Assembly (NCBI RefSeq): GCF_014698445.1
Contig: NZ_JACJSZ010000006.1
Coordinates: 1-64,000 of the forward strand
Length of the DNA: 64,000 bases
Origin: Microcystis elabens FACHB-917
GTDB lineage: Bacteria > Cyanobacteriota > Cyanobacteriia > PCC-6307 > Cyanobiaceae
Reading direction: 5' to 3'
The notes under the pieces were generated by a model. The model had not been told where the DNA came from and made no database searches. It saw only the letters and a program-made list of their open reading frames with translations. The translations under genes and the position numbers were made by a program. Shown in pieces: positions 1 through 64,000 of this stretch. Position 1 is the stretch's first letter, and each line of letters starts with the position of its first letter.

Positions 1-2
1 TC

Positions 3-839
3 GAGCTGGCGGTGCCGCTCTGCTGTGCACCGGTGCCATCCGGCCGCGCCTTCGCCCTGATGCGCAGCGGCGATGCCCTGGGCATTGCCGCCGGAGCCCT
101 GGTGGGGGCGGTGCTCGCCTGGCGGGGATGGCTGCGCGGCATCTACGCCGTGGACATCGGCTGCATGCTGGTGCTGCTGCTGGTGCTGTCCCGCCGGGGG
201 CTGCCGGATCCCAGGCCCCGGGAGCGGCTGGCCCATCCCAGCCCCTGGGGCCCCTGGCTCCCCGGCCTGGCGCCGCTGCTGGCCGTTGCGGTGCTGGCCA
301 CGGCGATGCCGGCCCTGATGCAGAGCGCCCTGCCCCTGGAGCTGGTGCGGGGCAGCCTGCAGCGACGCGCCCTGCCGGTGAGCGTCGGTGCCCTCACCGT
401 CGGCCTGCAGCTGGGGCTGCTGGTGCTGCTCCAGTGGCCGGTGGGTCAGGCCCTCGCCCGCCGTCCGGTGGCGACGGGCCTGAACCTCAGCCTGCTCAGC
501 TTCGCCGCCGGCAACCTGCTGCTGGCGGGCTCCGCCTTCAGCGAACGGGGGCTGGCCCTGCTGCTGCTCGCCCAGCTGCCCCTGGCCCTCGGGGTGGCCT
601 GCTTCCTGCCCACCGCCACCGAGGCGGTGGTGGAACGCAGCCCGATCGAGCACCAGGGCCTGGCCCTGGAGCTGCTGTCGCAGTGCTTCGCCATCAGCGG
701 CTTCGCCGCCCCCCTGCTGGCCGGGCGGCTGCTGGACGGCCAGGGACACGGGGCCGGCCTGTGGCTGCTGATGGCCCTGGCCTGCCTGGGGGGACTGCCG
801 CTGGTGCGAAGCCTAGGCCCCGGCCGGACGATCGGCTGA
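3..839 (+). CDS. MFS transporter, C-terminal part (runs off the left edge)
   Basis: The frame is open to the left edge, so only the C-terminal part, about 279 residues, is present. It is extremely rich in Leu, Ala and Gly and shows roughly seven to eight hydrophobic segments separated by short polar or Arg-containing loops, the pattern of a major facilitator superfamily permease of the inner membrane. A hydrophilic stretch (residues about 60-80) fits the central cytoplasmic loop between the two six-helix halves. The substrate cannot be inferred. Its 3' end overlaps the convergent small gene at 813-1046 by 27 bases. Confidence 0.75.
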   Translation, partial: ELAVPLCCAPVPSGRAFALMRSGDALGIAAGALVGAVLAWRGWLRGIYAVDIGCMLVLLLVLSRRGLPDPRPRERLAHPSPWGPWLPGLAPLLAVAVLATAMPALMQSALPLELVRGSLQRRALPVSVGALTVGLQLGLLVLLQWPVGQALARRPVATGLNLSLLSFAAGNLLLAGSAFSERGLALLLLAQLPLALGVACFLPTATEAVVERSPIEHQGLALELLSQCFAISGFAAPLLAGRLLDGQGHGAGLWLLMALACLGGLPLVRSLGPGRTIG

Positions 840-1046
840 GGCGGCGGCCTGCCGCTCCACCCAGGCCTCATGGGGCAGGGGCTCGGTGCCGTACTCCCAG
901 TCGTCGTAATCCGGATCGTTGCGGATGCGGCGGTGGATCTCCTTCTGGACCTCGAAGTTATGGGGATGGTCAGCGGACGTGCCGGCGCCTTCGCCAGGCT
1001 CCGCCGAAGAGGGGGACGGGGTCCCGGTTTGGTCGGCGGCTGCCAT
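813..1046 (-). CDS. small hypothetical protein
   Basis: This 77-residue soluble protein has a low-complexity N-terminal third (Pro, Ser, Glu, Gly) and an acidic, aromatic core with the residues RNDPDYDDWEYG followed by LPHEAWVERQ. No domain is recognised. The core looks structured and conserved rather than random, and its codon composition fits a real gene, so I keep it even though it overlaps the end of the convergent MFS gene by 27 bases. It lies 34 bases downstream of the AttH-like gene on the same strand and could be the last gene of that operon. Function unknown. Confidence 0.5.
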   Translation of the reverse strand: MAAADQTGTPSPSSAEPGEGAGTSADHPHNFEVQKEIHRRIRNDPDYDDWEYGTEPLPHEAWVERQAAASADRPAGA

Positions 1047-1080
1047 GGCCCTTCGCTACAGCTGGGACCATCCTCGCCGA

Positions 1081-2265
1081 TCACCCACCCCGCAGCCCAT
1101 CGAGGCGGTCGACGTAGCCGGTGAGCTCGCCGTAGCCGCGGCCCCGCAGGGGTCGCTCGCCCCGGCGACCCTCGTAGCGCAGAGCCCCCTCCCAGTAGGT
1201 GGCCGAAGCCGTGGTCAGCTCCTGATCAGCCATCTGGGGGCTGATCAGGAGCTCCAGGTCCAGCCGGGGGATGGAGAGGGTCCAGGCGGCGGGGTAGGTG
1301 GCGCCACTGTGGGGGCTCCGCCAGGTGCGCTTCACCGTAAGCACGTAGTCGTCGGCGCCGAGCTCCACCGCCCCGTCGCCAGCGATCCAGCGGCCGCCAC
1401 TGAAGGGCTCCTTGCCGCCGTCCTGCCGGCGCAGGCCGTAGAGCATCAGGGCGGAACCGTCCTCGAACTGGGCGGAGAACCAGTCCCAGCCGACGGTGCC
1501 GGGGCTGAGGACGCTGGTGGAGAACTCATGGTCCTTCCAGCTGACGCCGTGGACGGGGTAGGTGCGGCCCGCGACGGTGACCGTGCCCTCGGTGGGCTGC
1601 TGTACGAGGGAGTAGTAGTGCGAGGCGTTGCCCGCCTCGGGCCCCTTGCGGCTGAGGCCGTCCTGGCCCTGGAGCACGGGGGGTCGGCTCTGGTGGAGAC
1701 TCAGATCGATCGCCATGGCATCGGTGGCGGCCTTGAGCCGCACCGCGTCGGCCCCCTCGGCGCTGATGCGCCAGTCGTTCAGCCAGACGGCATAGGGATC
1801 GGCCTCGGCTCCGGCCAGGTCCAGGGCGCCGCGGGCGAAGCGCTCCTGGTGGAGGAAGGAACCGGCGGCGATGTCGCTGACGGTGAAATGGGCGGAGAAG
1901 ATCTGGGGGGTGCGCCACGGGGAAGCGGCGGTTGCCCCAGCGGACTCGGGGGCCTCGGGGGTGGCTGAGCCGTCGGGGGCCAGGGCCTGGCGGAAGAGCG
2001 TCAGCTGGTAGCCGAAGGGGCGTCCGTCGTCGCCCTCCAGGTTGCCAGTGTAGTACCACCACTCCGTCCGGTACTCGGGATGGGGGCCGAAGTCGGCGGG
2101 GAACTGCCAGTGACGGGGGCTCAAGGCAGAGACGAATCCCTCGGGCTCCGGCGCCTCGCCCCAGCGGATGCCGCTGGCGGCGGCAGCCGGAGCCGGTGCG
2201 GCCAGGCCCAGCAGCAGCACGGCCACCAGGGCCAGCAGAGTGCGCAGGGGATGGGGGTGGTTCAT
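1081..2265 (-). CDS. AttH/CrtC-like lipocalin-fold secreted protein
   Basis: The 394-residue product has a Sec-type signal peptide (residues 1-30, hydrophobic core followed by an Ala-rich cleavage region). Near residues 66-76 it carries the motif TEWWYYTGNL, typical of the AttH family (predicted secreted hydrolases related to carotenoid 1,2-hydratase, two lipocalin-like barrels). A second half with conserved Trp, Gly and aromatic residues (for example SWKDHEFS near residue 245) fits this two-domain fold. It overlaps the upstream permease gene by 4 bases, so it is the third gene of an ATPase-permease-AttH operon. It is probably periplasmic and works with the transporter on a lipid or hydrophobic ligand; that role is inference from context. 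Confidence 0.8.
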   Translation of the reverse strand: MNHPHPLRTLLALVAVLLLGLAAPAPAAAASGIRWGEAPEPEGFVSALSPRHWQFPADFGPHPEYRTEWWYYTGNLEGDDGRPFGYQLTLFRQALAPDGSATPEAPESAGATAASPWRTPQIFSAHFTVSDIAAGSFLHQERFARGALDLAGAEADPYAVWLNDWRISAEGADAVRLKAATDAMAIDLSLHQSRPPVLQGQDGLSRKGPEAGNASHYYSLVQQPTEGTVTVAGRTYPVHGVSWKDHEFSTSVLSPGTVGWDWFSAQFEDGSALMLYGLRRQDGGKEPFSGGRWIAGDGAVELGADDYVLTVKRTWRSPHSGATYPAAWTLSIPRLDLELLISPQMADQELTTASATYWEGALRYEGRRGERPLRGRGYGELTGYVDRLDGLRGG

Positions 2266-4906
2266 TCCTGTCGGAGTGCCTCGCTGATGTTCATGCGGCC
2301 CAGGCGCAGGGCCGGGTAGAGGCCCGCCAGCAGCGCCGCCCCCACCGCCACCAGCAGGGACTGGAGGAAGAAGCGGGGCTCCAGGGCGATCTGCAGGGTC
2401 CAGCCGAAGGAGCGCACGTTGATCACATGCACCAGCACCCAGGCCAACACGTAGCCCAGGGGCATCGAGCAGGTGCCGGCCAGCAGGCCCATCAGGCCGG
2501 TCTCCAGCAGGGTGAGGCGCCCCAGCTGATGGGGCGTCATGCCGCCGGCCCGCAACACGGCGAACTCCCGGCCCCGCTCCAGCTGGAGGCTCATCAGGGT
2601 GCTGAGGATGCCGATGAAGGCCACCAGCACCGTGAGCAGCTGCAGGGCTCCGGTGATGGCGAAGGTGCGATCGAAGATCTCCAGCGATCCCTGCCGCAGG
2701 GCGCCGTTGGTCTGCACCAAGAGGCTCTGGCGGCTGCCAAAGCCTTCCCGCAGGTCGGCGGCCACGGCCTCAGGCTGAACGCCCGGGGCGAGGAACAGAC
2801 CCAGGGAGGCGACCTGGTCGTCGTGCCAGAGCTCCGCCACCCAGGAGCGGTCCATCAGGATGCTGCCGCGGTCGGAGGAATAGTCGTAGAAGATGGCGAC
2901 CACCGGGAAACTGCGCTCTCCGGCGGGGGTTTCGAGCCTCACCTGCTCGGGGATGGCGCCCCGGCCATCGCGCAGGTAGACGGCTTCGGAGAGGATCACC
3001 CCCTGCCTGGCGGCCAGGGCGGCGAAGGGGTCGTCGACGCCCGCACGGATCCAGGCGTAGGGGCGCCGGCCGGCGGAGACATCGCCCCCGGCGGCGATCA
3101 GGGTGACATCCCTGTCATGATCGACGAGGCGCACATCGAAGCTGTTGTAGGTGACCAGGGCCCGCAGGTCGGACCGGCCGGCGATGGCCGCGACGACGGA
3201 AGGATCGACCTTGCCCAGCACCCGGTTGGCCGTGGTGCTGGGGGGGGAGACGAACAGGTCGGCCTGGAGGGTCTGGTCGAGCCAGGTGACCACCGTGCCC
3301 CGGAACGAGCCGATCATGATCGAGAGACCCACGATCACCGACACCGCCACCATCAGGGCCGCCACGGCCACCGCGGTGCGGCTGAGGGAGCGCAGGATGT
3401 CGCGGGGGGCGAGGCGGGCCACCACGCCGAAGCCGCCGCCGGCCCTGCCCAGGACCCCCATGACGGCGGCGAGCACGGGTGGCATCAGCAGGGCGGCCCC
3501 CATCAGCAGGGCGAACAGGCCGGCGAAGGCGGGCACCAGGCCCCGGCTGTCCCAGCGCAGCAGCAGCACCCCCAGGCCGCCGCTGAGGAGGGCCGCCGGC
3601 AGAAACCAGGGCAGCAGGCGCTGCCAGCCGGCCTCGAGGCTGGAGCGCTGCAGGGTCATCTGCGGCGGGGTGGCCATCGCCTCCCAGGCGGGCAGGGCCG
3701 AGGCCACAAGGGCCGACGCCACCCCCACCACCATCCCCTTGGCCAGGGTGAACCCGGAGAGGCTGATCTGCCGCACCGAGACCACGAAGTAGAAGTCGTT
3801 GATCGTCTGGGTGATCAGACCGACGACGCTCCTCCCCAGCACCACCCCCAGCGCCAGCCCCAGCAGGGACCCCACCAGGCTGAACAGGGCCGCTTCCCCC
3901 AGGATCAGGGTGAACAGCTGGCCCCGGGTCACCCCCAGGCAGCGCAGCACCCCGAACAGACCGCGGCGCTGCACGACGCTGAAGGTGACCGTGTTGTAGA
4001 TGAGAAAGATGCCCACCACCATGGCCAGCAGGCTCATGGCGGTGAGGTTGAGCTCGAAGGCGGCCGTCATCTGCTGCACGGCGTTGCCGCGGGCCGTCGC
4101 CGGCTCCAGCTTGAGCCCCGAAGGCAGCCAGGAGCGGATGGCCTGCTCCTGGGCAGCGTCCTCGAGGATCAGATCGATGTGGCCCAGCGCCGGTGCCGGG
4201 GCGACGCCGGTGGGGGCGAGCAGCTCCTGGGCGGTGGCGATGTCGACCAGCAGCAGGGACTCCAGTCCCCGGCGCTCCAGGGCCGAATCACTGCGGACGC
4301 TGCCCACCAGCCGCAGGGCCGACGTCCGCCCGCCCAGATCCAGATGCAGGGTGCCGGAGGCGTCGGTGGCGCCGGGACGGAGACCGAAACGGGCGGCAGT
4401 GTCGGCGGCGATCACGGCCGTGCCGGGCTCGGTGAGGAAGGGCACGAAGCCCCGGCCACCGCCTCCCGTCCTGCCCCCTTCACCATCACCATCACCATCG
4501 CCGTCGCCGCCGAACAGGCCGCGGAAGGGCGCTTCGCTGAACAGATCGACCCCCACCAGCCGCATCAGTTCCCCGTCCAGCTCCTCGGCACGGCCGTAGG
4601 CCTCGATCACCGGGGCGGCGGGGATCTCCGGAAAGCGGCGGCGCAGGGCGACGAAGGTGGCGTCGGGCAGGCCACCGGGCCCGATCGCCACCAGGCGATG
4701 GGTGGTGCGGCCCGTGATGGCGTCGGTGGAGAGGGAGAAGGCCCGCTGGGCCGAGCCGCTGGCCAGATCGATCGACACCAGCATCGCCACCCCCAGGGCG
4801 ATGCCCAGGATGCAGAGCAGGTACTGCAGCGGGCGGCGACGCCAGCGCCGGGCCGCCAGGCGCCACAGGGGCCCGTTGCGGACCACGGGCGCCGCCTCCC
4901 CAGGGC

Positions 4907-4910
<4 letters not shown>
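2262..4910 (-). CDS. ABC transporter permease, fused FtsX-type (AttFG-like)
   Basis: This 882-residue inner-membrane protein has an N-terminal transmembrane helix (about residues 28-50), a large periplasmic region, a first FtsX domain with three to four helices (about 285-425), a helix pair in the middle, a second periplasmic region and a second FtsX domain at the C-terminus (about 755-875). The tandem arrangement is that of long FtsX-like permeases of the LolCE/MacB superfamily, which extract or expel hydrophobic molecules instead of forming an import channel. It overlaps the ATPase gene upstream and the AttH-like gene downstream by 4 bases each, so the three are translationally coupled. Residues 135-144 form a Gly-Asp repeat. 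Substrate unknown. Confidence 0.85.
4481..4508. repeat. short hexamer repeat encoding Gly-Asp tract
   Basis: Three copies of CACCAT followed by a degenerate continuation lie inside the permease gene. On the coding strand they give alternating Gly and Asp (about residues 135-144) in a predicted periplasmic loop flanked by further Gly-rich sequence. The change of frame-neutral units would lengthen or shorten a flexible linker. Confidence 0.7.
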
Positions 4911-5626
<716 letters not shown>

Positions 5627-5708
5627 GCAGCCAACGGCCTCGCGGCCACCACCACAGGAGCCGGACCAAGGTAGGGAGGCGACGCTGCTCACCGGGAGCC
5701 GGCGCCTG

Positions 5709-6599
5709 TCAAGGGGAGCCGGCGCTGAACCAGCGGGCCAGGGCCGAGACGTCCTCATCGCCATGGCCCGCCGCGATCAGGTCGTCCTCCATCGCCGCCA
5801 CCAGGCCGGCCACCGGCAGCCCCAGACCCCCGCCGGCGGCGGCCTCAAGGGCGATGGCCAGATCCTTGCGATGCAGCCGCAGGCGGAACCCGAGCGGGAA
5901 TTCCCCCCGCAGCATGGCGCCGCCGCGGTGCTCGAGGGCCCAGGAGCCGGCGGCCCCACCCACCAGCGCCTGCCGCACCTCCTCCATCGGCAGGCCGAGC
6001 CGCTGCCCCAGGGCCAGGGCCTCGGCCACCGCCGCATAGCTGCCCGCGACCAGCACCTGGTTGACCGCCTTCGCCGCCTGGCCCGCCCCCACCGGACCGA
6101 TCGCCGTGATCGTCCGGCCAACGGCCTCCAGCACGGGCCGGGCCCGCTCCAGGTCGGCGGCCGCGCCTCCCACCAGCACCGACAGGGTGCCTGCCCTGGC
6201 CCCCTCGGTGCCGCCGGTCACCGGGGCGTCGAGATAGGCCACGCCGCGGCCGGCCAGGGCGGCGGCCATGGCCCGGGACGTGCCCGGCGCGATGGTGGAG
6301 AAATCGACCACCAGGGAGCCGGGCGCCAGTCCGGCCAGGGCGGCCTCCTCGCCGGCGCCCACCTCCCCCAGCAGCACCGCCCTCACCGCCGCGTCGTCGC
6401 TCAGGCAGAGGGCCAGCACATCGGCGCCCCGGGCCGCCGCCGCCGGGGTGGCCGCCCGCCGGGCCCCGGCCTCGGCCAGGGGCCCCTCCCGCTCACGGCT
6501 GCGGTTGTGGACCGTGAGGGGAAAGCCCCGGGCCAGGAGATTGGCGGCCATCGGAGCGCCCAGGCCCCCCAGGCCGATGAAACCGACGGGTTTGGCCAC
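5709..6599 (-). CDS. NAD(P)-dependent beta-hydroxyacid dehydrogenase
   Basis: The 296-residue product belongs to the 3-hydroxyisobutyrate/6-phosphogluconate dehydrogenase-like family. An N-terminal Rossmann motif [13 protein letters not shown] (6-18) binds the nucleotide, the substrate-site motif DAPVTGG lies at 124-130, and the catalytic Lys sits at about 177 in [11 protein letters not shown]. The His-Asn-Arg-Ser after the second strand suggests NADP preference, as in succinic semialdehyde/glyoxylate reductases of this family. The exact substrate is not clear. It ends 82 bases before the ABC ATPase start on the same strand and begins 10 bases after the ychF stop, so it may be cotranscribed with ychF. 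Confidence 0.85.
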
Positions 6600-6608
6600 G
6601 GGAGGTCG

Positions 6609-7700
6609 TCAGACGTTGAACAGGAACTCCATCACATCCCCCTCGGCCACCACGTAGTCCTTGCCTTCACTGCGCAGCCAGCCGCGGTTGCGGGCCTCGG
6701 CCAGGCTGCCGGCCTCGAGCAGCTGGTCGTAGGCCACGGTCTGGGCGCGGATGAAGCCCCGCTCAAAATCGGTGTGGATCACACCGGCCGCCTGGGGGGC
6801 GGTCATGCCGGCGGTGATCGTCCAGGCGCGGGTCTCCTTCTCGCCGGTGGTGAAATAGGTGCGCAGGCCCAGCAGTCGATAGGTGGCCCGGATCAGGCTC
6901 TGCAGGCCGCCTTCGCTCACCCCCAGCCCGGCCAGGTAGTCGGAGCGCTCCTCGGCGGCCAGGTCGACGAGCTCGGCCTCCACCTGGGCGGAGATGCGCA
7001 CCGCTTCGGCGCCCTCCCTGGCGGCGAGGGCCTCCACCGCACCCACCCAGGCATTGCCTTCCGCCAGGTCGTCCTCGCTGACGTTGGTGGCATAGATGAT
7101 CGGCTTGCCGGTGAGCAGGCCCAGGTTGCGCACCAGGGCCTGCTCCTCCTCGTTCAGGGCCACCCGCCGCACGGCACCGCCCTGCTCGAGTTCCGCCTGC
7201 AGCCGCTCCAGGACGCCATCCTCCGCGGCGGCCTCCTTGCTGGTGCGCATCTGCTTCCTGAGCCGCTCGCGCCGCTTCTCGATCTGGGCAAGATCCGCCA
7301 GCCCCAGCTCCAGGTTGATCACCTCGGCGTCCCGCACCGGGTCGACGCTGCCGGAGACGTGGATGACGTCGTCGTCCTCGAAGCAGCGCACCACATGGAC
7401 GATGGCATCGACCTCGCGGATGTTGGCCAGGAACTTGTTGCCCAGCCCCTCCCCCTGGCTCGCCCCCTGCACCAGCCCGGCGATGTCCACGAATTCGACC
7501 CGGGTCGGGACGATCTCCTTCGAGCTGGAGAGATCGGAGAGCTTCTGCAGACGCTCGTCGGGAACCGCCACCACCCCCACGTTGGGCTCGATGGTGCAGA
7601 AGGGGAAGTTGGCCGCCTGGGCCTGGGCGTTGGCCACCAGGGCGTTGAAGAGGGTCGACTTGCCCACGTTGGGCAGCCCGACGATTCCGGCTTTGAGCAT
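6609..7700 (-). CDS. ychF: redox-regulated translation ATPase YchF (OLA1 family)
   Basis: The 363-residue product starts with the P-loop [14 protein letters not shown] and the motif [10 protein letters not shown], both hallmarks of YchF. The base-recognition motif is NVSE rather than NKxD, which in this family explains ATP over GTP preference. A coiled-coil insert (about 140-170) and a C-terminal TGS domain complete the usual architecture, and the length is typical. YchF binds ribosomes and takes part in stress and translation control. It is the first gene of the reverse-strand pair with the dehydrogenase and is divergent from the efflux adaptor. Confidence 0.95.
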
Positions 7701-7872
7701 GGGGGAAATGTAGGGGGCACCCGGACGGAGCCCCTTCGGTCACCCGCCATCCACAACCCTGCGCGGACAGGCGAAACTGTCTGCAGCGATCCGCCGGCCC
7801 ATTCCCGCCATCACCCCCCTGCCGCCGGCCCCCGCCCCCACCCGGGACGCGCCCCCAGCCGCTTCCACGCCG

Positions 7873-8979
7873 GTGAAGGGTCGGCGCCGCGGCCGCCGCC
7901 GCCTCTGGATCGGCCTGGCCGTGGGCCTGGCCCTGCTCACCACGGCCGGACTCTGGCAGCGGCAGCGGATGCAGGCCGGCCGCAACCTGGCCCCCTTCAC
8001 GGTGGTGGCCCGGGAGGGGTCGCTGCCTGGCGTGATCACCACCAGTGGCGAACTGGATGCCGTCCAGCGCGTGAACGTCAGTCCCAAGCGGCAGGGCGTG
8101 CTGCAGGAGCTGCTGGTCGACGAGGGTGACATGGTGCGCAAGGGGCAGCCCCTGGCCGTGATGGACGACGGAGACCTGCGCGACCGGCTGATGGAACTGG
8201 CGGCCAACATGCGCTCGGCGGAGGCGGAGCAGCGCCGCAGCGACAGCGAGCTGCAGCGCAACGAACCCCTGTTCCGCCAGGGCGCCATCAGCCTTGACAC
8301 CATGAATCGCTTCCGGGCCGATGCCCAGGTGCGCAGGCTCGCCACCGACGCCGCCCGGCAGCGGCTGGCGCAACGGCAGGTGGAAAAGGACGAACTGGTC
8401 GTGCGCGCCCCCTTCGACGGGGTGATCAGCCAGCGCTACGCGGAGCCCGGTGCCTTCGTCACCCCCACCACCACCGCGTCGGCCACCGCCGGGGCCACCA
8501 GTTCCTCGATCGTGGAACTGGCCCAGGGCCTCGAGGTCATCGCCAAGGTGCCCGAGAGCGACATCGGCCGGCTGCGGGTGGGCCTGCCCGCCAGCGTGCG
8601 CGTCGACGCTTTCCCCGACCGCCGCTTCCAGGCCCGGGTGCGTCAGATCTCCCCGCGGGCGGTGAAGATCAACAACGTCACCTCCTTCGAGGTGAAGCTG
8701 GCGCTGGCCGATCCGGCCCCGGAACTGCGCATCGGCATGACCGCCGACATCGACTTCCAGACCGGCACCCTTCAGGCCCGCACCGTGGTGCCCACCGTGG
8801 CCATCGTCACGGAGGACGGCCGGCCGGGGGTGCTGCTGGTGGGCAAGGATCAGCAGCCCACCTTCCAGCCGGTGGAACTGGGTGCCAGCAGCGGCAAGGA
8901 CACCCAGATCCTCTCCGGGCTGGAGAGCGGCACCCGGGTGTTCATCGACCTGCCCCCCTGGGCCAAGAAGCGCCCCTAG
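7873..8979 (+). CDS. periplasmic adaptor subunit (HlyD/RND membrane-fusion family)
   Basis: The 368-residue product has an Arg-rich N-terminus followed by one transmembrane helix (about 10-30), a biotinyl-lipoyl half (GVLQELLVDEGDMVRKGQPL), an alpha-hairpin (about 115-175), the second lipoyl half (VRAPFDGVISQRYAEPGAFV) and a beta-barrel domain. This is a membrane-fusion protein that bridges an inner-membrane pump and an outer-membrane channel. No pump gene follows. The start is uncertain: GTG at 7873 is the only usual start near the N-terminal Arg cluster and no clear ribosome-binding site precedes it. The frame is open upstream to at least 7741 without an ATG. The last bases overlap the convergent wecB stop. 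Confidence 0.85.
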   Translation: MKGRRRGRRRLWIGLAVGLALLTTAGLWQRQRMQAGRNLAPFTVVAREGSLPGVITTSGELDAVQRVNVSPKRQGVLQELLVDEGDMVRKGQPLAVMDDGDLRDRLMELAANMRSAEAEQRRSDSELQRNEPLFRQGAISLDTMNRFRADAQVRRLATDAARQRLAQRQVEKDELVVRAPFDGVISQRYAEPGAFVTPTTTASATAGATSSSIVELAQGLEVIAKVPESDIGRLRVGLPASVRVDAFPDRRFQARVRQISPRAVKINNVTSFEVKLALADPAPELRIGMTADIDFQTGTLQARTVVPTVAIVTEDGRPGVLLVGKDQQPTFQPVELGASSGKDTQILSGLESGTRVFIDLPPWAKKRP

Positions 8980-8986
8980 GAGGCGC
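8970..8986. terminator. imperfect palindrome over two opposing stop codons
   Basis: GCGCC and GGCGC flank a CCTAGG core. The CTAG at 8976-8979 contains the TAG stops of both convergent genes, the efflux adaptor and wecB. There is no T-run, so it is at best a U-tract-less bidirectional terminator. Confidence 0.35.
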
Positions 8987-10112
8987 CCGCCTCGACGGGG
9001 GCCACCCCCAGGAAGCGGCGGGCCGCCTCCACGATCCGGCCGCTGGCCTCGCCGTCGCCGAACGGATTGTGGGCATGGGCCATGGCCTGGTAGGCCGCCG
9101 GATCCTCCAGGAGCCGGCTGGCCTCGGCCAGGATCGTGCCGGAATCGGTGCCGATCAGCTTGGCCGTGCCCGCCTCCACCGCTTCGGGCCGTTCGGTGGT
9201 GCGGCGCAGCACCAGCACCGGCTTGCCCAGCGCTGGGGCCTCCTCCTGCAGACCGCCCGAATCGGTGAGCAGCAGCGTGCAGCCGCGCATCGCCGCCACC
9301 AGCCGGTCGTAATCGAGGGGCTCGATCAGGAAGGCGCGGGGATGGGAGCCGAGCAGGGCCTGGAGGGGCTCCCGCACCGTGGGGTTCCGGTGCAGCGGCA
9401 GCAGCAGGGCGGTGTCGGGAAAGCGCTCGAGCAGGGCCAGGAAGCCGCGGCCGATGTGCTGGAGGCGCTCCCCCCAGTTCTCGCGGCGATGCACGGTGGC
9501 CAGCAGCACCCGCTGGTTCCGCCAGTCGAGGCCGGGCAGGTCCCAGTCAGGGGCGGAACGGGCCATGAGCAGCAGGGCGTCGATGACCGTGTTGCCGGTG
9601 GTGAGGATCTCGCCCACCACCCCCGAAGCCCTCAGGTTGGCCGCCGACTGCGGGGTGGGGGCGAAGTGGAGACGGGCCAGCTGGGAGATCAGACGGCGGT
9701 TGGCCTCCTCGGGGAAGGGATCGAGCAGGTCGTCGGTGCGCAGACCGGCCTCCACATGGCCGACGGGGATCTGCTCGTAGAAGGCCGCCAGGGCACTGGC
9801 GAAGGCGGTGGTGGTGTCGCCCTGGACCAGCACGAGGTCGGGGCGGTGCTCCTCGAACTCCCGCTTCAGCCCCTGCAGGGCCGCACAGGTCACGTGGGTG
9901 AGGGTCTGCTTCGGGGCCATCAGGGCCAGGTCGTGGTCGGCGGCCAGACCGAACAGCTGCATCACCTGGGTGACCATCTCGCGGTGCTGTCCCGTGAGGA
10001 CGACGCGGGTGCGGAAGTGGTGCGACCGCTGGAAGGCCAGGATCACCGGAGCCAGCTTGATGGCCTCGGGGCGCGTGCCCAGAACGATGCTGACCAGAGG
10101 CTGAGGGGACAC
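8976..10112 (-). CDS. wecB: UDP-N-acetylglucosamine 2-epimerase (non-hydrolysing)
   Basis: The product of about 378 residues opens with VSIVLGTRPEAIKLAPVI, the N-terminal nucleotide-sugar motif of WecB, and has the family motifs GDTTTAFASALAAF, GHVEAGLRT, TVHRRENWG and LTDSGGLQEEAPALGKPVLVLR. It interconverts UDP-GlcNAc and UDP-ManNAc in the cytoplasm for cell-surface polysaccharide synthesis. I place the start at the GTG at 10112; an ATG at 10154 in the same frame would add 14 residues that do not look like the family. It is divergent from pilT, with about 240 bases between them in which I see no convincing promoter. Confidence 0.92.
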   Translation of the reverse strand: MSPQPLVSIVLGTRPEAIKLAPVILAFQRSHHFRTRVVLTGQHREMVTQVMQLFGLAADHDLALMAPKQTLTHVTCAALQGLKREFEEHRPDLVLVQGDTTTAFASALAAFYEQIPVGHVEAGLRTDDLLDPFPEEANRRLISQLARLHFAPTPQSAANLRASGVVGEILTTGNTVIDALLLMARSAPDWDLPGLDWRNQRVLLATVHRRENWGERLQHIGRGFLALLERFPDTALLLPLHRNPTVREPLQALLGSHPRAFLIEPLDYDRLVAAMRGCTLLLTDSGGLQEEAPALGKPVLVLRRTTERPEAVEAGTAKLIGTDSGTILAEASRLLEDPAAYQAMAHAHNPFGDGEASGRIVEAARRFLGVAPVEAGAS

Positions 10113-10355
10113 GGGCCGACGCGGATCGGTCGATCCTAGGCAGAGCAGGCTCATCCCTCTCCCGCCAGGCCCGCCCGGCAGGAGCCGCTGTCCAAGGATA
10201 GGAGTCCGCCCCTAGGATCCGCTCGGGACAGCGCACCCGTCGGCGACGTCACCCAGCGGAAGGCACGCAACCATCCCGCAACATCCTTCAACGAAACACA
10301 TCCACCCATAGCCATCCACTGGCGGGACAGCCCCCCGTTCCAGCCCCGCTCCACC

Positions 10356-11507
10356 ATGCCCCACGCCCCGCCACCGCCGCCCCCTGTGAGCCTCCAGACA
10401 GGCGCGGGGCCCTTTGCCAAGGCCACGCCGATGTCCGCCGATGGCGGGTCGCCGACGCTCGAGCAGATCGTGCGGGTGGCCTTCGATCGCAACTTCTCCG
10501 ACATCCACCTCGGCGTCGGCGAGGAGCCTCGGTTCCGCAGCCGCGGCGACATGATCCTGGCCGGCCTCGGGGTGACCGACGGCAACACCTTCCGTGAATG
10601 GCTGCGGGAGATCCTGGAGCCCGCCCAGATCGACCGTTTCTTCCAGCAGAAGGAGTACGACGGCTCCTATGCCTTCAGCTTCGTGCGGGTGCGGATCAAC
10701 CTGCTCGAGTCGCTGCAGGGCCCGGCGATGGTGCTGCGGCTGATTCCCCAGGCCATTCCCACCATCGACGAGCTCAATCTGCCGCCGGTGCTCAAGGATC
10801 TGGCCCAGCGCCCCAAAGGGATGCTGCTGGTCACCGGCCCGACGGGATCCGGCAAGAGCACCACCCTGGCCGCGGTGATCGACCACATCAACCGCACCAT
10901 GAAGCGCCACATCCTCACCATCGAGGATCCGGTCGAATTCGTGCATCAGAGCCGCCAGTCCCTGATCCGCCAACGGGAACTGGGCAGCCACACCCGCCAC
11001 TTCAAGACGGCCCTCCGAGCCGCGCTGCGGGAGGATCCCGATGTGATCCTGGTCGGGGAGATCCGTGATCAGGAGACGCTCACCACGGCGATCGAAGCGT
11101 CCCAGACCGGACACCTGCTGCTGGGAACCCTGCACACCAACTCCGCGGTGCGCTCTGTAGAGCGAATGCTGGGCATGTATCCCCCCGACGAGCAGGAGAT
11201 CGTCAGACGATCGGTGGCCGATTCCCTGCTGGGGGTGATTTCGCAGGGCCTGATCAAGACGGTGGACGGGAAGAGGACTTCGTTTCACGATGTCTTCATC
11301 AACACCGATGCCTGCAAGGATTACATCCTGCGCGCCAATCTCGATGAAATCGAAGCCATAATGACTCGTAGTGGATTTGATGGCATGATCACCTCCAACC
11401 AGTATCTCGCCAATCTTGTATCTACCGGAATGGTGCATCCTGAAGATGCCCTTACCGCCAGCCTGAAGCCAAGTGAACTGGCCCAGACGCTACGCGGTCG
11501 GACCTGA
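10356..11507 (+). CDS. pilT: type IV pilus retraction ATPase PilT
   Basis: The 383-residue product has Walker A GPTGSGKST (161-169), the Asp box TIEDPVEFVH (188-197), Walker B ILVGEIRD (231-238) and the His box TGHLLLGTLHTNS (251-263), which together define secretion/pilus ATPases. The AIRNLIRE-type retraction motif is not obvious, but the overall length and N-terminal fold (TLEQIVRVAFDRNFSDIHLGVG) fit PilT. It would power pilus retraction for twitching motility or DNA uptake. The first 25 residues are Pro-rich and low complexity, so the ATG at 10431 is an alternative start. The AT content rises towards its 3' end compared with neighbours. Confidence 0.9.
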   Translation: MPHAPPPPPPVSLQTGAGPFAKATPMSADGGSPTLEQIVRVAFDRNFSDIHLGVGEEPRFRSRGDMILAGLGVTDGNTFREWLREILEPAQIDRFFQQKEYDGSYAFSFVRVRINLLESLQGPAMVLRLIPQAIPTIDELNLPPVLKDLAQRPKGMLLVTGPTGSGKSTTLAAVIDHINRTMKRHILTIEDPVEFVHQSRQSLIRQRELGSHTRHFKTALRAALREDPDVILVGEIRDQETLTTAIEASQTGHLLLGTLHTNSAVRSVERMLGMYPPDEQEIVRRSVADSLLGVISQGLIKTVDGKRTSFHDVFINTDACKDYILRANLDEIEAIMTRSGFDGMITSNQYLANLVSTGMVHPEDALTASLKPSELAQTLRGRT

Positions 11508-11536
11508 AGGCGCAGGACACCATGCGTTGTCGTGAG

Positions 11537-11749
11537 TCAGCCTTCCGCCAAGCGCACCAACAGCAAAACCCCCAAGCCGACGGAAAGGCCAAGCATGGCC
11601 AGCCGGCCGTTCCAGATCTCGGCCTGGGGAGTGAAACCCCGGCGCCAGGCATTGAGTTCCTGCTGGGACACAGGTTCCGTGGAACTCAGGGAAGCGTCGA
11701 CCGGCTCAAGCGGCAGAGGCTCAAGCGGCAGAGGATTCACGGGAGGCAT
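11537..11749 (-). CDS. hli: high-light-inducible protein (Hli/SCP, single-helix chlorophyll-binding)
   Basis: The 70-residue product ends with AEIWNGRLAMLGLSVGLGVLLLV, the chlorophyll a/b-binding helix of Hli proteins with the ExxNGRxAM signature (about residues 44-52). Such proteins bind chlorophyll and carotenoid in thylakoids and protect during photosystem assembly under stress. I chose the ATG at 11749, preceded by a weak purine-rich stretch, over an upstream in-frame ATG at 11791 that would run into the tsaD stop. It follows tsaD by 38 bases on the same strand and converges with pilT. Its N-terminal region carries a duplicated five-residue unit. Confidence 0.92.
   Translation of the reverse strand: MPPVNPLPLEPLPLEPVDASLSSTEPVSQQELNAWRRGFTPQAEIWNGRLAMLGLSVGLGVLLLVRLAEG
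11705..11734. repeat. perfect 15-bp tandem duplication in hli
   Basis: The unit CTCAAGCGGCAGAGG occurs twice in direct succession. On the coding strand it doubles the residues PLPLE near the N-terminus of the Hli protein, in frame. Confidence 0.85.
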
Positions 11750-11787
11750 AGAACCATTTATGATGCTACGACTCCACCATAGGGGCA

Positions 11788-12843
11788 TCAAAACGGGGGC
11801 TGCGGGGCGTAGAGCCCGCCGGCCTGCTCCAGGGAAAGCCGGGCCGCCACGCCCAGGCTGATTCCGCTCCGCCCGCCTGCCTCGAATCGTTCGACTGCGG
11901 CCAGCCCAACCATGGCGGCATTGTCGGTGCAGTAGGCCAGGGGGGCGACGCGCCAGGCGAGGCCGCGGGCGGCGGCGGCCTCACCCATCAGGCGGCGCAG
12001 GCGGCCGTTGGCGGCCACGCCCCCCACCAGCACCACCGTCTCCAGGCCCGCCTCGACGGCGCAACGGCAGCTGCGCTCAACCAGGACCTCGGCCACCCCC
12101 TGCTCGAAGCTCGCCGCCAGATCGGCCACCGGCAGGGAGGCTCCCTCAGCGCCGAGCCGCTGCACCTGGCGGAGCACCGCGGTCTTGAGGCCGCTGAAAC
12201 TGAAGTCGTACGGGTGGAAGCCCCCCTCGGGAAGGGAGACCCTCCCCTTGGGAAAGCGGAAGCGGCCTGGGTCGCCAGCGGCGGCCGCCGCCTCGATCGC
12301 CGGCCCGCCCGGATAGCCCAGGCCGAGCAGCCGGGCCACCTTGTCGAAGCATTCGCCGGCAGCGTCGTCACGGCTGCGGCCCAGGCGGCTGTAGGACCCG
12401 GGGCCATCGACCCGGATCAGCTCGGTGTGGCCGCCGCTGACCAGCAGCACCAGGTACGGACCCGGCGGCAGAGGATCGCCCAGGTGGACCGAGCACAGAT
12501 GCCCCTCCAGATGGTGCACCCCCAGAAAGGGCTTGCCGTGCAACCGGGCCAGGGTGCGCGCCGTGACCGATCCCACCAGCAGGGCCCCCGCCAGGCCGGG
12601 GGCGACGGTGGCGGCGACGGCATCGAGATCGGCCATCGCGACACCGCTCTCCTCCAGCACCCGGGCAATCAGGGCCGGCAGCGCCTCCACATGGCGGCGC
12701 GAGGCGATCTCCGGCACCACGCCGCCCCAGCGGGCGTGCTCCTCCATCTGCGAGGCCACGGCACCCGCCAGCACCCGCCGACCGGCCACGATCGCCGCCG
12801 CCGACTCGTCACAACTTGTTTCGAGCGCCAGAACCGTGCGCAT
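11788..12843 (-). CDS. tsaD: tRNA threonylcarbamoyladenosine biosynthesis protein TsaD
   Basis: The 351-residue product starts with [19 protein letters not shown] and holds the metal-binding HHLEGH motif at 110-115, the family motif VSGGHTEL and [10 protein letters not shown]. TsaD transfers the threonylcarbamoyl group to A37 of ANN-decoding tRNAs together with TsaB and TsaE. Length and N-terminus are typical and the ATG at 12843 is unambiguous. It is divergent from psaF with 73 bases between the two starts, an arrangement I know from other marine-type picocyanobacteria. hli lies downstream on the same strand. Confidence 0.97.
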
Positions 12844-12916
12844 GCTCCCTGGGCAGCTCCCCTACTGTCCGCACGAGCCATCCTGCCCCGCGGCAGTTCC
12901 CCCGCGGCCCCACTCC

Positions 12917-13426
12917 ATGCGCCGTCTTTTCTCCAGTCGTTCCTTCGCCATCCGGGCCTTCGCCCTGGTGGTGTCCGTGTTCCTGCTGTTCGGCTTCGCC
13001 ACCCCGGCCCGGGCCGACATCGGCGGACTCACCCCCTGCAGTGAGACTCCCCGCTTCCAGCAGCGCGCCGCTGCCGCCACCACCGCTCAGGCCAAGGCCC
13101 GCTACGCCTACTACGGCCAGGCCCTCTGCGGCACCGATGGCCTGCCCCACCTGATCACGGACGGCCGCTGGAGCCACGCCGGTGACTTCACGATCCCCGG
13201 CCTTCTCTTTCTCTACATCGCGGGCACCATCGGCTGGGCCGGCCGTGGCTATTTGATCGCCATCCGCGGCAGCAAGGACGCCACCATGCGTGAAATCCAG
13301 ATCGATCTGCCCCTGGCCTTCAAGACCACCCTGGCGGCGGCCATCTGGCCCCTGGCGGCCCTCAAAGAATTCACCAGCGGAGCCCTGGTGGAATCCGACT
13401 CCAAAGTGACCGTTTCCCCTCGCTGA
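12917..13426 (+). CDS. psaF: photosystem I subunit III (PsaF)
   Basis: The 169-residue product has a signal peptide (about residues 1-24, ending in TPARA) and a mature N-terminus [14 protein letters not shown], which is characteristic of cyanobacterial PsaF. A lumenal domain is followed by the transmembrane segment around [17 protein letters not shown] and a C-terminal amphipathic helix. The frame is open far upstream through the antisense of tsaD, so I chose the ATG at 12917, where the signal peptide begins. psaJ follows after 11 bases. A TACTGT at 12863-12868 may serve as a -10 element in the short divergent gap, but this is weak. Confidence 0.97.
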
Positions 13427-13437
13427 TTCCCAGAGCC

Positions 13438-13551
13438 ATGAAAAAGTTCCTCACCACCGCCCCCGTCGTGGCCGCCGTGTGGTTCACCCTGACGGCCGGA
13501 ATCACAATCGAAGTCTTCCGCTTCTTCCCGGATCTGATCATCCACCCCTGA
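13438..13551 (+). CDS. psaJ: photosystem I subunit IX (PsaJ)
   Basis: This very short gene encodes 37 residues beginning [20 protein letters not shown] and ending [11 protein letters not shown]. One transmembrane helix followed by a short acidic and aromatic end is typical of PsaJ, a single-helix thylakoid protein that contacts PsaF. It begins 11 bases after the psaF stop and is followed by a good intrinsic terminator, so psaF and psaJ form a two-gene transcription unit. Confidence 0.97.
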
Positions 13552-13580
13552 CGAGACCCGATCCGGTCGGATCAACCCCA

Positions 13581-13607
13581 AGCGGCCCGTTCAAGAGCCG
13601 CTTTTTT
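13581..13607 (+). terminator. intrinsic terminator of psaFJ
   Basis: A perfect 6-bp stem AGCGGC/GCCGCT encloses a 10-base loop and runs into a TTTTTT tract (13602-13607). It lies 30 bases after the psaJ stop and before the convergent gmk stop at 13637. A second small palindrome, GATCCG-GT-CGGATC, precedes it at 13560-13573. Confidence 0.85.
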
Positions 13608-13636
13608 CATGGCTGGTGTTTCCTCATGGCGGCAGG

Positions 13637-14212
13637 TCAGACGGCGTCGCCCAGTCCCAGCAGCCGCTCCAGCTCCTGCAGGGCCACGCCGAGGTCGGCG
13701 TTCACCAGGACGGCATCGAACTCCACTTCGGCCGTGAGCTCCTCGCGGGCCCGCGCCAGCCGCCGCTGGATGGCCTCCTCGCTGTCGGTGCCACGGCCGC
13801 GGATGCGGCGCTCCAGCTCCTCGAAGCTGGGCGGTTTGATCAGCACCTGAAAGGCGGCCGGGAAGGTGCGTCGCACCTGGCGGGCCCCCTCCAGCTCGAT
13901 CTCCAGCAGCACCGGCCGCCCCTCGGCGAGCTGTGCCTCCACCGGGGACCGGGGTGTGCCGTAGAGGTGCCCTGCGAAGGCGGCCCATTCCAGGAAGCCC
14001 CCGCCGGCCACCTGCGCCTCGAAGTCGGAGCGCGTCAGGAAGAAGTAGTTCTGCCCGTCGATCTCGCCGGGCCGGGGGGCGCGGGTGGTGGCCGACACCG
14101 ACAGCCACAGGGCGGGGTGCCGCTGCAGCAGCCCGTCCACCAGGGTCCCCTTGCCCACCCCGCTGGGGCCGGTGATCACCGTGAGTCGGCCGCTGGAGGG
14201 GGGGGAGTCCAT
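13637..14212 (-). CDS. gmk: guanylate kinase
   Basis: The 191-residue product carries the P-loop [10 protein letters not shown] near the N-terminus, the GMP-binding motifs [21 protein letters not shown] and [13 protein letters not shown], and [10 protein letters not shown]-like [13 protein letters not shown]. It phosphorylates GMP to GDP with ATP. The same reading frame is open far upstream through the antisense of rqcH; the ATG at 14212 gives the typical length. It converges with psaFJ across the terminator at 13581 and is divergent from rqcH with 60 bases between the starts. Confidence 0.97.
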
Positions 14213-14272
14213 GGATCGCTGGCGCTGGGGCGCACAGTAGGGGTGGACCGCTCTGAGGCGACAGAGGAGGCG

Positions 14273-15976
14273 ATGGCCCCATCCCCGTCCATCCAGGCCA
14301 TGGATGTGACCAGCCTGCGCGCCGTGCTGGCCGAGATGCGCCGCGGCCTGCTGCCCAGCCGTTTCGAGAAGGCCCAGCAGCCCGACGCCCACCGCCTGCA
14401 GCTGGGCCTGCGCGGCCTGCGGGGCACCCTCTGGCTCGAGCTCAGCTGGCTGGCGGAGGCCCCCCGTCTGCTGGTGGTCGATCCGCCCCTGAAGCAGGGG
14501 GAGGGCAGCACCCTGGCCCAGCAGCTGCAGCACGGCCTGCGGGGTCTGGCCCTGGTGAGCCTGGAGCAGCATGGCTGGGAGCGGGTGGTGGCCCTGGGCT
14601 TCGCCCCCAGGCCCGGCGAGCCGATCCGGAGAGAGCTGGTGCTGGAGCTGATGGGGCGCCACAGCAACCTGTTCCTGCTCAACGAGGAGCGGCAGGTGAT
14701 CGCCCTGGCCCGCCAGGTGCGCCAGGACCGGTCGCGGCTGCGGCCGATCGGCACCGGCGATCCCTACCAGCCGCCTCCTCCCATGGCCGGCGAACCGCCG
14801 CGGCTGGAGGAGGATCCCGCCTCCTGGCGGCGGCGCCTCGCCCTGCTGCCCCAGACGGTCGGCGAGGCTCTGATGGGCGCCTACCAGGGGATCGGCCCGG
14901 CCCTGGCCCGCCAGCTGGCGCAGGACGGACTGGCCCGGCCGGTGGGATCCCTGGAGGAGGAGCAGTGGCGAGGGCTCTGGCAGCGCTGGCGGTTCTGGCT
15001 GGAGACGGTGGCCGAGGAGCGCTACCGGCTGGCCTGGGGCGGCCCCAGCGACTACCGCTGCTGGGATGGCGAAAGGCCGGCCACGGCCGACGACGGCTGG
15101 GCGATCAACCGGGGGCTGGCGGACTACTACGCCGATCGCCTGGGACGGCGGGATCTGGAGCAGCGGCGGGCGAGCCTGCGGCAGCGGCTGCTGCAGGCCG
15201 CGGAACGGGAGCGCCGCAACGCCGACCAGCAGCAGGGCCTGCTGGCGGCCGTGCCCGGCAGCGAGGTGATGCAGCGCCAGGCGGACGGCCTGCTCAGCCG
15301 GCCCTGCCCATCGCGGGAGGAGATCGACGAAGCCCAGCGGCTGTACCGCCGGGCCCGCAAGCTGCGCCGTTCCGTGGCCGCGATCACCCCGCGGCTGGAC
15401 GTGCACCGGCAGCGGCTGGCCGCCATCGAAGCCAGCCTCACCTTTCTGGAGCAGGCGGAGAACGGAGCCCAGCTCGCCGCCGTGGAGGAGGACCTCCCCG
15501 CCCTGTTGCCCGCACGGGACGGCCAGGGGCCGGGGCCGTCCCGGCGGGTGCGGCGCGGGGCGGCCGGTGGCGCTCCGGCGCCGCTGGAGCTGCGCAGCAG
15601 CGGCGGCCTGCGGCTGCAGGTGGGCCGCAACCACCGCCAGAACGAATGGATCAGCCTGCAGCAGGCCCGACGCGGCGACCTCTGGTTCCATGCCCAGGAG
15701 TGTCCCGGCAGCCACGTGGTGCTGAAGGGCTCGGAGGGCACCCCCTGTGAGGCGGACCTGCGGGAGGCGGCCGACCTGGCGGCCCACTTCAGCCGCGGCC
15801 GGGGCAACGGCCGGGTGCCGGTGGTGATGGTGCCGACGACGGATCTGCAGCGCATCGCCGGGGCCGGCCCCGGCACGGTGCGCCACCGGGGCGGGGAGGT
15901 GCTGTGGGCGGTGCCGGAGCGGGCCGCGGGACTCCTGGCCGCGGCCCCTAGGCTGCCGGAGACGGAACGGACATGA
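14273..15976 (+). CDS. rqcH: Rqc2/RqcH-type NFACT protein (ribosome quality control)
   Basis: The 567-residue product has an NFACT-N domain (about residues 10-280, starting with [13 protein letters not shown]), a coiled-coil middle (about 300-420), and an NFACT-R domain around [34 protein letters not shown]. It is the bacterial Rqc2 homologue, long annotated as a fibronectin-binding protein; it binds obstructed 50S subunits and directs alanine tailing. The Asp-Arg pair of the NFACT-N domain was not individually assigned. ATG at 14273 is used, with 14300 as an alternative. Its last four bases overlap the tatC start. Confidence 0.9.
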
Positions 15977-16731
15977 GCGACCCCATCCCCGAGGACACCT
16001 TCCCCGGCGAAGTGCACATGAGCCTGGTGGAGCACCTCGAGGAGCTCCGCCGGCGCGTGCTGCGCAGCCTCCTGGCCGTGGTGGTCGGCGCCGCCGTCTG
16101 CCTGCTGGCGGTGCGGCCCCTGGTGCGGCTGCTGGAGGTGCCGGCGGAGGGGATCCGCTTCCTGCAGCTGGCCCCGGGCGAATTCCTGTTCGTGTCGCTG
16201 AAGGTGGCCGGCTATGCCGGGCTCACCCTGGCCCTGCCCTACGTGATCTTCGAGGTCCTGGCCTTCGTGCTGCCGGGGCTGACGCGGCGGGAGCGGCGGC
16301 TGGTGGCCCCCGCCGTCGCCGGCTCCACGGTGCTGTTCGCCGCCGGTCTGGCCTTCGCCTGGTGGGCCCTGGTGCCGGCCGCCCTGCGCTTCCTGGTCTC
16401 CTACGGGGCCGACGTGGTGGAGCCGATCTGGTCGATCGAGCGCTACCTCGACTTCGTGCTGCTGCTGATGGTGGCCACGGCCCTGGCCTTCCAGCTGCCG
16501 GTGCTGCAGCTGCTGCTGGGCGCCCTGGGGCTGATCGACTGGCGCACCATGCTGGGCGCCTGGCGCTGGGTGGTGCTGGTGGCGGCCCTGGCCGGGGCGG
16601 TGCTGACCCCCTCCACCGACCCGATCACGATGCTGCTGCTCACCGGGGCGATCACGGCCCTCTACCTGCTGGGGGTGGCCCTGGTGGCCCTGGCCGAGTG
16701 GCTGCGTCCCACCCCGTCCCCCTCCGCCTGA
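15973..16731 (+). CDS. tatC: twin-arginine translocase subunit TatC
   Basis: The 252-residue product begins with an acidic segment and the motif [18 protein letters not shown], the conserved cytoplasmic N-terminus that binds the twin-Arg signal. Six hydrophobic segments follow, with the conserved Phe-Glu pair ([13 protein letters not shown]). TatC is the receptor of the Tat translocase in thylakoid and plasma membranes. The Rieske protein encoded nearby (petC) is a known Tat substrate in cyanobacteria, so the location is sensible. It overlaps rqcH by 4 bases. Confidence 0.97.
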
Positions 16732-16753
16732 CCGGCCGGCGGCCCAGGCCGGT
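16731..16753. terminator. inverted repeat between convergent tatC and DUF3067 genes
   Basis: ACCGGCC (16731-16737) and GGCCGGT (16747-16753) form a perfect 7-bp stem with a 9-base loop. It fills the gap between two convergent stops. There is no T-run on either side; a bidirectional terminator is the natural guess. Confidence 0.45.
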
Positions 16754-16754
16754 C

Positions 16755-17084
16755 TCAGAGCATGAACTCACTGGCGCGGCCCGCCGGCAGCTCCAGGGGC
16801 AGCGACAGGGCCTTGCCCAGCCGAGGCTTGTCGGTGGTGGTGCGGAGCCAATGGCGCACCTGGGCCGCCACCCCGAGGCCGTTGAGGGAGCCCACCAGCT
16901 CCTCGAGGTGCGCCTCGTAGGCCTCGGGGGTGAGCGGGAACGACTGCTGCTCGAGGTAGCCCCACATCACATGCAGGTACAGCCGGCCGCGGCGCTGCAC
17001 CAGCTGCAGGTCGTAGGAGGCCTGCCAACGGCTCCGCAGCAGCTCCAGCAGTTCCTCCCGCCGCAGCGGTTCCGTTGAGGTCAT
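16755..17084 (-). CDS. DUF3067 family protein
   Basis: The 109-residue soluble protein contains [35 protein letters not shown] broken here into its conserved features: an N-terminal helix, a short beta segment with Arg-Gly-Arg, and the motif [16 protein letters not shown]. This corresponds to DUF3067, a family restricted to cyanobacteria and plastids with no established biochemical role. I chose the ATG at 17084; the ATG at 17111 would add nine unlikely residues. It lies between tatC and petC and is divergent from petC. Confidence 0.8.
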
Positions 17085-17167
17085 GACGGACGGCGCACTC
17101 CACAACAGCATGTTGCAGCCGGCCTCGGCCGGGTGCGGCTCGGACCCGGCCCGGGAAGGGCAAGGTT

Positions 17168-17173
17168 CATAAT
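17168..17173 (+). promoter_or_regulatory. candidate -10 element for petCA
   Basis: CATAAT lies 37 bases before the petC ATG in an otherwise GC-rich gap between divergent genes. It matches five of six positions of TATAAT. No good -35 was found upstream. Confidence 0.4.
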
Positions 17174-17210
17174 GGGCGCCACGTCAATCGGTCACACCGC
17201 GCCGTTCCCT

Positions 17211-17771
17211 ATGACCCAGATCCCTGCGGCCTCCTCGAACAGCGGTGCTCCTGGTGACGTTCCCGGCATGGGCCGGCGCCAGTTCATGAACCTGCTGACC
17301 TTCGGCTCCGTAACGGGGGTGGCCCTGGGTGCCCTCTACCCGGTCGTCAATTACTTCATTCCGCCCAAGGCCGCCGGCAGCGGCGGCGGCGTCACCGCCA
17401 AGGACGAACTGGGCAACAGCGTCACCGCCACCGGCTGGCTGGCCACCCACAAGGAGGGCGACCGCAGCCTAGTGCAGGGCCTCAAGGGTGACCCCACCTA
17501 TCTTCTGGTCGAAGGCGGCGAGGCCATCGGCGACTACGGCATCAACGCCATCTGCACCCACCTGGGCTGCGTGGTGCCCTGGAACAGCGGCGCCAACAAG
17601 TTCATCTGCCCCTGCCACGGCAGCCAGTACGACGCCACCGGCAAGGTGGTGCGCGGCCCGGCGCCCCTCTCCCTGGCCCTGGCCCACGTCAGCGTCGAGA
17701 ACGACAACGTGTTCCTCAGCCAGTGGACCGAGACCGACTTCCGCACGGGCGAAAAGGCCTGGTGGGCCTGA
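17211..17771 (+). CDS. petC: cytochrome b6f complex Rieske iron-sulfur subunit
   Basis: The 186-residue product has an N-terminal [12 protein letters not shown] twin-Arg-like anchor (21-32) with one transmembrane helix (about 28-50), a Gly-rich hinge (about 56-61) and the two cluster-binding motifs CTHLGC (115-120) and CPCHGSQYD (133-141), the latter with both ligands of the 2Fe-2S centre. It transfers electrons from plastoquinol to cytochrome f. The ATG at 17211 starts the family-typical sequence; an upstream GTG at 17133 would add an unrelated extension. It is followed after 56 bases by petA. Confidence 0.97.
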
Positions 17772-17827
17772 TCGGCGCCTGAATTCCCCTCCCTGTTTCC
17801 CCCCGTCGCCCGCCACCTCCACCCCCC

Positions 17828-18769
17828 ATGCGCCGCTTCCTCTCCCCCCTCTTCGGCACCCTGCTGACCCTCAGCCTCTCCATCGGCGTGGTGCTTCTGG
17901 GGGCCAGCCCCAGCTGGGCCTACCCCTTCTGGGCCCAGCAGAATTACGCCAATCCGCGTGAGGCCACGGGCAAGATCGTCTGCGCCAACTGCCACCTGGC
18001 CAAGAAACCAACCCGGGTGGAGGTGCCCCAGGCGGTGTTCCCCGACACGGTGTTCAAGGCGGTGGTCGAGATCCCCTACGACACCTCCGTGCAGCAGGTG
18101 TCCGGCAACGGCAGCCCCACCGGCCTGAACGTCGGCGCGGTAGTGATGCTCCCCGACGGCTTCACCCTGGCCCCGCAGGATCGCCTCAGCGATGAGCTCA
18201 AGGAGGAGACCGCTGGCATCTACTACACCCAGTACAGCGACGACCAGCCCAACATCCTCCTGGTGGGTCCCCTCCCCGGTGACCAGCACCAGGAGATCGT
18301 CTTCCCGATCCTCTCCCCCGACCCGGCCACCGACAGCGCCATCCACTTCGGTAAGTACCAGGTCCACGTCGGGGCCAACCGGGGTCGAGGCCAGGTGACC
18401 CCTGAGGGTGAGAAGACCAACAACGCCGTCTACACCGCTCCGGCAGCCGGCACAGTGAGCGCCATCAGCACGGATGCCAACGGTGCCACCGTGGTGGAGA
18501 TCACCGGCGCCGGCGGCGCCGTCACCGAGACGGTTCCCGCCGGGCCCACCCTCACCGTCGCCGTCGGTGACGCCGTCGAGGCGGGCACCCCCATCACCAA
18601 CGACCCCAACGTCGGCGGCTTCGGCCAGATCGACGCCGAGGTGGTGCTTCAGAACCCGCTGCGCATCTACGGTCTGCTGGCCTTCTTCGCCGCCGTGGCC
18701 CTGGCCCAGATCATGCTGGTGCTCAAGAAGCGCCAGGTGGAGAAGGTTCAGGCGGCGGAGGGCTTCTGA
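17828..18769 (+). CDS. petA: cytochrome f
   Basis: The 313-residue product has a signal peptide (1-31) whose cleavage leaves Tyr32 as the amino-terminal heme ligand ([17 protein letters not shown]). The covalent heme site CANCH is at 52-56. A large lumenal beta domain and a C-terminal transmembrane anchor with the stromal end [14 protein letters not shown] complete the protein. It accepts electrons from the Rieske centre and passes them to plastocyanin or cytochrome c6. petC and petA form the classical operon. Its end carries GGAGGG, which probably serves as the ribosome-binding site for lgt. Confidence 0.98.
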
Positions 18770-19626
18770 TCCTTCCTCTCGGCCTGTTCACGTCCCCGGG
18801 ACCCCTGATCTTTCAGCTGGGTCCCGTCTCTGTCCGCTGGTACGGCCTGCTCATCGCCCTGGCGGTGCTTCTGGGTCTGCTGCTGGCCACCCGGCTGGGC
18901 CGCCAGCGAGACATCGATCCTGCCCTGATCGCCGACCTTCTGCCCCTGATGGTGCTGGGGGCCGTCGTGGGTGCTCGTGTGTACTACGTGGCGCTGGAGT
19001 GGCGTCAGTACCAGAACGACTGGCTCGATGCCTTCGCCATCTGGCGCGGCGGCATCGCCATCCACGGTGCCCTGATCGGCGGAGCCCTGGTCACGGTGTT
19101 CTTCTGCCGCTGGCGCCGCCAGCCGTTCTGGCCGCTGCTCGATGTGCTCGTCCCCGCCGTGGCCCTGGGCCAGGCGATCGGGCGCTGGGGAAATTTCTTC
19201 AACTCCGAGGCCTTCGGCCTGCCCACCAACCTGCCCTGGGCGCTCACCATTCCCATGGCCAACCGGCCTCCGGAATTCCTCGAACAGGCCTCCTTTCACC
19301 CCACCTTCCTGTACGAGTCGCTCTGGAATCTGGGGGTCTGCATCCTGCTCCTGGTCCTGTTCCGCCTGGGTGGCAGCGGCCGCCTGCGGCTCCCGCCCGG
19401 GGCCCTGAGCTGCGTCTACCTGATGGCCTACAGCAGCGGCCGCGTCTGGATCGAAGGGCTGCGGCTCGATCCCCTCTGCCTCTTCTCCCAGCCCCCCTTC
19501 TGCAGCGGCGGCCTGCGCATGGCCCAGCTGATGAGCCTGCTGCTGATCCTGCTGGGAGGGGCGGGACTGCTCTGGCTCTACCGCTTCCGGCGTCCGCTCC
19601 CCGATCCCTCCGGCCTGACCGCATGA
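18766..19626 (+). CDS. lgt: prolipoprotein diacylglyceryl transferase
   Basis: The translation shows the Lgt N-terminus [27 protein letters not shown], seven hydrophobic segments and the signature [16 protein letters not shown]. Lgt attaches diacylglycerol to the lipobox Cys of prolipoproteins in the membrane. No ATG, GTG or TTG exists between petA and the conserved N-terminus; the first canonical start is too far inside (GTG at 18865 removes the first helix). The likely start is CTG 18766 or ATC 18769, 3 or 6 bases after GGAGGG (18757-18762) in the end of petA. Its last bases overlap the cobM ATG. Confidence 0.9.
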
Positions 19627-20387
19627 CCTCCACCGTCCAGATCGTGGGAGCCGGCCCCGGCGCCCCGGACCTGCTCACCCTGCGTGCCGCCCGGGCCATC
19701 CAAGCGGCCGAGGTGCTGGTCTGGACCGACTCCCTGGTGAGCCCCCAGATCGCGGCGCTGGCGCCAGCGGACTGCGAGAGCGTCCGCACCAGCACCCTCA
19801 CCCTCGAGGAGGTGATGGCGGTGGTGGTCGAGCGGGCCCGGGCAGGACGACGGGTGGTGCGCCTCCACGACGGCGACCCGTGTCTGTACGGCGCCCTCCA
19901 TGAGCAGATCCGCCACCTGGCCGATGCCGGTCTGGCGGTGGAGGTGGTGCCGGGCCTGAGCGCCTACCAGGCCACCGCCGCCGCCCTCGGCGCCGAGCTG
20001 ACCATCCCCGGCCGGGTGCAGACGATCGTGCTGAGCCGGGCAGGCGGACGCACCGGCGTGCCGGAACGGGAATCCCTGGCCCGCCTCGCCGCCCTGCAAG
20101 CCTCCCTGTGCCTCTACCTGAGCGCCCGCCATGTGGAGGAGGTGCAGGCGGAACTTGTGCAGCACTACCCGGCCGACACGCCCGTGGCCATCGGCTACCG
20201 GGTCAGCTGGCCCGACCAGTGGCTCACGGTTGTGCCGCTGGAGGCGATGGCCCGGGTCAGCCGCGAACGCCACCTGATCCGCACCACCCTGTACGTGGTG
20301 AGCCCGGCGCTGCGGGACGCCGGCGGGGCCCGCTCCCTGCTCTATTCCGCCAGCCACAACCACCTGTTCCGCGGCGGAGCGGAGTGA
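19623..20387 (+). CDS. cobM: precorrin-4 C(11)-methyltransferase
   Basis: The 254-residue product starts [23 protein letters not shown], the SAM-dependent tetrapyrrole methylase N-terminus, and contains [19 protein letters not shown] and [21 protein letters not shown], the SAM-binding motifs of CobM/CbiF. It methylates C11 of the corrin macrocycle in cobalamin (pseudocobalamin in many cyanobacteria) synthesis. It overlaps lgt upstream and the alkB-like gene downstream by 4 bases each, so the run petC-petA-lgt-cobM-alkB could be transcribed together. Confidence 0.95.
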
Positions 20388-20965
20388 CGCCATCGGCCCC
20401 CAGCCTGCGCCACTGGCGGGGCTGGGTGGGTGCGGCCGAAGCCGATGGATGGCTCCGGGCGCTGCTGAAGGAGGTGCCCTGGAAGCAGGAGCACGTCACC
20501 GTGTTCGGCCGCCGCCACCCCATGCCCCGCCTCACCTGCTGGATGGCCGACCCCGGCTGCGGCTACCGCTACGCGGGCCTGGAGAACACCATCGAGCCCT
20601 GGACCCCCCTGGCCGCCGCCATCCGGCGGCGTGTGGCGGCGGCCGCTGACCGTGATTTCAATTCCCTGCTGCTGAATCTCTACCGCGACGGCCGCGATGC
20701 CATGGGCTGGCACGCCGATGACGAGGCCGCGCTCGATGCGGCGGCACCGATCGCCTCCCTGAGCCTGGGGGCGAGCCGCACCCTGCGCTTCCGCCCCCGC
20801 CGGCGGGGCACCGCCGAGGCCATGGCGGTGGAACTCGGCCACGGGGACCTGCTGCTGATGGACCCGCCCACGCAGCGCCACTGGCAGCATGGGCTGCCGC
20901 GGCGGCTGAAGGTGGACGCCCCACGGCTCAACCTCACCTTCCGGGTGGTGCGGGTGCCGCCGTAG
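20384..20965 (+). CDS. AlkB-like 2-oxoglutarate/Fe(II) dioxygenase
   Basis: The 193-residue product has the AlkB core: MPRLTCWMAD near the nucleotide-recognition lid, the iron motif HADDE (H-x-D) at about residue 108, SLSLGASRTLRFR, the distal His in RHWQHGLPR and the C-terminal RLNLTFRVV with the 2-oxoglutarate Arg. Family members remove alkyl lesions from DNA or RNA bases. A GTG start at 20384 overlaps the cobM stop. The N-terminus has the Trp-containing opening typical of ALKBH2-like bacterial members. Confidence 0.9.
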   Translation: MTPSAPSLRHWRGWVGAAEADGWLRALLKEVPWKQEHVTVFGRRHPMPRLTCWMADPGCGYRYAGLENTIEPWTPLAAAIRRRVAAAADRDFNSLLLNLYRDGRDAMGWHADDEAALDAAAPIASLSLGASRTLRFRPRRRGTAEAMAVELGHGDLLLMDPPTQRHWQHGLPRRLKVDAPRLNLTFRVVRVPP

Positions 20966-21000
20966 GGGGCGGCTCGCGCGGGCCTCCGAGCGCCGGTGCG

Positions 21001-21699
21001 GTGGCGACAATGGGCAGGGTGTCTCCGAGGGGCGTGTCGAGGGCGATGGCCAGTTCCCGTGGAAGGCGATCCAGGCCGCTGCTGGCGGCGCTGCTGGGAC
21101 TGACCCTGCTTGCCGGCGGCTGTCAGGGGGGCGGGGTGAGCGAGGCCGGCCGGGAGCGCTGCCGCCGGCTGAGCGCCGGCGCCGGCGACCCTGTCAGGGG
21201 GACCCTGAGCTACCTCCGCTGCCTGCCCGATTCGGATCGGCGTCTGGCGATGGAGCGGGCGGCGATGGAGCAGCAGGCGGCCGCCCGGCGGGAGGCCCTG
21301 GACGCCTGCCGCCGACGCCAGCGGAGAATCGCCACCCTGATGGACTCCCTGCGCAGCGCCGAACAGGAGCTGGCCGCGGCCCGCAACAGCTCCTTCCTCC
21401 CCAGCGTGCCTCCCCCCCGGCCCCTCGATGCCGGCCGGGAATCCCGCTACCGCCCGGAGGACCAGCGACTCGACCGCGAACGCTACGAGCAGGCCCTCGG
21501 CGCCTGGGAGCGGCAGGTGGCCGCCGAGCGGGCCCGCTGGCGCCAGCGGCGTGCGGCCCACGTCGACACCGCCCAGGAGCGACTCGACCGGGACGCCAAG
21601 GCCCTGAGAGCGCTGCAGCCGGATCTGTTCACCGGACCGGCCAGCATCGAATTCGACCCCGCGGCGGTCGCACGGCTGCGCGCCAACTGCAGCGGCTAA
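21001..21699 (+). CDS. putative lipoprotein with coiled-coil region
   Basis: The product of up to 232 residues has an Arg-rich start, a hydrophobic segment and the lipobox LAGGC at about residue 40, so the mature protein should be lipid-anchored at Cys40. The rest is hydrophilic and very Arg/Glu/Ala rich with heptad-like stretches (about 90-130 and 160-210), suggesting long helices. There is no recognised domain. The start may lie further in (ATG at 21046) because the first residues add nothing to a signal peptide. It is placed after alkB with 35 bases between. Confidence 0.6.
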   Translation: MATMGRVSPRGVSRAMASSRGRRSRPLLAALLGLTLLAGGCQGGGVSEAGRERCRRLSAGAGDPVRGTLSYLRCLPDSDRRLAMERAAMEQQAAARREALDACRRRQRRIATLMDSLRSAEQELAAARNSSFLPSVPPPRPLDAGRESRYRPEDQRLDRERYEQALGAWERQVAAERARWRQRRAAHVDTAQERLDRDAKALRALQPDLFTGPASIEFDPAAVARLRANCSG

Positions 21700-21706
21700 C
21701 CGGCAT

Positions 21707-21736
21707 TTGACAGTGAGTTCGGCGACCGTGTAGGAG
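21707..21736 (+). promoter_or_regulatory. candidate promoter for tRNA-Val
   Basis: A perfect TTGACA (21707-21712) is followed after 18 bases by TAGGAG (21731-21736), a poor -10. The position about 84 bases before the tRNA suits a stable RNA promoter. A perfect -35 hexamer is uncommon in such GC-rich sequence, but the -10 makes this tentative. Confidence 0.3.
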
Positions 21737-21819
21737 GGTTCAGGCCTGCGGGCCGGGTCGGAACTCTCCACCGCAGAAAGGACTTCCTTCAGCGTTGAAG
21801 GGTTGTCGGCCACAACGAC

Positions 21820-21891
<72 letters not shown>

Positions 21892-22001
21892 TGTCATTCC
21901 TCCGGTTATTCCACCGGTACGTTCGCCAGCGACGGACGCTGGTGGGGAATGGTACCGCTCGGCATACTGCTGGCGACGCAGCGCTTCAGGAGACCCTGCC
22001 C

Positions 22002-22781
22002 TTGCCCGAATCTCCTGCCGCGACCAAGGCCTCAGACGACTGGAGCGCTCCGATTCCGGAACTCGTCCAGCTGGGCGAACGGCTCGCCACGGCCCGGCGT
22101 GATCAGGGACTGAGCCTGGAGGATCTGGCCGGTCGCCTGCGCCTGGGGAGCGAACAGCTGATGGCCCTCGAGAACGGCGACCACCGGCACCTTCCGGAGG
22201 CCGTCTTCGTGGTGGCCCAGGCCAAGCGGGTGGCCGGCGCCCTGGGCATCGACGTGAGCGAGCAGATCAGCGATCTGCACAACAGCCGCCTGATGGGCCT
22301 GGGGCGCATGCCTGTCGCCAGGCCCCTGCCGCGCAAGGTCCGGACCCCGCCGGCGCCGGCCCGCCGTGGCGCCCCCCCCCGCTGGCTGTGGGCGGCCCTG
22401 CTCCTCCTGGGCGGCGCTGCCGCCGCGGTGGGGGTCCTCAAGGACAGGGTCCCCTCCACCCCCACCGCCGGGATCCCGGCACCGGTCACGGCCTCCGGCC
22501 AAGCCGTCGAGCCGGCGGCTGCTCCGCGACCCGCCCCGGATCAGCTGCTGCTGAAGAGCCGCCAGCCCAGCTGGCTGGAAGTGCGCACGGCCGCCGGTGA
22601 GGTCCTGTTCCGCGGCACCTTCACCGGCGAGAAGCGCTTTCCCCTGGGCAGCGGCCTGCGGGTGCTGGCCGGACGGCCCGACCTGGTGACGGCCACCGCC
22701 GGCAGCCTGGCCCCCCAGACCCTCGGCAGGATCGATCAGGTGATGTGGCGCAGCTTCAGGGCGACGCCTGCCGAACCTTGA
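22002..22781 (+). CDS. rodZ: RodZ-like helix-turn-helix membrane protein
   Basis: The 259-residue product has an N-terminal HTH of the RodZ type (LGERLATARRDQGLSLEDLAGRLRL, about 24-48), a Pro/Arg-rich linker, one transmembrane helix (about 127-146) and a C-terminal domain with SWLEVRTAAGEVLFRGTF (DUF4115-like). RodZ links MreB to the envelope and helps set cell shape. I chose TTG 22002 because AGGAGA precedes it by 8 bases; the frame is open upstream through tRNA-Val, and an ATG at 21891 would start on the tRNA's last base. Overlaps the convergent ppx by 26 bases. Confidence 0.8.
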   Translation: MPESPAATKASDDWSAPIPELVQLGERLATARRDQGLSLEDLAGRLRLGSEQLMALENGDHRHLPEAVFVVAQAKRVAGALGIDVSEQISDLHNSRLMGLGRMPVARPLPRKVRTPPAPARRGAPPRWLWAALLLLGGAAAAVGVLKDRVPSTPTAGIPAPVTASGQAVEPAAAPRPAPDQLLLKSRQPSWLEVRTAAGEVLFRGTFTGEKRFPLGSGLRVLAGRPDLVTATAGSLAPQTLGRIDQVMWRSFRATPAEP

Positions 22782-24423
22782 GCCGCAGGCCCGTGGCCTC
22801 CAGCACCAGATCCGCGCACGACCTCAGGCTCCACTCCTCGAGACTGAGATCCAGAGGAGGATCATCGGCGGCCGGGGGAACGGCCTGCAGGACGACCGTG
22901 AAACCTCGGGGCTGATGGCCCCGGTCGGTGTCCGCGGCAACGGTGATCGCCGCGATGCCGGGGGCGGGTCGGCGGTCGAGGGCGGCGGCCAGCCGCAGCA
23001 GCAGGGCCATCGTGAACACGGTGTGGCGGTGCTGGCCGGCTTCGATCAGCTGCCACGACTCATGGCGCTTCTTGGGCAGGCTGCGGCGGTGATAGCGGGC
23101 GATCGCCGCCACCATCAGGTGCTCGGTCTCGGAGTAGCCAAGCAGCTCCCCATGGCGGATCAGATACCAGGTGTGCTTGTGATACGCGGCGATGTTGACG
23201 TGCTTGCCGCAGGCATGCAGCCTGGCCGCCGCCCAAAGCAGGGCGCGGCCCTCCCCATCGTCATCGTGCAGCAGGCCCCGCGTCTGGTCGTAGAGGCTCA
23301 GGGCATGGCTGGCCACTCGCTCGGCCCGGACCATGTCCACCCCGTAGGTGCGGGCCAGATGCAGCACGGTGCGGCGCCGGATCGTGCTCTGAAAGGTGAA
23401 CCGGTCGACCAGCAGGCCGTTGCGCAGCATCCAGTCGACGATCAGCCCCTCCCGCAGGGCCCGCTCACACGCCACCAGCTCCCGCACCTGAAGGATCTCC
23501 ATGGTGGTCTGGAGGATCAGGGCGCCCGGAACAATGATCTCCGCCCGCCGCTCGTTGATGGCGGTGAGGGCCCGGCGCTGGTCAGGGGTCATCGCCACCA
23601 GCCGCTCGATGATTTCGTTCAGGCGGGCCCGGCTGAGGCGATAGCCGTCGAGCTTCAGGGGCGGGTTGGGGTCCTGGGCGGAGGCCAGGGCCGCCATGGC
23701 CATGGCGGTGCCGCTGGTGGCCACCAGGACAGGCTTCTCCCCCGGCCGCAGCTCCCGCCTCACCTCGGCGACGGCGGGATCCATGGCGCCCTGGATGTAG
23801 GCCTCGAGGAAGCCCCGGCGGGCCGGTGTCAGGGGATCCTCCCTGCAGAACTCCCGCTGCAGGCGCACCGCGCCGATGCGGGTGCTGGTCAGGGCGCGGG
23901 CATCGCGGCCATCGGCGAGCACCAGTTCGGTGGAGCCGCCGCCGATGTCGAGGATGAAGAAGGGCTGGTCACCGAAGGAGAGGCCCGAGAGCACCCCCAG
24001 GTAGATCAGCCGGGCCTCCTCCGGCCCACTGACCAGATCCACCACCAGCCCCAGCTGGTCCTGCAGGCCCTGCAGGAAGGAACGGCCGTTCGGGGCCTCC
24101 CGCACCGCGCTGGTGGCGGCGGTGACAATCTGCTCCACACCATGGCTGGTGGCCAGGTCCCGGCAGTGGCGCAGGGTCAGGAAGGCACGCTCAATTGCCT
24201 CGGGGGTGAGGTCCCCCGTTTCCGGATCCCGTTCCCCTAGCCGGGTGGTGGACTTCTCTGCCACCACCACCGAGAAGCTGCCCAGGGCCGGATCGATCGC
24301 CGCCACCAGCAGATGGATGGAATTGGTGCCGATGTCGATGGCCGCCACCCGCCGCTCTCCTCCGGGGGGGGGGGCGGGAACCGAAGCCAACGCGGCTGAT
24401 GCCGGATCGGGGATCGGGGGCAT
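22756..24423 (-). CDS. ppx: exopolyphosphatase / pppGpp phosphohydrolase (Ppx/GppA)
   Basis: The product of about 555 residues has the ASKHA phosphate motifs AAIDIGTNSIHLLVAAID (27-44) and FILDIGGGSTELVLADG, followed by a C-terminal HD-type helical domain (HACGKHVNIAAYHKH). Ppx degrades polyphosphate chains and GppA-type relatives hydrolyse pppGpp. The N-terminal region is Pro/Ala low complexity and contains an 11-base G run. I place the start at ATG 24423; GTG codons at 24453 and 24492 are alternatives, and the longer frame overlaps the divergent ubiA gene. Confidence 0.9.
   Translation of the reverse strand: MPPIPDPASAALASVPAPPPGGERRVAAIDIGTNSIHLLVAAIDPALGSFSVVVAEKSTTRLGERDPETGDLTPEAIERAFLTLRHCRDLATSHGVEQIVTAATSAVREAPNGRSFLQGLQDQLGLVVDLVSGPEEARLIYLGVLSGLSFGDQPFFILDIGGGSTELVLADGRDARALTSTRIGAVRLQREFCREDPLTPARRGFLEAYIQGAMDPAVAEVRRELRPGEKPVLVATSGTAMAMAALASAQDPNPPLKLDGYRLSRARLNEIIERLVAMTPDQRRALTAINERRAEIIVPGALILQTTMEILQVRELVACERALREGLIVDWMLRNGLLVDRFTFQSTIRRRTVLHLARTYGVDMVRAERVASHALSLYDQTRGLLHDDDGEGRALLWAAARLHACGKHVNIAAYHKHTWYLIRHGELLGYSETEHLMVAAIARYHRRSLPKKRHESWQLIEAGQHRHTVFTMALLLRLAAALDRRPAPGIAAITVAADTDRGHQPRGFTVVLQAVPPAADDPPLDLSLEEWSLRSCADLVLEATGLRLKVRQASP
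24364..24374. repeat. 11-base homopolymer G/C tract in ppx
   Basis: Eleven consecutive G on the + strand encode Pro residues 17-20 of Ppx on the reverse strand, just before the first phosphate-binding motif. A change by one base would shift the frame before the catalytic domain. Confidence 0.85.
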
Positions 24424-24556
24424 GGGGGTCGGCCCGGGCGGCGGCGGCGCCACTTTGCCACCGGGCGACGCGGCGGAAGCGGCCGCAGCCACGACACCAC
24501 CGGAACGCCGCCCCTCGGGAGTTGGATAGGGTGCCGGTACCCGACCGTCGCCCGCG

Positions 24557-25462
24557 GTGAACGTTCCGATGGCCCCCGGCCGTGCTCCGGCCTGGCTCGA
24601 GCTGCTGCGCTGGCACAAGCCCAGCGGCCGGCTGATCCTGCTGATCCCGGCCGGCTGGGCCCTCTGGCTGGGACCGTCCGTGCCCCCCCCGGCTCTGCTG
24701 GTGACCTGGATCGTGCTGGGGGGGCTGGCGGTGAGCGGCGCCGGCTGCGTGGCCAACGACCTCTGGGACCGGCGCATCGATCCCCAGGTGGAGCGCACCC
24801 GCCATCGGCCCCTCGCCGCCGGCCGCCTCGGGGTGGGCACGGCGACGGTGCTGCTGCTGCTCTGCCTGGCGGTGGCCCTGGGGGCCCTGCTGGCCCTGCC
24901 CGCCGCCAGCCGGCTGCTCTGCGTCGGCCTGGCCCTGGCGACGCTGCCGCTGGTGCTGCTCTACCCCTCCGCCAAGCGCTGGTTCGCCTACCCCCAGCTG
25001 GTGCTGGCCCTCTGCTGGGGCTTCGCCGTGCTGATTCCCTGGGCCGCCGCCCAGGGCAGCCTGCAGGGCAGCGCCGGAGGCTGGCCCCTGCTGCTCACCT
25101 GGCTGGCGGCGGTGAGCTGGACCTTCGGCTTCGACACGGTGTATGCCATGAGCGACCGGGACGACGACCGGCGCCTGGGCGTGCGCAGCAGCGCCCTGAG
25201 CCTGGGGGCCCGGGCCCCCCTAGCGGTGGCACTCTGCTACGGCCTCACCTGCGCCGCCCTCGCCCTGGCGGTGCTGCTGCAGGGGCGGGCGGGGCTGCCG
25301 TTCTGGCTGCCCTGGGCCGCCGCCGCCCTGGCGATGCAGCAGCAGGCGGCCCGTCTGCGCCGCCCCGACCTGCCCCGCAGCGCCTACGGCAGACATTTCG
25401 CCGTGCAGGTGTGGCTGGGTGGCCTGCTGCTGCTGGCGGTGGTGCTCTCCACCGCCGCATGA
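24557..25462 (+). CDS. ubiA: 4-hydroxybenzoate polyprenyltransferase (UbiA family)
   Basis: The product of about 301 residues has around eight transmembrane helices and the two Asp-rich motifs of UbiA prenyltransferases: ANDLWDRRIDPQVERTRHRPLAAG and the second, YAMSDRDDDRRLGVRS. In cyanobacteria this enzyme prenylates 4-hydroxybenzoate in plastoquinone synthesis. GTG 24557 or ATG 24569 could be the start. It is divergent from ppx and overlaps the S66 peptidase gene by 4 bases. Confidence 0.92.
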   Translation: MNVPMAPGRAPAWLELLRWHKPSGRLILLIPAGWALWLGPSVPPPALLVTWIVLGGLAVSGAGCVANDLWDRRIDPQVERTRHRPLAAGRLGVGTATVLLLLCLAVALGALLALPAASRLLCVGLALATLPLVLLYPSAKRWFAYPQLVLALCWGFAVLIPWAAAQGSLQGSAGGWPLLLTWLAAVSWTFGFDTVYAMSDRDDDRRLGVRSSALSLGARAPLAVALCYGLTCAALALAVLLQGRAGLPFWLPWAAAALAMQQQAARLRRPDLPRSAYGRHFAVQVWLGGLLLLAVVLSTAA

Positions 25463-26427
25463 TCGCCGTGGACGCCGCCGCGCTCCAGCCGCCAGCCCCC
25501 CACCGGCCCCCGCCCCTGCGTGCCGGCGATCGGGTGCGGCTGGTGGCTGCCAGCTCCGCCCTCGCCGATCTGGGACGGCTGCAGGCGGGCCTGGAGGTGC
25601 TGGCCGGCTGGGGGCTGGAGCTGGACGACGATCCCGCCCGGCTGCCGCCGCGCCGCTGGGGTTATCTGGCGGGCCGGGACAGCGTGCGTGCCGGCGATCT
25701 TCTCGCGGACAGCGGTCAGGGGGAGCCGGCGGCCCTGCTGGCCTGCGTACGGGGGGGCTGGGGATCGGCCCGGCTGCTGGAACGCCCCCTGGCCACGGCG
25801 GGGGGCTGGCTGCTGGGCTTCTCCGATGTCACCTCCCTGCTGTGGCATCGCCTGGCGGCGCGCCAGGGGGGCGCCATCCACGGCCCCCTGCTCACGACCC
25901 TGGCCGCCGAACCGGCCTGGAGCCGGGAGCGGCTGCGGGCCCTGCTGTTCGGCGAGCCCCTGGCCGATCTGGCGGGGGAGCCCTGGGTGGGGGGCCAGGT
26001 GGAGGGACCGCTGCTGGCCGCCAACCTGACCGTGGCGACCCACCTGCTGGGCACCCCGCACCTTCCACCGCTGGATGGGGCGATCCTGATCCTCGAGGAC
26101 GTGGGGGAGGCGCCCTACAGGATCGAGCGGATGCTCACCCACTGGCGCCTCTGCGGCGCCCTGCAGCGGCTGGGGGGCATCGGCTTCGGCAGCTTCGAGG
26201 GCTGCGGCGATCCCGCGGGCCCCGAAGATGACGGCTCCCGCTTCAGCCTTGAGCAGGTGCTGCGGGAGCGCACGTCCGACCTGGGGATCCCGGTGCTCGC
26301 CGGCCTGCCGATTGGCCACGGCGACGTCAATGCCGCCCTGCCCCTGGGGGTGCGGGCCCGGCTCGACGGCGACCAGGGCCGGCTGTGCCTCCTCGAGGCG
26401 GCTCCGGGGACCGTCAGTCGCCCGTGA
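25459..26427 (+). CDS. LD-carboxypeptidase (MccF/LdcA, peptidase family S66)
   Basis: The 322-residue product contains the S66 motifs: RAGDRVRLVAASSA near the N-terminus, CVRGGWGSARLL around residue 95, LLGFSDVTSLLWH carrying the region of the nucleophile, LEDVGEAPYRIERML with the Glu of the charge relay and LPIGHGDVNAALPLG with the catalytic His. In the canonical GFSD(I/Y)T motif the nucleophilic Ser is seen here in FSD. The family trims the D-Ala from tetrapeptide stems during murein recycling, or cleaves microcin C. Overlaps ubiA by 4 bases and the convergent fusion gene by 14. Confidence 0.85.
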   Translation: MIAVDAAALQPPAPHRPPPLRAGDRVRLVAASSALADLGRLQAGLEVLAGWGLELDDDPARLPPRRWGYLAGRDSVRAGDLLADSGQGEPAALLACVRGGWGSARLLERPLATAGGWLLGFSDVTSLLWHRLAARQGGAIHGPLLTTLAAEPAWSRERLRALLFGEPLADLAGEPWVGGQVEGPLLAANLTVATHLLGTPHLPPLDGAILILEDVGEAPYRIERMLTHWRLCGALQRLGGIGFGSFEGCGDPAGPEDDGSRFSLEQVLRERTSDLGIPVLAGLPIGHGDVNAALPLGVRARLDGDQGRLCLLEAAPGTVSRP

Positions 26428-27493
26428 CCCGCTCCTCGTCAATGGCGGTGCGCCCCAGCAGCCGCCCATCCCTGAGCCTCTGGGCCACCCGCCAGCGGCG
26501 TCGGCCATCGGGGCTGCAGCTGATGATCTCGTGCACCTCGGGGTCGGCAGGGTCGTGGGGGTGCATCACCAGCAGGCTGCCAGCGGCCGGCTGCTCCCCC
26601 GGCAGGTCCATCGCCCAGCCCCTGTAGCGCTCGCTGGCGAACCAGACCCGGCCGGAATGGATCTCGCCACGGGCCTCGATGCGCCGCAGCGGCGCGTCCC
26701 CGGGGCCCAGGACGTTGCTCTGGTGGTAGCGCCAGTGGCCGGCCTCCCGGAGCACCCGGATGGTGACCGTGCTCGGAACGCTCTCCACCAGTTCACCTCC
26801 GGCGTCGTAGCGGCGGAAGGTGCCGCGCCACACCCCCTGCTGCCTCACCAGCGCCGGCAGGCCGGCCGCCTCGAGGCCGTCACCCCCCGGAACCCGGTCG
26901 AACAGCAGCCAGCTGAAGCCGTCGATCTCGCCCCGCACCGACCCATCGGCCAGCCGCAGACTGCGGTCCCGGTACCAGAGCTGGTCGGGGAGGAGGAGCA
27001 TCTCGAACTCGGCGCAGACCTCGCCGTCCCGGGGATGGAGGTAGCGACAGGCCCCCGGATTCATGCGGGCGCGGTAGCGGTCGAGGGCCGGCTCCGCTTC
27101 GAAAAAGAGGTCGCAGCCCGGGTGGCGATCGAAGGCCTCCGGTCCCAGGGTCCGCACCTGTGCCGCCGGCAGGGGCGGACGGTCGTAGGTGGGTCCGCCG
27201 CGGAAGAACAGCTGCTTGGCCCGCACGGTGCCGCTGCCCGGGTCCTCCTGCAGCACCACCACCCTCTGGCGGTGGGCCAGCTGGGGAGCGCCGGCGCGGA
27301 ACTCCTGGAAGTAGAGCACCACCTCGCCCAGCTGGGGCGCCTCCAGGCGCTCTACCTCCATGGTGCGCAGCTCCCGGGTGAGCTCGGGCGCCGCCGGACC
27401 GCCCCTGGCGAGGTTGGCGGCTACCTGACGCCGGTTGTGGAAGGCCCCCTGCCAGCGGGCGGCGATCGTTTCGATCTGGGTGGGGCTGTCCAT
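26414..27493 (-). CDS. CpcT/CpeT-like lyase domain fused to a DUF3598-like domain
   Basis: The 359-residue protein appears to have two beta-barrel domains. Residues about 5-200 resemble the CpcT/CpeT phycobiliprotein lyases: an opening ARWQGAFHNRRQ, a strand QLGEVVLYFQEF, then HRQRVVVLQ, the segment with GCDLFF (127-132), and WYRDRSLRLADGS. Residues about 215-359 (GVWRGTFRRYDAGGELVE, WFASERYRGWAMD) resemble DUF3598. CpcT attaches phycocyanobilin to Cys of phycocyanin beta subunits. Whether this protein is an active lyase is unknown. It ends by overlapping the S66 gene and follows ispD by 8 bases on the same strand. Confidence 0.7.
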   Translation of the reverse strand: MDSPTQIETIAARWQGAFHNRRQVAANLARGGPAAPELTRELRTMEVERLEAPQLGEVVLYFQEFRAGAPQLAHRQRVVVLQEDPGSGTVRAKQLFFRGGPTYDRPPLPAAQVRTLGPEAFDRHPGCDLFFEAEPALDRYRARMNPGACRYLHPRDGEVCAEFEMLLLPDQLWYRDRSLRLADGSVRGEIDGFSWLLFDRVPGGDGLEAAGLPALVRQQGVWRGTFRRYDAGGELVESVPSTVTIRVLREAGHWRYHQSNVLGPGDAPLRRIEARGEIHSGRVWFASERYRGWAMDLPGEQPAAGSLLVMHPHDPADPEVHEIISCSPDGRRRWRVAQRLRDGRLLGRTAIDEERVTGD

Positions 27494-27501
27494 CGCCGAC
27501 C

Positions 27502-28209
27502 TCAGGCCCCGCGGGCCGCCAGCACGGCGCTGGCGATGGTGAGATCGAAGCGGGTGGTGAGCTTGATGTTGGACGGCGGCGCCTCCAGCACCCGCACCGG
27601 CAGCCCCAGACGCTCGTAGAGGGCGGCGTCATCGGTGACGCTCCAGCCCTCGCGCTCCGCCCGCCCGTGGGCCTGGCGGAGCTGGGCCACCCCGAAGCCC
27701 TGGGGGGTCTGGGCCGCCCACAGACCGCTGCGTTCCGGGGTGGCGGTGATCAGGCCGCCGCCATCGACCTGCTTGATGGTGTCGGTGACGGGGGTGGCGG
27801 CGATGATGCCGGCCCCCTCGGCCATCGCCTGGGTCAGGGCGGTGGCACAGCGCTCCAGCAGGTCCGGTTCCGCCAGGCAGCGGGCACCGTCGTGGATCAG
27901 CACCGCCTCGGCCTCCGCCGGCAGGGCCGCCAGGCCGCGCCGCACCGACTCCTGGCGCGTCTCACCCCCGACGATCCAGGCCACCGGCCGGGCCAGGGAG
28001 CGGCGGGGCTCCGCGGCGGCCAGGATCGCGGCGATGGCCGCCTCGTCCTCCGGCCGGCCCATCACGCCGATCCAGCGGATCGCCGGGCAGGCCAGGGCGG
28101 CGTCCAGCGTCCAGGCCAGGACGGGCCGTCCGGCCAGGTGCAGCAGCAACTTGTTGGTGGCGGCGCCCATGCGGCGCCCGCTGCCGGCGGCGGCGATCAG
28201 CAAATGCAC
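27502..28209 (-). CDS. ispD: 2-C-methyl-D-erythritol 4-phosphate cytidylyltransferase
   Basis: The 235-residue product has the IspD nucleotide-binding start [21 protein letters not shown], the motif [16 protein letters not shown] and the C-terminal [18 protein letters not shown]. It activates MEP with CTP in the non-mevalonate isoprenoid pathway, which feeds plastoquinone, carotenoids and phytol. The start is taken as GTG 28209, directly before the conserved Leu-Leu-Ile; the longer open frame overlaps the divergent gene. Confidence 0.95.
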
Positions 28210-28250
28210 AAGCGAGAGGCCCCTCGGGCGGAACGCAGGAGTCCTCTCCA

Positions 28251-28256
28251 TACAAT
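28251..28256 (+). promoter_or_regulatory. candidate -10 element for the GT9-like gene
   Basis: TACAAT lies 33 bases before the ATG at 28289, in the 79-base gap between divergent ispD and the GT9-like gene. It matches five of six consensus positions. No clear -35 element accompanies it. Confidence 0.45.
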
Positions 28257-28288
28257 CAGGCCGCGAGGCCCGCCCGACCCGACGCCCG

Positions 28289-29131
28289 ATGCGCGCACTG
28301 TTCCTGATTCCGGGCGCCGGCGCCAGCCAGCTGCAGGCGTTCCCCGCCGTGGCGGCCACCGCCGAGCAGCTCCGGTTCCAGATCCAGGTGGTCTGTGCCC
28401 CCACCCTGGCGGGGCTGTGGAAGTTGCTGCCGGCGGTGGAGAAGGTGATCCCCTTCCAGTTCGGCGGTGCCTCGCTGGCCGACTGGGCCAACCTGCTGGG
28501 GTCGGTCCGGGAGCCCGATTTCCAGGCCAGCATCAACCTGGCGGCCGGACGCCAGGTCGACCTGATGCTCTCGATGAGCCACATCCCCAACCGGATGGCG
28601 GCCGGCGGCTTCTCCGCCACCGAGAAGGTCCAGGTGCCCCAGGGTCTGTGGCCGGCGCAGGCCCTGGCGGCCTACCTGCGGCCCATCGGGGTGCGGCTGG
28701 AGGCGGCCGAATTCCGCCTGGCCCTGCCCCGGGCCGCCCTCGACAAGGCCATGGCCGCGCTGCCGGCCGGCGATGGGCCGATGCTGCTGCTGGCCCCCTC
28801 CGGCCTCTCCGGCGACTGGCCCGATGCGGGCTGGCGGGAGCTCCCCGGCCGGATCGCCGCCACTCTCCCCGGCCTGCGCTGCCAGCAGCTGCCGCCCGCC
28901 CCGGCGGCCGAGATCCCCGGCCGGGCGGCCATGGTGGCCGCCAGCGACGTGGTGCTGGCCAGCGATCCGGTGACGATCGAACTGGCCCTGCTCAGCGGCA
29001 CCCCGGTGGTGGCCCTGGGTCGCAGCAGCGACAGCCTGCCGGATCGCGACGGAGTACAAGGGCTGGGTTCCGATGGCCACCTGCGTGACCTCCCCTGCAA
29101 CGACGTGCTCAGGGCCCTTGGCATCGGCTGA
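28289..29131 (+). CDS. glycosyltransferase family 9-like protein
   Basis: The 280-residue product begins [23 protein letters not shown] and has an alternating beta-alpha pattern with the motifs [20 protein letters not shown] and [24 protein letters not shown], the nucleotide-sugar binding region of GT-B fold heptosyl-like transferases (family 9). It is shorter than the typical 330-350 residues and its donor site is less complete, so enzymatic activity is not certain. It is followed after 9 bases by the K+ channel gene, suggesting cotranscription. Confidence 0.65.
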
Positions 29132-29140
29132 GCCGCGCCG

Positions 29141-31095
<1,955 letters not shown>

Positions 31096-31099
<4 letters not shown>

Positions 31100-31338
31100 G
31101 GCTCGGGAGCCAGGGGCTGGGCCAGGTCCTCCCTGAGCTTGCGGATGCGCTGCAGCAGCCGCAGGCGGCGGCTGCGGGCCGTGAGGGTGAGAAACAGGCG
31201 GATCGGCACGTAGACCAGGGCCATCACCAGGCCGAGGGCGGCGATCAGCAGAAACACCATGCCGTCGGCGGAGCTGCTCGGCACGAGGGCCGATTCGGTG
31301 GCCGCGCTGTCGAGGGTCTGCTGCAGCAGGTCTTCCAT
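31096..31338 (-). CDS. small single-TM hypothetical protein
   Basis: The 80-residue product has an acidic N-terminus, one hydrophobic segment (about 28-52, MVFLLIAALGLVMALVYVPI) and a basic, Arg/Leu-rich tail likely to be helical. No domain is recognised. ATG at 31338 is preferred; upstream frame would add 38 low-complexity residues. Small membrane proteins next to groEL occur in picocyanobacteria but I cannot name the family. It is divergent from groL with 136 bases between starts. Confidence 0.55.
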
Positions 31339-31462
31339 GGATCGAAGGTACCGCCTGCACCGGGGGCATGCCGCCTCCGGTGCAACGGGCATTCGGCTTT
31401 CCCCACCGAGGGGCGGATGCCGGCGGCGGGGTCGCTGTGGGACGCTGCCCATACGCTTCTGA

Positions 31463-33133
<1,671 letters not shown>

Positions 33134-33171
33134 GCCTGCGGGGGGCTCGCACGGGCCGGTGGGGCTGGAGC

Positions 33172-33876
33172 TCAGCCGGCCATGGCCTTCACGTAGTCGG
33201 CCACCTGCAGGTCAATGCCCGTGATCGCCGTTCCCACCACCACGGCATCGGCACCGCAGGCCAGGGCGCGGGAGGCCTCCTGCTTCGAAGCGATGCCCCC
33301 CTCGCAGATCAGGGCCACCGCCTCGGGCAGTTCGCGCCGCAAGGGGTCCAGCAGGTCCCAGGCCGGCGGTGCCAGCGAAGCGGTGGCCCCGGTGTAGCCG
33401 TAAAGGGTGGTGCCCACCCACCGGCAGCCGAGGGTCGCCGCCCGCAGCCCGTTCGCCAGGCTGTCCACATCCGCCATCAGCGGAGCCCCCAGCTCCTGGC
33501 TGGCCCGAGCGACCAGCGCCTCCAGCTGCTGGCCGTCAGGCCGGGCACGATCGGTGGCATCGATGGCCACCACATCGGCTCCGGCCGCCCACACGGCCCG
33601 GATCTCCTCCCAGCCGGGGGTGATGTACACCGGGCTGCCGGGAAAGGTGCGCTTCCAGAGACCGACGATCAGGGCATCGGGGCAGCGCCGCCGCACCGCC
33701 CCGATGTGCTCCGGACTCTCGAGACGCACGCCGGCGGCCCCCCGCAGCAGGCTGGCCTCGGCCATCGCCGCGATCACCTCCGGTTCACGCAGGGGTGACC
33801 CTTCGGGGGCCTGCACCGAGACGATCAGGCGGCCCCCCAGGGCGGCCCGTTCAGGCAGGGGACGGAAGGACGCCAT
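33172..33876 (-). CDS. nanE: putative N-acetylmannosamine-6-phosphate 2-epimerase
   Basis: The 234-residue TIM-barrel protein has the NanE motifs LIVSVQAPEGSPL, LIVGLWKRTFPGSPVYITPGWEEI, VVAIDATDRARPDG, LMADVDSLANG and LICEGGIASKQEASRALACGADAVVVGTAITGI. It converts ManNAc-6-phosphate to GlcNAc-6-phosphate. Kinase and lyase genes of a sialic acid catabolic operon are not present here, so the source of ManNAc in this organism is not explained. Convergent with groL across 38 bases. Confidence 0.9.
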   Translation of the reverse strand: MASFRPLPERAALGGRLIVSVQAPEGSPLREPEVIAAMAEASLLRGAAGVRLESPEHIGAVRRRCPDALIVGLWKRTFPGSPVYITPGWEEIRAVWAAGADVVAIDATDRARPDGQQLEALVARASQELGAPLMADVDSLANGLRAATLGCRWVGTTLYGYTGATASLAPPAWDLLDPLRRELPEAVALICEGGIASKQEASRALACGADAVVVGTAITGIDLQVADYVKAMAG

Positions 33877-33893
33877 GGGCGGGGGAGCGGGAA

Positions 33894-34442
33894 TCAGCTG
33901 GCGCGGCGATGCTGGGGAGCCGCGGAAAGCCAGGAGCGCAGGTCGGCCAGGGTGGAGGGCGCCGGGGCCGGCGACGCGCTCGGGGCCGGGGCGTGGAGGG
34001 CGATGACGTCGGACAGACCAGCCGCTCCATCGGCCTCTGCCGAGGGGGCGGGGACGAGCTCCTCGGTGGTCTCGGTGACGGGATCGCTCGCCTCGGGCTC
34101 TCTCGCCTCAGGGACGGTCCTGATGGGGGTGACGGGCGCGGGGACAGGCGTGATCGGGGAGGGCGGCGGGGGGCCAGAGAAGGAATCTTCCAGGGCCGCG
34201 AAGGCCTCGGCCATGGTCACGCTGGCGGGGGCCATGGCCGCATCCATGTGCTGCAGCAGCCAGTCGCCGGCCTCCCAGCCCGCCTCGGCCACCACGCTGC
34301 CGGTGCGGAAGCTCTCCAGGGACATGACCCCATGGCGATGGGCCCACTGGCCGGTGAGGCGGGCGACGGTGGCGGCATCCCTGCGGCGGATGGCGTCGAG
34401 CAGCAGGCTGGACAGCTCTGGACGGGGGGACGGCAAGGACAC
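33894..34442 (-). CDS. hypothetical protein with Pro-rich C-terminal half
   Basis: The 182-residue product has an N-terminal helical part (about 1-90, with RRRDAATVARLTGQWAHRHGV and AGWEAGDWLLQHMDAA) and a long Pro/Ala/Thr-rich acidic linker (about 95-165) ending in a short helix with a Trp. No family is recognised. It lies between the ABC-2 permease gene and nanE on the same strand and has codon use like its neighbours. It could be a cyanobacterial-specific protein linked to the ABC exporter, but this is only position. Confidence 0.5.
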   Translation of the reverse strand: MSLPSPRPELSSLLLDAIRRRDAATVARLTGQWAHRHGVMSLESFRTGSVVAEAGWEAGDWLLQHMDAAMAPASVTMAEAFAALEDSFSGPPPPSPITPVPAPVTPIRTVPEAREPEASDPVTETTEELVPAPSAEADGAAGLSDVIALHAPAPSASPAPAPSTLADLRSWLSAAPQHRRAS

Positions 34443-34453
34443 GGGGCGGGGCG

Positions 34454-35337
34454 TCAGGTGAGCTTGCGATCCAGCATCGGGCGGATCAGCAGGAACAGTC
34501 CGGCCGCCAGCCCCGCCAGGATGGCCAGGCAGGTGAGCGCCGTGAGGGATCCGTAGGGAGCCACCAGCACCACATCGGTGAGGTGGAAGGATCCCGCGTA
34601 GGCGGCGCGGATCGGTTCAATCGCGAAGGTAAGGGGATTCAGGGCCGCCAGCCAGCCCAGCCAGGGGGGCATGAAGGAGATCGGCGCCAGGGCGGTGCTG
34701 GCGAACAGCAACGGCAGGTTGGCCACGAAGATCACGGCGATCAGCTCGATGTGGCCCGGCAGGGCGAAGGCCAGGCCGAGGCTGAGGGCGGTCACGGCGA
34801 AGACCAGCAGCAGCAGGGTGACCAGCACCAGCACCAGCCCGGCGCCTCCGGGCCAGCCATAGCCCAGCACGGCCGCGGTGCCCATGATCGCCAGGCTCTG
34901 CACCAGGCTCAGGCTGGTGATGTAGAGCACCGAGGCGAAGACGATGGAGCTGCGGGAGCGCAGGGGGGCCACCAGCAGACGGTTGAGGAAGCCGAACTCC
35001 CGGTCGAACATCACCGGCAGACCGGCGTTGAGGGCGGCACTGAAGGCGGTGAACACGATCACCCCGGCCCCCAGGAAGCGGCCGTAGCTCATGCCGCCGG
35101 GGAGCAGCCCCTCCGGTGCGTTGGCGAACAGCGCCCCGAACAGCACCAGCCAGATCAGGGGCTGGAGCACGCCCGCCACCAGGGTGGAGGGTCGCCGGGC
35201 CAGCTGGACGAACAGGCGGCGGGTGAGGGCGAGGGTCTCCTGGATGATCTCGGCCAGGGCCGACGGCTCACCGCTGGCGGCGGGAAGGGGGGTCAGGGAG
35301 GGGCTGGCGCTGGTCATGGGGATGGGGGGGGTGCGGG

Positions 35338-35341
<4 letters not shown>
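34454..35341 (-). CDS. ABC-2 type transporter permease
   Basis: The 295-residue product has six transmembrane helices (first at about 58-80), the ABC-2 motif around FDREFGFLNRLLVAPLRSRSSIVF (cytoplasmic EAA-like region) and a C-terminal pair with IAPLLA-like segments. The family pairs with DrrA/NodI-type ATPases in drug, lipid or polysaccharide export. It overlaps the ATPase gene by 4 bases. ATG 35341 is used; ATG 35317 would also work. Confidence 0.88.
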
Positions 35342-36360
<1,019 letters not shown>

Positions 36361-36398
36361 GCCGGGATCAATCGCGAAGGGCTGGAATCCGGGTCAAT

Positions 36399-37403
36399 CT
36401 AGGCAGCCGCGGCCGGAGCCAGGTGCAGGGCGGCCGCCAGCAGGGGGGCCGGATCGACGGCGGCCGCCAGGGGCGTGCGCGCCAGCACCAGCAGCAGGCA
36501 GATGCCGAAGAGATAGAAGATCGACCAGCGGAACAGGCTTCGGGCCCGGCGGGGATCAGCGGGATCTTCCGCCAGGCTGGCGCTCAGCTGCAGCAGCCTG
36601 GCGTTGAAGGGGAGCACCAGCAGGCCGTAAAGCCAGCCACCACTGGGGAGGGCGACCACCCCGGCCAGGCTCAGGGCCGCCGTGGCCCAGCTATAGCGGC
36701 CGATGGCCCGGGCCGTGACCGTCAGCCCCTTCACCACCGGCAGCATCGGGATGCCCACGGAGCGGTAGTCCTCGTGCAGGAGCAGGGCCAGGGCCCAGAA
36801 ATGGGCGGGGGTCCAGACCATCACCAGGCTGAACAGCCACCAGCTGCTCCAGCCCAGGTGGCCGGTGGCGGCCGCCGCTCCTACCAGGGGAGGGATCGCC
36901 CCGGCCATGCCGCCGATGACGATGTTCTGGGTGGTGCGGGGCTTGAGCAGGGCCGTGTAGAGCAGCACGTAGCTGCACAGCCCCAGCAGGGCCAGGGAGG
37001 CGGCCAGGGAGTTGACGCCCAGAACGAGCACCAGCACCGAGGAGATGGTGAGGGCCACCGCGAGTCCGAAGGCCTGGCGCTGGGCGAGGCGGCCCGAGGG
37101 CAGGGCGCGGCGGCTGGTGCGCTGCATGCGTCCATCCAGCTCCTGCTCCCAGAGGCAGTTGAGGACCCCGGCGGCGGCCGAGGCCATCGAACCGCCCAGC
37201 AGGGTGCAGAGCAGGCGCAAAGGGTCGAGCGGCCAGGCGGAGGTAAGGGCCATGCCCCCCACCGTGGTGGCCAGCAGCAGGGGGATCAGCCGCGGCTTGG
37301 CCACCTCCAGCCAGGCAGGCAGCTTCACCGACGGCCGGATCGTCGTTGGCGCAGCGGGACCGGTGGATGCGGTGATGGCCGCCACGGCGCTGACACTAAC
37401 CAT
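36399..37403 (-). CDS. ctaB: protoheme IX farnesyltransferase
   Basis: The 334-residue product is a UbiA-type membrane prenyltransferase with [25 protein letters not shown] at the start, the Asp-rich N-x3-E-x2[16 protein letters not shown] motif and the second motif ([18 protein letters not shown]). It converts heme B to heme O for cytochrome oxidase. ATG 37403 is used (upstream frame is open). It overlaps the end of ctaA by 8 bases. Confidence 0.95.
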
Positions 37404-38361
37404 GGGCCACCTCGGGTCTGGGAGAAAGGGACGGGGACGGGAGCGCGAGTCCCCAGAGACCACCGAGCACTCCCACCAGCAGGGCGGCGGTGATCTGGTG
37501 GGCGATGGTCACGGCAGGGACGGCCAGCTGCAGCCGCAGGGTGAGCACCCCCAGCAGCACCTGGACCGCCACCAGAGCGGCGGCGGAGAAGGCCAGCCCC
37601 CTCGGCCGGCCATGACCGGCGGGGAGGGCTACGGAAGCGGCGGCCAGCAGCAGCACCGCCACGGCGGCCGGGTAGGCCCCCTGCCGGTGCAGCAGCAGCC
37701 AGCGGCAGCCCTCACCGGCCTGGAGGCAGAGCGGGGCGGCCCAGCGGCTGGCCATGGCAGCACCGAGCAGGCACTGACCGCCGACAAGCAGGGCGGCCAG
37801 CACGGGGAGGGGAGACCACCAGCGCGGGAGCCGGCTGGCCGAGGGGGCAGCCGCAGGGACAGGGCGGCGCTCCAGATTCTGGTGCATGGCGCTCAGCAGC
37901 AGTACAAGGGTGAGGGCCGTGGCCAGGTGCAGGGTGACGGTGGGGGCGGCCAGCTGGCTGAGCACGGTGAGGGCCCCCAGGGCGCCCTGGACCGCCACCA
38001 GGGCCAGGGCCAGGCCGGCACTCCATGGCAGCCAGAGCGGGAAGCGGGTGCGGAATCGCAGGCTGAGGGCGAACAGCAGCAGCAGGGCCAAGCCCACCAG
38101 AAAGGCGTCGAGGCGGTGGAACCACTCCAGGAACACCTGCAGGTTCCACTGGCGACCCGGCCAGAGCACGCCGTAGCAGAGGGGCCAGTCCGGACAGGCC
38201 AGTCCGGCCTCCATCACCCGGGTGGCGCCTCCGATGGCCACCAGGGCCACCAGGGCGACGACGAGGTGGGCGGTGAGCAGGGGCACCAGGCGGACGGGCC
38301 ACTCCACCCCGGTGGCGGCCCGAGGCTGGGGATGGGGTTGCGCGTAGGGCGCCACAGCCAT
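37396..38361 (-). CDS. ctaA: heme A synthase (Cox15/CtaA)
   Basis: The 321-residue product shows eight hydrophobic helices with the heme-binding His of two half-repeats, for example [19 protein letters not shown] near residue 50 and the region [13 protein letters not shown] about residue 80, and the later [18 protein letters not shown] and [14 protein letters not shown]. It oxidises heme O to heme A. Start ATG 38361. A 105-base gap upstream contains one copy of the direct repeat described below. Confidence 0.93.
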
Positions 38362-38400
38362 GAACGTATGCTCTTCCGAATGACCAAGTTAGCGGGCATT

Positions 38401-38473
38401 GAAAGATGTGCGAATCAGCACATCGCCCGAAGTGAATGTGAAAAATCTCCGAAATTGCTTGTTCGGCTACAAC
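38401..38473. repeat. direct repeat copy 1 (upstream of ctaA)
   Basis: This 73-base segment aligns without gaps to 39361-39433, exactly 960 bases away and in the same orientation. By eye 59 of 73 positions match, including an identical run of 26 bases at 38418-38443. It lies in the gap between ctaA and the channel-like gene, whose stop is inside it. Confidence 0.9.
38405..38424. promoter_or_regulatory. perfect inverted repeat upstream of ctaA, possible operator
   Basis: GATGTGC-GAATCA-GCACATC is a perfect 7+6+7 palindrome, 44 bases upstream of the ctaA start. The related copy at 39365-39384 (upstream of ctaC and the channel-like gene) keeps the right arm but has two mismatches in the left arm. 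Confidence 0.5.
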
Positions 38474-39381
38474 TGCTTCTGTGGCGACAACGACCCCCGG
38501 CGGCGTGACGGCACCGGTCTCGGCAGGCGCGCCTCTCCCCCGGCCCACCCCCCGGCAGAACGGCGCTCGACCAGGGGAGATGGGCCCTCAGCGGCTCCCG
38601 GATCCGCGGGTCGATCCCCCCCGGGCCTGATGTGGAAGCGGCCCAGGATCAGGGCGATGAGGATGGCGATGTAAAGCTGTCCCGAAATGGTGATCACCAC
38701 CCACATCACCTGGCCGGTCACGTCGCCGCTGCGGAGCACCGCCGATCCCACGCTGGTCAGGATCATGAACGAGGCGGGCATCAGCGCCGGCGCCATCGCC
38801 ACGGCGTCGGCGATGGGATCCTGAAGCATCGGCAGGGCGGAGAGGTCGTAGGCGCCCGGATGCAGGACCCACAAGGCCACCAGCATCACCCCGCCGGCGA
38901 TGCCGCCCAGCCGATAGCCGGAGGTGGCTCCCATCACCACGGCGAGCGTCACGAAAGGCTCCCGCGCCAGGGTCTTGACCTTGCGCATCAGGGCCACCAG
39001 AAAGACCAGCAGCCAGGCGATCACATGGGGAACCGTGACGAGGCGCCCCAGGGGTGGATCGAAGGCCAGGGCCAGGTGCCACACCCCCTCCAGGGCGATC
39101 GCCAGGCCGCCGAGCCCGTACAGCAGCAGCCAGACGGACAACTGGCAGAACGGCAGCAGCAGGATCAGCAGCACCTCGGTGGCGAGGGTGAGGATGTAGC
39201 CACGATGGCGGTGACGGAGCCTCTCGATCTGCTCGTGGGGAAGGGCATCGCAGCTCCGCCCGGGGCGGCTCGGGGAGTCCCATGGTGGCAGCGGCCCCCA
39301 GCGGCGGCACGGGCCCCGGAGAGCTGATCGCCGCGGGGGCTGGTCGCCGCGCGCGGGGTTGAACGATGGGTGAATCCGCAC
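38467..39381 (-). CDS. ion-channel-like membrane protein lacking the GYG filter
   Basis: The product of up to 304 residues has about five to six hydrophobic segments from residue 60 on, a pore-loop-like stretch ASFMILTSVGSAVLRSGDV followed by a helix with TISGQLYIAILIALILGRF. In two-TM bacterial channels the equivalent is TTLGYGDI...GQLYLAVLIA, so the fold resembles a K+ channel pore but the GYGD residues are replaced by GSAV. The C-terminal third is Pro/Arg-rich low complexity. The GTG at 39381 is the only canonical start and lies within the direct repeat; the first 50 residues look non-conserved. Function uncertain. Confidence 0.6.
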   Translation of the reverse strand: MRIHPSFNPARGDQPPRRSALRGPCRRWGPLPPWDSPSRPGRSCDALPHEQIERLRHRHRGYILTLATEVLLILLLPFCQLSVWLLLYGLGGLAIALEGVWHLALAFDPPLGRLVTVPHVIAWLLVFLVALMRKVKTLAREPFVTLAVVMGATSGYRLGGIAGGVMLVALWVLHPGAYDLSALPMLQDPIADAVAMAPALMPASFMILTSVGSAVLRSGDVTGQVMWVVITISGQLYIAILIALILGRFHIRPGGDRPADPGAAEGPSPLVERRSAGGWAGGEARLPRPVPSRRRGSLSPQKQL

Positions 39382-39433
39382 ATCGCCCGAAGTGAATGTG
39401 AAATTTCTCCGAATGTGCGACTCTGGTTACAAC
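39361..39433. repeat. direct repeat copy 2 (between channel-like gene and ctaC)
   Basis: This is the second copy of the 73-base direct repeat, ending 85 bases before the ctaC start. It ends with GGTTACAAC, the region where copy 1 reads GGCTACAAC. It contains the putative GTG start of the reverse-strand channel-like gene and presumably promoter elements for ctaC. Confidence 0.9.
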
Positions 39434-39518
39434 CAACGCGCGGCACGCGAACGGCCGTCCATAAGCTGTTCACTTCAGGGTCCTTCGCCCTGCCGAAAAG
39501 CCGTTCCTCGCCGTCACC

Positions 39519-40421
39519 GTGCCGATTCCCTCCTCCCTGGTCACCCTTTTGGTGGGCATGGCGCTTGTGCTGTCCGGCCTGTGGGTGGGGACCAACGTCA
39601 ACCTCCTGCCCCTCGACGCCAGCGCCAACGCGCCGGTCTACGACTCCCTGTTCCGGGTGCTGTTCAGCATCGGTACGATCCTCTTCCTGGGCATCGTCGG
39701 CCTCGTGGTGTTCAGCCTGGTGCGCTTCCGCCGCCGGCGCGGCGATCACACCGACGGCCTGGCGATCGAGGGCAATCTGCTGCTGGAGATCGTCTGGACC
39801 GCCATTCCGGCGGTCGTGGTGCTGTTCGTCGGCATCTACAGCTACGACATCTACGAGCGCATGGGCGGGATGAGCAGCCTCAACGACCACGCCGCCATGC
39901 ACCGGATGCCGTCCATGGAGACGATGGAAACCATGGAGGCGTCGGTGTCCGCCGCGGCCCCAGGCCTGGAGGGCACGGCCCCTGCGCAGGCCCCGCGGGT
40001 CTGGGGCGGCATCGGCACCGCCGCCGGCGAAGCCAACGTCCTGCCTGTTGAGGTCACGGCGATGCAGTTCGCCTTCATCTTCCACTACCCGGAAGGAGAC
40101 ATCACCAGCGGTGAGCTGCACGTCCCCAGCGGCCGGCCGGTGGAGCTGCGCATGAAGGCCAACGACGTGATCCACGCGTTCTGGGTGCCCCAGTTCCGGC
40201 TCAAGCAGGACGTGATCCCCGGCCAGCCCACCGTGCTCACCTTCACCCCCACCAAGGCGGGCAGCTACCCGATCATCTGCGCCGAGCTCTGCGGCCCTTA
40301 CCACGGCGGCATGCGCTCGACCGTGGTGGTGCACGAACCGGAGGCTTACGACGCCTGGCTCCAGAAGAACAGCCCTCTGACGGCCACGGTGGCCAGCGCC
40401 ATGGGCACCCCCACCGCCTGA
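39519..40421 (+). CDS. ctaC: cytochrome c oxidase subunit II
   Basis: The 300-residue product has two transmembrane helices (about 8-28 and 48-70, and a second pair region to 108), then a periplasmic/lumenal cupredoxin domain with the CuA ligands H219, C254, E256, C258, H262 and M265 (motif CAELCGPYHGGM). Residues about 118-150 form an insert rich in Met, Glu and His. A GTG at 39519 is the start, 6 bases after a purine-poor stretch. First gene of ctaCDE. Confidence 0.95.
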   Translation: MPIPSSLVTLLVGMALVLSGLWVGTNVNLLPLDASANAPVYDSLFRVLFSIGTILFLGIVGLVVFSLVRFRRRRGDHTDGLAIEGNLLLEIVWTAIPAVVVLFVGIYSYDIYERMGGMSSLNDHAAMHRMPSMETMETMEASVSAAAPGLEGTAPAQAPRVWGGIGTAAGEANVLPVEVTAMQFAFIFHYPEGDITSGELHVPSGRPVELRMKANDVIHAFWVPQFRLKQDVIPGQPTVLTFTPTKAGSYPIICAELCGPYHGGMRSTVVVHEPEAYDAWLQKNSPLTATVASAMGTPTA

Positions 40422-40469
40422 CGCGCCGCTTCTCGATCCCGACTCCGCCCGCACCTCAGATCCCTCCCG

Positions 40470-42137
40470 ATGACCGTCGCCTCCCCCAACGACTTCCAGG
40501 AGAGCCTCCAGCCCCAGGGCTGGCTGCGCTACTTGAGTTTCAGCCTGGATCACAAGGTGATCGGGCTGCAGTACCTGGTGACCGGATTCCTCTTCTATTT
40601 CATCGGCGGTGCCCTGGCCGGCGTGATCCGCGCCGAGCTGGCCAGCCCGATCTCGGATTTCGTCAGCCGGGAAACCTACAACGAAGTTCTCACCCTCCAC
40701 GGGACGGTGATGATCTTCCTGTGGATCGTGCCGGTGGTGAACGGTGCCTTCGGCAACTACCTGATTCCCTTCTACGTGGGTGCCAGGGACATGGCCTTTC
40801 CCAGGCTCAACGCCGTGGCTTTCTGGATGATTCCGCCGGCGGGAATCCTGCTGATCGGCAGCTACTTCATCACCGGAGCGGCCCAGTCCGGCTGGACGGC
40901 CTACCCACCCTTGAGTATCACCACTCCGGCCCTCGGCCAGGTGGTCTGGATCGTCAGTGTGCTGCTGCTGGGGGGCAGCTCTATCTTCGGTGGCATCAAC
41001 TTCATCGCCACCGTACTTAAACTGCGCCGGCCGGGGCTGAAGCTGATGCAGCTGCCCATGTACTGCTGGGCGATGCTCGGAACCAGCATTCTGGTGGTGC
41101 TCTCCACGCCCGTCCTGGCCGGCACCCTGCTGCTGCTGAGCTTCGACATCGTCGCCCACACCGGTTTCTTCAACCCGGCCCTGGGCGGGAACGTGGTGGT
41201 CTACCAGCACCTGTTCTGGTTCTACTCCCACCCGGCGGTCTACATCATGGTGCTGCCGGCCTTCGGCCTGGTGAGCGAGATCCTGCCGATCCACGCCCGC
41301 AAGCCCCTCTTCGGCTACACCACCATGGTGTATTCGATCCTTGCGATCGTGGTACTCGGCCTGGTGGTCTGGGCCCACCACATGTTCACGAGCGGCACTC
41401 CCCCCTGGATGCGGCTGTTCTTCACGATCGCCACCTCCTTCATCGCCGTGCCCACGGGCATCAAGTTCTTCAACTGGCTCGCCACCCTCTGGGGCGGCAA
41501 GCTGGCCCTCAACAGCGCCATGCTGTTCTCCTGTGCCTTCATCGTCAATTTCGTCTTCGGCGGCATCACCGGCGTCGCCCTGGCCCAGGTGCCCTTCGAC
41601 ATCCACGTCCACGACACCTACTTCGTCGTTGGCCATTTTCACTACATCGTCTACGGCGGCACCGTGTTCGTCATTTTCGCCTCCGTCTACCATTGGTATC
41701 CGAAGTTCACCGGCCGGATGCTGGATGAGGATCTGGGCCGGCTGCACTTCCTGCTCACCTTCCTCGGCTTCAACCTCTGCTTCGCCCCCCAGCACTGGCT
41801 GGGCCTCAACGGCATGCCCAGGCGGGTGGCGGAATACGACCCCAGCTTCACCACCCTCAACCAGATCAGCAGTGTGGGCGCCCTGCTGATGGCCGTCAGC
41901 AGCCTGCCCTTCCTCTACAACGTGATCGTGAGTGCCTTCCGCGGCCGTGAGGCCGGCGACAACCCCTGGAACGCCCTCACCCCGGAGTGGCTCACCTCCT
42001 CGCCTCCGCCGGTGGAGAACTGGATCGGTGAGGCGCCGCTGGTGCAGCACCCCTACGGTTACGGCGTCGACGAGGACACCCTGAGCCTGGAGGTCGCCAC
42101 CGGCCGCGACCTCTGGACGGGCGCCGGCCGCCGCTGA
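40470..42137 (+). CDS. ctaD: cytochrome c oxidase subunit I
   Basis: The 555-residue product has 12 hydrophobic segments and all key motifs: the low-spin heme a His in NEVLTLHGTVMIFLW, the CuB His and cross-linked Tyr in FWFYSHPAVYIMVLP, the His pair in WAHHMFTSG, and the high-spin heme and heme a ligands in HDTYFVVGHFHYIVYGG. It is the catalytic subunit of the aa3-type terminal oxidase. It begins 48 bases after ctaC and is followed by a C run before ctaE. Confidence 0.98.
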   Translation: MTVASPNDFQESLQPQGWLRYLSFSLDHKVIGLQYLVTGFLFYFIGGALAGVIRAELASPISDFVSRETYNEVLTLHGTVMIFLWIVPVVNGAFGNYLIPFYVGARDMAFPRLNAVAFWMIPPAGILLIGSYFITGAAQSGWTAYPPLSITTPALGQVVWIVSVLLLGGSSIFGGINFIATVLKLRRPGLKLMQLPMYCWAMLGTSILVVLSTPVLAGTLLLLSFDIVAHTGFFNPALGGNVVVYQHLFWFYSHPAVYIMVLPAFGLVSEILPIHARKPLFGYTTMVYSILAIVVLGLVVWAHHMFTSGTPPWMRLFFTIATSFIAVPTGIKFFNWLATLWGGKLALNSAMLFSCAFIVNFVFGGITGVALAQVPFDIHVHDTYFVVGHFHYIVYGGTVFVIFASVYHWYPKFTGRMLDEDLGRLHFLLTFLGFNLCFAPQHWLGLNGMPRRVAEYDPSFTTLNQISSVGALLMAVSSLPFLYNVIVSAFRGREAGDNPWNALTPEWLTSSPPPVENWIGEAPLVQHPYGYGVDEDTLSLEVATGRDLWTGAGRR

Positions 42138-42140
42138 CCG

Positions 42141-42152
42141 CCCCCCCCCCCC
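42141..42152. repeat. 12-base C run between ctaD and ctaE
   Basis: Twelve consecutive C occur 4-15 bases after the ctaD stop. It is outside coding sequence and 37 bases upstream of the ctaE ATG. Confidence 0.85.
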
Positions 42153-42189
42153 GCCGTCCCCACATCCCAATCCCCCGTCGGCCCGCCCC

Positions 42190-42798
42190 ATGACCAGCCT
42201 CGCCACCAGCAGCAGCGCCACCGCCGCCGAAACGGCCGCCGCCGAGGCCCACGGCGGCCATGCCGACCTGCGGCTCTTCGGCCTGGCCATCTTCCTGGTG
42301 GCCGACGGCATGACCTTCGCCGGCTTCTTCGCCGCCTATCTGACCTTCCGGGCGGTCAATCCCCTGCCGGAGGGCTCCACCTATGAACTGGAACTGCTGC
42401 TGCCATCGATCAACACCATGCTGCTGCTGGTGAGCAGCTACACGTTCCACCGTTCCGGCCGCAATCTGCTGCTGGGGCGGATGGGGCCCTGCCGGAACTG
42501 GCTGCTGCTCACCGCCGCCCTGGGGGGGGCGTTTCTGGCCGGCCAGATGGTGGAGTACTTCACCCTTCCCTTCGGCCTCACCGACAACCTCTTCGCCAGC
42601 ACCTTCTACGCCCTGACGGGCTTCCACGGCCTGCACGTCACCCTGGGGGTGATCTGCATCCTGCTGGTCTGGGTGCAGACCCGCAACGGCGGCCGCGTCA
42701 CCAGCACCGCCCCCTTCGGCCTGGAGGCCGCGGAGCTCTACTGGCATTTCGTCGATGGAATCTGGGTGGTGCTTTTTGGGATTCTTTACCTGCTCTGA
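42190..42798 (+). CDS. ctaE: cytochrome c oxidase subunit III
   Basis: The 202-residue product has an Ala-rich start, five hydrophobic segments and the subunit III features ADLRLFGLAIFLVADGMTFAGFFAAYLTF, FASTFYALTGFHGLHVTLGVICI and a C-terminal AELYWHFVDGIWVVLFGILYLL. It completes the ctaCDE oxidase operon. cyAbrB follows after 70 bases. Confidence 0.97.
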   Translation: MTSLATSSSATAAETAAAEAHGGHADLRLFGLAIFLVADGMTFAGFFAAYLTFRAVNPLPEGSTYELELLLPSINTMLLLVSSYTFHRSGRNLLLGRMGPCRNWLLLTAALGGAFLAGQMVEYFTLPFGLTDNLFASTFYALTGFHGLHVTLGVICILLVWVQTRNGGRVTSTAPFGLEAAELYWHFVDGIWVVLFGILYLL

Positions 42799-42868
42799 TT
42801 CGCTGACTGTTGCCCGTTCAGCACAAGGATCGGCACAATCAATAAAGAAGTCTCCGTCTGACCGGCTG

Positions 42869-43294
42869 ATGGGTGCCCAGAAAGGACCAGCCAACGAGGA
42901 CCGTTCAGCCGACACCGTCATGCTGGAGGGCCAGGCCCTGCTGGATAGGGCCCGTTCCCTCAGCAACCGGCCCGAGGAGCAGATCGCCCGAGCCTGCGGC
43001 TATGTGGGTCCGAGCGGTCGGGTGCTGCGGAAGAACTTCTATCGCGCCCTGGTGGCCGCCAAGGGCTATCCCGTGCCGTCGAACGCCGGCAGCGGCTCAG
43101 CCGGGGTGGGCAAGGGGCGCCAGGCCGAGTTTCGCACCCGGGTCCACGGCAACGGCAACCTGCTGATCGGCCAGGCCTACACCCGGCGCATGGGGCTGGA
43201 ACCCGGCCAGGAGTTCCGGATTGAGATTCACAAGGAGACCGGCTCGATCTGGCTGCTGCCCCTCGATGGCGCGGGTGGCGACGGTCCGTCCTGA
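42869..43294 (+). CDS. cyAbrB-type AbrB family transcriptional regulator
   Basis: The 141-residue product has the cyAbrB N-terminal part LEGQALLDRARSLSNRPEEQIARACGYVG and the C-terminal AbrB-like DNA-binding region starting GKGRQAEFRTRVHGNGNLLIGQAYTRRMGL. cyAbrB proteins regulate carbon and nitrogen metabolism genes in cyanobacteria. ATG 42869 is used; ATG 42920 gives a shorter protein. It lies downstream of ctaE, and whether it regulates cox genes is unknown. Confidence 0.9.
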   Translation: MGAQKGPANEDRSADTVMLEGQALLDRARSLSNRPEEQIARACGYVGPSGRVLRKNFYRALVAAKGYPVPSNAGSGSAGVGKGRQAEFRTRVHGNGNLLIGQAYTRRMGLEPGQEFRIEIHKETGSIWLLPLDGAGGDGPS

Positions 43295-43321
43295 GCCGCG
43301 TCTGAGAACCTACCGTGACCC

Positions 43322-43912
43322 TCAGTCCTGCTCTGGATGGAAGCTGGCGCTGAAGCGCAGCAGATCGACGCCGCTGAACAGAAAGCTGATTCCCACCAGG
43401 GTGCCCACCACCCAGAGCAGGCTCCAGAACTTCATGGTGAGGATCAGCAGTCCCAGGGCCAGGGTCACCAGCCCGTTCACCAGTCCCCAGCGCCAGCCGG
43501 TGATGTGACGGTGGGACGCTGCCACCAGAACCTCCACCAGGCCCTCCACGAGGAACACCACGCCGATGGCCAGGGCCAGACCCGCCATCGGGATGGCGGC
43601 CGCCGCCGGACCGGAGGCCATCTGCTGGATCATCCATACCCCCAGGACCAGGAACAGGGTGGAGGTCACCAGGCGCCAGAACGTGATCGCCCGGCTCAGT
43701 CCGGGGGAACGCATCAGGGAGCTGATCCAGCCCACCAGCCCCCCGACCAGGAAGGCGATGGCGACCACGGCGGTGACCCACTTGGAGGCCAGGACGGGGA
43801 AGACCAGGGCCAGCACCCCCAGCACGATCAGCATCACCCCCTCGGCCAGGGTGAAGGCGCGCAGGGCCGTCCCCATGGCCTGGCGGGAGGAGAGGGAATC
43901 GGAAGTCAGCAT
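43322..43912 (-). CDS. HdeD/DUF308 family membrane protein
   Basis: The 196-residue product has six predicted transmembrane helices and the pattern of HdeD proteins, repeated short helices with Gly, for example LAEGVMLIVLGVLALVFPVLASKWVTAVVAIAFLVGG and GWRWGLVNGLVTLALGLLIL. HdeD is associated with acid resistance in enterobacteria; the role in cyanobacteria is not known. ATG 43912 is chosen; an upstream ATG at 43963 would add 17 residues. Converges with cyAbrB across 27 bases. Confidence 0.8.
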   Translation of the reverse strand: MLTSDSLSSRQAMGTALRAFTLAEGVMLIVLGVLALVFPVLASKWVTAVVAIAFLVGGLVGWISSLMRSPGLSRAITFWRLVTSTLFLVLGVWMIQQMASGPAAAAIPMAGLALAIGVVFLVEGLVEVLVAASHRHITGWRWGLVNGLVTLALGLLILTMKFWSLLWVVGTLVGISFLFSGVDLLRFSASFHPEQD

Positions 43913-44051
43913 CGTCACCGTGGGCGCTGTCGCCAGCGTGACAACACGGCCCGCCAGTGACAACGGGCCTTGATCTGTTGCAGCACCTCCGAGGGGATAC
44001 CGCAGCGCATCGGCAGCCGCCCGGATCGGCCGCCACCCTGACGCGCGCGGC

Positions 44052-44690
44052 CTAGCCCCAGCCGTGCTCCGCCAGCCAGGCGGCGGAAAGGGTGGCCTGG
44101 GGCGGGGCGGCCGCTGGTCGCAGCAGGCGCTCGGTGTACTTGGCCAGCAGGTCGGCCTCCAGGTTGACCCGGTCGCCCACGCGGCGACCCGCCAGGGTGG
44201 TGCCGCTCCAGGTGGTGGGGATCACGGCGATCCAGAAGCGGCTGCCGTCGGGCTCGCAGCCCGCCACCGTGAGGCTGATGCCGTCGAGGGCCACACTGGC
44301 CTTCTCGCACACGTAGCGCCCGTAGGCCGGATCCAGCCAGGCCACCTCCAGCCGCCAGGAGCCCGGCTGGGGCTCGATGGCGGTGATCTCCCCGAGGCCA
44401 TCCACATGGCCGCTGACCAGATGGCCCCCGAGCCGGTCGGCCAGGCGCAGGGCCGGCTCCAGGTTCACCCGGCCGCCGCTGGCGGCCCGCTCGGCCAGGG
44501 TGCTGCGGCCCAGGGTCTCCTCGCTGACATCGGCCCGGAAGCCTTCGGGCAGCCGTTCGGCCACCGTGAGACAGACCCCGTCGACGGCGACGCTGTCCCC
44601 CAGGGCCAGGGGGCCGAGGTCGGTGCACACCCGCACCCCGGCCGGGCTCCGCTCCAGCCAGCCGATGGCCTGCACCAGTCCGGTGAACAT
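44052..44690 (-). CDS. ribE: riboflavin synthase alpha subunit
   Basis: The 212-residue product has the duplicated lumazine-binding domain: MFTGLVQAIGWLE, LGDSVAVDGVCLTV, SGGRVNLEPALRLADRLGGHLVSGHVDG for the first repeat and the equivalent VALDGISLTVAG, RVNLEADLLAKY for the second. It forms riboflavin from two 6,7-dimethyl-8-ribityllumazine molecules. ATG 44690 gives the typical size. It is divergent from the BFN-domain gene with 69 bases between. Confidence 0.97.
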   Translation of the reverse strand: MFTGLVQAIGWLERSPAGVRVCTDLGPLALGDSVAVDGVCLTVAERLPEGFRADVSEETLGRSTLAERAASGGRVNLEPALRLADRLGGHLVSGHVDGLGEITAIEPQPGSWRLEVAWLDPAYGRYVCEKASVALDGISLTVAGCEPDGSRFWIAVIPTTWSGTTLAGRRVGDRVNLEADLLAKYTERLLRPAAAPPQATLSAAWLAEHGWG

Positions 44691-44712
44691 CCCCTGAGGC
44701 GGCGGCACTAGC

Positions 44713-44718
44713 CATAAT
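44713..44718 (+). promoter_or_regulatory. candidate -10 element for the BFN-domain gene
   Basis: CATAAT in the short gap between divergent ribE and the BFN gene matches five of six -10 positions, 41 bases before the ATG at 44760. No -35 is apparent. Confidence 0.35.
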
Positions 44719-44759
44719 CGTTTCACGGGGACCAACACGCGCGAGGAACCGTCCCGACC

Positions 44760-45311
44760 ATGGTGGAAATGCGTGTCGCCGGGATTGCCCTGGATGCGGC
44801 CAGCCGCAGTCCGATCGTGCTGCTGCGGGATCCTTCCGGCCGCCGGCAGGTGCCGATCTGGATCGACCAGGCCCAGGCCCAGAACATCCTTTCGGGCCTC
44901 AACAAGGAGCGACCGCCCCGGCCCCTCAGCCACGACCTGATGGCCAGCCTGCTCGAGGCCGGCGGCCTGCGGCTGGAGCGGGTGATCATCCACACGATCG
45001 AGGACAACACGTTCCGGGCCGTCCTCAAGCTCCAGCACGGTGCCGACCGGCCCCTCGAACTGGACGCCCGGCCCAGCGATGCCATCGCCCTGGCCCTGCG
45101 CACCGACAGCGGCATCTGGATGCTGGAGGAGGTGGTCGCCGATGCCTCGATCCCCGTGGATGCGGAGGCCGATGCCGAGGACCAGGAGGATTTCCGCCGC
45201 TTCCTGGACCGCACCACTCCGGCCGACCTGATCCGCCACATCGGCCGCACCGTCGCCGAGGCCGATCCGGGCCCGGAGGACGGCCCCGAAGGCGGCGGTC
45301 CTGGCCAGTGA
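44760..45311 (+). CDS. bifunctional nuclease (BFN) family protein, DUF151
   Basis: The 183-residue product has the DUF151/BFN core: an opening MRVAGIALDAASRSPIVLLRD, VPIWIDQAQAQNI, SHDLMASLLEAGGLRLERVIIHTIEDNTFRAVLKL and DARPSDAIALALR. Plant members have nuclease activity in vitro. The C-terminal 40 residues are acidic and not conserved. It is followed after 7 bases by the aldo/keto reductase gene, so the two are probably cotranscribed. Confidence 0.88.
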   Translation: MVEMRVAGIALDAASRSPIVLLRDPSGRRQVPIWIDQAQAQNILSGLNKERPPRPLSHDLMASLLEAGGLRLERVIIHTIEDNTFRAVLKLQHGADRPLELDARPSDAIALALRTDSGIWMLEEVVADASIPVDAEADAEDQEDFRRFLDRTTPADLIRHIGRTVAEADPGPEDGPEGGGPGQ

Positions 45312-45318
45312 GCCGCCG

Positions 45319-46488
45319 GTGACGCCGCTGGCGGCGGCACGGCGTCCCTTCGGGCGCGGCAAGCCGGTTTCGGCCTTCACCCTCGGCACGATGCGGGCCC
45401 TGGATGCCCCGGCCGCGATGGAGGCCGTGCTGGAGGCGGCCCTGGCAACGGGCATCAACCACATCGAGACGGCCCCCGCCTACGGCCCGGCCGAGGCCTT
45501 CCTGGGCCGGGCGCTCGATCGCCTGGGGGAACGGGACCCGGAGGCCCGTTCCTCCCTGGTGCTGACCAGCAAGCTGCTGCCCGGACCGGACCTGGACGAG
45601 GGGCGGGCCCAGCTGCGGGCCTGCCTGCGTCGGCTCGGGGTCGGGCGGCTCGACAACCTGGCGGTGCACGGCCTCAACCGGCCGGAGCACCTGGCCTGGG
45701 CTGTCTCGGGGCCGGGGGCCGACCTGCTGGCCTGGGCCACCGGGGAGGGGCTGGTGGGGCAGGTGGGCTTCAGCAGCCACGGCGAGACTCCGCTGATCGA
45801 GGCGGCCCTGGCAAGCGGCCGCTTCGGCTTCTGCAGCCTGCATGTGCATCTGTTCGACCGGGAGCGGCTGCCCCTGGCCCGGGTCGCCCTGACGGCGGGC
45901 ATTGGCGTGATGGCGATCTCCCCGGCCGACAAGGGCGGCCGTCTCTACGACCCTCCCCCGGAGCTGGTCGCCGACTGCGCCCCCTTCCATCCGCTGGAGC
46001 TGGCCTACCGCTTCCTGCTGGCCGAGGGGATCAGCACCCTCACCCTGGGCGCCGCCGTGCCCGAGGATCTGGCCTGGGCGGCGCGCCTGGCCACCGGCAA
46101 CGCCACGGACACGGCCACCGACTTGGCCACCGATGACCAGGACCTGGCCGCAACGCTGTCCCGTCTGGAGGCGGCCGGCCTGGCCCGTCTCGGGGCCGAC
46201 AGCTGCGGCCAGTGCCGCCAGTGCCTGCCCTGCCCCAACGCCGTGCCGATCCCGGCCCTGCTGCGGCTGCGCAACCTGGCGGTGGGCCATGGCATGGAGC
46301 CCTTCGCCAGCGAGCGCTACAACCTGATAGGCCGGGCGGGCCACTGGTGGGAGTCGGTGGATGCCTCCGCCTGCGGCCGCTGCGGCGCCTGCCTGCCCCG
46401 CTGTCCGCTGCAGCTGCCCATTCCCGACCTGCTGGCGGACACCCACCGGCGGCTGGCGGCCGCCCCGCGACGGCGCCTGTGGAGCTGA
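45319..46488 (+). CDS. aldo/keto reductase with C-terminal ferredoxin-like Cys motifs
   Basis: The 389-residue product has an AKR barrel (LGTMRALDAPAAMEAVLEAALATGINHIETAPAYG..., about 15-280) with the catalytic region His in NLAVHGLNRP and the Lys in LTSKLL, followed by a C-terminal region with two Cys groups CGQCRQCLPCPNAVPIP and CGRCGACLPRCPLQLPIP, the arrangement that binds 4Fe-4S clusters. Such AKR-ferredoxin proteins are widespread in bacteria but biochemically little known. Start GTG 45319. Family and substrate not assigned further. Confidence 0.85.
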   Translation: MTPLAAARRPFGRGKPVSAFTLGTMRALDAPAAMEAVLEAALATGINHIETAPAYGPAEAFLGRALDRLGERDPEARSSLVLTSKLLPGPDLDEGRAQLRACLRRLGVGRLDNLAVHGLNRPEHLAWAVSGPGADLLAWATGEGLVGQVGFSSHGETPLIEAALASGRFGFCSLHVHLFDRERLPLARVALTAGIGVMAISPADKGGRLYDPPPELVADCAPFHPLELAYRFLLAEGISTLTLGAAVPEDLAWAARLATGNATDTATDLATDDQDLAATLSRLEAAGLARLGADSCGQCRQCLPCPNAVPIPALLRLRNLAVGHGMEPFASERYNLIGRAGHWWESVDASACGRCGACLPRCPLQLPIPDLLADTHRRLAAAPRRRLWS

Positions 46489-46518
46489 GTCCGGGCGACA
46501 GGCTCAGACGGTGACGGA

Positions 46519-47544
46519 TCAGACGCTGGGGGCATCCGGAGCGGCCCCATCCCAGAGCCCCTGCAGCGCCGCCCGTTCGGGGGAGGTGAGCGGCGCCAGG
46601 CTGAAGCAGCGCTCCAGCACCGGCTGGGGGGGCAGCAGCAGGGCGGCGATGGCCGCCGGGAAGGCCGCCAGGGCAGGCTGCAGCTGGTCCCGGGGCAACG
46701 GCGGCACCCAGCCTCCCGTCAGCAGGGCCCCCAGCAGGGGGGGCTCCAGGGCCTCCCCCAGCCACTCCAGGGGCGCCTCCGGATGGGGGCCGGCCGGCCG
46801 CAGCAGCAGGTTCCAGGAGAGGGGGGAGCCGCTCTCGGGCAGCAGCACCTGCAGCCGGGGGTCCCGGCGCAGCAGGCCCACCACCCGCTGGCGGGGCAGC
46901 ACGGCGGCCTCGGCCTCGCCGGTGAGCAGCAGGCTGAGCCCGTCGCGGTCGTCGTAGGCCAGGGCGGCGCGCCGCAGCCGCCGCAGGCGCTCCGGGTCCT
47001 TCCCGACCAGGGCGATCGTCACCCGGGGGGAGGAGGGCAGCACCAGCCGGCCGGCCAGGCTGGGGTCGAGCAGCAGGTCCCAGCCCTCGTCCCGGCGCCG
47101 GGCCAGGTCGGGGCGGCTGCGCAGCACCAGGACCCAGGGGCCGTAGGACCAGGGGAAGGCGAGGGGGCCGCCGCCGGAGGGGCCATGGAGCCGGGCCAGG
47201 GGCGCCGCCATCGGCGCGAGCCGCTCGATCAGGGCCGGGGTGCCGATGGGCTGCAGGTCGGTGGGCCTGAGCTCGGCGGCCCAGCCGTCGCTGAGCTGCA
47301 GCAGGCCCGTCAGGGGGGCGGAGGCCCGGGCCAGCACCCGGGCGGGATCCTCCAGGAGCTGGCTGCGCCAGGGGCTCGGCAGGCGCCGGGCCCAGGCGGC
47401 GGGCAGGTCGCCGCGGCTGGCCAGCAGCAGCGGCTCCTGGCGGTCACAGCCGGCCAGCAGGGTGAGGGCGGAGGCGGCACCGAGACGCAGCAGGGAGCGG
47501 CGGCTGAGGCCCGGAGGCGTCGGTGGGGGGAAGGGGGCACCCAT
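46519..47544 (-). CDS. ABC transporter periplasmic substrate-binding protein (PotD-like, lipoprotein)
   Basis: The 341-residue product has an N-terminal twin-Arg-containing signal (LSRRSLLRLGAASALTLLAGC) with lipobox LAGC, so it is exported and lipidated. The mature part has the layout of spermidine/putrescine-type binding proteins, including AFPWSYGPWVLVLRSRPDLA and a C-terminal part with conserved Trp and Pro. No permease or ATPase genes are adjacent. Its start abuts the cobT-like stop directly. The ligand is unknown. Confidence 0.7.
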   Translation of the reverse strand: MGAPFPPPTPPGLSRRSLLRLGAASALTLLAGCDRQEPLLLASRGDLPAAWARRLPSPWRSQLLEDPARVLARASAPLTGLLQLSDGWAAELRPTDLQPIGTPALIERLAPMAAPLARLHGPSGGGPLAFPWSYGPWVLVLRSRPDLARRRDEGWDLLLDPSLAGRLVLPSSPRVTIALVGKDPERLRRLRRAALAYDDRDGLSLLLTGEAEAAVLPRQRVVGLLRRDPRLQVLLPESGSPLSWNLLLRPAGPHPEAPLEWLGEALEPPLLGALLTGGWVPPLPRDQLQPALAAFPAAIAALLLPPQPVLERCFSLAPLTSPERAALQGLWDGAAPDAPSV

Positions 47545-48705
47545 TCAGCGGACCGTAGGCGGCGGCCCCAGCAGGGTGGCGCAGGCCCGGTCGCAGAGGC
47601 TGGCGAGGGCCGGGGCGGGGCGGCCGCTGAGCTCCCAGAGCAGGGCCAGGCCCCCCGCCCCGACGCCCTCCTTGACGTAACCGCGCTCGTAGGCCGCCAG
47701 GGCCGGGTGGCAGGGATCGGCAAAGCGCAGGTCGGCCGCGAAGGCCAGGGGCTCCACCCCCCAGCGCCCACCGATGCGCTGCAGCAGCAGGGCCAGGTCG
47801 CTGCCGGCCTCATGGGCCACCCAGGCGGTCGTGGCCACGGCGGCGGTGGCGGCGACCGCCGGTCGCAGGGAGGGGGGCGCCAGGGCCAGGGCCAGGGCCA
47901 GCACCGCCGCCATCTGGCTGCCCCCCGCCAGCAGCACCGGCCGGCCGGCGGCGGCCGCGGCCAGCACCAGAGCGGCGGCCAGGGGCTGCATCGGATCCCC
48001 CACGGCGGCGGCCACCCGCACCGCCTCGTCCCGGTTCCCTGCTGCGGCCATGGCCAGACCCGCCGCCCCCAGCCCCTGGGCCACCAGGGCCGCCTTGCGG
48101 CCGTGGTCGGGGTGGCGCAGGCTGCCGCTCACCAGCCCATCGGCCGCCACCCCCAGCCCCGTCAGCACCGCCAGGGCGGTGCTGGTGCCCCCGGGCACGC
48201 ATTCCGCGAGCAGCAGGGGGCGCCCTCCCGGCGCCAGGCGCTCCCCCCAGCGGCGGCCCAGGGCCAGCAGGGCCTCCAGCCGCTCCGGATCGAGGGCCTC
48301 CCCCCCGCTCAGGCAGCGGGCCGGCCCGTCCCCCGCCGGACCCGGCAGCCGCAGGTGGGCCACCGCCGGGGCCACCGGGCAGCCCAGGTCGACCAGCAGG
48401 GGCTGCAGGCCCAGCTCCCGCAGCACCACATGGCTGATCAGGGCCGGTGACACCCCGGCGGGAAGGGGCGGCAGGGCATGGGGACGCTCCCCGCCGGGGC
48501 CCAGCACCAGCAACTCGGCATCGGCCGCCGCCGTGCGGCGGCGGGAGGCGGGGGTGGCCCCGGCGGCGGAGATGCCCGGCACCGCGGCCGTGGCGGTGCC
48601 CGCCAGCAGCACCATCACCTCCGCGTCACGCCACCGGTTCCGCCAGGGGCGGGCCCAGGCCTCGGCGGCGACCGCGGAGCCGGCGATCCGCCCCGGCAGG
48701 CTCAA
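47545..48705 (-). CDS. CobT-like nicotinate-nucleotide phosphoribosyltransferase family protein
   Basis: The product of about 386 residues contains [76 protein letters not shown] and VNAVGDPMQPLAAAL-like VAAAVGDPMQPLAAALVLA, matching the cyanobacterial TIGR00303 CobT-related family. Canonical CobT attaches the lower ligand base in cobalamin synthesis. The start is TTG 48705, overlapping the stop of the DUF2232 gene (TTGA), and GTG 48618 or ATG 48615 would cut into the conserved core. Confidence 0.8.
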   Translation of the reverse strand: MSLPGRIAGSAVAAEAWARPWRNRWRDAEVMVLLAGTATAAVPGISAAGATPASRRRTAAADAELLVLGPGGERPHALPPLPAGVSPALISHVVLRELGLQPLLVDLGCPVAPAVAHLRLPGPAGDGPARCLSGGEALDPERLEALLALGRRWGERLAPGGRPLLLAECVPGGTSTALAVLTGLGVAADGLVSGSLRHPDHGRKAALVAQGLGAAGLAMAAAGNRDEAVRVAAAVGDPMQPLAAALVLAAAAAGRPVLLAGGSQMAAVLALALALAPPSLRPAVAATAAVATTAWVAHEAGSDLALLLQRIGGRWGVEPLAFAADLRFADPCHPALAAYERGYVKEGVGAGGLALLWELSGRPAPALASLCDRACATLLGPPPTVR

Positions 48706-49358
48706 AGGGGATCGAGGGCCACCAGACCGCGCAGAGCCGGCGGCGGCTCGCTGATCGGCTGATCGAGCCTGGGGAAGATCCAGTAGGCCACGGCATGGAG
48801 CGCCAGCACCACGATCAGGTTCTGGAGCAGCACCAGCAGCAGGGCTGCGAGCTGCACCTGATCGAGGTCGAACCCGCCCGCCAGACCCACCAGCCCCGCG
48901 AGGCGATCGAGCAGGTTGGCGGCGGCGGTGGTGATCACCACCCAGAGGTTCTCGCCCACCAGCAGCGAGAGCACGGCCACCCGCACCAGGAAGCCGGCGG
49001 CACCGATCAGGCCGCCCACCCCCAGGGTGAGCCACCAGCTGCTGCGGCGACGCCAGCCCCAGCCCAGCCAGAGGGAGAGCAGGCCGTAGGGAAACAGCAC
49101 CAGGGGCCCGCGGATCGGCCCCATCAGGGCCAGCAGCAGCAGCGTCGTGACCGCCAGGCCCTCCAGGGCGCAGCGCCCACCATGGCGGAGCTGCAGCAGG
49201 GCCAGGGGCAGGGGCAGGGCGAGGCGAAACAGGGGGCTGCCCACCGGCAGGTAGTAAAGAGCCACCCAGAGGAGGGCGGTGGCGGCGGCCAGGTAGGCGG
49301 TGTCCATCAGCTGGCGCGCCTGGCGATGGCTCAGCTGGCGCCGGAGGGGAGGGATCAT
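48702..49358 (-). CDS. DUF2232-type membrane protein
   Basis: The 218-residue product has six hydrophobic segments with a polar Arg/His-rich start, and the later ENLWVVITTAAANLLDRLAGL and a Leu-rich end. It fits DUF2232, a membrane family without known function. ATG 49358 is used; the longer open frame upstream runs through the neighbouring lipoprotein gene. Its stop overlaps the TTG start of the CobT-like gene. Confidence 0.65.
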   Translation of the reverse strand: MIPPLRRQLSHRQARQLMDTAYLAAATALLWVALYYLPVGSPLFRLALPLPLALLQLRHGGRCALEGLAVTTLLLLALMGPIRGPLVLFPYGLLSLWLGWGWRRRSSWWLTLGVGGLIGAAGFLVRVAVLSLLVGENLWVVITTAAANLLDRLAGLVGLAGGFDLDQVQLAALLLVLLQNLIVVLALHAVAYWIFPRLDQPISEPPPALRGLVALDPL

Positions 49359-49362
49359 CGGG

Positions 49363-49839
49363 TCAGCGCGGCGCCGGCGCCGGTCGGGAGGTGGCGGCGC
49401 CGTTGGCGGCGCCCGCGGGGGCCGTGGGGGGCTCGGCGGCGCCGGAGCCGGCGGCTGCGGGCATCCGCTCGATCGTCTCCACCTCGAACGGCACACCGGC
49501 GGCCCGCAGGGCCCGGGTGACCACCTCCGCCGGGGCGGAGGGATCCGCCTGGGAGAGCCGGATGGTGACGCGGTAGGGGGCCGGACGAACGGCCGGGACC
49601 GGGGCCGCGGGGGGCACCGGGGTGGCACCGGCCGCCGGAGCCGGGGCGGGCCGGACGGGTGCCGGCGGAGCCGGGGCGGTGGTGCGGGCAGCCGGGGGCG
49701 TGGCTGCGGGGGCCTGCGGAGCACCCGAGAAACTGCGGGAGAGGGCATCGCCGAAGGGCGTGCCACCGCAGGCGGAGAGCAGCAGGGGCAGGGTCAGCAG
49801 GGGTCCCGCCAGCGAAAGGGGGGGGCGGGGCGGGGCCAT
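49363..49839 (-). CDS. Pro/Ala-rich lipoprotein
   Basis: The 158-residue product has a signal peptide with lipobox LLSAC at about residue 24, followed by a low-complexity Pro/Ala/Thr region (about 40-85) and a short structured part with PYRVTIRLSQADPSAPAEVVTRALRAAGV (a beta-alpha-like region). The last residues are again low complexity. The lipid anchor suggests an outer leaflet envelope protein. It overlaps the topA stop by one base region (ATG at 49839) and sits 4 bases upstream of the DUF2232 gene. No family recognised. Confidence 0.6.
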   Translation of the reverse strand: MAPPRPPLSLAGPLLTLPLLLSACGGTPFGDALSRSFSGAPQAPAATPPAARTTAPAPPAPVRPAPAPAAGATPVPPAAPVPAVRPAPYRVTIRLSQADPSAPAEVVTRALRAAGVPFEVETIERMPAAAGSGAAEPPTAPAGAANGAATSRPAPAPR

Positions 49840-52613
49840 CAGCCGGCCCCGGGCTTGATCACCCGCACGGCGCTCGCCCGCAGGCGACCGGATTTGGTGG
49901 TGGCGGGGGGCTTCTTGGCGGCGGCGGTGGACGTACCGGTGGCCTTGGCCGCCGTGCTCCTGGTGGCGGGGGCCTTGGCGGTTCCAGGCTTGGTGGTCCC
50001 CGCCTTGGTGGTCCCCGTCTTCGAGGCTCCCGCCTTGGCAGCGGGCTTCCTGGCGGCCGGCTTGGCGGCGGCCTTGGCGGCCAGCAGCTCCACGGCCTGC
50101 TCCAGGCTGATGGTGTCGGCGGTGGTGCCCTCCGGCAGGGAGGCGTTCAGCTTGCCCTGCTTGACGTAGAGGCCGTAGGGACCATCGAAGAGCTGGATGG
50201 CCTCCTCGGAGCCCTCGGGCACGCCGAGATCCTTGAGCGCGGTGCGGCCGCCGCGCCCCTTCTTGGGCATGGCCAGCAGTTCGAGGGCGCGGCTGAGGCC
50301 CACCGCCAGCACGTCGTCCTCGGTCTTGAGGGAGCGGTAGTCCTTCTCGCCCTTGCCCTTGTCGTGGACCACGTAGGGACCGAAGCGTCCCAGCCCGGCC
50401 TGCACCTTGCCGCCGTCGGGATGCTCGCCCAGGTGGCGGGGCAGCCGCAGCAGCCCCAGGGCGTCCTCCAGGCTGAGGTCCTCGGGCTTCACCCCCTTGG
50501 GCAGGGAGGCCCGCTTGGGCTTGGGCACCTCCTCGCTCACCTGGCCGCGCTGGACGTAGGGGCCGTACTGGCCAAACAGCAGGTACACCTGCTCGCCGGT
50601 TTCGGGGTCCTCACCGAGGGACTCGGGGCCCTCAGCCTTCTGGCGCAGCAGCAGCTCGGCCTTCTCCGCATCGAGATCGGCCGGGGTGACCTCCTGGGGC
50701 AGGGTGGCCTTGAGCAGCTCCTCGCTGCCGTCGTCCGCCACCCGCTTCGTCTCCAGGTAGGCGCCGAAGCGGCCGATGCGCACCACGCAGGGCAGCCCCT
50801 CCAGCACCACGGTGCGGGAGATGCCGGGGTCGATGTCGCCCTCCCGCTGCTGCACCTGGGTCTCGAGGCCCTTCTCCCCCCTGTAGAAGTTCTCCAGGTA
50901 GGGCAGCCATTGCACCTTGCCGTGGGAGATCTCGTCGAGGGTGTGCTCCATCTTCGAGGTGAAGGCGGTGTCCACCAGGTCGGGGAAGTGCTCCTCCAGC
51001 AGGGCCGTCACGGCGAAGGCCGTGAAGCTGGGGGTGAGGGCGTTGTTCTGCAGGGTGGCGTAACCCCGATCCACGATCGTCCCGATGATGCTGGCGTAGG
51101 TGGAGGGCCGGCCGATGCCCTCCTTCTCCAGGGTCTTGACCAGGGCCGCCTCGCTGTAGCGGGCGGGGGGCTGGGTCTGGTGGCCGAGGGCCTCCACCCC
51201 CCGACAGAGGGGCGCATCACCGACGGCGAGGGAGGGCAGCAGCACCTCCTGGCCCTCCAGGGCCGCATCGGGGTCGTCGCTGCCCTCCACGTAGGCGCGG
51301 AAGAAGCCGGGAAAGTCGATGCGCTTGCCGCTGGCCCGGAAGGTGGCACCCGCCGCCTCGATGTCCACGGCCAGCAGGGTGAGCCGGGCATCGGCCATCT
51401 GGCTGGCCACGGTGCGCTTCCAGATCAGCTCGTAGAGCGCCAGGTCGCGGCCGTCGAGGCCGGTGTCCTTCGGCGTGCGGAAGCTCTCGCCGGCGGGCCG
51501 GATCGCCTCGTGGGCCTCCTGGGCGTTCCGGGCCTTGGTGCTGAACTGACGCGGCGCCGGGCTGAGGAACTCCTGGCCGTACATCGCACCGACGCAGTTG
51601 CGGGCCGCCGTCAGGGCCTGGTCGGAGAGGTGCACCGAGTCGGTGCGCATGTAGGTGATGAAGCCCCGCTCGTAGAGGGCCTGGGCCGTGCGCATGGTGT
51701 CGCGGGCCGAGAGCCGCAGCTTGCGGTTGGCCTCCTGCTGCAGGGTGCTGGTGGTGAAGGGGGGCACGGGCCGCCGCACCGTGGGCTTCTCCTCCACCGC
51801 CGCCACCCGCCAGGGGGAGCTTTCGACGGCGGCCTGGAGGGCAGCGGCCTCCGCCTCGCTGAGCAGCTTCACCTTGCTGCCGCTCTTGAGGCCGCCGGTG
51901 GTCTCGTCGAAATCGGAGCCGCCGGCGATGCGCTCGGCCCCCACGTGGGTGAGCCTGGCCTCGAAGGGGGCGGCGGCGTGCTCCAGGGAGGCCTTGAGAT
52001 CCCAGTAGCTGCCACTGCGGAAGGCGCGACGGGCCCGTTCGCGCTGGACCAGGAGCCGCACCGCCACCGACTGGACCCGGCCGGCGGAGAGCCCCCAGGC
52101 CACCTTCTTCCACAGCAGGGGCGAGAGGGTGTAGCCCACCAGCCGGTCGAGGATGCGCCGGGTCTCCTGGGCATGGACCAGCTCCATGTCCAGGTCGCGG
52201 GTCTGGTCGAGAGCGCGGGCGATCGCCTCCTTGGTGATCTCGTGGAACACCATGCGCTTGACCGGCACCTTCGGCCCCAGCAGCTGGAGCAGGTGCCAGC
52301 TGATGCTCTCGCCTTCGCGGTCCTCGTCCGTCGCCAGCAGCAGCCGGTCGGCGTCCTTGAGGGCGTCCTTGAGCTCCTTCACCACCTTCTTCTTGTCCTT
52401 CGGCACCACGTAGAGAGGTTCGAAGTCATGGGCGGTGTTGACGCCGAGATTGGCCCACTTCTCGCCCTTGTGGGCGGCGGGAATCTCGCTGGCGTTGTTG
52501 GGGAGATCGCGCACATGACCCATCGACGCCTCCACCCGGAAGGTCTTGGGCAGGAACGCCCGGATGGTGCGGGCCTTGGTGGGGCTCTCGACGATGACCA
52601 GGGTGTGGGCCAC
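49839..52613 (-). CDS. topA: DNA topoisomerase I
   Basis: The 924-residue product has the TOPRIM start [18 protein letters not shown], the DEDREGE motif ([16 protein letters not shown]), the catalytic Tyr321 in [14 protein letters not shown], and the usual domains up to about residue 600. Instead of zinc-ribbon CxxC pairs the C-terminus carries repeated TOPRIM-linked segments with GxYGPYV motifs ([31 protein letters not shown]) and an Ala/Lys/Thr-rich tail. GTG 52613 is the start. It relaxes negative supercoils. Confidence 0.95.
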
Positions 52614-52734
52614 GGGAAGGCGCGATACCGCTTCCTTCTTTATCGCATCGGGCGGCCCGGCGGGTATCCGGGCACCAGTCCGCCCCTCCAGATGGCGGCT
52701 ACAGTCCGCCACATCGCGTGCCACTCCGATCCCA

Positions 52735-54351
52735 GTGCCCGACCTGTTTCTGGCAGCAGCGAGCTCCGTCGTCCCTGCCGCCACCACCGCCGCTTCCGCC
52801 GCCGAAGCCATCGCCTCGGGACTCGGCACAGGCGCCCTGGCCCTGCAGCTGAACGCCGGAGCGATCGCTCCGGAAGCCGCCGTCCTGGTGACCCTGGTGG
52901 TGTGCCTGATCGTCGACCTGGCGGGTGAGAAGGCCGCCAGCCGCTGGGTGCCGCCCATCTGCTACGGCGGCCTGGGCGCCTCCCTGGTGCTGCTGGCCCT
53001 GCAGTGGAACAGTCCGCTGGAACCCTCCTTCCTGGGCTCCTTCCTGGCCGACAACCTGGCCATCGCCTTCCGGGCGGTGGTGGCAGCCTCCACCTTGATC
53101 TCCCTGCTGCTGAGCTGGCGTTACGTGGAGCGCAGCGGCACACCCATGGGGGAATACGCCGCCATCCTGCTGGCCGCCACGCTCGGAGCCATGTTCCTGT
53201 GCGGCTCCACCGATCTGGTCAGCATCTTCATCTCCCTGGAGACCCTCTCGGTCGCCAGTTACCTGCTGGCGGGCTACATGAAGCGGGATGCCCGCAGTTC
53301 CGAGGCAGCCCTGAAGTATCTGCTGGTGGGATCGGCCGCCGCCGCAGTGTTCCTCTATGGCGCCTCCCTGCTGTATGGCCTCAGCGGCGGTGCCACCAAC
53401 CTGGCTGCCGTGGGCCTGGCCCTCCAGACCAGCGCCTCGCCGATCACGGCCCTGGCCCTGGTGTTCGTGCTGGCCACCGTGGCGTTCAAGATCGCCGCCG
53501 TGCCCTTCCACCAGTGGACACCCGACGTCTACGAGGGGTCCCCGACGCCGGTGGTGGCCTTCCTCTCGGTGGGCTCGAAGGCGGCCGGATTCGCCCTGGC
53601 GGTGCGGTTGCTGGTGGGCTGCTTCGAGAGCTTCGATGCCCAGTGGAAGTTCCTGTTCACCGTCCTGGCGGTGCTGAGCATGGTGCTCGGCAACGTCGTG
53701 GCCCTGGCCCAGACCTCCATGAAGCGGATGCTGGCCTACAGCTCCATCGGCCAGGCCGGCTTCGTGATGATCGGCCTGGTGTGCGGCACCGAGGACGGCT
53801 TCTCGGCCATGGTGCTCTACATGGCGGCCTATCTGTTCATGAACCTTGGCGCCTTTGCCTGCATCATCCTGTTCTCCCTCCGCACCGGCAGCGACCGCAT
53901 CTCCGACTATGCCGGCCTGTACCAGAAGGACCCCCTGATCACCCTGGGGCTGAGCCTCTGCCTGCTCTCCCTGGGCGGCATCCCACCGATGCTCGGCTTC
54001 TTCGGCAAGATCTACCTCTTCTTCGCCGGCTGGGCCGACCACCAGTACCTGCTGGTGGTGGTGGGTCTGGTCACCTCGGTGGTGTCGATCTACTACTACA
54101 TCTCGGTGATCAAGATGATGGTGGTGAAGGAACCTCAGGAAGCCTCCGATGTGGTCAAGGCCTACCCGGCCATCACCTGGAACCTGGCCGGCATGCAGCC
54201 CCTGCGGGCCGCCCTGGTGGGCTGCGTGGTGATCACCGCCGTCGGCGGTGTGCTCTCCAGCCCCCTGTTCGACTGGGCCAGCTCCACGGTGGCCGGCACC
54301 CCGATCCTGCAGCAGGCCATCGCCGCCGCGGCCATGGCCCCCCTGGGCTGA
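52735..54351 (+). CDS. ndhB: NAD(P)H-quinone oxidoreductase subunit 2
   Basis: The 538-residue product has about 14 hydrophobic helices and NdhB motifs: [77 protein letters not shown] and [13 protein letters not shown], with conserved Lys and Glu of the antiporter-like proton pathway. It is a membrane-arm subunit of NDH-1, working in respiration, cyclic electron flow and CO2 uptake. GTG 52735 is the start, divergent from topA with 121 bases between. Confidence 0.97.
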
Positions 54352-54382
54352 GGCGGAGGCCGAGGTTCCTAGCCTGTCGGCC

Positions 54383-55066
54383 ATGGAGTCCAATCCCCCA
54401 CCGGTGGCCGAACTGGTCCACGTGTCCAAGGTCTACGGCAGCGGCGACACCGAGGTGCGGGCCCTCGACGACCTGTCCCTGACAGTCCGCCAGGGCGAGT
54501 ACCTGGCGGTGATGGGGGCCAGCGGCTCCGGCAAGAGCACGGCGATGAACATCCTCGGCTGCCTGGATCGGCCAAGTTTCGGCAGCTACCGGCTCAACGG
54601 CACCGATGTGGACAGCCTTGACGACGACGAACTGGCCGACCTGCGCAACCGGCAGCTCGGCTTCGTGTTCCAGCAGTTCCACCTGCTGCCCCAGCTGAGT
54701 GCGATCGACAACGTGATGCTGCCGATGATCTATGCGGGCGTGCCCCGGGAGGAGCGGCGGCGGCGGGCGATGGAGGCCCTCGATCGGGTGGGCCTCTCCC
54801 ACCGGCTGGACAACAAGCCCAACCAGCTCTCCGGGGGCCAGCAGCAGCGGGTGGCCCTGGCCCGGGCGATCATCAACGACCCGGCCATGCTGCTGGCCGA
54901 CGAACCCACCGGTGCCCTCGACTCCCACACCACCGAGGAGGTGCTGAGCCTGTTCGGCGACCTGAATGCCCAGGGGATCACGATCCTGCTGGTGACCCAC
55001 GAGCACGAGGTCGGCGCCAGGGCCGACCGCGTGGTGCACTTCCGCGACGGCCGCATCAGCGGCTGA
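54383..55066 (+). CDS. orphan ABC transporter ATP-binding protein (MacB/LolD type)
   Basis: The 227-residue product has Walker A GASGSGKSTA (about 44-53), Q-loop, signature [14 protein letters not shown] (about 149), Walker B LLADEPTGALDS (about 172) and switch HE. The group is MacB/LolD-like ATPases, which work with FtsX-type permeases. No permease is adjacent: the next gene is convergent. It follows ndhB by 31 bases on the same strand. A permease elsewhere or cooperation with another adaptor is possible. Confidence 0.92.
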   Translation: MESNPPPVAELVHVSKVYGSGDTEVRALDDLSLTVRQGEYLAVMGASGSGKSTAMNILGCLDRPSFGSYRLNGTDVDSLDDDELADLRNRQLGFVFQQFHLLPQLSAIDNVMLPMIYAGVPREERRRRAMEALDRVGLSHRLDNKPNQLSGGQQQRVALARAIINDPAMLLADEPTGALDSHTTEEVLSLFGDLNAQGITILLVTHEHEVGARADRVVHFRDGRISG

Positions 55067-55078
55067 GGCCCCTCAGCC
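55061..55078. terminator. perfect palindrome across two stop codons
   Basis: GGCTGAGG-CC-CCTCAGCC (8+2+8) encloses the TGA of the ABC ATPase (55064-55066) and the stop of the M23 peptidase on the other strand (55073-55075). No T-run follows on either side. Confidence 0.5.
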
Positions 55079-56347
55079 CGGAGTCGGGCGGGTGGCGGGA
55101 GGGACGCTCAGCCGCTCTCCGGGCAGGGGCAGGGGGGAGCGGGGGCGTTCCAGGGTGGCGATCAGCTGGCCCATCAGCAGGGCCACCGCATCGGTGGGAG
55201 CGCTGCCACCGCCGCCGGCCAGGCCGGCGAGCAGGCCACTGCCGGGGTCGAGATCACCGGGATCGGTGGCCACCCAGCCGCCGTCCTGGGGCAGGCGCAG
55301 CTCGAAATGCAGGTGGGGGCCTGTGCTAAGGCCCGTGCTGCCGACCCGGCCGATCACCTCCCCCTGCCGGACCGTCTCTCCGTCCTTGACGTAGAGCTCG
55401 GAAAGGTGGCCGTAGAGGGTGCGGCGGCGCGGCCGGTCGTGCTCGATCTCCACGGCCAGGCCGTAGCCACCGGCCAGACCGCTGCTGACGACGCGCCCGG
55501 ACAGGGCGGCCACCACCGGCGTGCCCTCGGGGGCCGCCAGGTCACGGCCGGCGTGCATCCGCCAGCTGCCCAGCACCGGATGCAGGCGCCAGCCGAAACC
55601 GCTGGTGGTGACGGCCGAGCCGATCAGGGGGAAAAGCAGCCGCTGGTTGCCGTTGCCGAAGATCGGCGCGGGCCGGGGGGTGACGCGGAACACGTCGGTG
55701 AGCCGGAAGCTGCCACCGGCGCCGGTGAGCAGGGCGCTGACGGGCACGGTGATCGGGGGCAGGGGAGAGGCGTCGAAGCCGAAACCGCCGAAACCGTCGC
55801 CGCGGCCCCCGGGCACCAGGTCCCCGTCACCCAGTCCGTCGCTGAGGCCATCCTTGCGGCCACGGCCGATGATGATCACGCCGGTGCTGCACTCCTGCGC
55901 CGAGAGGGCTCCGGCCTTGCAGGCCCGGCTGCGGTTGGCGGCCTCCTGGGGCGACAGCAGCGAGCCGCGCACCCGCACCCTCTCCCCGGGGGTGACGACC
56001 CCTTCCCGCACCAGGGCATCGAGGGAGGCATCGAAGCGCCGGACCGGCTCGGGCCGGCGCTCGGCCGGGCCGGGCCGCAGGGTGGCCGGGGGGGCTTCGC
56101 CGGTGACCGGGGGCGGGGGGGCCAGGGGCTCCGCCGGGGCCTGGAACTCGGGGCGGGTCACCGGCGCCGCGATCCGCACCGAAGGACGCAGCACCGGCGA
56201 CGGGGGTGGAGCCGGAGCCGGGGCCGGCGGGTCGTCCGTCGGCTCAAGGACAGGCAAGGCCTGGGCGAGCACCAGCGGCATGGCCAGCCAGGAGGCCGTG
56301 ACGCTGGCACCGAGGGCCGTCAGGACGGAGAGGGGCTGGTGAGCCAT
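55073..56347 (-). CDS. M23 family metallopeptidase (LytM-like)
   Basis: The 424-residue product has a signal peptide (about 1-28), a Pro-rich linker (about 35-95), and a C-terminal M23 domain with the metal ligands His-x-x-x-Asp in SWRMHAGRDLAAPEG and HLHFEL, plus GGYGLAVEIEHD and LYGHLSELYVKDGETVRQGEVIGRVGSTGLSTGPH. It would act on peptidoglycan cross-bridges or as a regulator of such enzymes in the periplasm. ATG 56347 is chosen; upstream frame adds 15 residues. Converges with the ABC ATPase. Confidence 0.92.
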   Translation of the reverse strand: MAHQPLSVLTALGASVTASWLAMPLVLAQALPVLEPTDDPPAPAPAPPPSPVLRPSVRIAAPVTRPEFQAPAEPLAPPPPVTGEAPPATLRPGPAERRPEPVRRFDASLDALVREGVVTPGERVRVRGSLLSPQEAANRSRACKAGALSAQECSTGVIIIGRGRKDGLSDGLGDGDLVPGGRGDGFGGFGFDASPLPPITVPVSALLTGAGGSFRLTDVFRVTPRPAPIFGNGNQRLLFPLIGSAVTTSGFGWRLHPVLGSWRMHAGRDLAAPEGTPVVAALSGRVVSSGLAGGYGLAVEIEHDRPRRRTLYGHLSELYVKDGETVRQGEVIGRVGSTGLSTGPHLHFELRLPQDGGWVATDPGDLDPGSGLLAGLAGGGGSAPTDAVALLMGQLIATLERPRSPLPLPGERLSVPPATRPTPG

Positions 56348-56425
56348 GTCAGAAAGGGGCGCGGTGGAGCGGGCAGGGGGATGACCCAGCACCGGGATGG
56401 CCGCAGGCCAGTGTACGGGGGCCGT

Positions 56426-57244
56426 TCATCCGGCGCCGAAGCCGCGCTGCAGCACCCGCTCGGTGGCGCCGTGCACCAGGCGCAGGCCGCCGTCGGCCGC
56501 CAGACCGACGGGCCACCAGTCGATGCCATCAAGGTGGATCGGACCATCGGGCAGCTGCAGGCGCCGCTCCGCCTGCCGGCACACCTCCCGGGGCCGGCCG
56601 GCCATGGCCATGGCCCACTCCAGGGCCGCCAGCACCTCCCCGCACCAGAGCCGGGGATCGGCACTCCTGGCTCCCAGCACCTCCCCCAGGGCCACGGCGC
56701 CGGGGGGAACCCGATTGGCGGCGTTGAGTCCCACCCCCACCCGGGCCCAGCGGCAGTGATCCCCGCGCAGCCGCAGGCGGGGCAGCAGGCCCGCCAACTT
56801 GCGGGGGCCGCCAGCGCCGGCCAGCAGCAGATCGTTGGGCCATTTGATCCGCACCGGCAGCCCAAGGGCCTCCAGCCGCAGGCACAGCCCCACCGCCACC
56901 GCCAGGCCGGGGGCGGCCGCCGTCGCCGCTAGCGCCGGCCAGGGCAGGGCCGCGCTCAGCCAGACGCCCCCGGCAGGGGAGCACCAGGGACGGCCCTGCT
57001 GGCCACGGCCGAAGCGCTGCCGGACGGCGATCACGGCGCGGGGGGCCAGCAGCGAAGCATCGCCGGCCAGCCGCGGATCCAGCGCCAGCCAGCGATCCAG
57101 TTCCATCTCGGTACTGGCGCACACCGGCAAGCCCCGCAGCCGCCAGAAGACTGGCTCCAACGGGGCCGACTCCAGCTGGGCATCCCCTGGCGCCAAGGGC
57201 GCCAGGGGATGCCGCCGCCGCAGGGCCCCGATCGCGCCGATCAA
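56426..57244 (-). CDS. birA: biotin-[acetyl-CoA carboxylase] ligase
   Basis: The 272-residue product has the biotin-binding loop GRGQQGRPW (about 76-84), WLSAALPWP, the motif VRIKWPNDLLL (about 130-140) and WARVGVGLNAANR. There is no N-terminal winged helix, so it is a monofunctional ligase rather than a BirA repressor. It biotinylates the AccB subunit for fatty acid synthesis. ATG 57244 overlaps the aminotransferase stop by 4 bases, implying coupling. Its 5' coding region holds a strong hairpin (57181-57211). Confidence 0.9.
   Translation of the reverse strand: MIGAIGALRRRHPLAPLAPGDAQLESAPLEPVFWRLRGLPVCASTEMELDRWLALDPRLAGDASLLAPRAVIAVRQRFGRGQQGRPWCSPAGGVWLSAALPWPALAATAAAPGLAVAVGLCLRLEALGLPVRIKWPNDLLLAGAGGPRKLAGLLPRLRLRGDHCRWARVGVGLNAANRVPPGAVALGEVLGARSADPRLWCGEVLAALEWAMAMAGRPREVCRQAERRLQLPDGPIHLDGIDWWPVGLAADGGLRLVHGATERVLQRGFGAG
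57181..57211. promoter_or_regulatory. perfect 14-bp hairpin at the start of birA
   Basis: CATCCCCTGGCGCC and GGCGCCAGGGGATG pair perfectly around an AAG loop. It lies 34-64 bases after the birA ATG and 30-60 bases beyond the aminotransferase stop. There is no T-run, so a role in mRNA stability or translation is more likely than simple termination. Confidence 0.6.
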
Positions 57245-58452
57245 AACCGCCGCAGCCAGTCGCCGATGCGGGCCGCACCGGCCTCCAGCTCGCCGGCCGG
57301 ATGCACCAGGGCCAGCCGCTGCCAGCCCTCACCGCCGGGACCGAAGCCATTGCCGGGGGTGAGGCAGACGCCGGTGCCCTCCAGCAGGGCGGCGCAGAAG
57401 CGCTCCGAATCCAGACCCCGGGCCCGGGCCACCTCCGGGATCTGCAGCCACAGGTAGAGCGCCATCGACGGCAGGCGCACCGGCCAGCCCTGGGCCTCGA
57501 GGGCGGCGGCCATCCGGTCGCGGCGCTCGCGGTACACGGCGCGCAGCTGCCCCGGCCACTCGGGAGCCTGCTCCAGGGCGGCGATCGCCCCGGCCTGCAG
57601 CGCCAGGGACTGGTTGAAATCCACCACCCCCTTGAGCTGGCGCAGGGCGGTGATCAGCTCCTCGGCGCCGATGGCGAAGGCGAGCCGGTAGCCGCCCAGG
57701 CACCAGCTCTTGGAGAAGGAGAAGAACTCGATGCCGCAGCGGCGCCAGTCGGGGTGGCGCAGCAGGGCGGGGGCCTCCCCCTCCAGGGCCAGGTCCACGT
57801 AGGGATTGTCGTGGGCCAGCACCACGTCGTGGCGCAGGGCCTTCTCCACCGCCGCATCCAGCCAGGCCTGCTCTCCGGTGGTGGCGGTGGGGTTGTGGGG
57901 GAACCCCAGCACCATCAGCTTCAGGGACTGCCACTGGCTGGGGGTCAGCCGGTCGAAATCGGGCCGCCAGCCGGCGTCGGCGTCGAGGGGCAGCAGCACC
58001 GATTCGGCGCTGGCCAGATGCAGCCCGCCCCTGTGGGAGGGGTAGTAGGGGTCAAGCAGGAGGGCCCGATCGCCGGGGTTGAGCACCGCCAGCGGCAGAT
58101 GGGCGGTGCCCTCCTGGGAGCCCACCAGCAGCAGCACCTCCGATTCCGGATCCACCGCCACGTCGAAGCGACGCCGCGCCCAGGCCGCCACCGCCTCCCG
58201 GAACGGCAGGGTGGCGGCGTGGAGGCAGTAGGAGGCGCTCTCAGGCCGGCTCAGGCCGGCGGCGATGGCCTCGAGGGCCACGGCCGGGGGCTGCAGGTCG
58301 GTGGAGCCCAGGGAAAGATCCAGCAGCGGCGGCAAGGGCGAGTCGCCCGGGCCGCGCTCGCTGGCGGCCCTGGCGCTGTAGGCGGCCTTGCGCTGGTCGT
58401 TGCGGGCGAAGACGCCGCTGCCGAGCCGCGACAGGCGCTCAGAGATGGGCAT
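57241..58452 (-). CDS. class I/II aminotransferase (LL-DAP/succinyl-DAP aminotransferase-like)
   Basis: The 403-residue product has the fold type I motifs LSLGSTDLQPPAVALEAI, SQEGTAHLPLAVLNPGD, FPHNPTATTGEQAWLDAA, the PLP Lys in EFFSFSKSWCLGGYRLAF and the C-terminal Arg region. The closest group I recognise is the aspartate aminotransferase-like family containing DapL- and DapC-like enzymes, which act in lysine and diaminopimelate synthesis. The exact substrate is not shown by the sequence. It overlaps birA downstream by 4 bases and trx upstream by 14. Confidence 0.88.
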   Translation of the reverse strand: MPISERLSRLGSGVFARNDQRKAAYSARAASERGPGDSPLPPLLDLSLGSTDLQPPAVALEAIAAGLSRPESASYCLHAATLPFREAVAAWARRRFDVAVDPESEVLLLVGSQEGTAHLPLAVLNPGDRALLLDPYYPSHRGGLHLASAESVLLPLDADAGWRPDFDRLTPSQWQSLKLMVLGFPHNPTATTGEQAWLDAAVEKALRHDVVLAHDNPYVDLALEGEAPALLRHPDWRRCGIEFFSFSKSWCLGGYRLAFAIGAEELITALRQLKGVVDFNQSLALQAGAIAALEQAPEWPGQLRAVYRERRDRMAAALEAQGWPVRLPSMALYLWLQIPEVARARGLDSERFCAALLEGTGVCLTPGNGFGPGGEGWQRLALVHPAGELEAGAARIGDWLRRF

Positions 58453-58789
58453 CCAGGAAAGCCTTCAGCTGGGACTGGGCCATGGCACCTTCATGGCGGG
58501 CCAGTTCCTGGCCGCCACGGAACAGGACCAGGGTGGGCAGACCCTGCACCTTGAGGCTGTCGCGGCTGACGGGGTTGGGATCGGCCTCCAGCTTGCCGAC
58601 CGTGAGAGCTCCGCTCGGCGCATCGGCATAAGCGGTGGCGGCCCAGGTCATCAGGGGGGCCATCAGCCGGCAGGGGCCGCACCAGGGGGCCCAGACATCG
58701 ACCAGCACCGGACCGGGGACTTCCAGGACCGAGGCCTGGAAGTTGGCATCGGTGAGGTCGAGGACGGGGGAGTCGACGTCGGCGGGCAC
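58439..58789 (-). CDS. thioredoxin
   Basis: The 116-residue product has VLVDVWAPWCGPCRLMAPL with the redox-active WCGPC, the cis-Pro in QGLPTLVLFRGGQ and typical length. A GTG start at 58789 is used because no ATG exists in the right place. It reduces protein disulfides. The gene starts 35 bases after vipp1 and overlaps the aminotransferase by 14 bases, giving a compact reverse-strand run vipp1-trx-aminotransferase-birA. Confidence 0.93.
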   Translation of the reverse strand: MPADVDSPVLDLTDANFQASVLEVPGPVLVDVWAPWCGPCRLMAPLMTWAATAYADAPSGALTVGKLEADPNPVSRDSLKVQGLPTLVLFRGGQELARHEGAMAQSQLKAFLDAHL

Positions 58790-58824
58790 GGCGTTGGCAA
58801 CGGCAGTGGCCCGATTGTATGAAT

Positions 58825-59598
58825 TCAGAGCTTGTCGATGGACTGGCGCAGTTTGTCGAGCTCGGCGTTGACCTCGGCCACCTTCACCGGCTCCAGCTGG
58901 GGGGCCGGACCCCCCTCCATGGGAAGGGAGATGGGGGTTTTGCCGCCTTCGAGGCGGGTCTTGAGGGCCGCCAGCTCGTCGTCGACGTCGCTGCCTTCGA
59001 GGGCGGCGAACTGGCTCTCCAGATCGGCACCGGCGAGCTCGGCGGCGGCCTGGCTGCGGGCCTCCATGTTGAGCACCTTCTCCTCCATCTGGTCGAAGGC
59101 GGCCATCGAGCTGTTGGTGCTCAGGTTGCCGACGGCGTTCTGGAGCTGCTCCTGGGCCTGGGCCGCCTGGGCCCGGGCCTTGAGCATGTCCTTCTTGGTC
59201 TTGGCCTCGGCGATCTTGCCCTCGAGGGCGGTGAGGCTGCGCTTGAGGGTGTCGACCTGGGAGGCCTGGCTGCTGAGCTGGGTGTTGAGGGCGGTGGCGG
59301 TGTCCTGGTAGGTCTTGCGGCGGGAGAGGGACTCGCGGGCCAGATCCTCCTCCCCCTTCCTGAGGGCCAGCTCGGCGCGCTCGTACCAGGTGCGGGCCTG
59401 GGCCTCGGCCTGCTCGGCCTGGTTCTGCAGACGCTTCTGACTGGCGATCGCGGTGGCCACGGCCTGGCGCAGCTTGACCAGATCGGCCTGCATGTCGGCC
59501 ACGGACTGGTCGAGGATCTTGGCCGGATCCTCCGCCTTGCTCACCAGATCGTTGAGGTTGGCGCGCAGAAGACGGCTCAGCCGATCGAAGAAACCCAT
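58825..59598 (-). CDS. vipp1: PspA/Vipp1 (IM30) family protein
   Basis: The 257-residue product is almost entirely alpha-helical and coiled-coil, with MGFFDRLSRLLRANLNDLVSKAEDPAKILDQ at the N-terminus, the membrane-binding helix of the PspA/Vipp1 family. The C-terminal extension beyond the PspA core (about residues 220-257) is the feature that distinguishes Vipp1 in cyanobacteria and plastids. It is an ESCRT-III-like thylakoid maintenance protein. ATG 59598. Confidence 0.93.
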   Translation of the reverse strand: MGFFDRLSRLLRANLNDLVSKAEDPAKILDQSVADMQADLVKLRQAVATAIASQKRLQNQAEQAEAQARTWYERAELALRKGEEDLARESLSRRKTYQDTATALNTQLSSQASQVDTLKRSLTALEGKIAEAKTKKDMLKARAQAAQAQEQLQNAVGNLSTNSSMAAFDQMEEKVLNMEARSQAAAELAGADLESQFAALEGSDVDDELAALKTRLEGGKTPISLPMEGGPAPQLEPVKVAEVNAELDKLRQSIDKL

Positions 59599-59698
59599 GG
59601 GGCGGGGCCAGTGCAGGAGCCGAGGGTAGCCAGAACCGGCCGGCCAGACCTCCCCGTCGCCCAGCGGATTGCCGCACCCACACCCGGGTCGGCATCGC

Positions 59699-60760
59699 TC
59701 AGCTGTTGCGGCGCCGGGCATGGGCCTGCAGCTTGAGGGCGTAGTCGCCCATCGAATGGTCGGCCAGCACCGCCTTGCCGCCGCTGAGGAAGAACCTCCG
59801 CACCACCACGCAGAAGCGCCAGAAGGCGTCCGGGCTCATCACCACCTTCAGGTCGCGGAAGGGGATCTGCTGGTCATCCGGGAGGTTGGGGGCGTCGGAG
59901 AGGAACACGACGCTGCCGGCATGGGTGTAGCCGAAGAAGTTCCGCCGCAGGTACTCGGCGATCTGGAACGTGCCGTTGATGGGAATCAGCCGGATCAGAC
60001 TCAGCAGGATCAGCAGGCTGTGGCCGAAGGGGATGCGGGTCACGCCGTCGGCGGCGTTCACGACCCGGTAGATGGGGGTCCGGATGGGGGCGAAGAAGGC
60101 GTCATCGCCGGCCCGGGGGCAGCCGAAGGTGTACGTGGCGCCGGTGCTGTAGGCACCGAGGTAGCGGGTGGCCACCAGGGCCAGGGCACCGCCGAGGGAA
60201 TGGCCGGTGATGTACAGCGGCACACCCGGATGGCGCGCCAGGGCGGCCTCCAGGGGAGCGCGCACCTTGTCGAAGGCGGCGAGGAAGCCGGCATGGGCCC
60301 GGCCGCCTTTGGGGGCCGCCACCAGGTGGGCCCGCAGATCGGTGCTGATGTCGTGGATGCTGGTGACCTCGGTGCCCCGGAAGGCCAGCACGAGCATGGC
60401 GGCGGTACCCGGGGAGGATTCGAGGCGAAGGCGGACCAGGATCGCTTCGCTGCCCTGCACGGCGATGCCCTCGAGCAGTTCGAAGCCGGCCTTCTCCAGC
60501 GCCGCGACCACCACGCCATCGACCGACTGGCCGTTCTCGATGGCGGCGGCCACCAGGGCCCTCACCACCGAGGCGTCCTGCTGGCTGCGGGCCGATTCGA
60601 GGATACGGAGCACCAGTTCGTCGACCCTGGTCTCGGCGGGCAGCTTCTCGTAGACCAGCCGGGCGATCTCCGCCAGCAGCCAGGCGGTGCGGTCGGAGTA
60701 GGCGGCGCGCAGGATCGGGACCTGGCGGATCAGGGTGGGATCGTCGAAGTAGCCAGCCAT
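59699..60760 (-). CDS. class 3 lipase family protein
   Basis: The 353-residue product has the GxSxG nucleophile motif in ITGHSLGGALALVATRYLG (about residue 195), a following PRAGD, and a probable catalytic Asp and His in the region VNAADGVTRIPFGHSL. The pattern is lipase class 3 / triacylglycerol lipase-like fold. No obvious signal peptide, so it may be cytosolic or membrane associated. Candidate substrates include galactolipids or storage lipids; not determined. Isolated gene, 100 bases after vipp1 start region. Confidence 0.85.
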   Translation of the reverse strand: MAGYFDDPTLIRQVPILRAAYSDRTAWLLAEIARLVYEKLPAETRVDELVLRILESARSQQDASVVRALVAAAIENGQSVDGVVVAALEKAGFELLEGIAVQGSEAILVRLRLESSPGTAAMLVLAFRGTEVTSIHDISTDLRAHLVAAPKGGRAHAGFLAAFDKVRAPLEAALARHPGVPLYITGHSLGGALALVATRYLGAYSTGATYTFGCPRAGDDAFFAPIRTPIYRVVNAADGVTRIPFGHSLLILLSLIRLIPINGTFQIAEYLRRNFFGYTHAGSVVFLSDAPNLPDDQQIPFRDLKVVMSPDAFWRFCVVVRRFFLSGGKAVLADHSMGDYALKLQAHARRRNS

Positions 60761-60854
60761 GGCGGTGCCCCGGGGGTGGAGGTGCTTCGGGCCTCAGCCT
60801 TACCCACCCGCACGCCCCGTCAACCCGGGAACCGGTTTCCATCACCAGCCGACG

Positions 60855-60868
60855 CACGCCTTAGCGTG
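60855..60868. promoter_or_regulatory. small hairpin just before the dciA start
   Basis: CACGC-CTTA-GCGTG is a perfect 5+4+5 palindrome ending 5 bases before the ATG at 60874, where the ribosome-binding site should be. It could be incidental or affect translation. Confidence 0.3.
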
Positions 60869-60873
60869 GCTTC

Positions 60874-61485
60874 ATGGAAGCATCCGGGTCCCGGCGACGC
60901 CGCACGCCCAACCGCGCCCTCGATCGCGCACCTGGGAGCACCCCGGAGCCCAGCGGCTCCCGGCGTCGGGGCGCCGAGGCGGTCCAGACGCGGCAGGTGG
61001 GCAACATCGCGCTGCTGATGCCTCCGGCCCGGCCACCGGCCAGTGCCCTGGCCACCTGCCTGGACAGCCTCCAGCAGGCCTGGCGCCGCGAGGGCCACCT
61101 GGCCGCCCTGTGGCGGGAATGGCCGCGGATCGCCGGGCCCCAGCTGGCTCCCCACTGCCGTCCGCTGCAACTGCAGGGGGGGCTGCTGACCGTGGGCGCC
61201 GCGCCGGGGCCCTGGCTGCAGGCGCTGCAGTACAACCGTCACCAGCTCCTGGGCTCGTTGCGGGGCGCCGGCTACAGCGTCCGGGACGTGCGGGTGCAGC
61301 AGCACCACCCCGGCGCCCCCGCAACGCCCGGCAGCCTCAGCGAGGCGGAGGTGTGGGCCGTCCATCCCAGCCGCTGCGACGTGCACGGCCTGGCCGACTG
61401 CCCCGCCTGCGGCCGGCCGGCGCCCGCCGGGGAGATGGCCCGCTGGGGTCACTGCAGCTTCTGCCGTCGCGCCGATCTGGCCTGA
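60874..61485 (+). CDS. dciA: DciA-like protein (DUF721) with C-terminal Cys cluster
   Basis: The 203-residue product has a DUF721 (DciA) domain around ALATCLDSLQQAWRREGHLAALWREWPRIAGPQLAPH and LQGGLLTVGAAPGPWLQALQYNRHQLL, the family that loads replicative helicase in bacteria lacking DnaC. The N-terminal 45 residues are basic and disordered-looking. The C-terminal 30 residues contain CPACGRPAPAGEMARWGHCSFC, four Cys in two pairs separated by 18 residues, consistent with a zinc ribbon. Start ATG 60874; ATG 61018 is an alternative. Convergent with wbuC. Confidence 0.8.
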   Translation: MEASGSRRRRTPNRALDRAPGSTPEPSGSRRRGAEAVQTRQVGNIALLMPPARPPASALATCLDSLQQAWRREGHLAALWREWPRIAGPQLAPHCRPLQLQGGLLTVGAAPGPWLQALQYNRHQLLGSLRGAGYSVRDVRVQQHHPGAPATPGSLSEAEVWAVHPSRCDVHGLADCPACGRPAPAGEMARWGHCSFCRRADLA

Positions 61486-61494
61486 GTCCTCAGG
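61481..61494. terminator. palindrome over both stops of dciA and wbuC
   Basis: CCTGAG-TC-CTCAGG (6+2+6) contains the dciA TGA (61483-61485) and, on the other strand, the wbuC stop (61490-61492). No T-run. Confidence 0.4.
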
Positions 61495-62011
61495 GGAGGA
61501 GGCGATCGTCACCGGGTCCGAACAGGGCCCTCCAGGCGGCCTCCTGCGCCGCCGCGGCCTCGCTTCCCTCCAGGGGGAAACCGGCCAGGAAGTCCTTGTC
61601 GGCGGCGGGCTCGTAGGGCCCCTGCTTGATCTCCATCATCACGGCATCGGGCGTGAGGGCCACCAGGGTGTGGATGACGCCCTCGGCCAGCTCGATGCCG
61701 CGCAGGGGGCCTTCGGCGCTGATCCGCTCCCGCTGCAGCACCCGTCCGCCGGCATCGAGCAGCAGCAGCCCCACCGCCCCCTGCAGCACGAGGAAGCACT
61801 CGAACCCGTCGCCGGGCCGGGCGCGCCGGTGGCGGTGGGGCCGCACGTAGGTGCCGGGCTGCAGCACGTTCAGGAAGCGCTGCACACGATCGCTGGGGGC
61901 GTGGAAATTGTGGTTGCGGCGCCGGCGAGGGGAACCGGCGGCGGCGGCGGCCACCGCATCGAACAGGTCCTGGTCGATGCGCTGGAGCGGGGAGGGGGCG
62001 GCGGAGTCCAT
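61490..62011 (-). CDS. WbuC family cupin fold metalloprotein
   Basis: The 173-residue product has the WbuC pattern NHNFHAPSDRVQRFLNVLQPGTYVRPHRH with the metal-binding His, followed by ECFLVLQGAVGLLLLD and a C-terminal GIELAEGVIHTLVAL. WbuC proteins are found near lipopolysaccharide and surface-sugar genes and are cupin-like; the reaction is not known. ATG 62011 is used because upstream frame is antisense of a neighbour. It overlaps the dciA stop region. Confidence 0.82.
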   Translation of the reverse strand: MDSAAPSPLQRIDQDLFDAVAAAAAGSPRRRRNHNFHAPSDRVQRFLNVLQPGTYVRPHRHRRARPGDGFECFLVLQGAVGLLLLDAGGRVLQRERISAEGPLRGIELAEGVIHTLVALTPDAVMMEIKQGPYEPAADKDFLAGFPLEGSEAAAAQEAAWRALFGPGDDRLLP

Positions 62012-62053
62012 CGCAGGGGCGGCGACCCATCGATTGTGCGTCCTTCCAACGGC

Positions 62054-63115
62054 ATGGACGCCATGGGCGCAGCTCGGCGGGTCCGGTGGCGGCTGGCCGC
62101 CCCGCTCCTCCTTCTGCTGTGTCCCGGCCTGGCTCTGCCGGTGGCGGCCAAACCGGGACCGGGACCGGCGGCGCCGGTCCCCACCGACACGATGGAAGCC
62201 ACCACCACGACGGGGATGGGGGCGATGGGCGGCGCCGGCATGCTGCAGATGATGCTGGGGGGACGGCCCTGCCGCTGAGGAGCGGCGGCGGGGGCAGCGG
62301 GACGCAGGAGAGGGAGTGGACGGAGGAGACATCCCCGAGGCCAGGGGCCGACTGCTGCTCTTCCGCGGCTGCGCCGAGAGCGCCGGCGCCGGCCAGCCCG
62401 AGATCATCACCCTGCAGGGGCTGAACCCTGAGCAGCGGCGCCAGGCGCTGACGGGCCTGAAGCGGCTGTCGACCGCCACCGGCCCCACGGACACCACGGG
62501 CCGCTGGCCGTCGGGCGAGGAGGCCCCCGCGGTGCCGGCGCAGGCCTCCCTGGTGGGAAGCCATGTGGTGGCCAGCAACTACGCCCCGGAGATCCGCTTC
62601 CATGTGGGCAGCGGCCACGACTTGCTGGCCCCGGTGAAGCTGACGAGCACCCCGGCCGGCGGCGCCCAGCGGCTGAGCTGGCCGGCCATCCCCGCCGCCC
62701 TCTGCGACCAGGCGACGGCCACGGGCATGGGGCGCCAGGAGGGCGACATCGTGATGTGGACCTCCAGCGAGCTGCCCATGGCCGACAGCGGGGTGCCGGG
62801 CGACCTGCGGCTCCCGAAGCGGCCCTGCTGGTGAAGCGCGGCGTGCTGCGGGCACCGGAGCGCACCACCTGCGCGGTGAGCGCCCAGGCCATGGCGGCGA
62901 TGGGGGCGGCGATGGTGACCTTCACCGCCTACGGCGACACGCTGCTGCTGAGCAGTCCCCAGGGCAGCCCCGCCTGGAGGCTCAGCCTGGAGCGGCGCTC
63001 CACCGCCACCCGCCTGCTGGGGGACGGCATGGAGCGCCTGGATCCGGGCTCCGGCGAAGGCCAGGAGGCTCCGGCCCCCAAAGGCGGGGGCCTGAATCTG
63101 TTCCGGCTGTTCTGA
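62054..63115 (+). pseudogene. secreted protein gene apparently split by two frameshifts
   Basis: Three consecutive segments look like one protein in shifting frames. A signal peptide starts at ATG 62054 (frame ends at TGA 62276-62278). From about 62277 the adjacent frame encodes AEERRRGQRDAGEG, then ARGRLLLFRGCAESAG and EIITLQGLNPEQRRQALTGL, up to a stop at 62832-62834. From about 62810 the first frame resumes with APEAALLVKRGVLRAPERTTCAVSAQAM and runs to 63115, ending GLNLFRLF. Parts one and three share a frame, so two compensating shifts (about 62270 and 62812) or sequencing errors in GC-rich tracts are needed. Signal peptide and Cys residues suggest a periplasmic protein. Function unknown. 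Confidence 0.55.
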
Positions 63116-63160
63116 TCGCAGCCGCACCCGTTCCCCGAGGAAACGGCCAGGAGAAGGCCG

Positions 63161-63556
63161 TCACCGGCCCCGGCGCCCCTGGCTGAAGCGGAGTGTGCCG
63201 CCGGGCCCGACCTCGATCCGCACCCCTTCTCCGTACTGACTGTTGGTGACGTACCCCTCGTCGGCCCGCAGGCGGGTGCCGTCCGCCAGCTCGCCGGCGA
63301 TGGCGAAGTGGGCGTCGGACGCGATCCGGAAGGAGCGGCTGACCGTCTGCCCGGCGGCGATCGGCCCGAACCGCAGCGTCTCCCAGGGCAGGGCCACCTG
63401 CAGGGAGGTGATCGTGCGGCCGCTCCTGTGGACGACCGTGAGCTCGTTGCGGGTGGTCTCCCGGAACGCCGCCGCAGCGCCGAGGGCCGCCACCAGGGCC
63501 GCGGCCGCCGCCAGCGCCAGGAACGAGCGTCGCGGACGTCCGGCCACAGGAGGCAC
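63161..63556 (-). CDS. small membrane-anchored hypothetical protein
   Basis: The 131-residue product has one hydrophobic helix (about 8-32, FLALAAAAALVAALGAAAAF) followed by a beta-rich domain ELTVVHRSGRTITSLQVAL and GTLRFSQ near the end. The hydrophobic segment may be a signal anchor. The GTG at 63556 is chosen because upstream frame is Pro/Ser-rich low complexity and overlaps the divergent SDR promoter region. No family recognised. Confidence 0.5.
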   Translation of the reverse strand: MPPVAGRPRRSFLALAAAAALVAALGAAAAFRETTRNELTVVHRSGRTITSLQVALPWETLRFGPIAAGQTVSRSFRIASDAHFAIAGELADGTRLRADEGYVTNSQYGEGVRIEVGPGGTLRFSQGRRGR

Positions 63557-63679
63557 TCTCGCTGGGCTGGAGTCGCCGCCCCCATCCGGCGACCAGGGGC
63601 CCGGCGTCCGTAGCCTGATTGGGCTCGGTGTTCTCCCGGTCTTCGCAGGAGTCGGCCGGGCACCCTCAGGAGTCCGCCC

Positions 63680-64000
63680 TTGGCTGCCGCGCGCCACATC
63701 CTCCTCACCGGCGGCAACTCCGGCATCGGGTTCGAGGCGGCCGTGGTCCTCTGCCGGGCCGGCCACCGGCTCACCCTGCCCTGCCGTGACCGGGCCAGCG
63801 CCGAGGCGGCCTCACGCCGGGTGCTGGAGAAAGCCGGCGCCGGCACGCCCCCCGCCACCGAGGTCTGCGACCTGGCCGACCTGGAGAGTGTGCGGGCCTG
63901 CGGCGCCGCCCTGCGGGCCCGGGGGACCCCCATCGACACCCTGGTGCTCAACGCCGGCCTCCAGTACGCCGGCGCCACCGAACCGCGCCGCACGGCCCAG
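63680..64000 (+). CDS. short-chain dehydrogenase/reductase, N-terminal part (runs off the right edge)
   Basis: The TTG at 63680, preceded by AGGAG with 7 bases of spacing, opens a frame that remains open to the end. The 107 residues show the SDR motifs HILLTGGNSGIGFEAAVVL (TGxxxGIG) and LVLNAGLQYAGA (NAG), the nucleotide-binding part of the fold. The LNAGLQYAG wording resembles protochlorophyllide-oxidoreductase-like and retinol-dehydrogenase-like cyanobacterial SDRs. The catalytic Tyr-Lys is beyond the window. Confidence 0.9.
   Translation, partial: MAAARHILLTGGNSGIGFEAAVVLCRAGHRLTLPCRDRASAEAASRRVLEKAGAGTPPATEVCDLADLESVRACGAALRARGTPIDTLVLNAGLQYAGATEPRRTAQ

Follow-up and report, generated by a model that had tools for sequence, protein, structure and literature searches.

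The present study analyzes the region between the heme A synthase and cytochrome oxidase genes of Microcystis elabens FACHB-917, within a window of 64,000 nucleotides (NZ_JACJSZ010000006.1, positions 1 to 64,000 of the forward strand), together with the corresponding loci of its relatives. Between ctaA on the left and ctaC on the right lies a segment carrying a channel-like gene, bracketed by two copies of a control-region sequence, here called R1 on the ctaA side and R2 on the ctaC side, or R in general. Pfam also confirms ctaB (UbiA), ctaD (COX1) and ctaE (COX3), and an AbrB-like regulator gene (PF14250; window 42755-43294, plus strand) follows directly after ctaE, its listed open reading frame starting so as to overlap the end of ctaE. 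The features of the locus are as follows.

37396-38361, minus strand: ctaA, heme A synthase, the left neighbour (Pfam COX15-CtaA, E 8e-31)
38386-38394, minus strand: AAGTTAGCG, presumptive private promoter element of ctaA, reading CGCTAACTT towards ctaA
38399-38473, no strand assigned: R1, the ctaA-side copy of the control region, 61/75 identical to R2
38405-38424, no strand assigned: inverted repeat GATGTGC-N6-GCACATC, an operator-like dyad by its sequence pattern
38436-38473, no strand assigned: AT-rich core to TACAAC in R1, by identity to the empty site of G008
38467-39381, minus strand: listed open reading frame of the channel-like gene, compared with the orthologues of nine relatives
38474-39358 (approximate limits), minus strand: inserted segment with the channel-like gene, decayed in the window genome and absent from five empty sites
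39246-39248, minus strand: original ATG of the inserted gene, with a 1-nt deletion in codon 4 relative to three orthologues
39359-39433, no strand assigned: R2, the ctaC-side copy of the control region, its left part eroded in the window genome
39460-39468, plus strand: CATAAGCTG, presumptive private promoter element of ctaC, on the duplication edge or slightly outside it
39519-40421, plus strand: ctaC, cytochrome oxidase subunit II, the right neighbour (Pfam COX2)

The first-pass annotation of this DNA had counted 59 matches in 73 ungapped positions between 38401-38473 and 39361-39433, with an identical run of 26 bases, and our recount agrees exactly; extending each copy by two bases (38399-38473 and 39359-39433) gives 61/75 at a spacing of 960 bp. 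Among same-strand ungapped 75-nt pairs at offsets of at least 200 in the window this pair ranks first, the runner-up reaching 55/75, and across the whole draft genome good matches to the segment were obtained at two places only (E 1.7e-36 and 2.4e-14), the remaining four being at chance level (E 0.9–3.1), so that no third copy was found. A search for R on plasmids likewise returned no match. The repeat similarity, whose significance the annotation had left as a question, is thus borne out both by the window ranking and by the genome search. Chance similarity or convergent binding sites as its source are ruled out by the window pair ranking, the genome search and the loci of relatives described below, and an assembly artefact is ruled out by recurrence of the same structure in many genomes. 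The original extent of the duplication was estimated from the fading of identity to the empty sites of G008, G060 and G003 in 11 relatives, which places its edges about 50–55 bp to the left and about 60 bp to the right of the ATGTGAAA anchor, a total of 110–115 bp, and gives R1 an ancestral extent of roughly 38381-38495. Local alignments past AAGTT beat all 200 shuffles in 3/11 relatives (G025, G062 and G002) and those past TACAAC did so in one (G062), and therefore a longer duplication is not claimed.

It had also been proposed that the channel-like gene starts in one repeat and stops in the other, the 960-bp unit being nearly the gene itself. The first of these statements is true of the window genome but not of the eight relatives in which both gaps were measured, where the gene ends 94–184 bp from the ctaA-side copy (TACAAC) and begins 150–326 bp from the ctaC-side copy (AAGTT site), the two copies lying 1,124–1,301 bp apart (1,311 bp in G025, in which the stop was not placed). 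The second is not supported, because the listed frame reaches into both repeats through decay of the window gene copy by a frameshift and a partial deletion: at its original ATG the window reads ATGCCCTTCCCCACGAG where G007, G017 and G002 read ATGCC(C/T)TTCACCCACGAG, and some 27 more codons are absent downstream. Judged from these alignments, the first 48 codons of the listed frame, together with its tail, are probably non-native. A sequencing error in this 121-contig draft could account for the 1-nt deletion, but the deletion of about 27 codons and the eroded edge of R2 are harder to explain in that way. The gene is broken in G022 too.

Among ten relatives compared, the orthologue is a protein of 257–258 residues beginning (M/V)PFTHEQIQRL in nine, while in G025 the frame runs on. 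Purifying selection is evident from a median dN/dS of 0.16 (45 pairs from 10 sequences), and the ten comparisons with the window copy gave 0.22–0.35. Pfam and NCBIfam comparisons of the inserted gene gave no family above its cut-off, PF07885 was not among the matches of any of eight orthologues at E values up to 10, and a PDB profile search with orthologues found nothing. The profile of the gene family did align by hhalign with two congener proteins that match PF07885 (99.4% probability, 31% identity, 220 columns), and this match to Ion_trans_2-type congeners runs through the pore-loop position. Where PF07885-matching congeners have LTTVGYGDI or LTTTGYGDI, the inserted gene has LTSVGSAVL or LTTVGSAVL, and a selectivity filter of the TVGYGD type was seen in none of the seven aligned proteins of its branch. 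Canonical-filter congeners match potassium channels in profile search. A structure model of an intact orthologue (8 orthologues) had a mean pLDDT of 45, too low to be of use. From its sequence the inserted gene most likely encodes a relative of pore-loop channels that no longer selects potassium. Among known systems, the pore-loop potassium channels of Pfam Ion_trans_2 (PF07885) and SynK of Synechocystis (PMC2853561) come close to the gene product. The present family resembles Ion_trans_2 channels in its profile-profile homology to members, a likeness that runs via congeners rather than via SynK, and differs in falling below the family cut-off and in having no GYGD filter. Derivation of the gene from a diverged ctaA copy, left by a tandem duplication of ctaA and R, was also considered and is ruled out by its kin, which are channel-like genes at other loci.

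Relatives were sampled in two overlapping ways. From a ctaC scan the best 80 of 458 relatives were taken as loci, and in nine of these (L037–L045) ctaA and ctaC are separated by the gene, which has the segment on either side of it, while four (L046–L049) have a single copy without the gene in an intergenic region of about 200–230 bp; in the DNA examined of the other 67, six of which have no ctaA match, neither the gene nor a BLASTN match to the segment (E 0.01) was found. One of the 67, L051 (CALPNT020000005.1), is titled Bifidobacterium breve, although its cta locus is cyanobacterial and clusters with MAGs of cyanobacteria; the record is probably mislabelled. A genus-wide search gave a ctaA match in 41 of 42 genomes, and among the best 30 of these 41 loci the segment is present in 17, with neither segment nor gene in 13. 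The 13 segment-bearing loci of the ctaC scan are 13 of these 17 congeners. Twelve of the 17, including the window genome and the decayed G022, have the gene with a copy on each side, and five have one copy and no gene. In the five the region between ctaA and ctaC is undivided, about 200–230 bp long, and contains the same dyad, core and both private elements as the window, from which it differs in being insert-free and in having one copy. Alignment of relatives with and without the gene, the check suggested in the first-pass annotation, therefore returns two copies in 12 and one copy in five; the gene is not common to all relatives, as 5/17 segment-bearing congeners are empty, and the suggestion of a membrane-protein gene inserted in the ctaA/ctaC control region, with copies to both sides and one-copy empty sites in relatives, is upheld.

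Trees were obtained from the CtaA–D proteins (34 rows, 10 of them occupied, without G003, G011 and G022) and from the unlinked rpoC2 DNA (20 rows). On neither are the gene-bearers monophyletic, a minimum of three changes being required on each, and for rpoC2 holding them as one clade was rejected (AU test, p 8e-6). On the rpoC2 tree the empty G008 pairs with the gene-bearing G002 (100/99), and the empty G060 and G003 stand beside the gene-bearing G024 (82/86) within a set (98/98) that also contains the gene-bearing G011 and G012. The cta tree likewise joins L046 (G008) with L045 (G002) at 100/98 and L047 (G060) with L040 (G012) at 93/87. The empty G013 and G027 fall outside the gene-bearers on the cta tree (99/99), as does G013 on the rpoC2 tree (86/89), with G027 there outside at weak support (42/93). 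The history of fewest changes is most simply one gain followed by two nested later losses. Because the nested empties lie among gene-bearing relatives on both trees, it is unlikely that they arose through exchange of the entire operon for one from elsewhere. Recombination between R1 and R2 fits the empty sites, a clean single copy being the expected remnant, although the base-level traces of such a crossover are few, weak and not decisive. At one base C is present in all three nested empties, in both outer empties and in 5/12 ctaC-side copies, against G in 11 and A in one of the 12 ctaA-side copies, but G is also found in six ctaC-side copies; and G060 and G003 share TTC with 3/12 ctaC-side and 1/12 ctaA-side copies. 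The empty sites resemble the expected ancestral site as well, which counts against the reading as losses, and the tree of R copies is poorly resolved, with one of its 25 inner branches starred.

The two copies, when scored against the empty site of G008, have kept different parts of the control region. AAGTTAGCG is exact in 12/12 ctaA-side copies, 5/5 empties and 0/12 ctaC-side copies, and CATAAGCTG is exact in 12/12 ctaC-side copies, 5/5 empties and 0/12 ctaA-side copies. With CATAAGCTG situated on or past the right-hand limit of the duplication, R1 may lack it because it was never copied there, rather than through loss. The AAGTTAGCG site in R2 has a mean identity of 0.55, and the 21 nt after TACAAC have means of 0.64 in ctaA-side and 0.94 in ctaC-side copies. 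By the same measure the dyad stands at 1.00 in R1 and 0.97 in R2, the 23-nt core at 0.98 and 0.96, and TACAAC at 0.97 and 1.00. Survival of the dyad and core in both copies, while unneeded duplicate sequence decayed, suggests that both promoters use them; the promoter roles assigned to the elements are presumptive and are drawn from conservation only. The exact dyad occurs once in the genome, with a one-mismatch form in R2 and at one other place. Of the 67 more distant ctaC-centred loci, 15 also show the dyad pattern, and in all 15 it is adjoined by AAGTTAGCG or by a form differing from it at one base. A scan of the region for standard sigma-70 promoters found none, and R1 folded as a single strand showed a weak signal (z -1.95). 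It is doubtful that the duplication gave the inserted gene the same upstream signal, as had been suggested, since AAGTTAGCG is exact in none of the 12 ctaC-side copies, which are the ones upstream of that gene. The first-pass interpretation is thus retained for the insertion and the doubled region and set aside for the 960-bp unit as the gene and for a simple shared signal. A terminator-like hairpin with a T run was also noted within R1 (window 38449-38466, minus strand), reading towards ctaA; two terminator-like sites were found against 0.7 expected by chance, and the R1 stem is unconserved by eye in relatives.

Relatives of the inserted gene were sought in 300 genomes of the family, 62 of which have a match at E 1e-45 or better. 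In two g46 genomes (G131 and G086) the gene sits at another locus, where it immediately follows a gene for an outer-membrane efflux protein (a PF02321 match in G086, its 96% homologue in G131), and in G086 a HlyD-type gene lies on its other side, facing. No cta gene or R was found in 3.8 kb of either donor-type locus, the g46 ctaA genes are located elsewhere than the channel gene, and the g46 ctaA loci gave no match to the dyad. The channel proteins of the group (4 members) are 90% identical to those of g46 (2) and 90% identical to one another, as opposed to 65% and 85% for the ctaA protein and 87% and 97% for the rpoC2 protein. By this similarity to g46, out of line with ctaA and rpoC2, the gene looks foreign and would have been acquired horizontally; its closest kin beyond the group lie at another locus in another genus, which speaks for the “insertion by recombination” offered in the first-pass annotation. 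Channel genes located at cta group together as a single clade, which is moderately supported (87/86 for protein, 75/60 for DNA).

The DNA upstream of the gene, compared with 12 efflux loci, matches the 3′ end of the efflux gene (E <1e-4) in 7/10 relatives, g46 giving the best match in four and efflux loci of the group itself in three; no such trace was found in the other three (G012, G061 and G024). An efflux-channel locus is the probable source of the insert, and g46 or a relative its likely donor. Because the trace is nearest to the group's own genes in three relatives and missing in three, an origin inside the group's ancestor is also possible. The group has efflux genes of the g46 type elsewhere, and a close channel orthologue was present at 0/10 such loci fetched; at L271 and L272 a distant channel relative, about 42% identical, stands beside a group efflux gene.

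The channel family occurs in further settings. A relative follows directly after a short-chain dehydrogenase gene at one g32 locus (L240) and one g68 locus (L245), and at the latter (L245:695-2340, minus strand) the gene immediately after it codes for a channel with a canonical filter (LTTVGYGDI), and the two may be a pair of normal and degenerate pore subunits. The window genome itself has a relic resembling the C-terminal helix of the channel family (GQLDMAILIALVLGRFHRR) at L155:1887-2072 (C34:126586-126771), with a short-chain dehydrogenase gene on one side and an NDH-2-type gene on the other. At L149 (G031:C230) a relative of the inserted gene (50%) has in its vicinity an NDH-2-type gene as well as a second oxidase-like cluster, in which COX1-like and COX3-like open reading frames were recognized by eye. 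Canonical-filter channel proteins lie beside NDH-2-type genes in several congeners (L221–L225, L227 and L214), the two genes being tail to tail in L227 and L214, the loci of this set that were read gene by gene. The channel family may be linked with respiratory genes.

Patterns detected are together well explained, and in our judgement probably so, by a single foreign insertion that doubled the ctaA–ctaC control region, with later partitioning of the copies, two clean losses and decay in place. A segment with the channel-like gene would have come from an efflux/channel locus such as that found in another cyanobacterial genus and entered the divergent control region once, in an ancestor of this group of freshwater cyanobacteria, leaving about 110–115 bp of that region on both sides. 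Entry may have been an illegitimate, target-doubling event, either a staggered break with fill-in or template switching during replication, and this is favoured because R was not seen at donor-type loci and a recombinase was not found in the window's insert. Entry by homologous recombination at R is unsupported, R being unseen at the donor-type loci and the dyad unmatched at g46 ctaA. The copies would then have been partitioned, the ctaA-side copy keeping the proximal element of ctaA and the ctaC-side copy the element of ctaC, with the shared dyad and AT-rich core maintained in both, and therefore probably needed by both promoters. Direct repeats would make the insert unstable, recombination between them deleting the gene and leaving one hybrid copy, as fits the two clean losses, and in two other lineages, the window genome included, the gene appears to be decaying in place.

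An alternative explanation could be a tandem duplication of R first, with the foreign gene inserted between the copies later. This would yield the same present structure and agrees with the 3.8 kb of donor-type loci, where R was not seen, so that the insert shows no sign of having brought R with it; but it requires two events, and paired R copies without the gene or a trace of it occur in none of the 17 R-bearing congeners, and we regard it as unlikely. Equally improbable in our view is a reversible cassette, in which the gene leaves as a circle with one R and re-enters single-R sites by homologous recombination, apparent losses and gains then being switches, as has been proposed for wzy in Salmonella. 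The two independent clean losses would be expected of such a cassette, and its geometry, a lone gene enclosed by direct repeats some 110 bp long, is that of wzy, whose repeats measure 113 bp (in an excerpt of PMC12074656). The trees, however, need no regain, R1 and R2 differ at 14/75 positions in the window, which should slow recombination, and two lineages have undergone decay rather than excision. Losses do happen, two of them nested, and it could be argued from them that the gene is ancestral at the ctaA–ctaC site and was lost in the empty lineages; this is very unlikely given that the gene is seen in 0/67 more distant ctaC loci (L050–L116, six without a ctaA match), that the empty G013 and G027 lie outside the gene-bearers (99/99 on the cta tree, G027 weakly so on rpoC2), and that close kin of the gene occupy other places in other genera. 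Target duplications of bacterial insertion sequences are usually 2–14 bp. A transposable element or integrase-borne island with R as its target-site duplication would also be flanked by direct repeats, but is scarcely credible for a duplication of about 110 bp, which far exceeds those lengths, in a window insert where no recombinase was found (the channel-like frame and four other open reading frames of 91–282 residues match no Pfam family), nor any inverted repeat pairing its two ends, with no plasmid match for R and no phage match found for the protein.

Returning to a single insertion that doubled its target, the concept of duplication-degeneration-complementation concerns duplicated genes, in which each copy keeps its own element and loses that of the other. 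The cta copies are similar in that the private elements are kept complementarily (12/12 versus 0/12 in both directions) and the common ones in both, and differ in that one bidirectional region has been doubled around an insert, the genes remaining single. Among the matches listed, the nearest published case, as far as an excerpt of that paper describes it, is wzy of Salmonella Typhimurium DT8/DT30, a single gene lying between nucA and thrS and flanked by intergenic direct repeats of 113 bp, which is lost cleanly to leave one repeat, sporadically within a clade, and whose repeats are identical, with excision, a circle and reconstitution in co-culture reported (PMC12074656). As in wzy, the cta gene is bounded by direct repeats of about 110–115 bp with a single repeat at the empty site (12 occupied, 5 empty), and clean loss is repeated on the tree (two nested losses, two trees). 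In contrast to what that excerpt describes, the cta repeats are a doubled divergent control region since specialised; they have diverged, are presumably kept by the neighbouring promoters, and are known here from sequence alone. No study of the ctaA/ctaC locus or of a cyanobacterial ctaA–ctaC control region was found in the open-access literature, among the matches listed.

The series of occupied and empty sites presents one bidirectional region that has been doubled, each half being freed from the constraint of the other, and the copies predict, base by base, the elements that would act for heme A synthesis, those that would act for cytochrome oxidase and those common to both. A more general proposal, which is tentative and which we hold to be doubtful, is that a divergent promoter can admit a foreign gene harmlessly, since entry doubles the promoter, the copies specialise by element, and the repeats keep the gene removable and possibly re-insertable. 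If this is true, the locus would be a natural, reversible, promoter-duplicating slot for genes, whose copies naturally dissect an oxidase promoter, and it would suggest a route by which transferred genes may settle in divergent promoters and later be cleanly lost.
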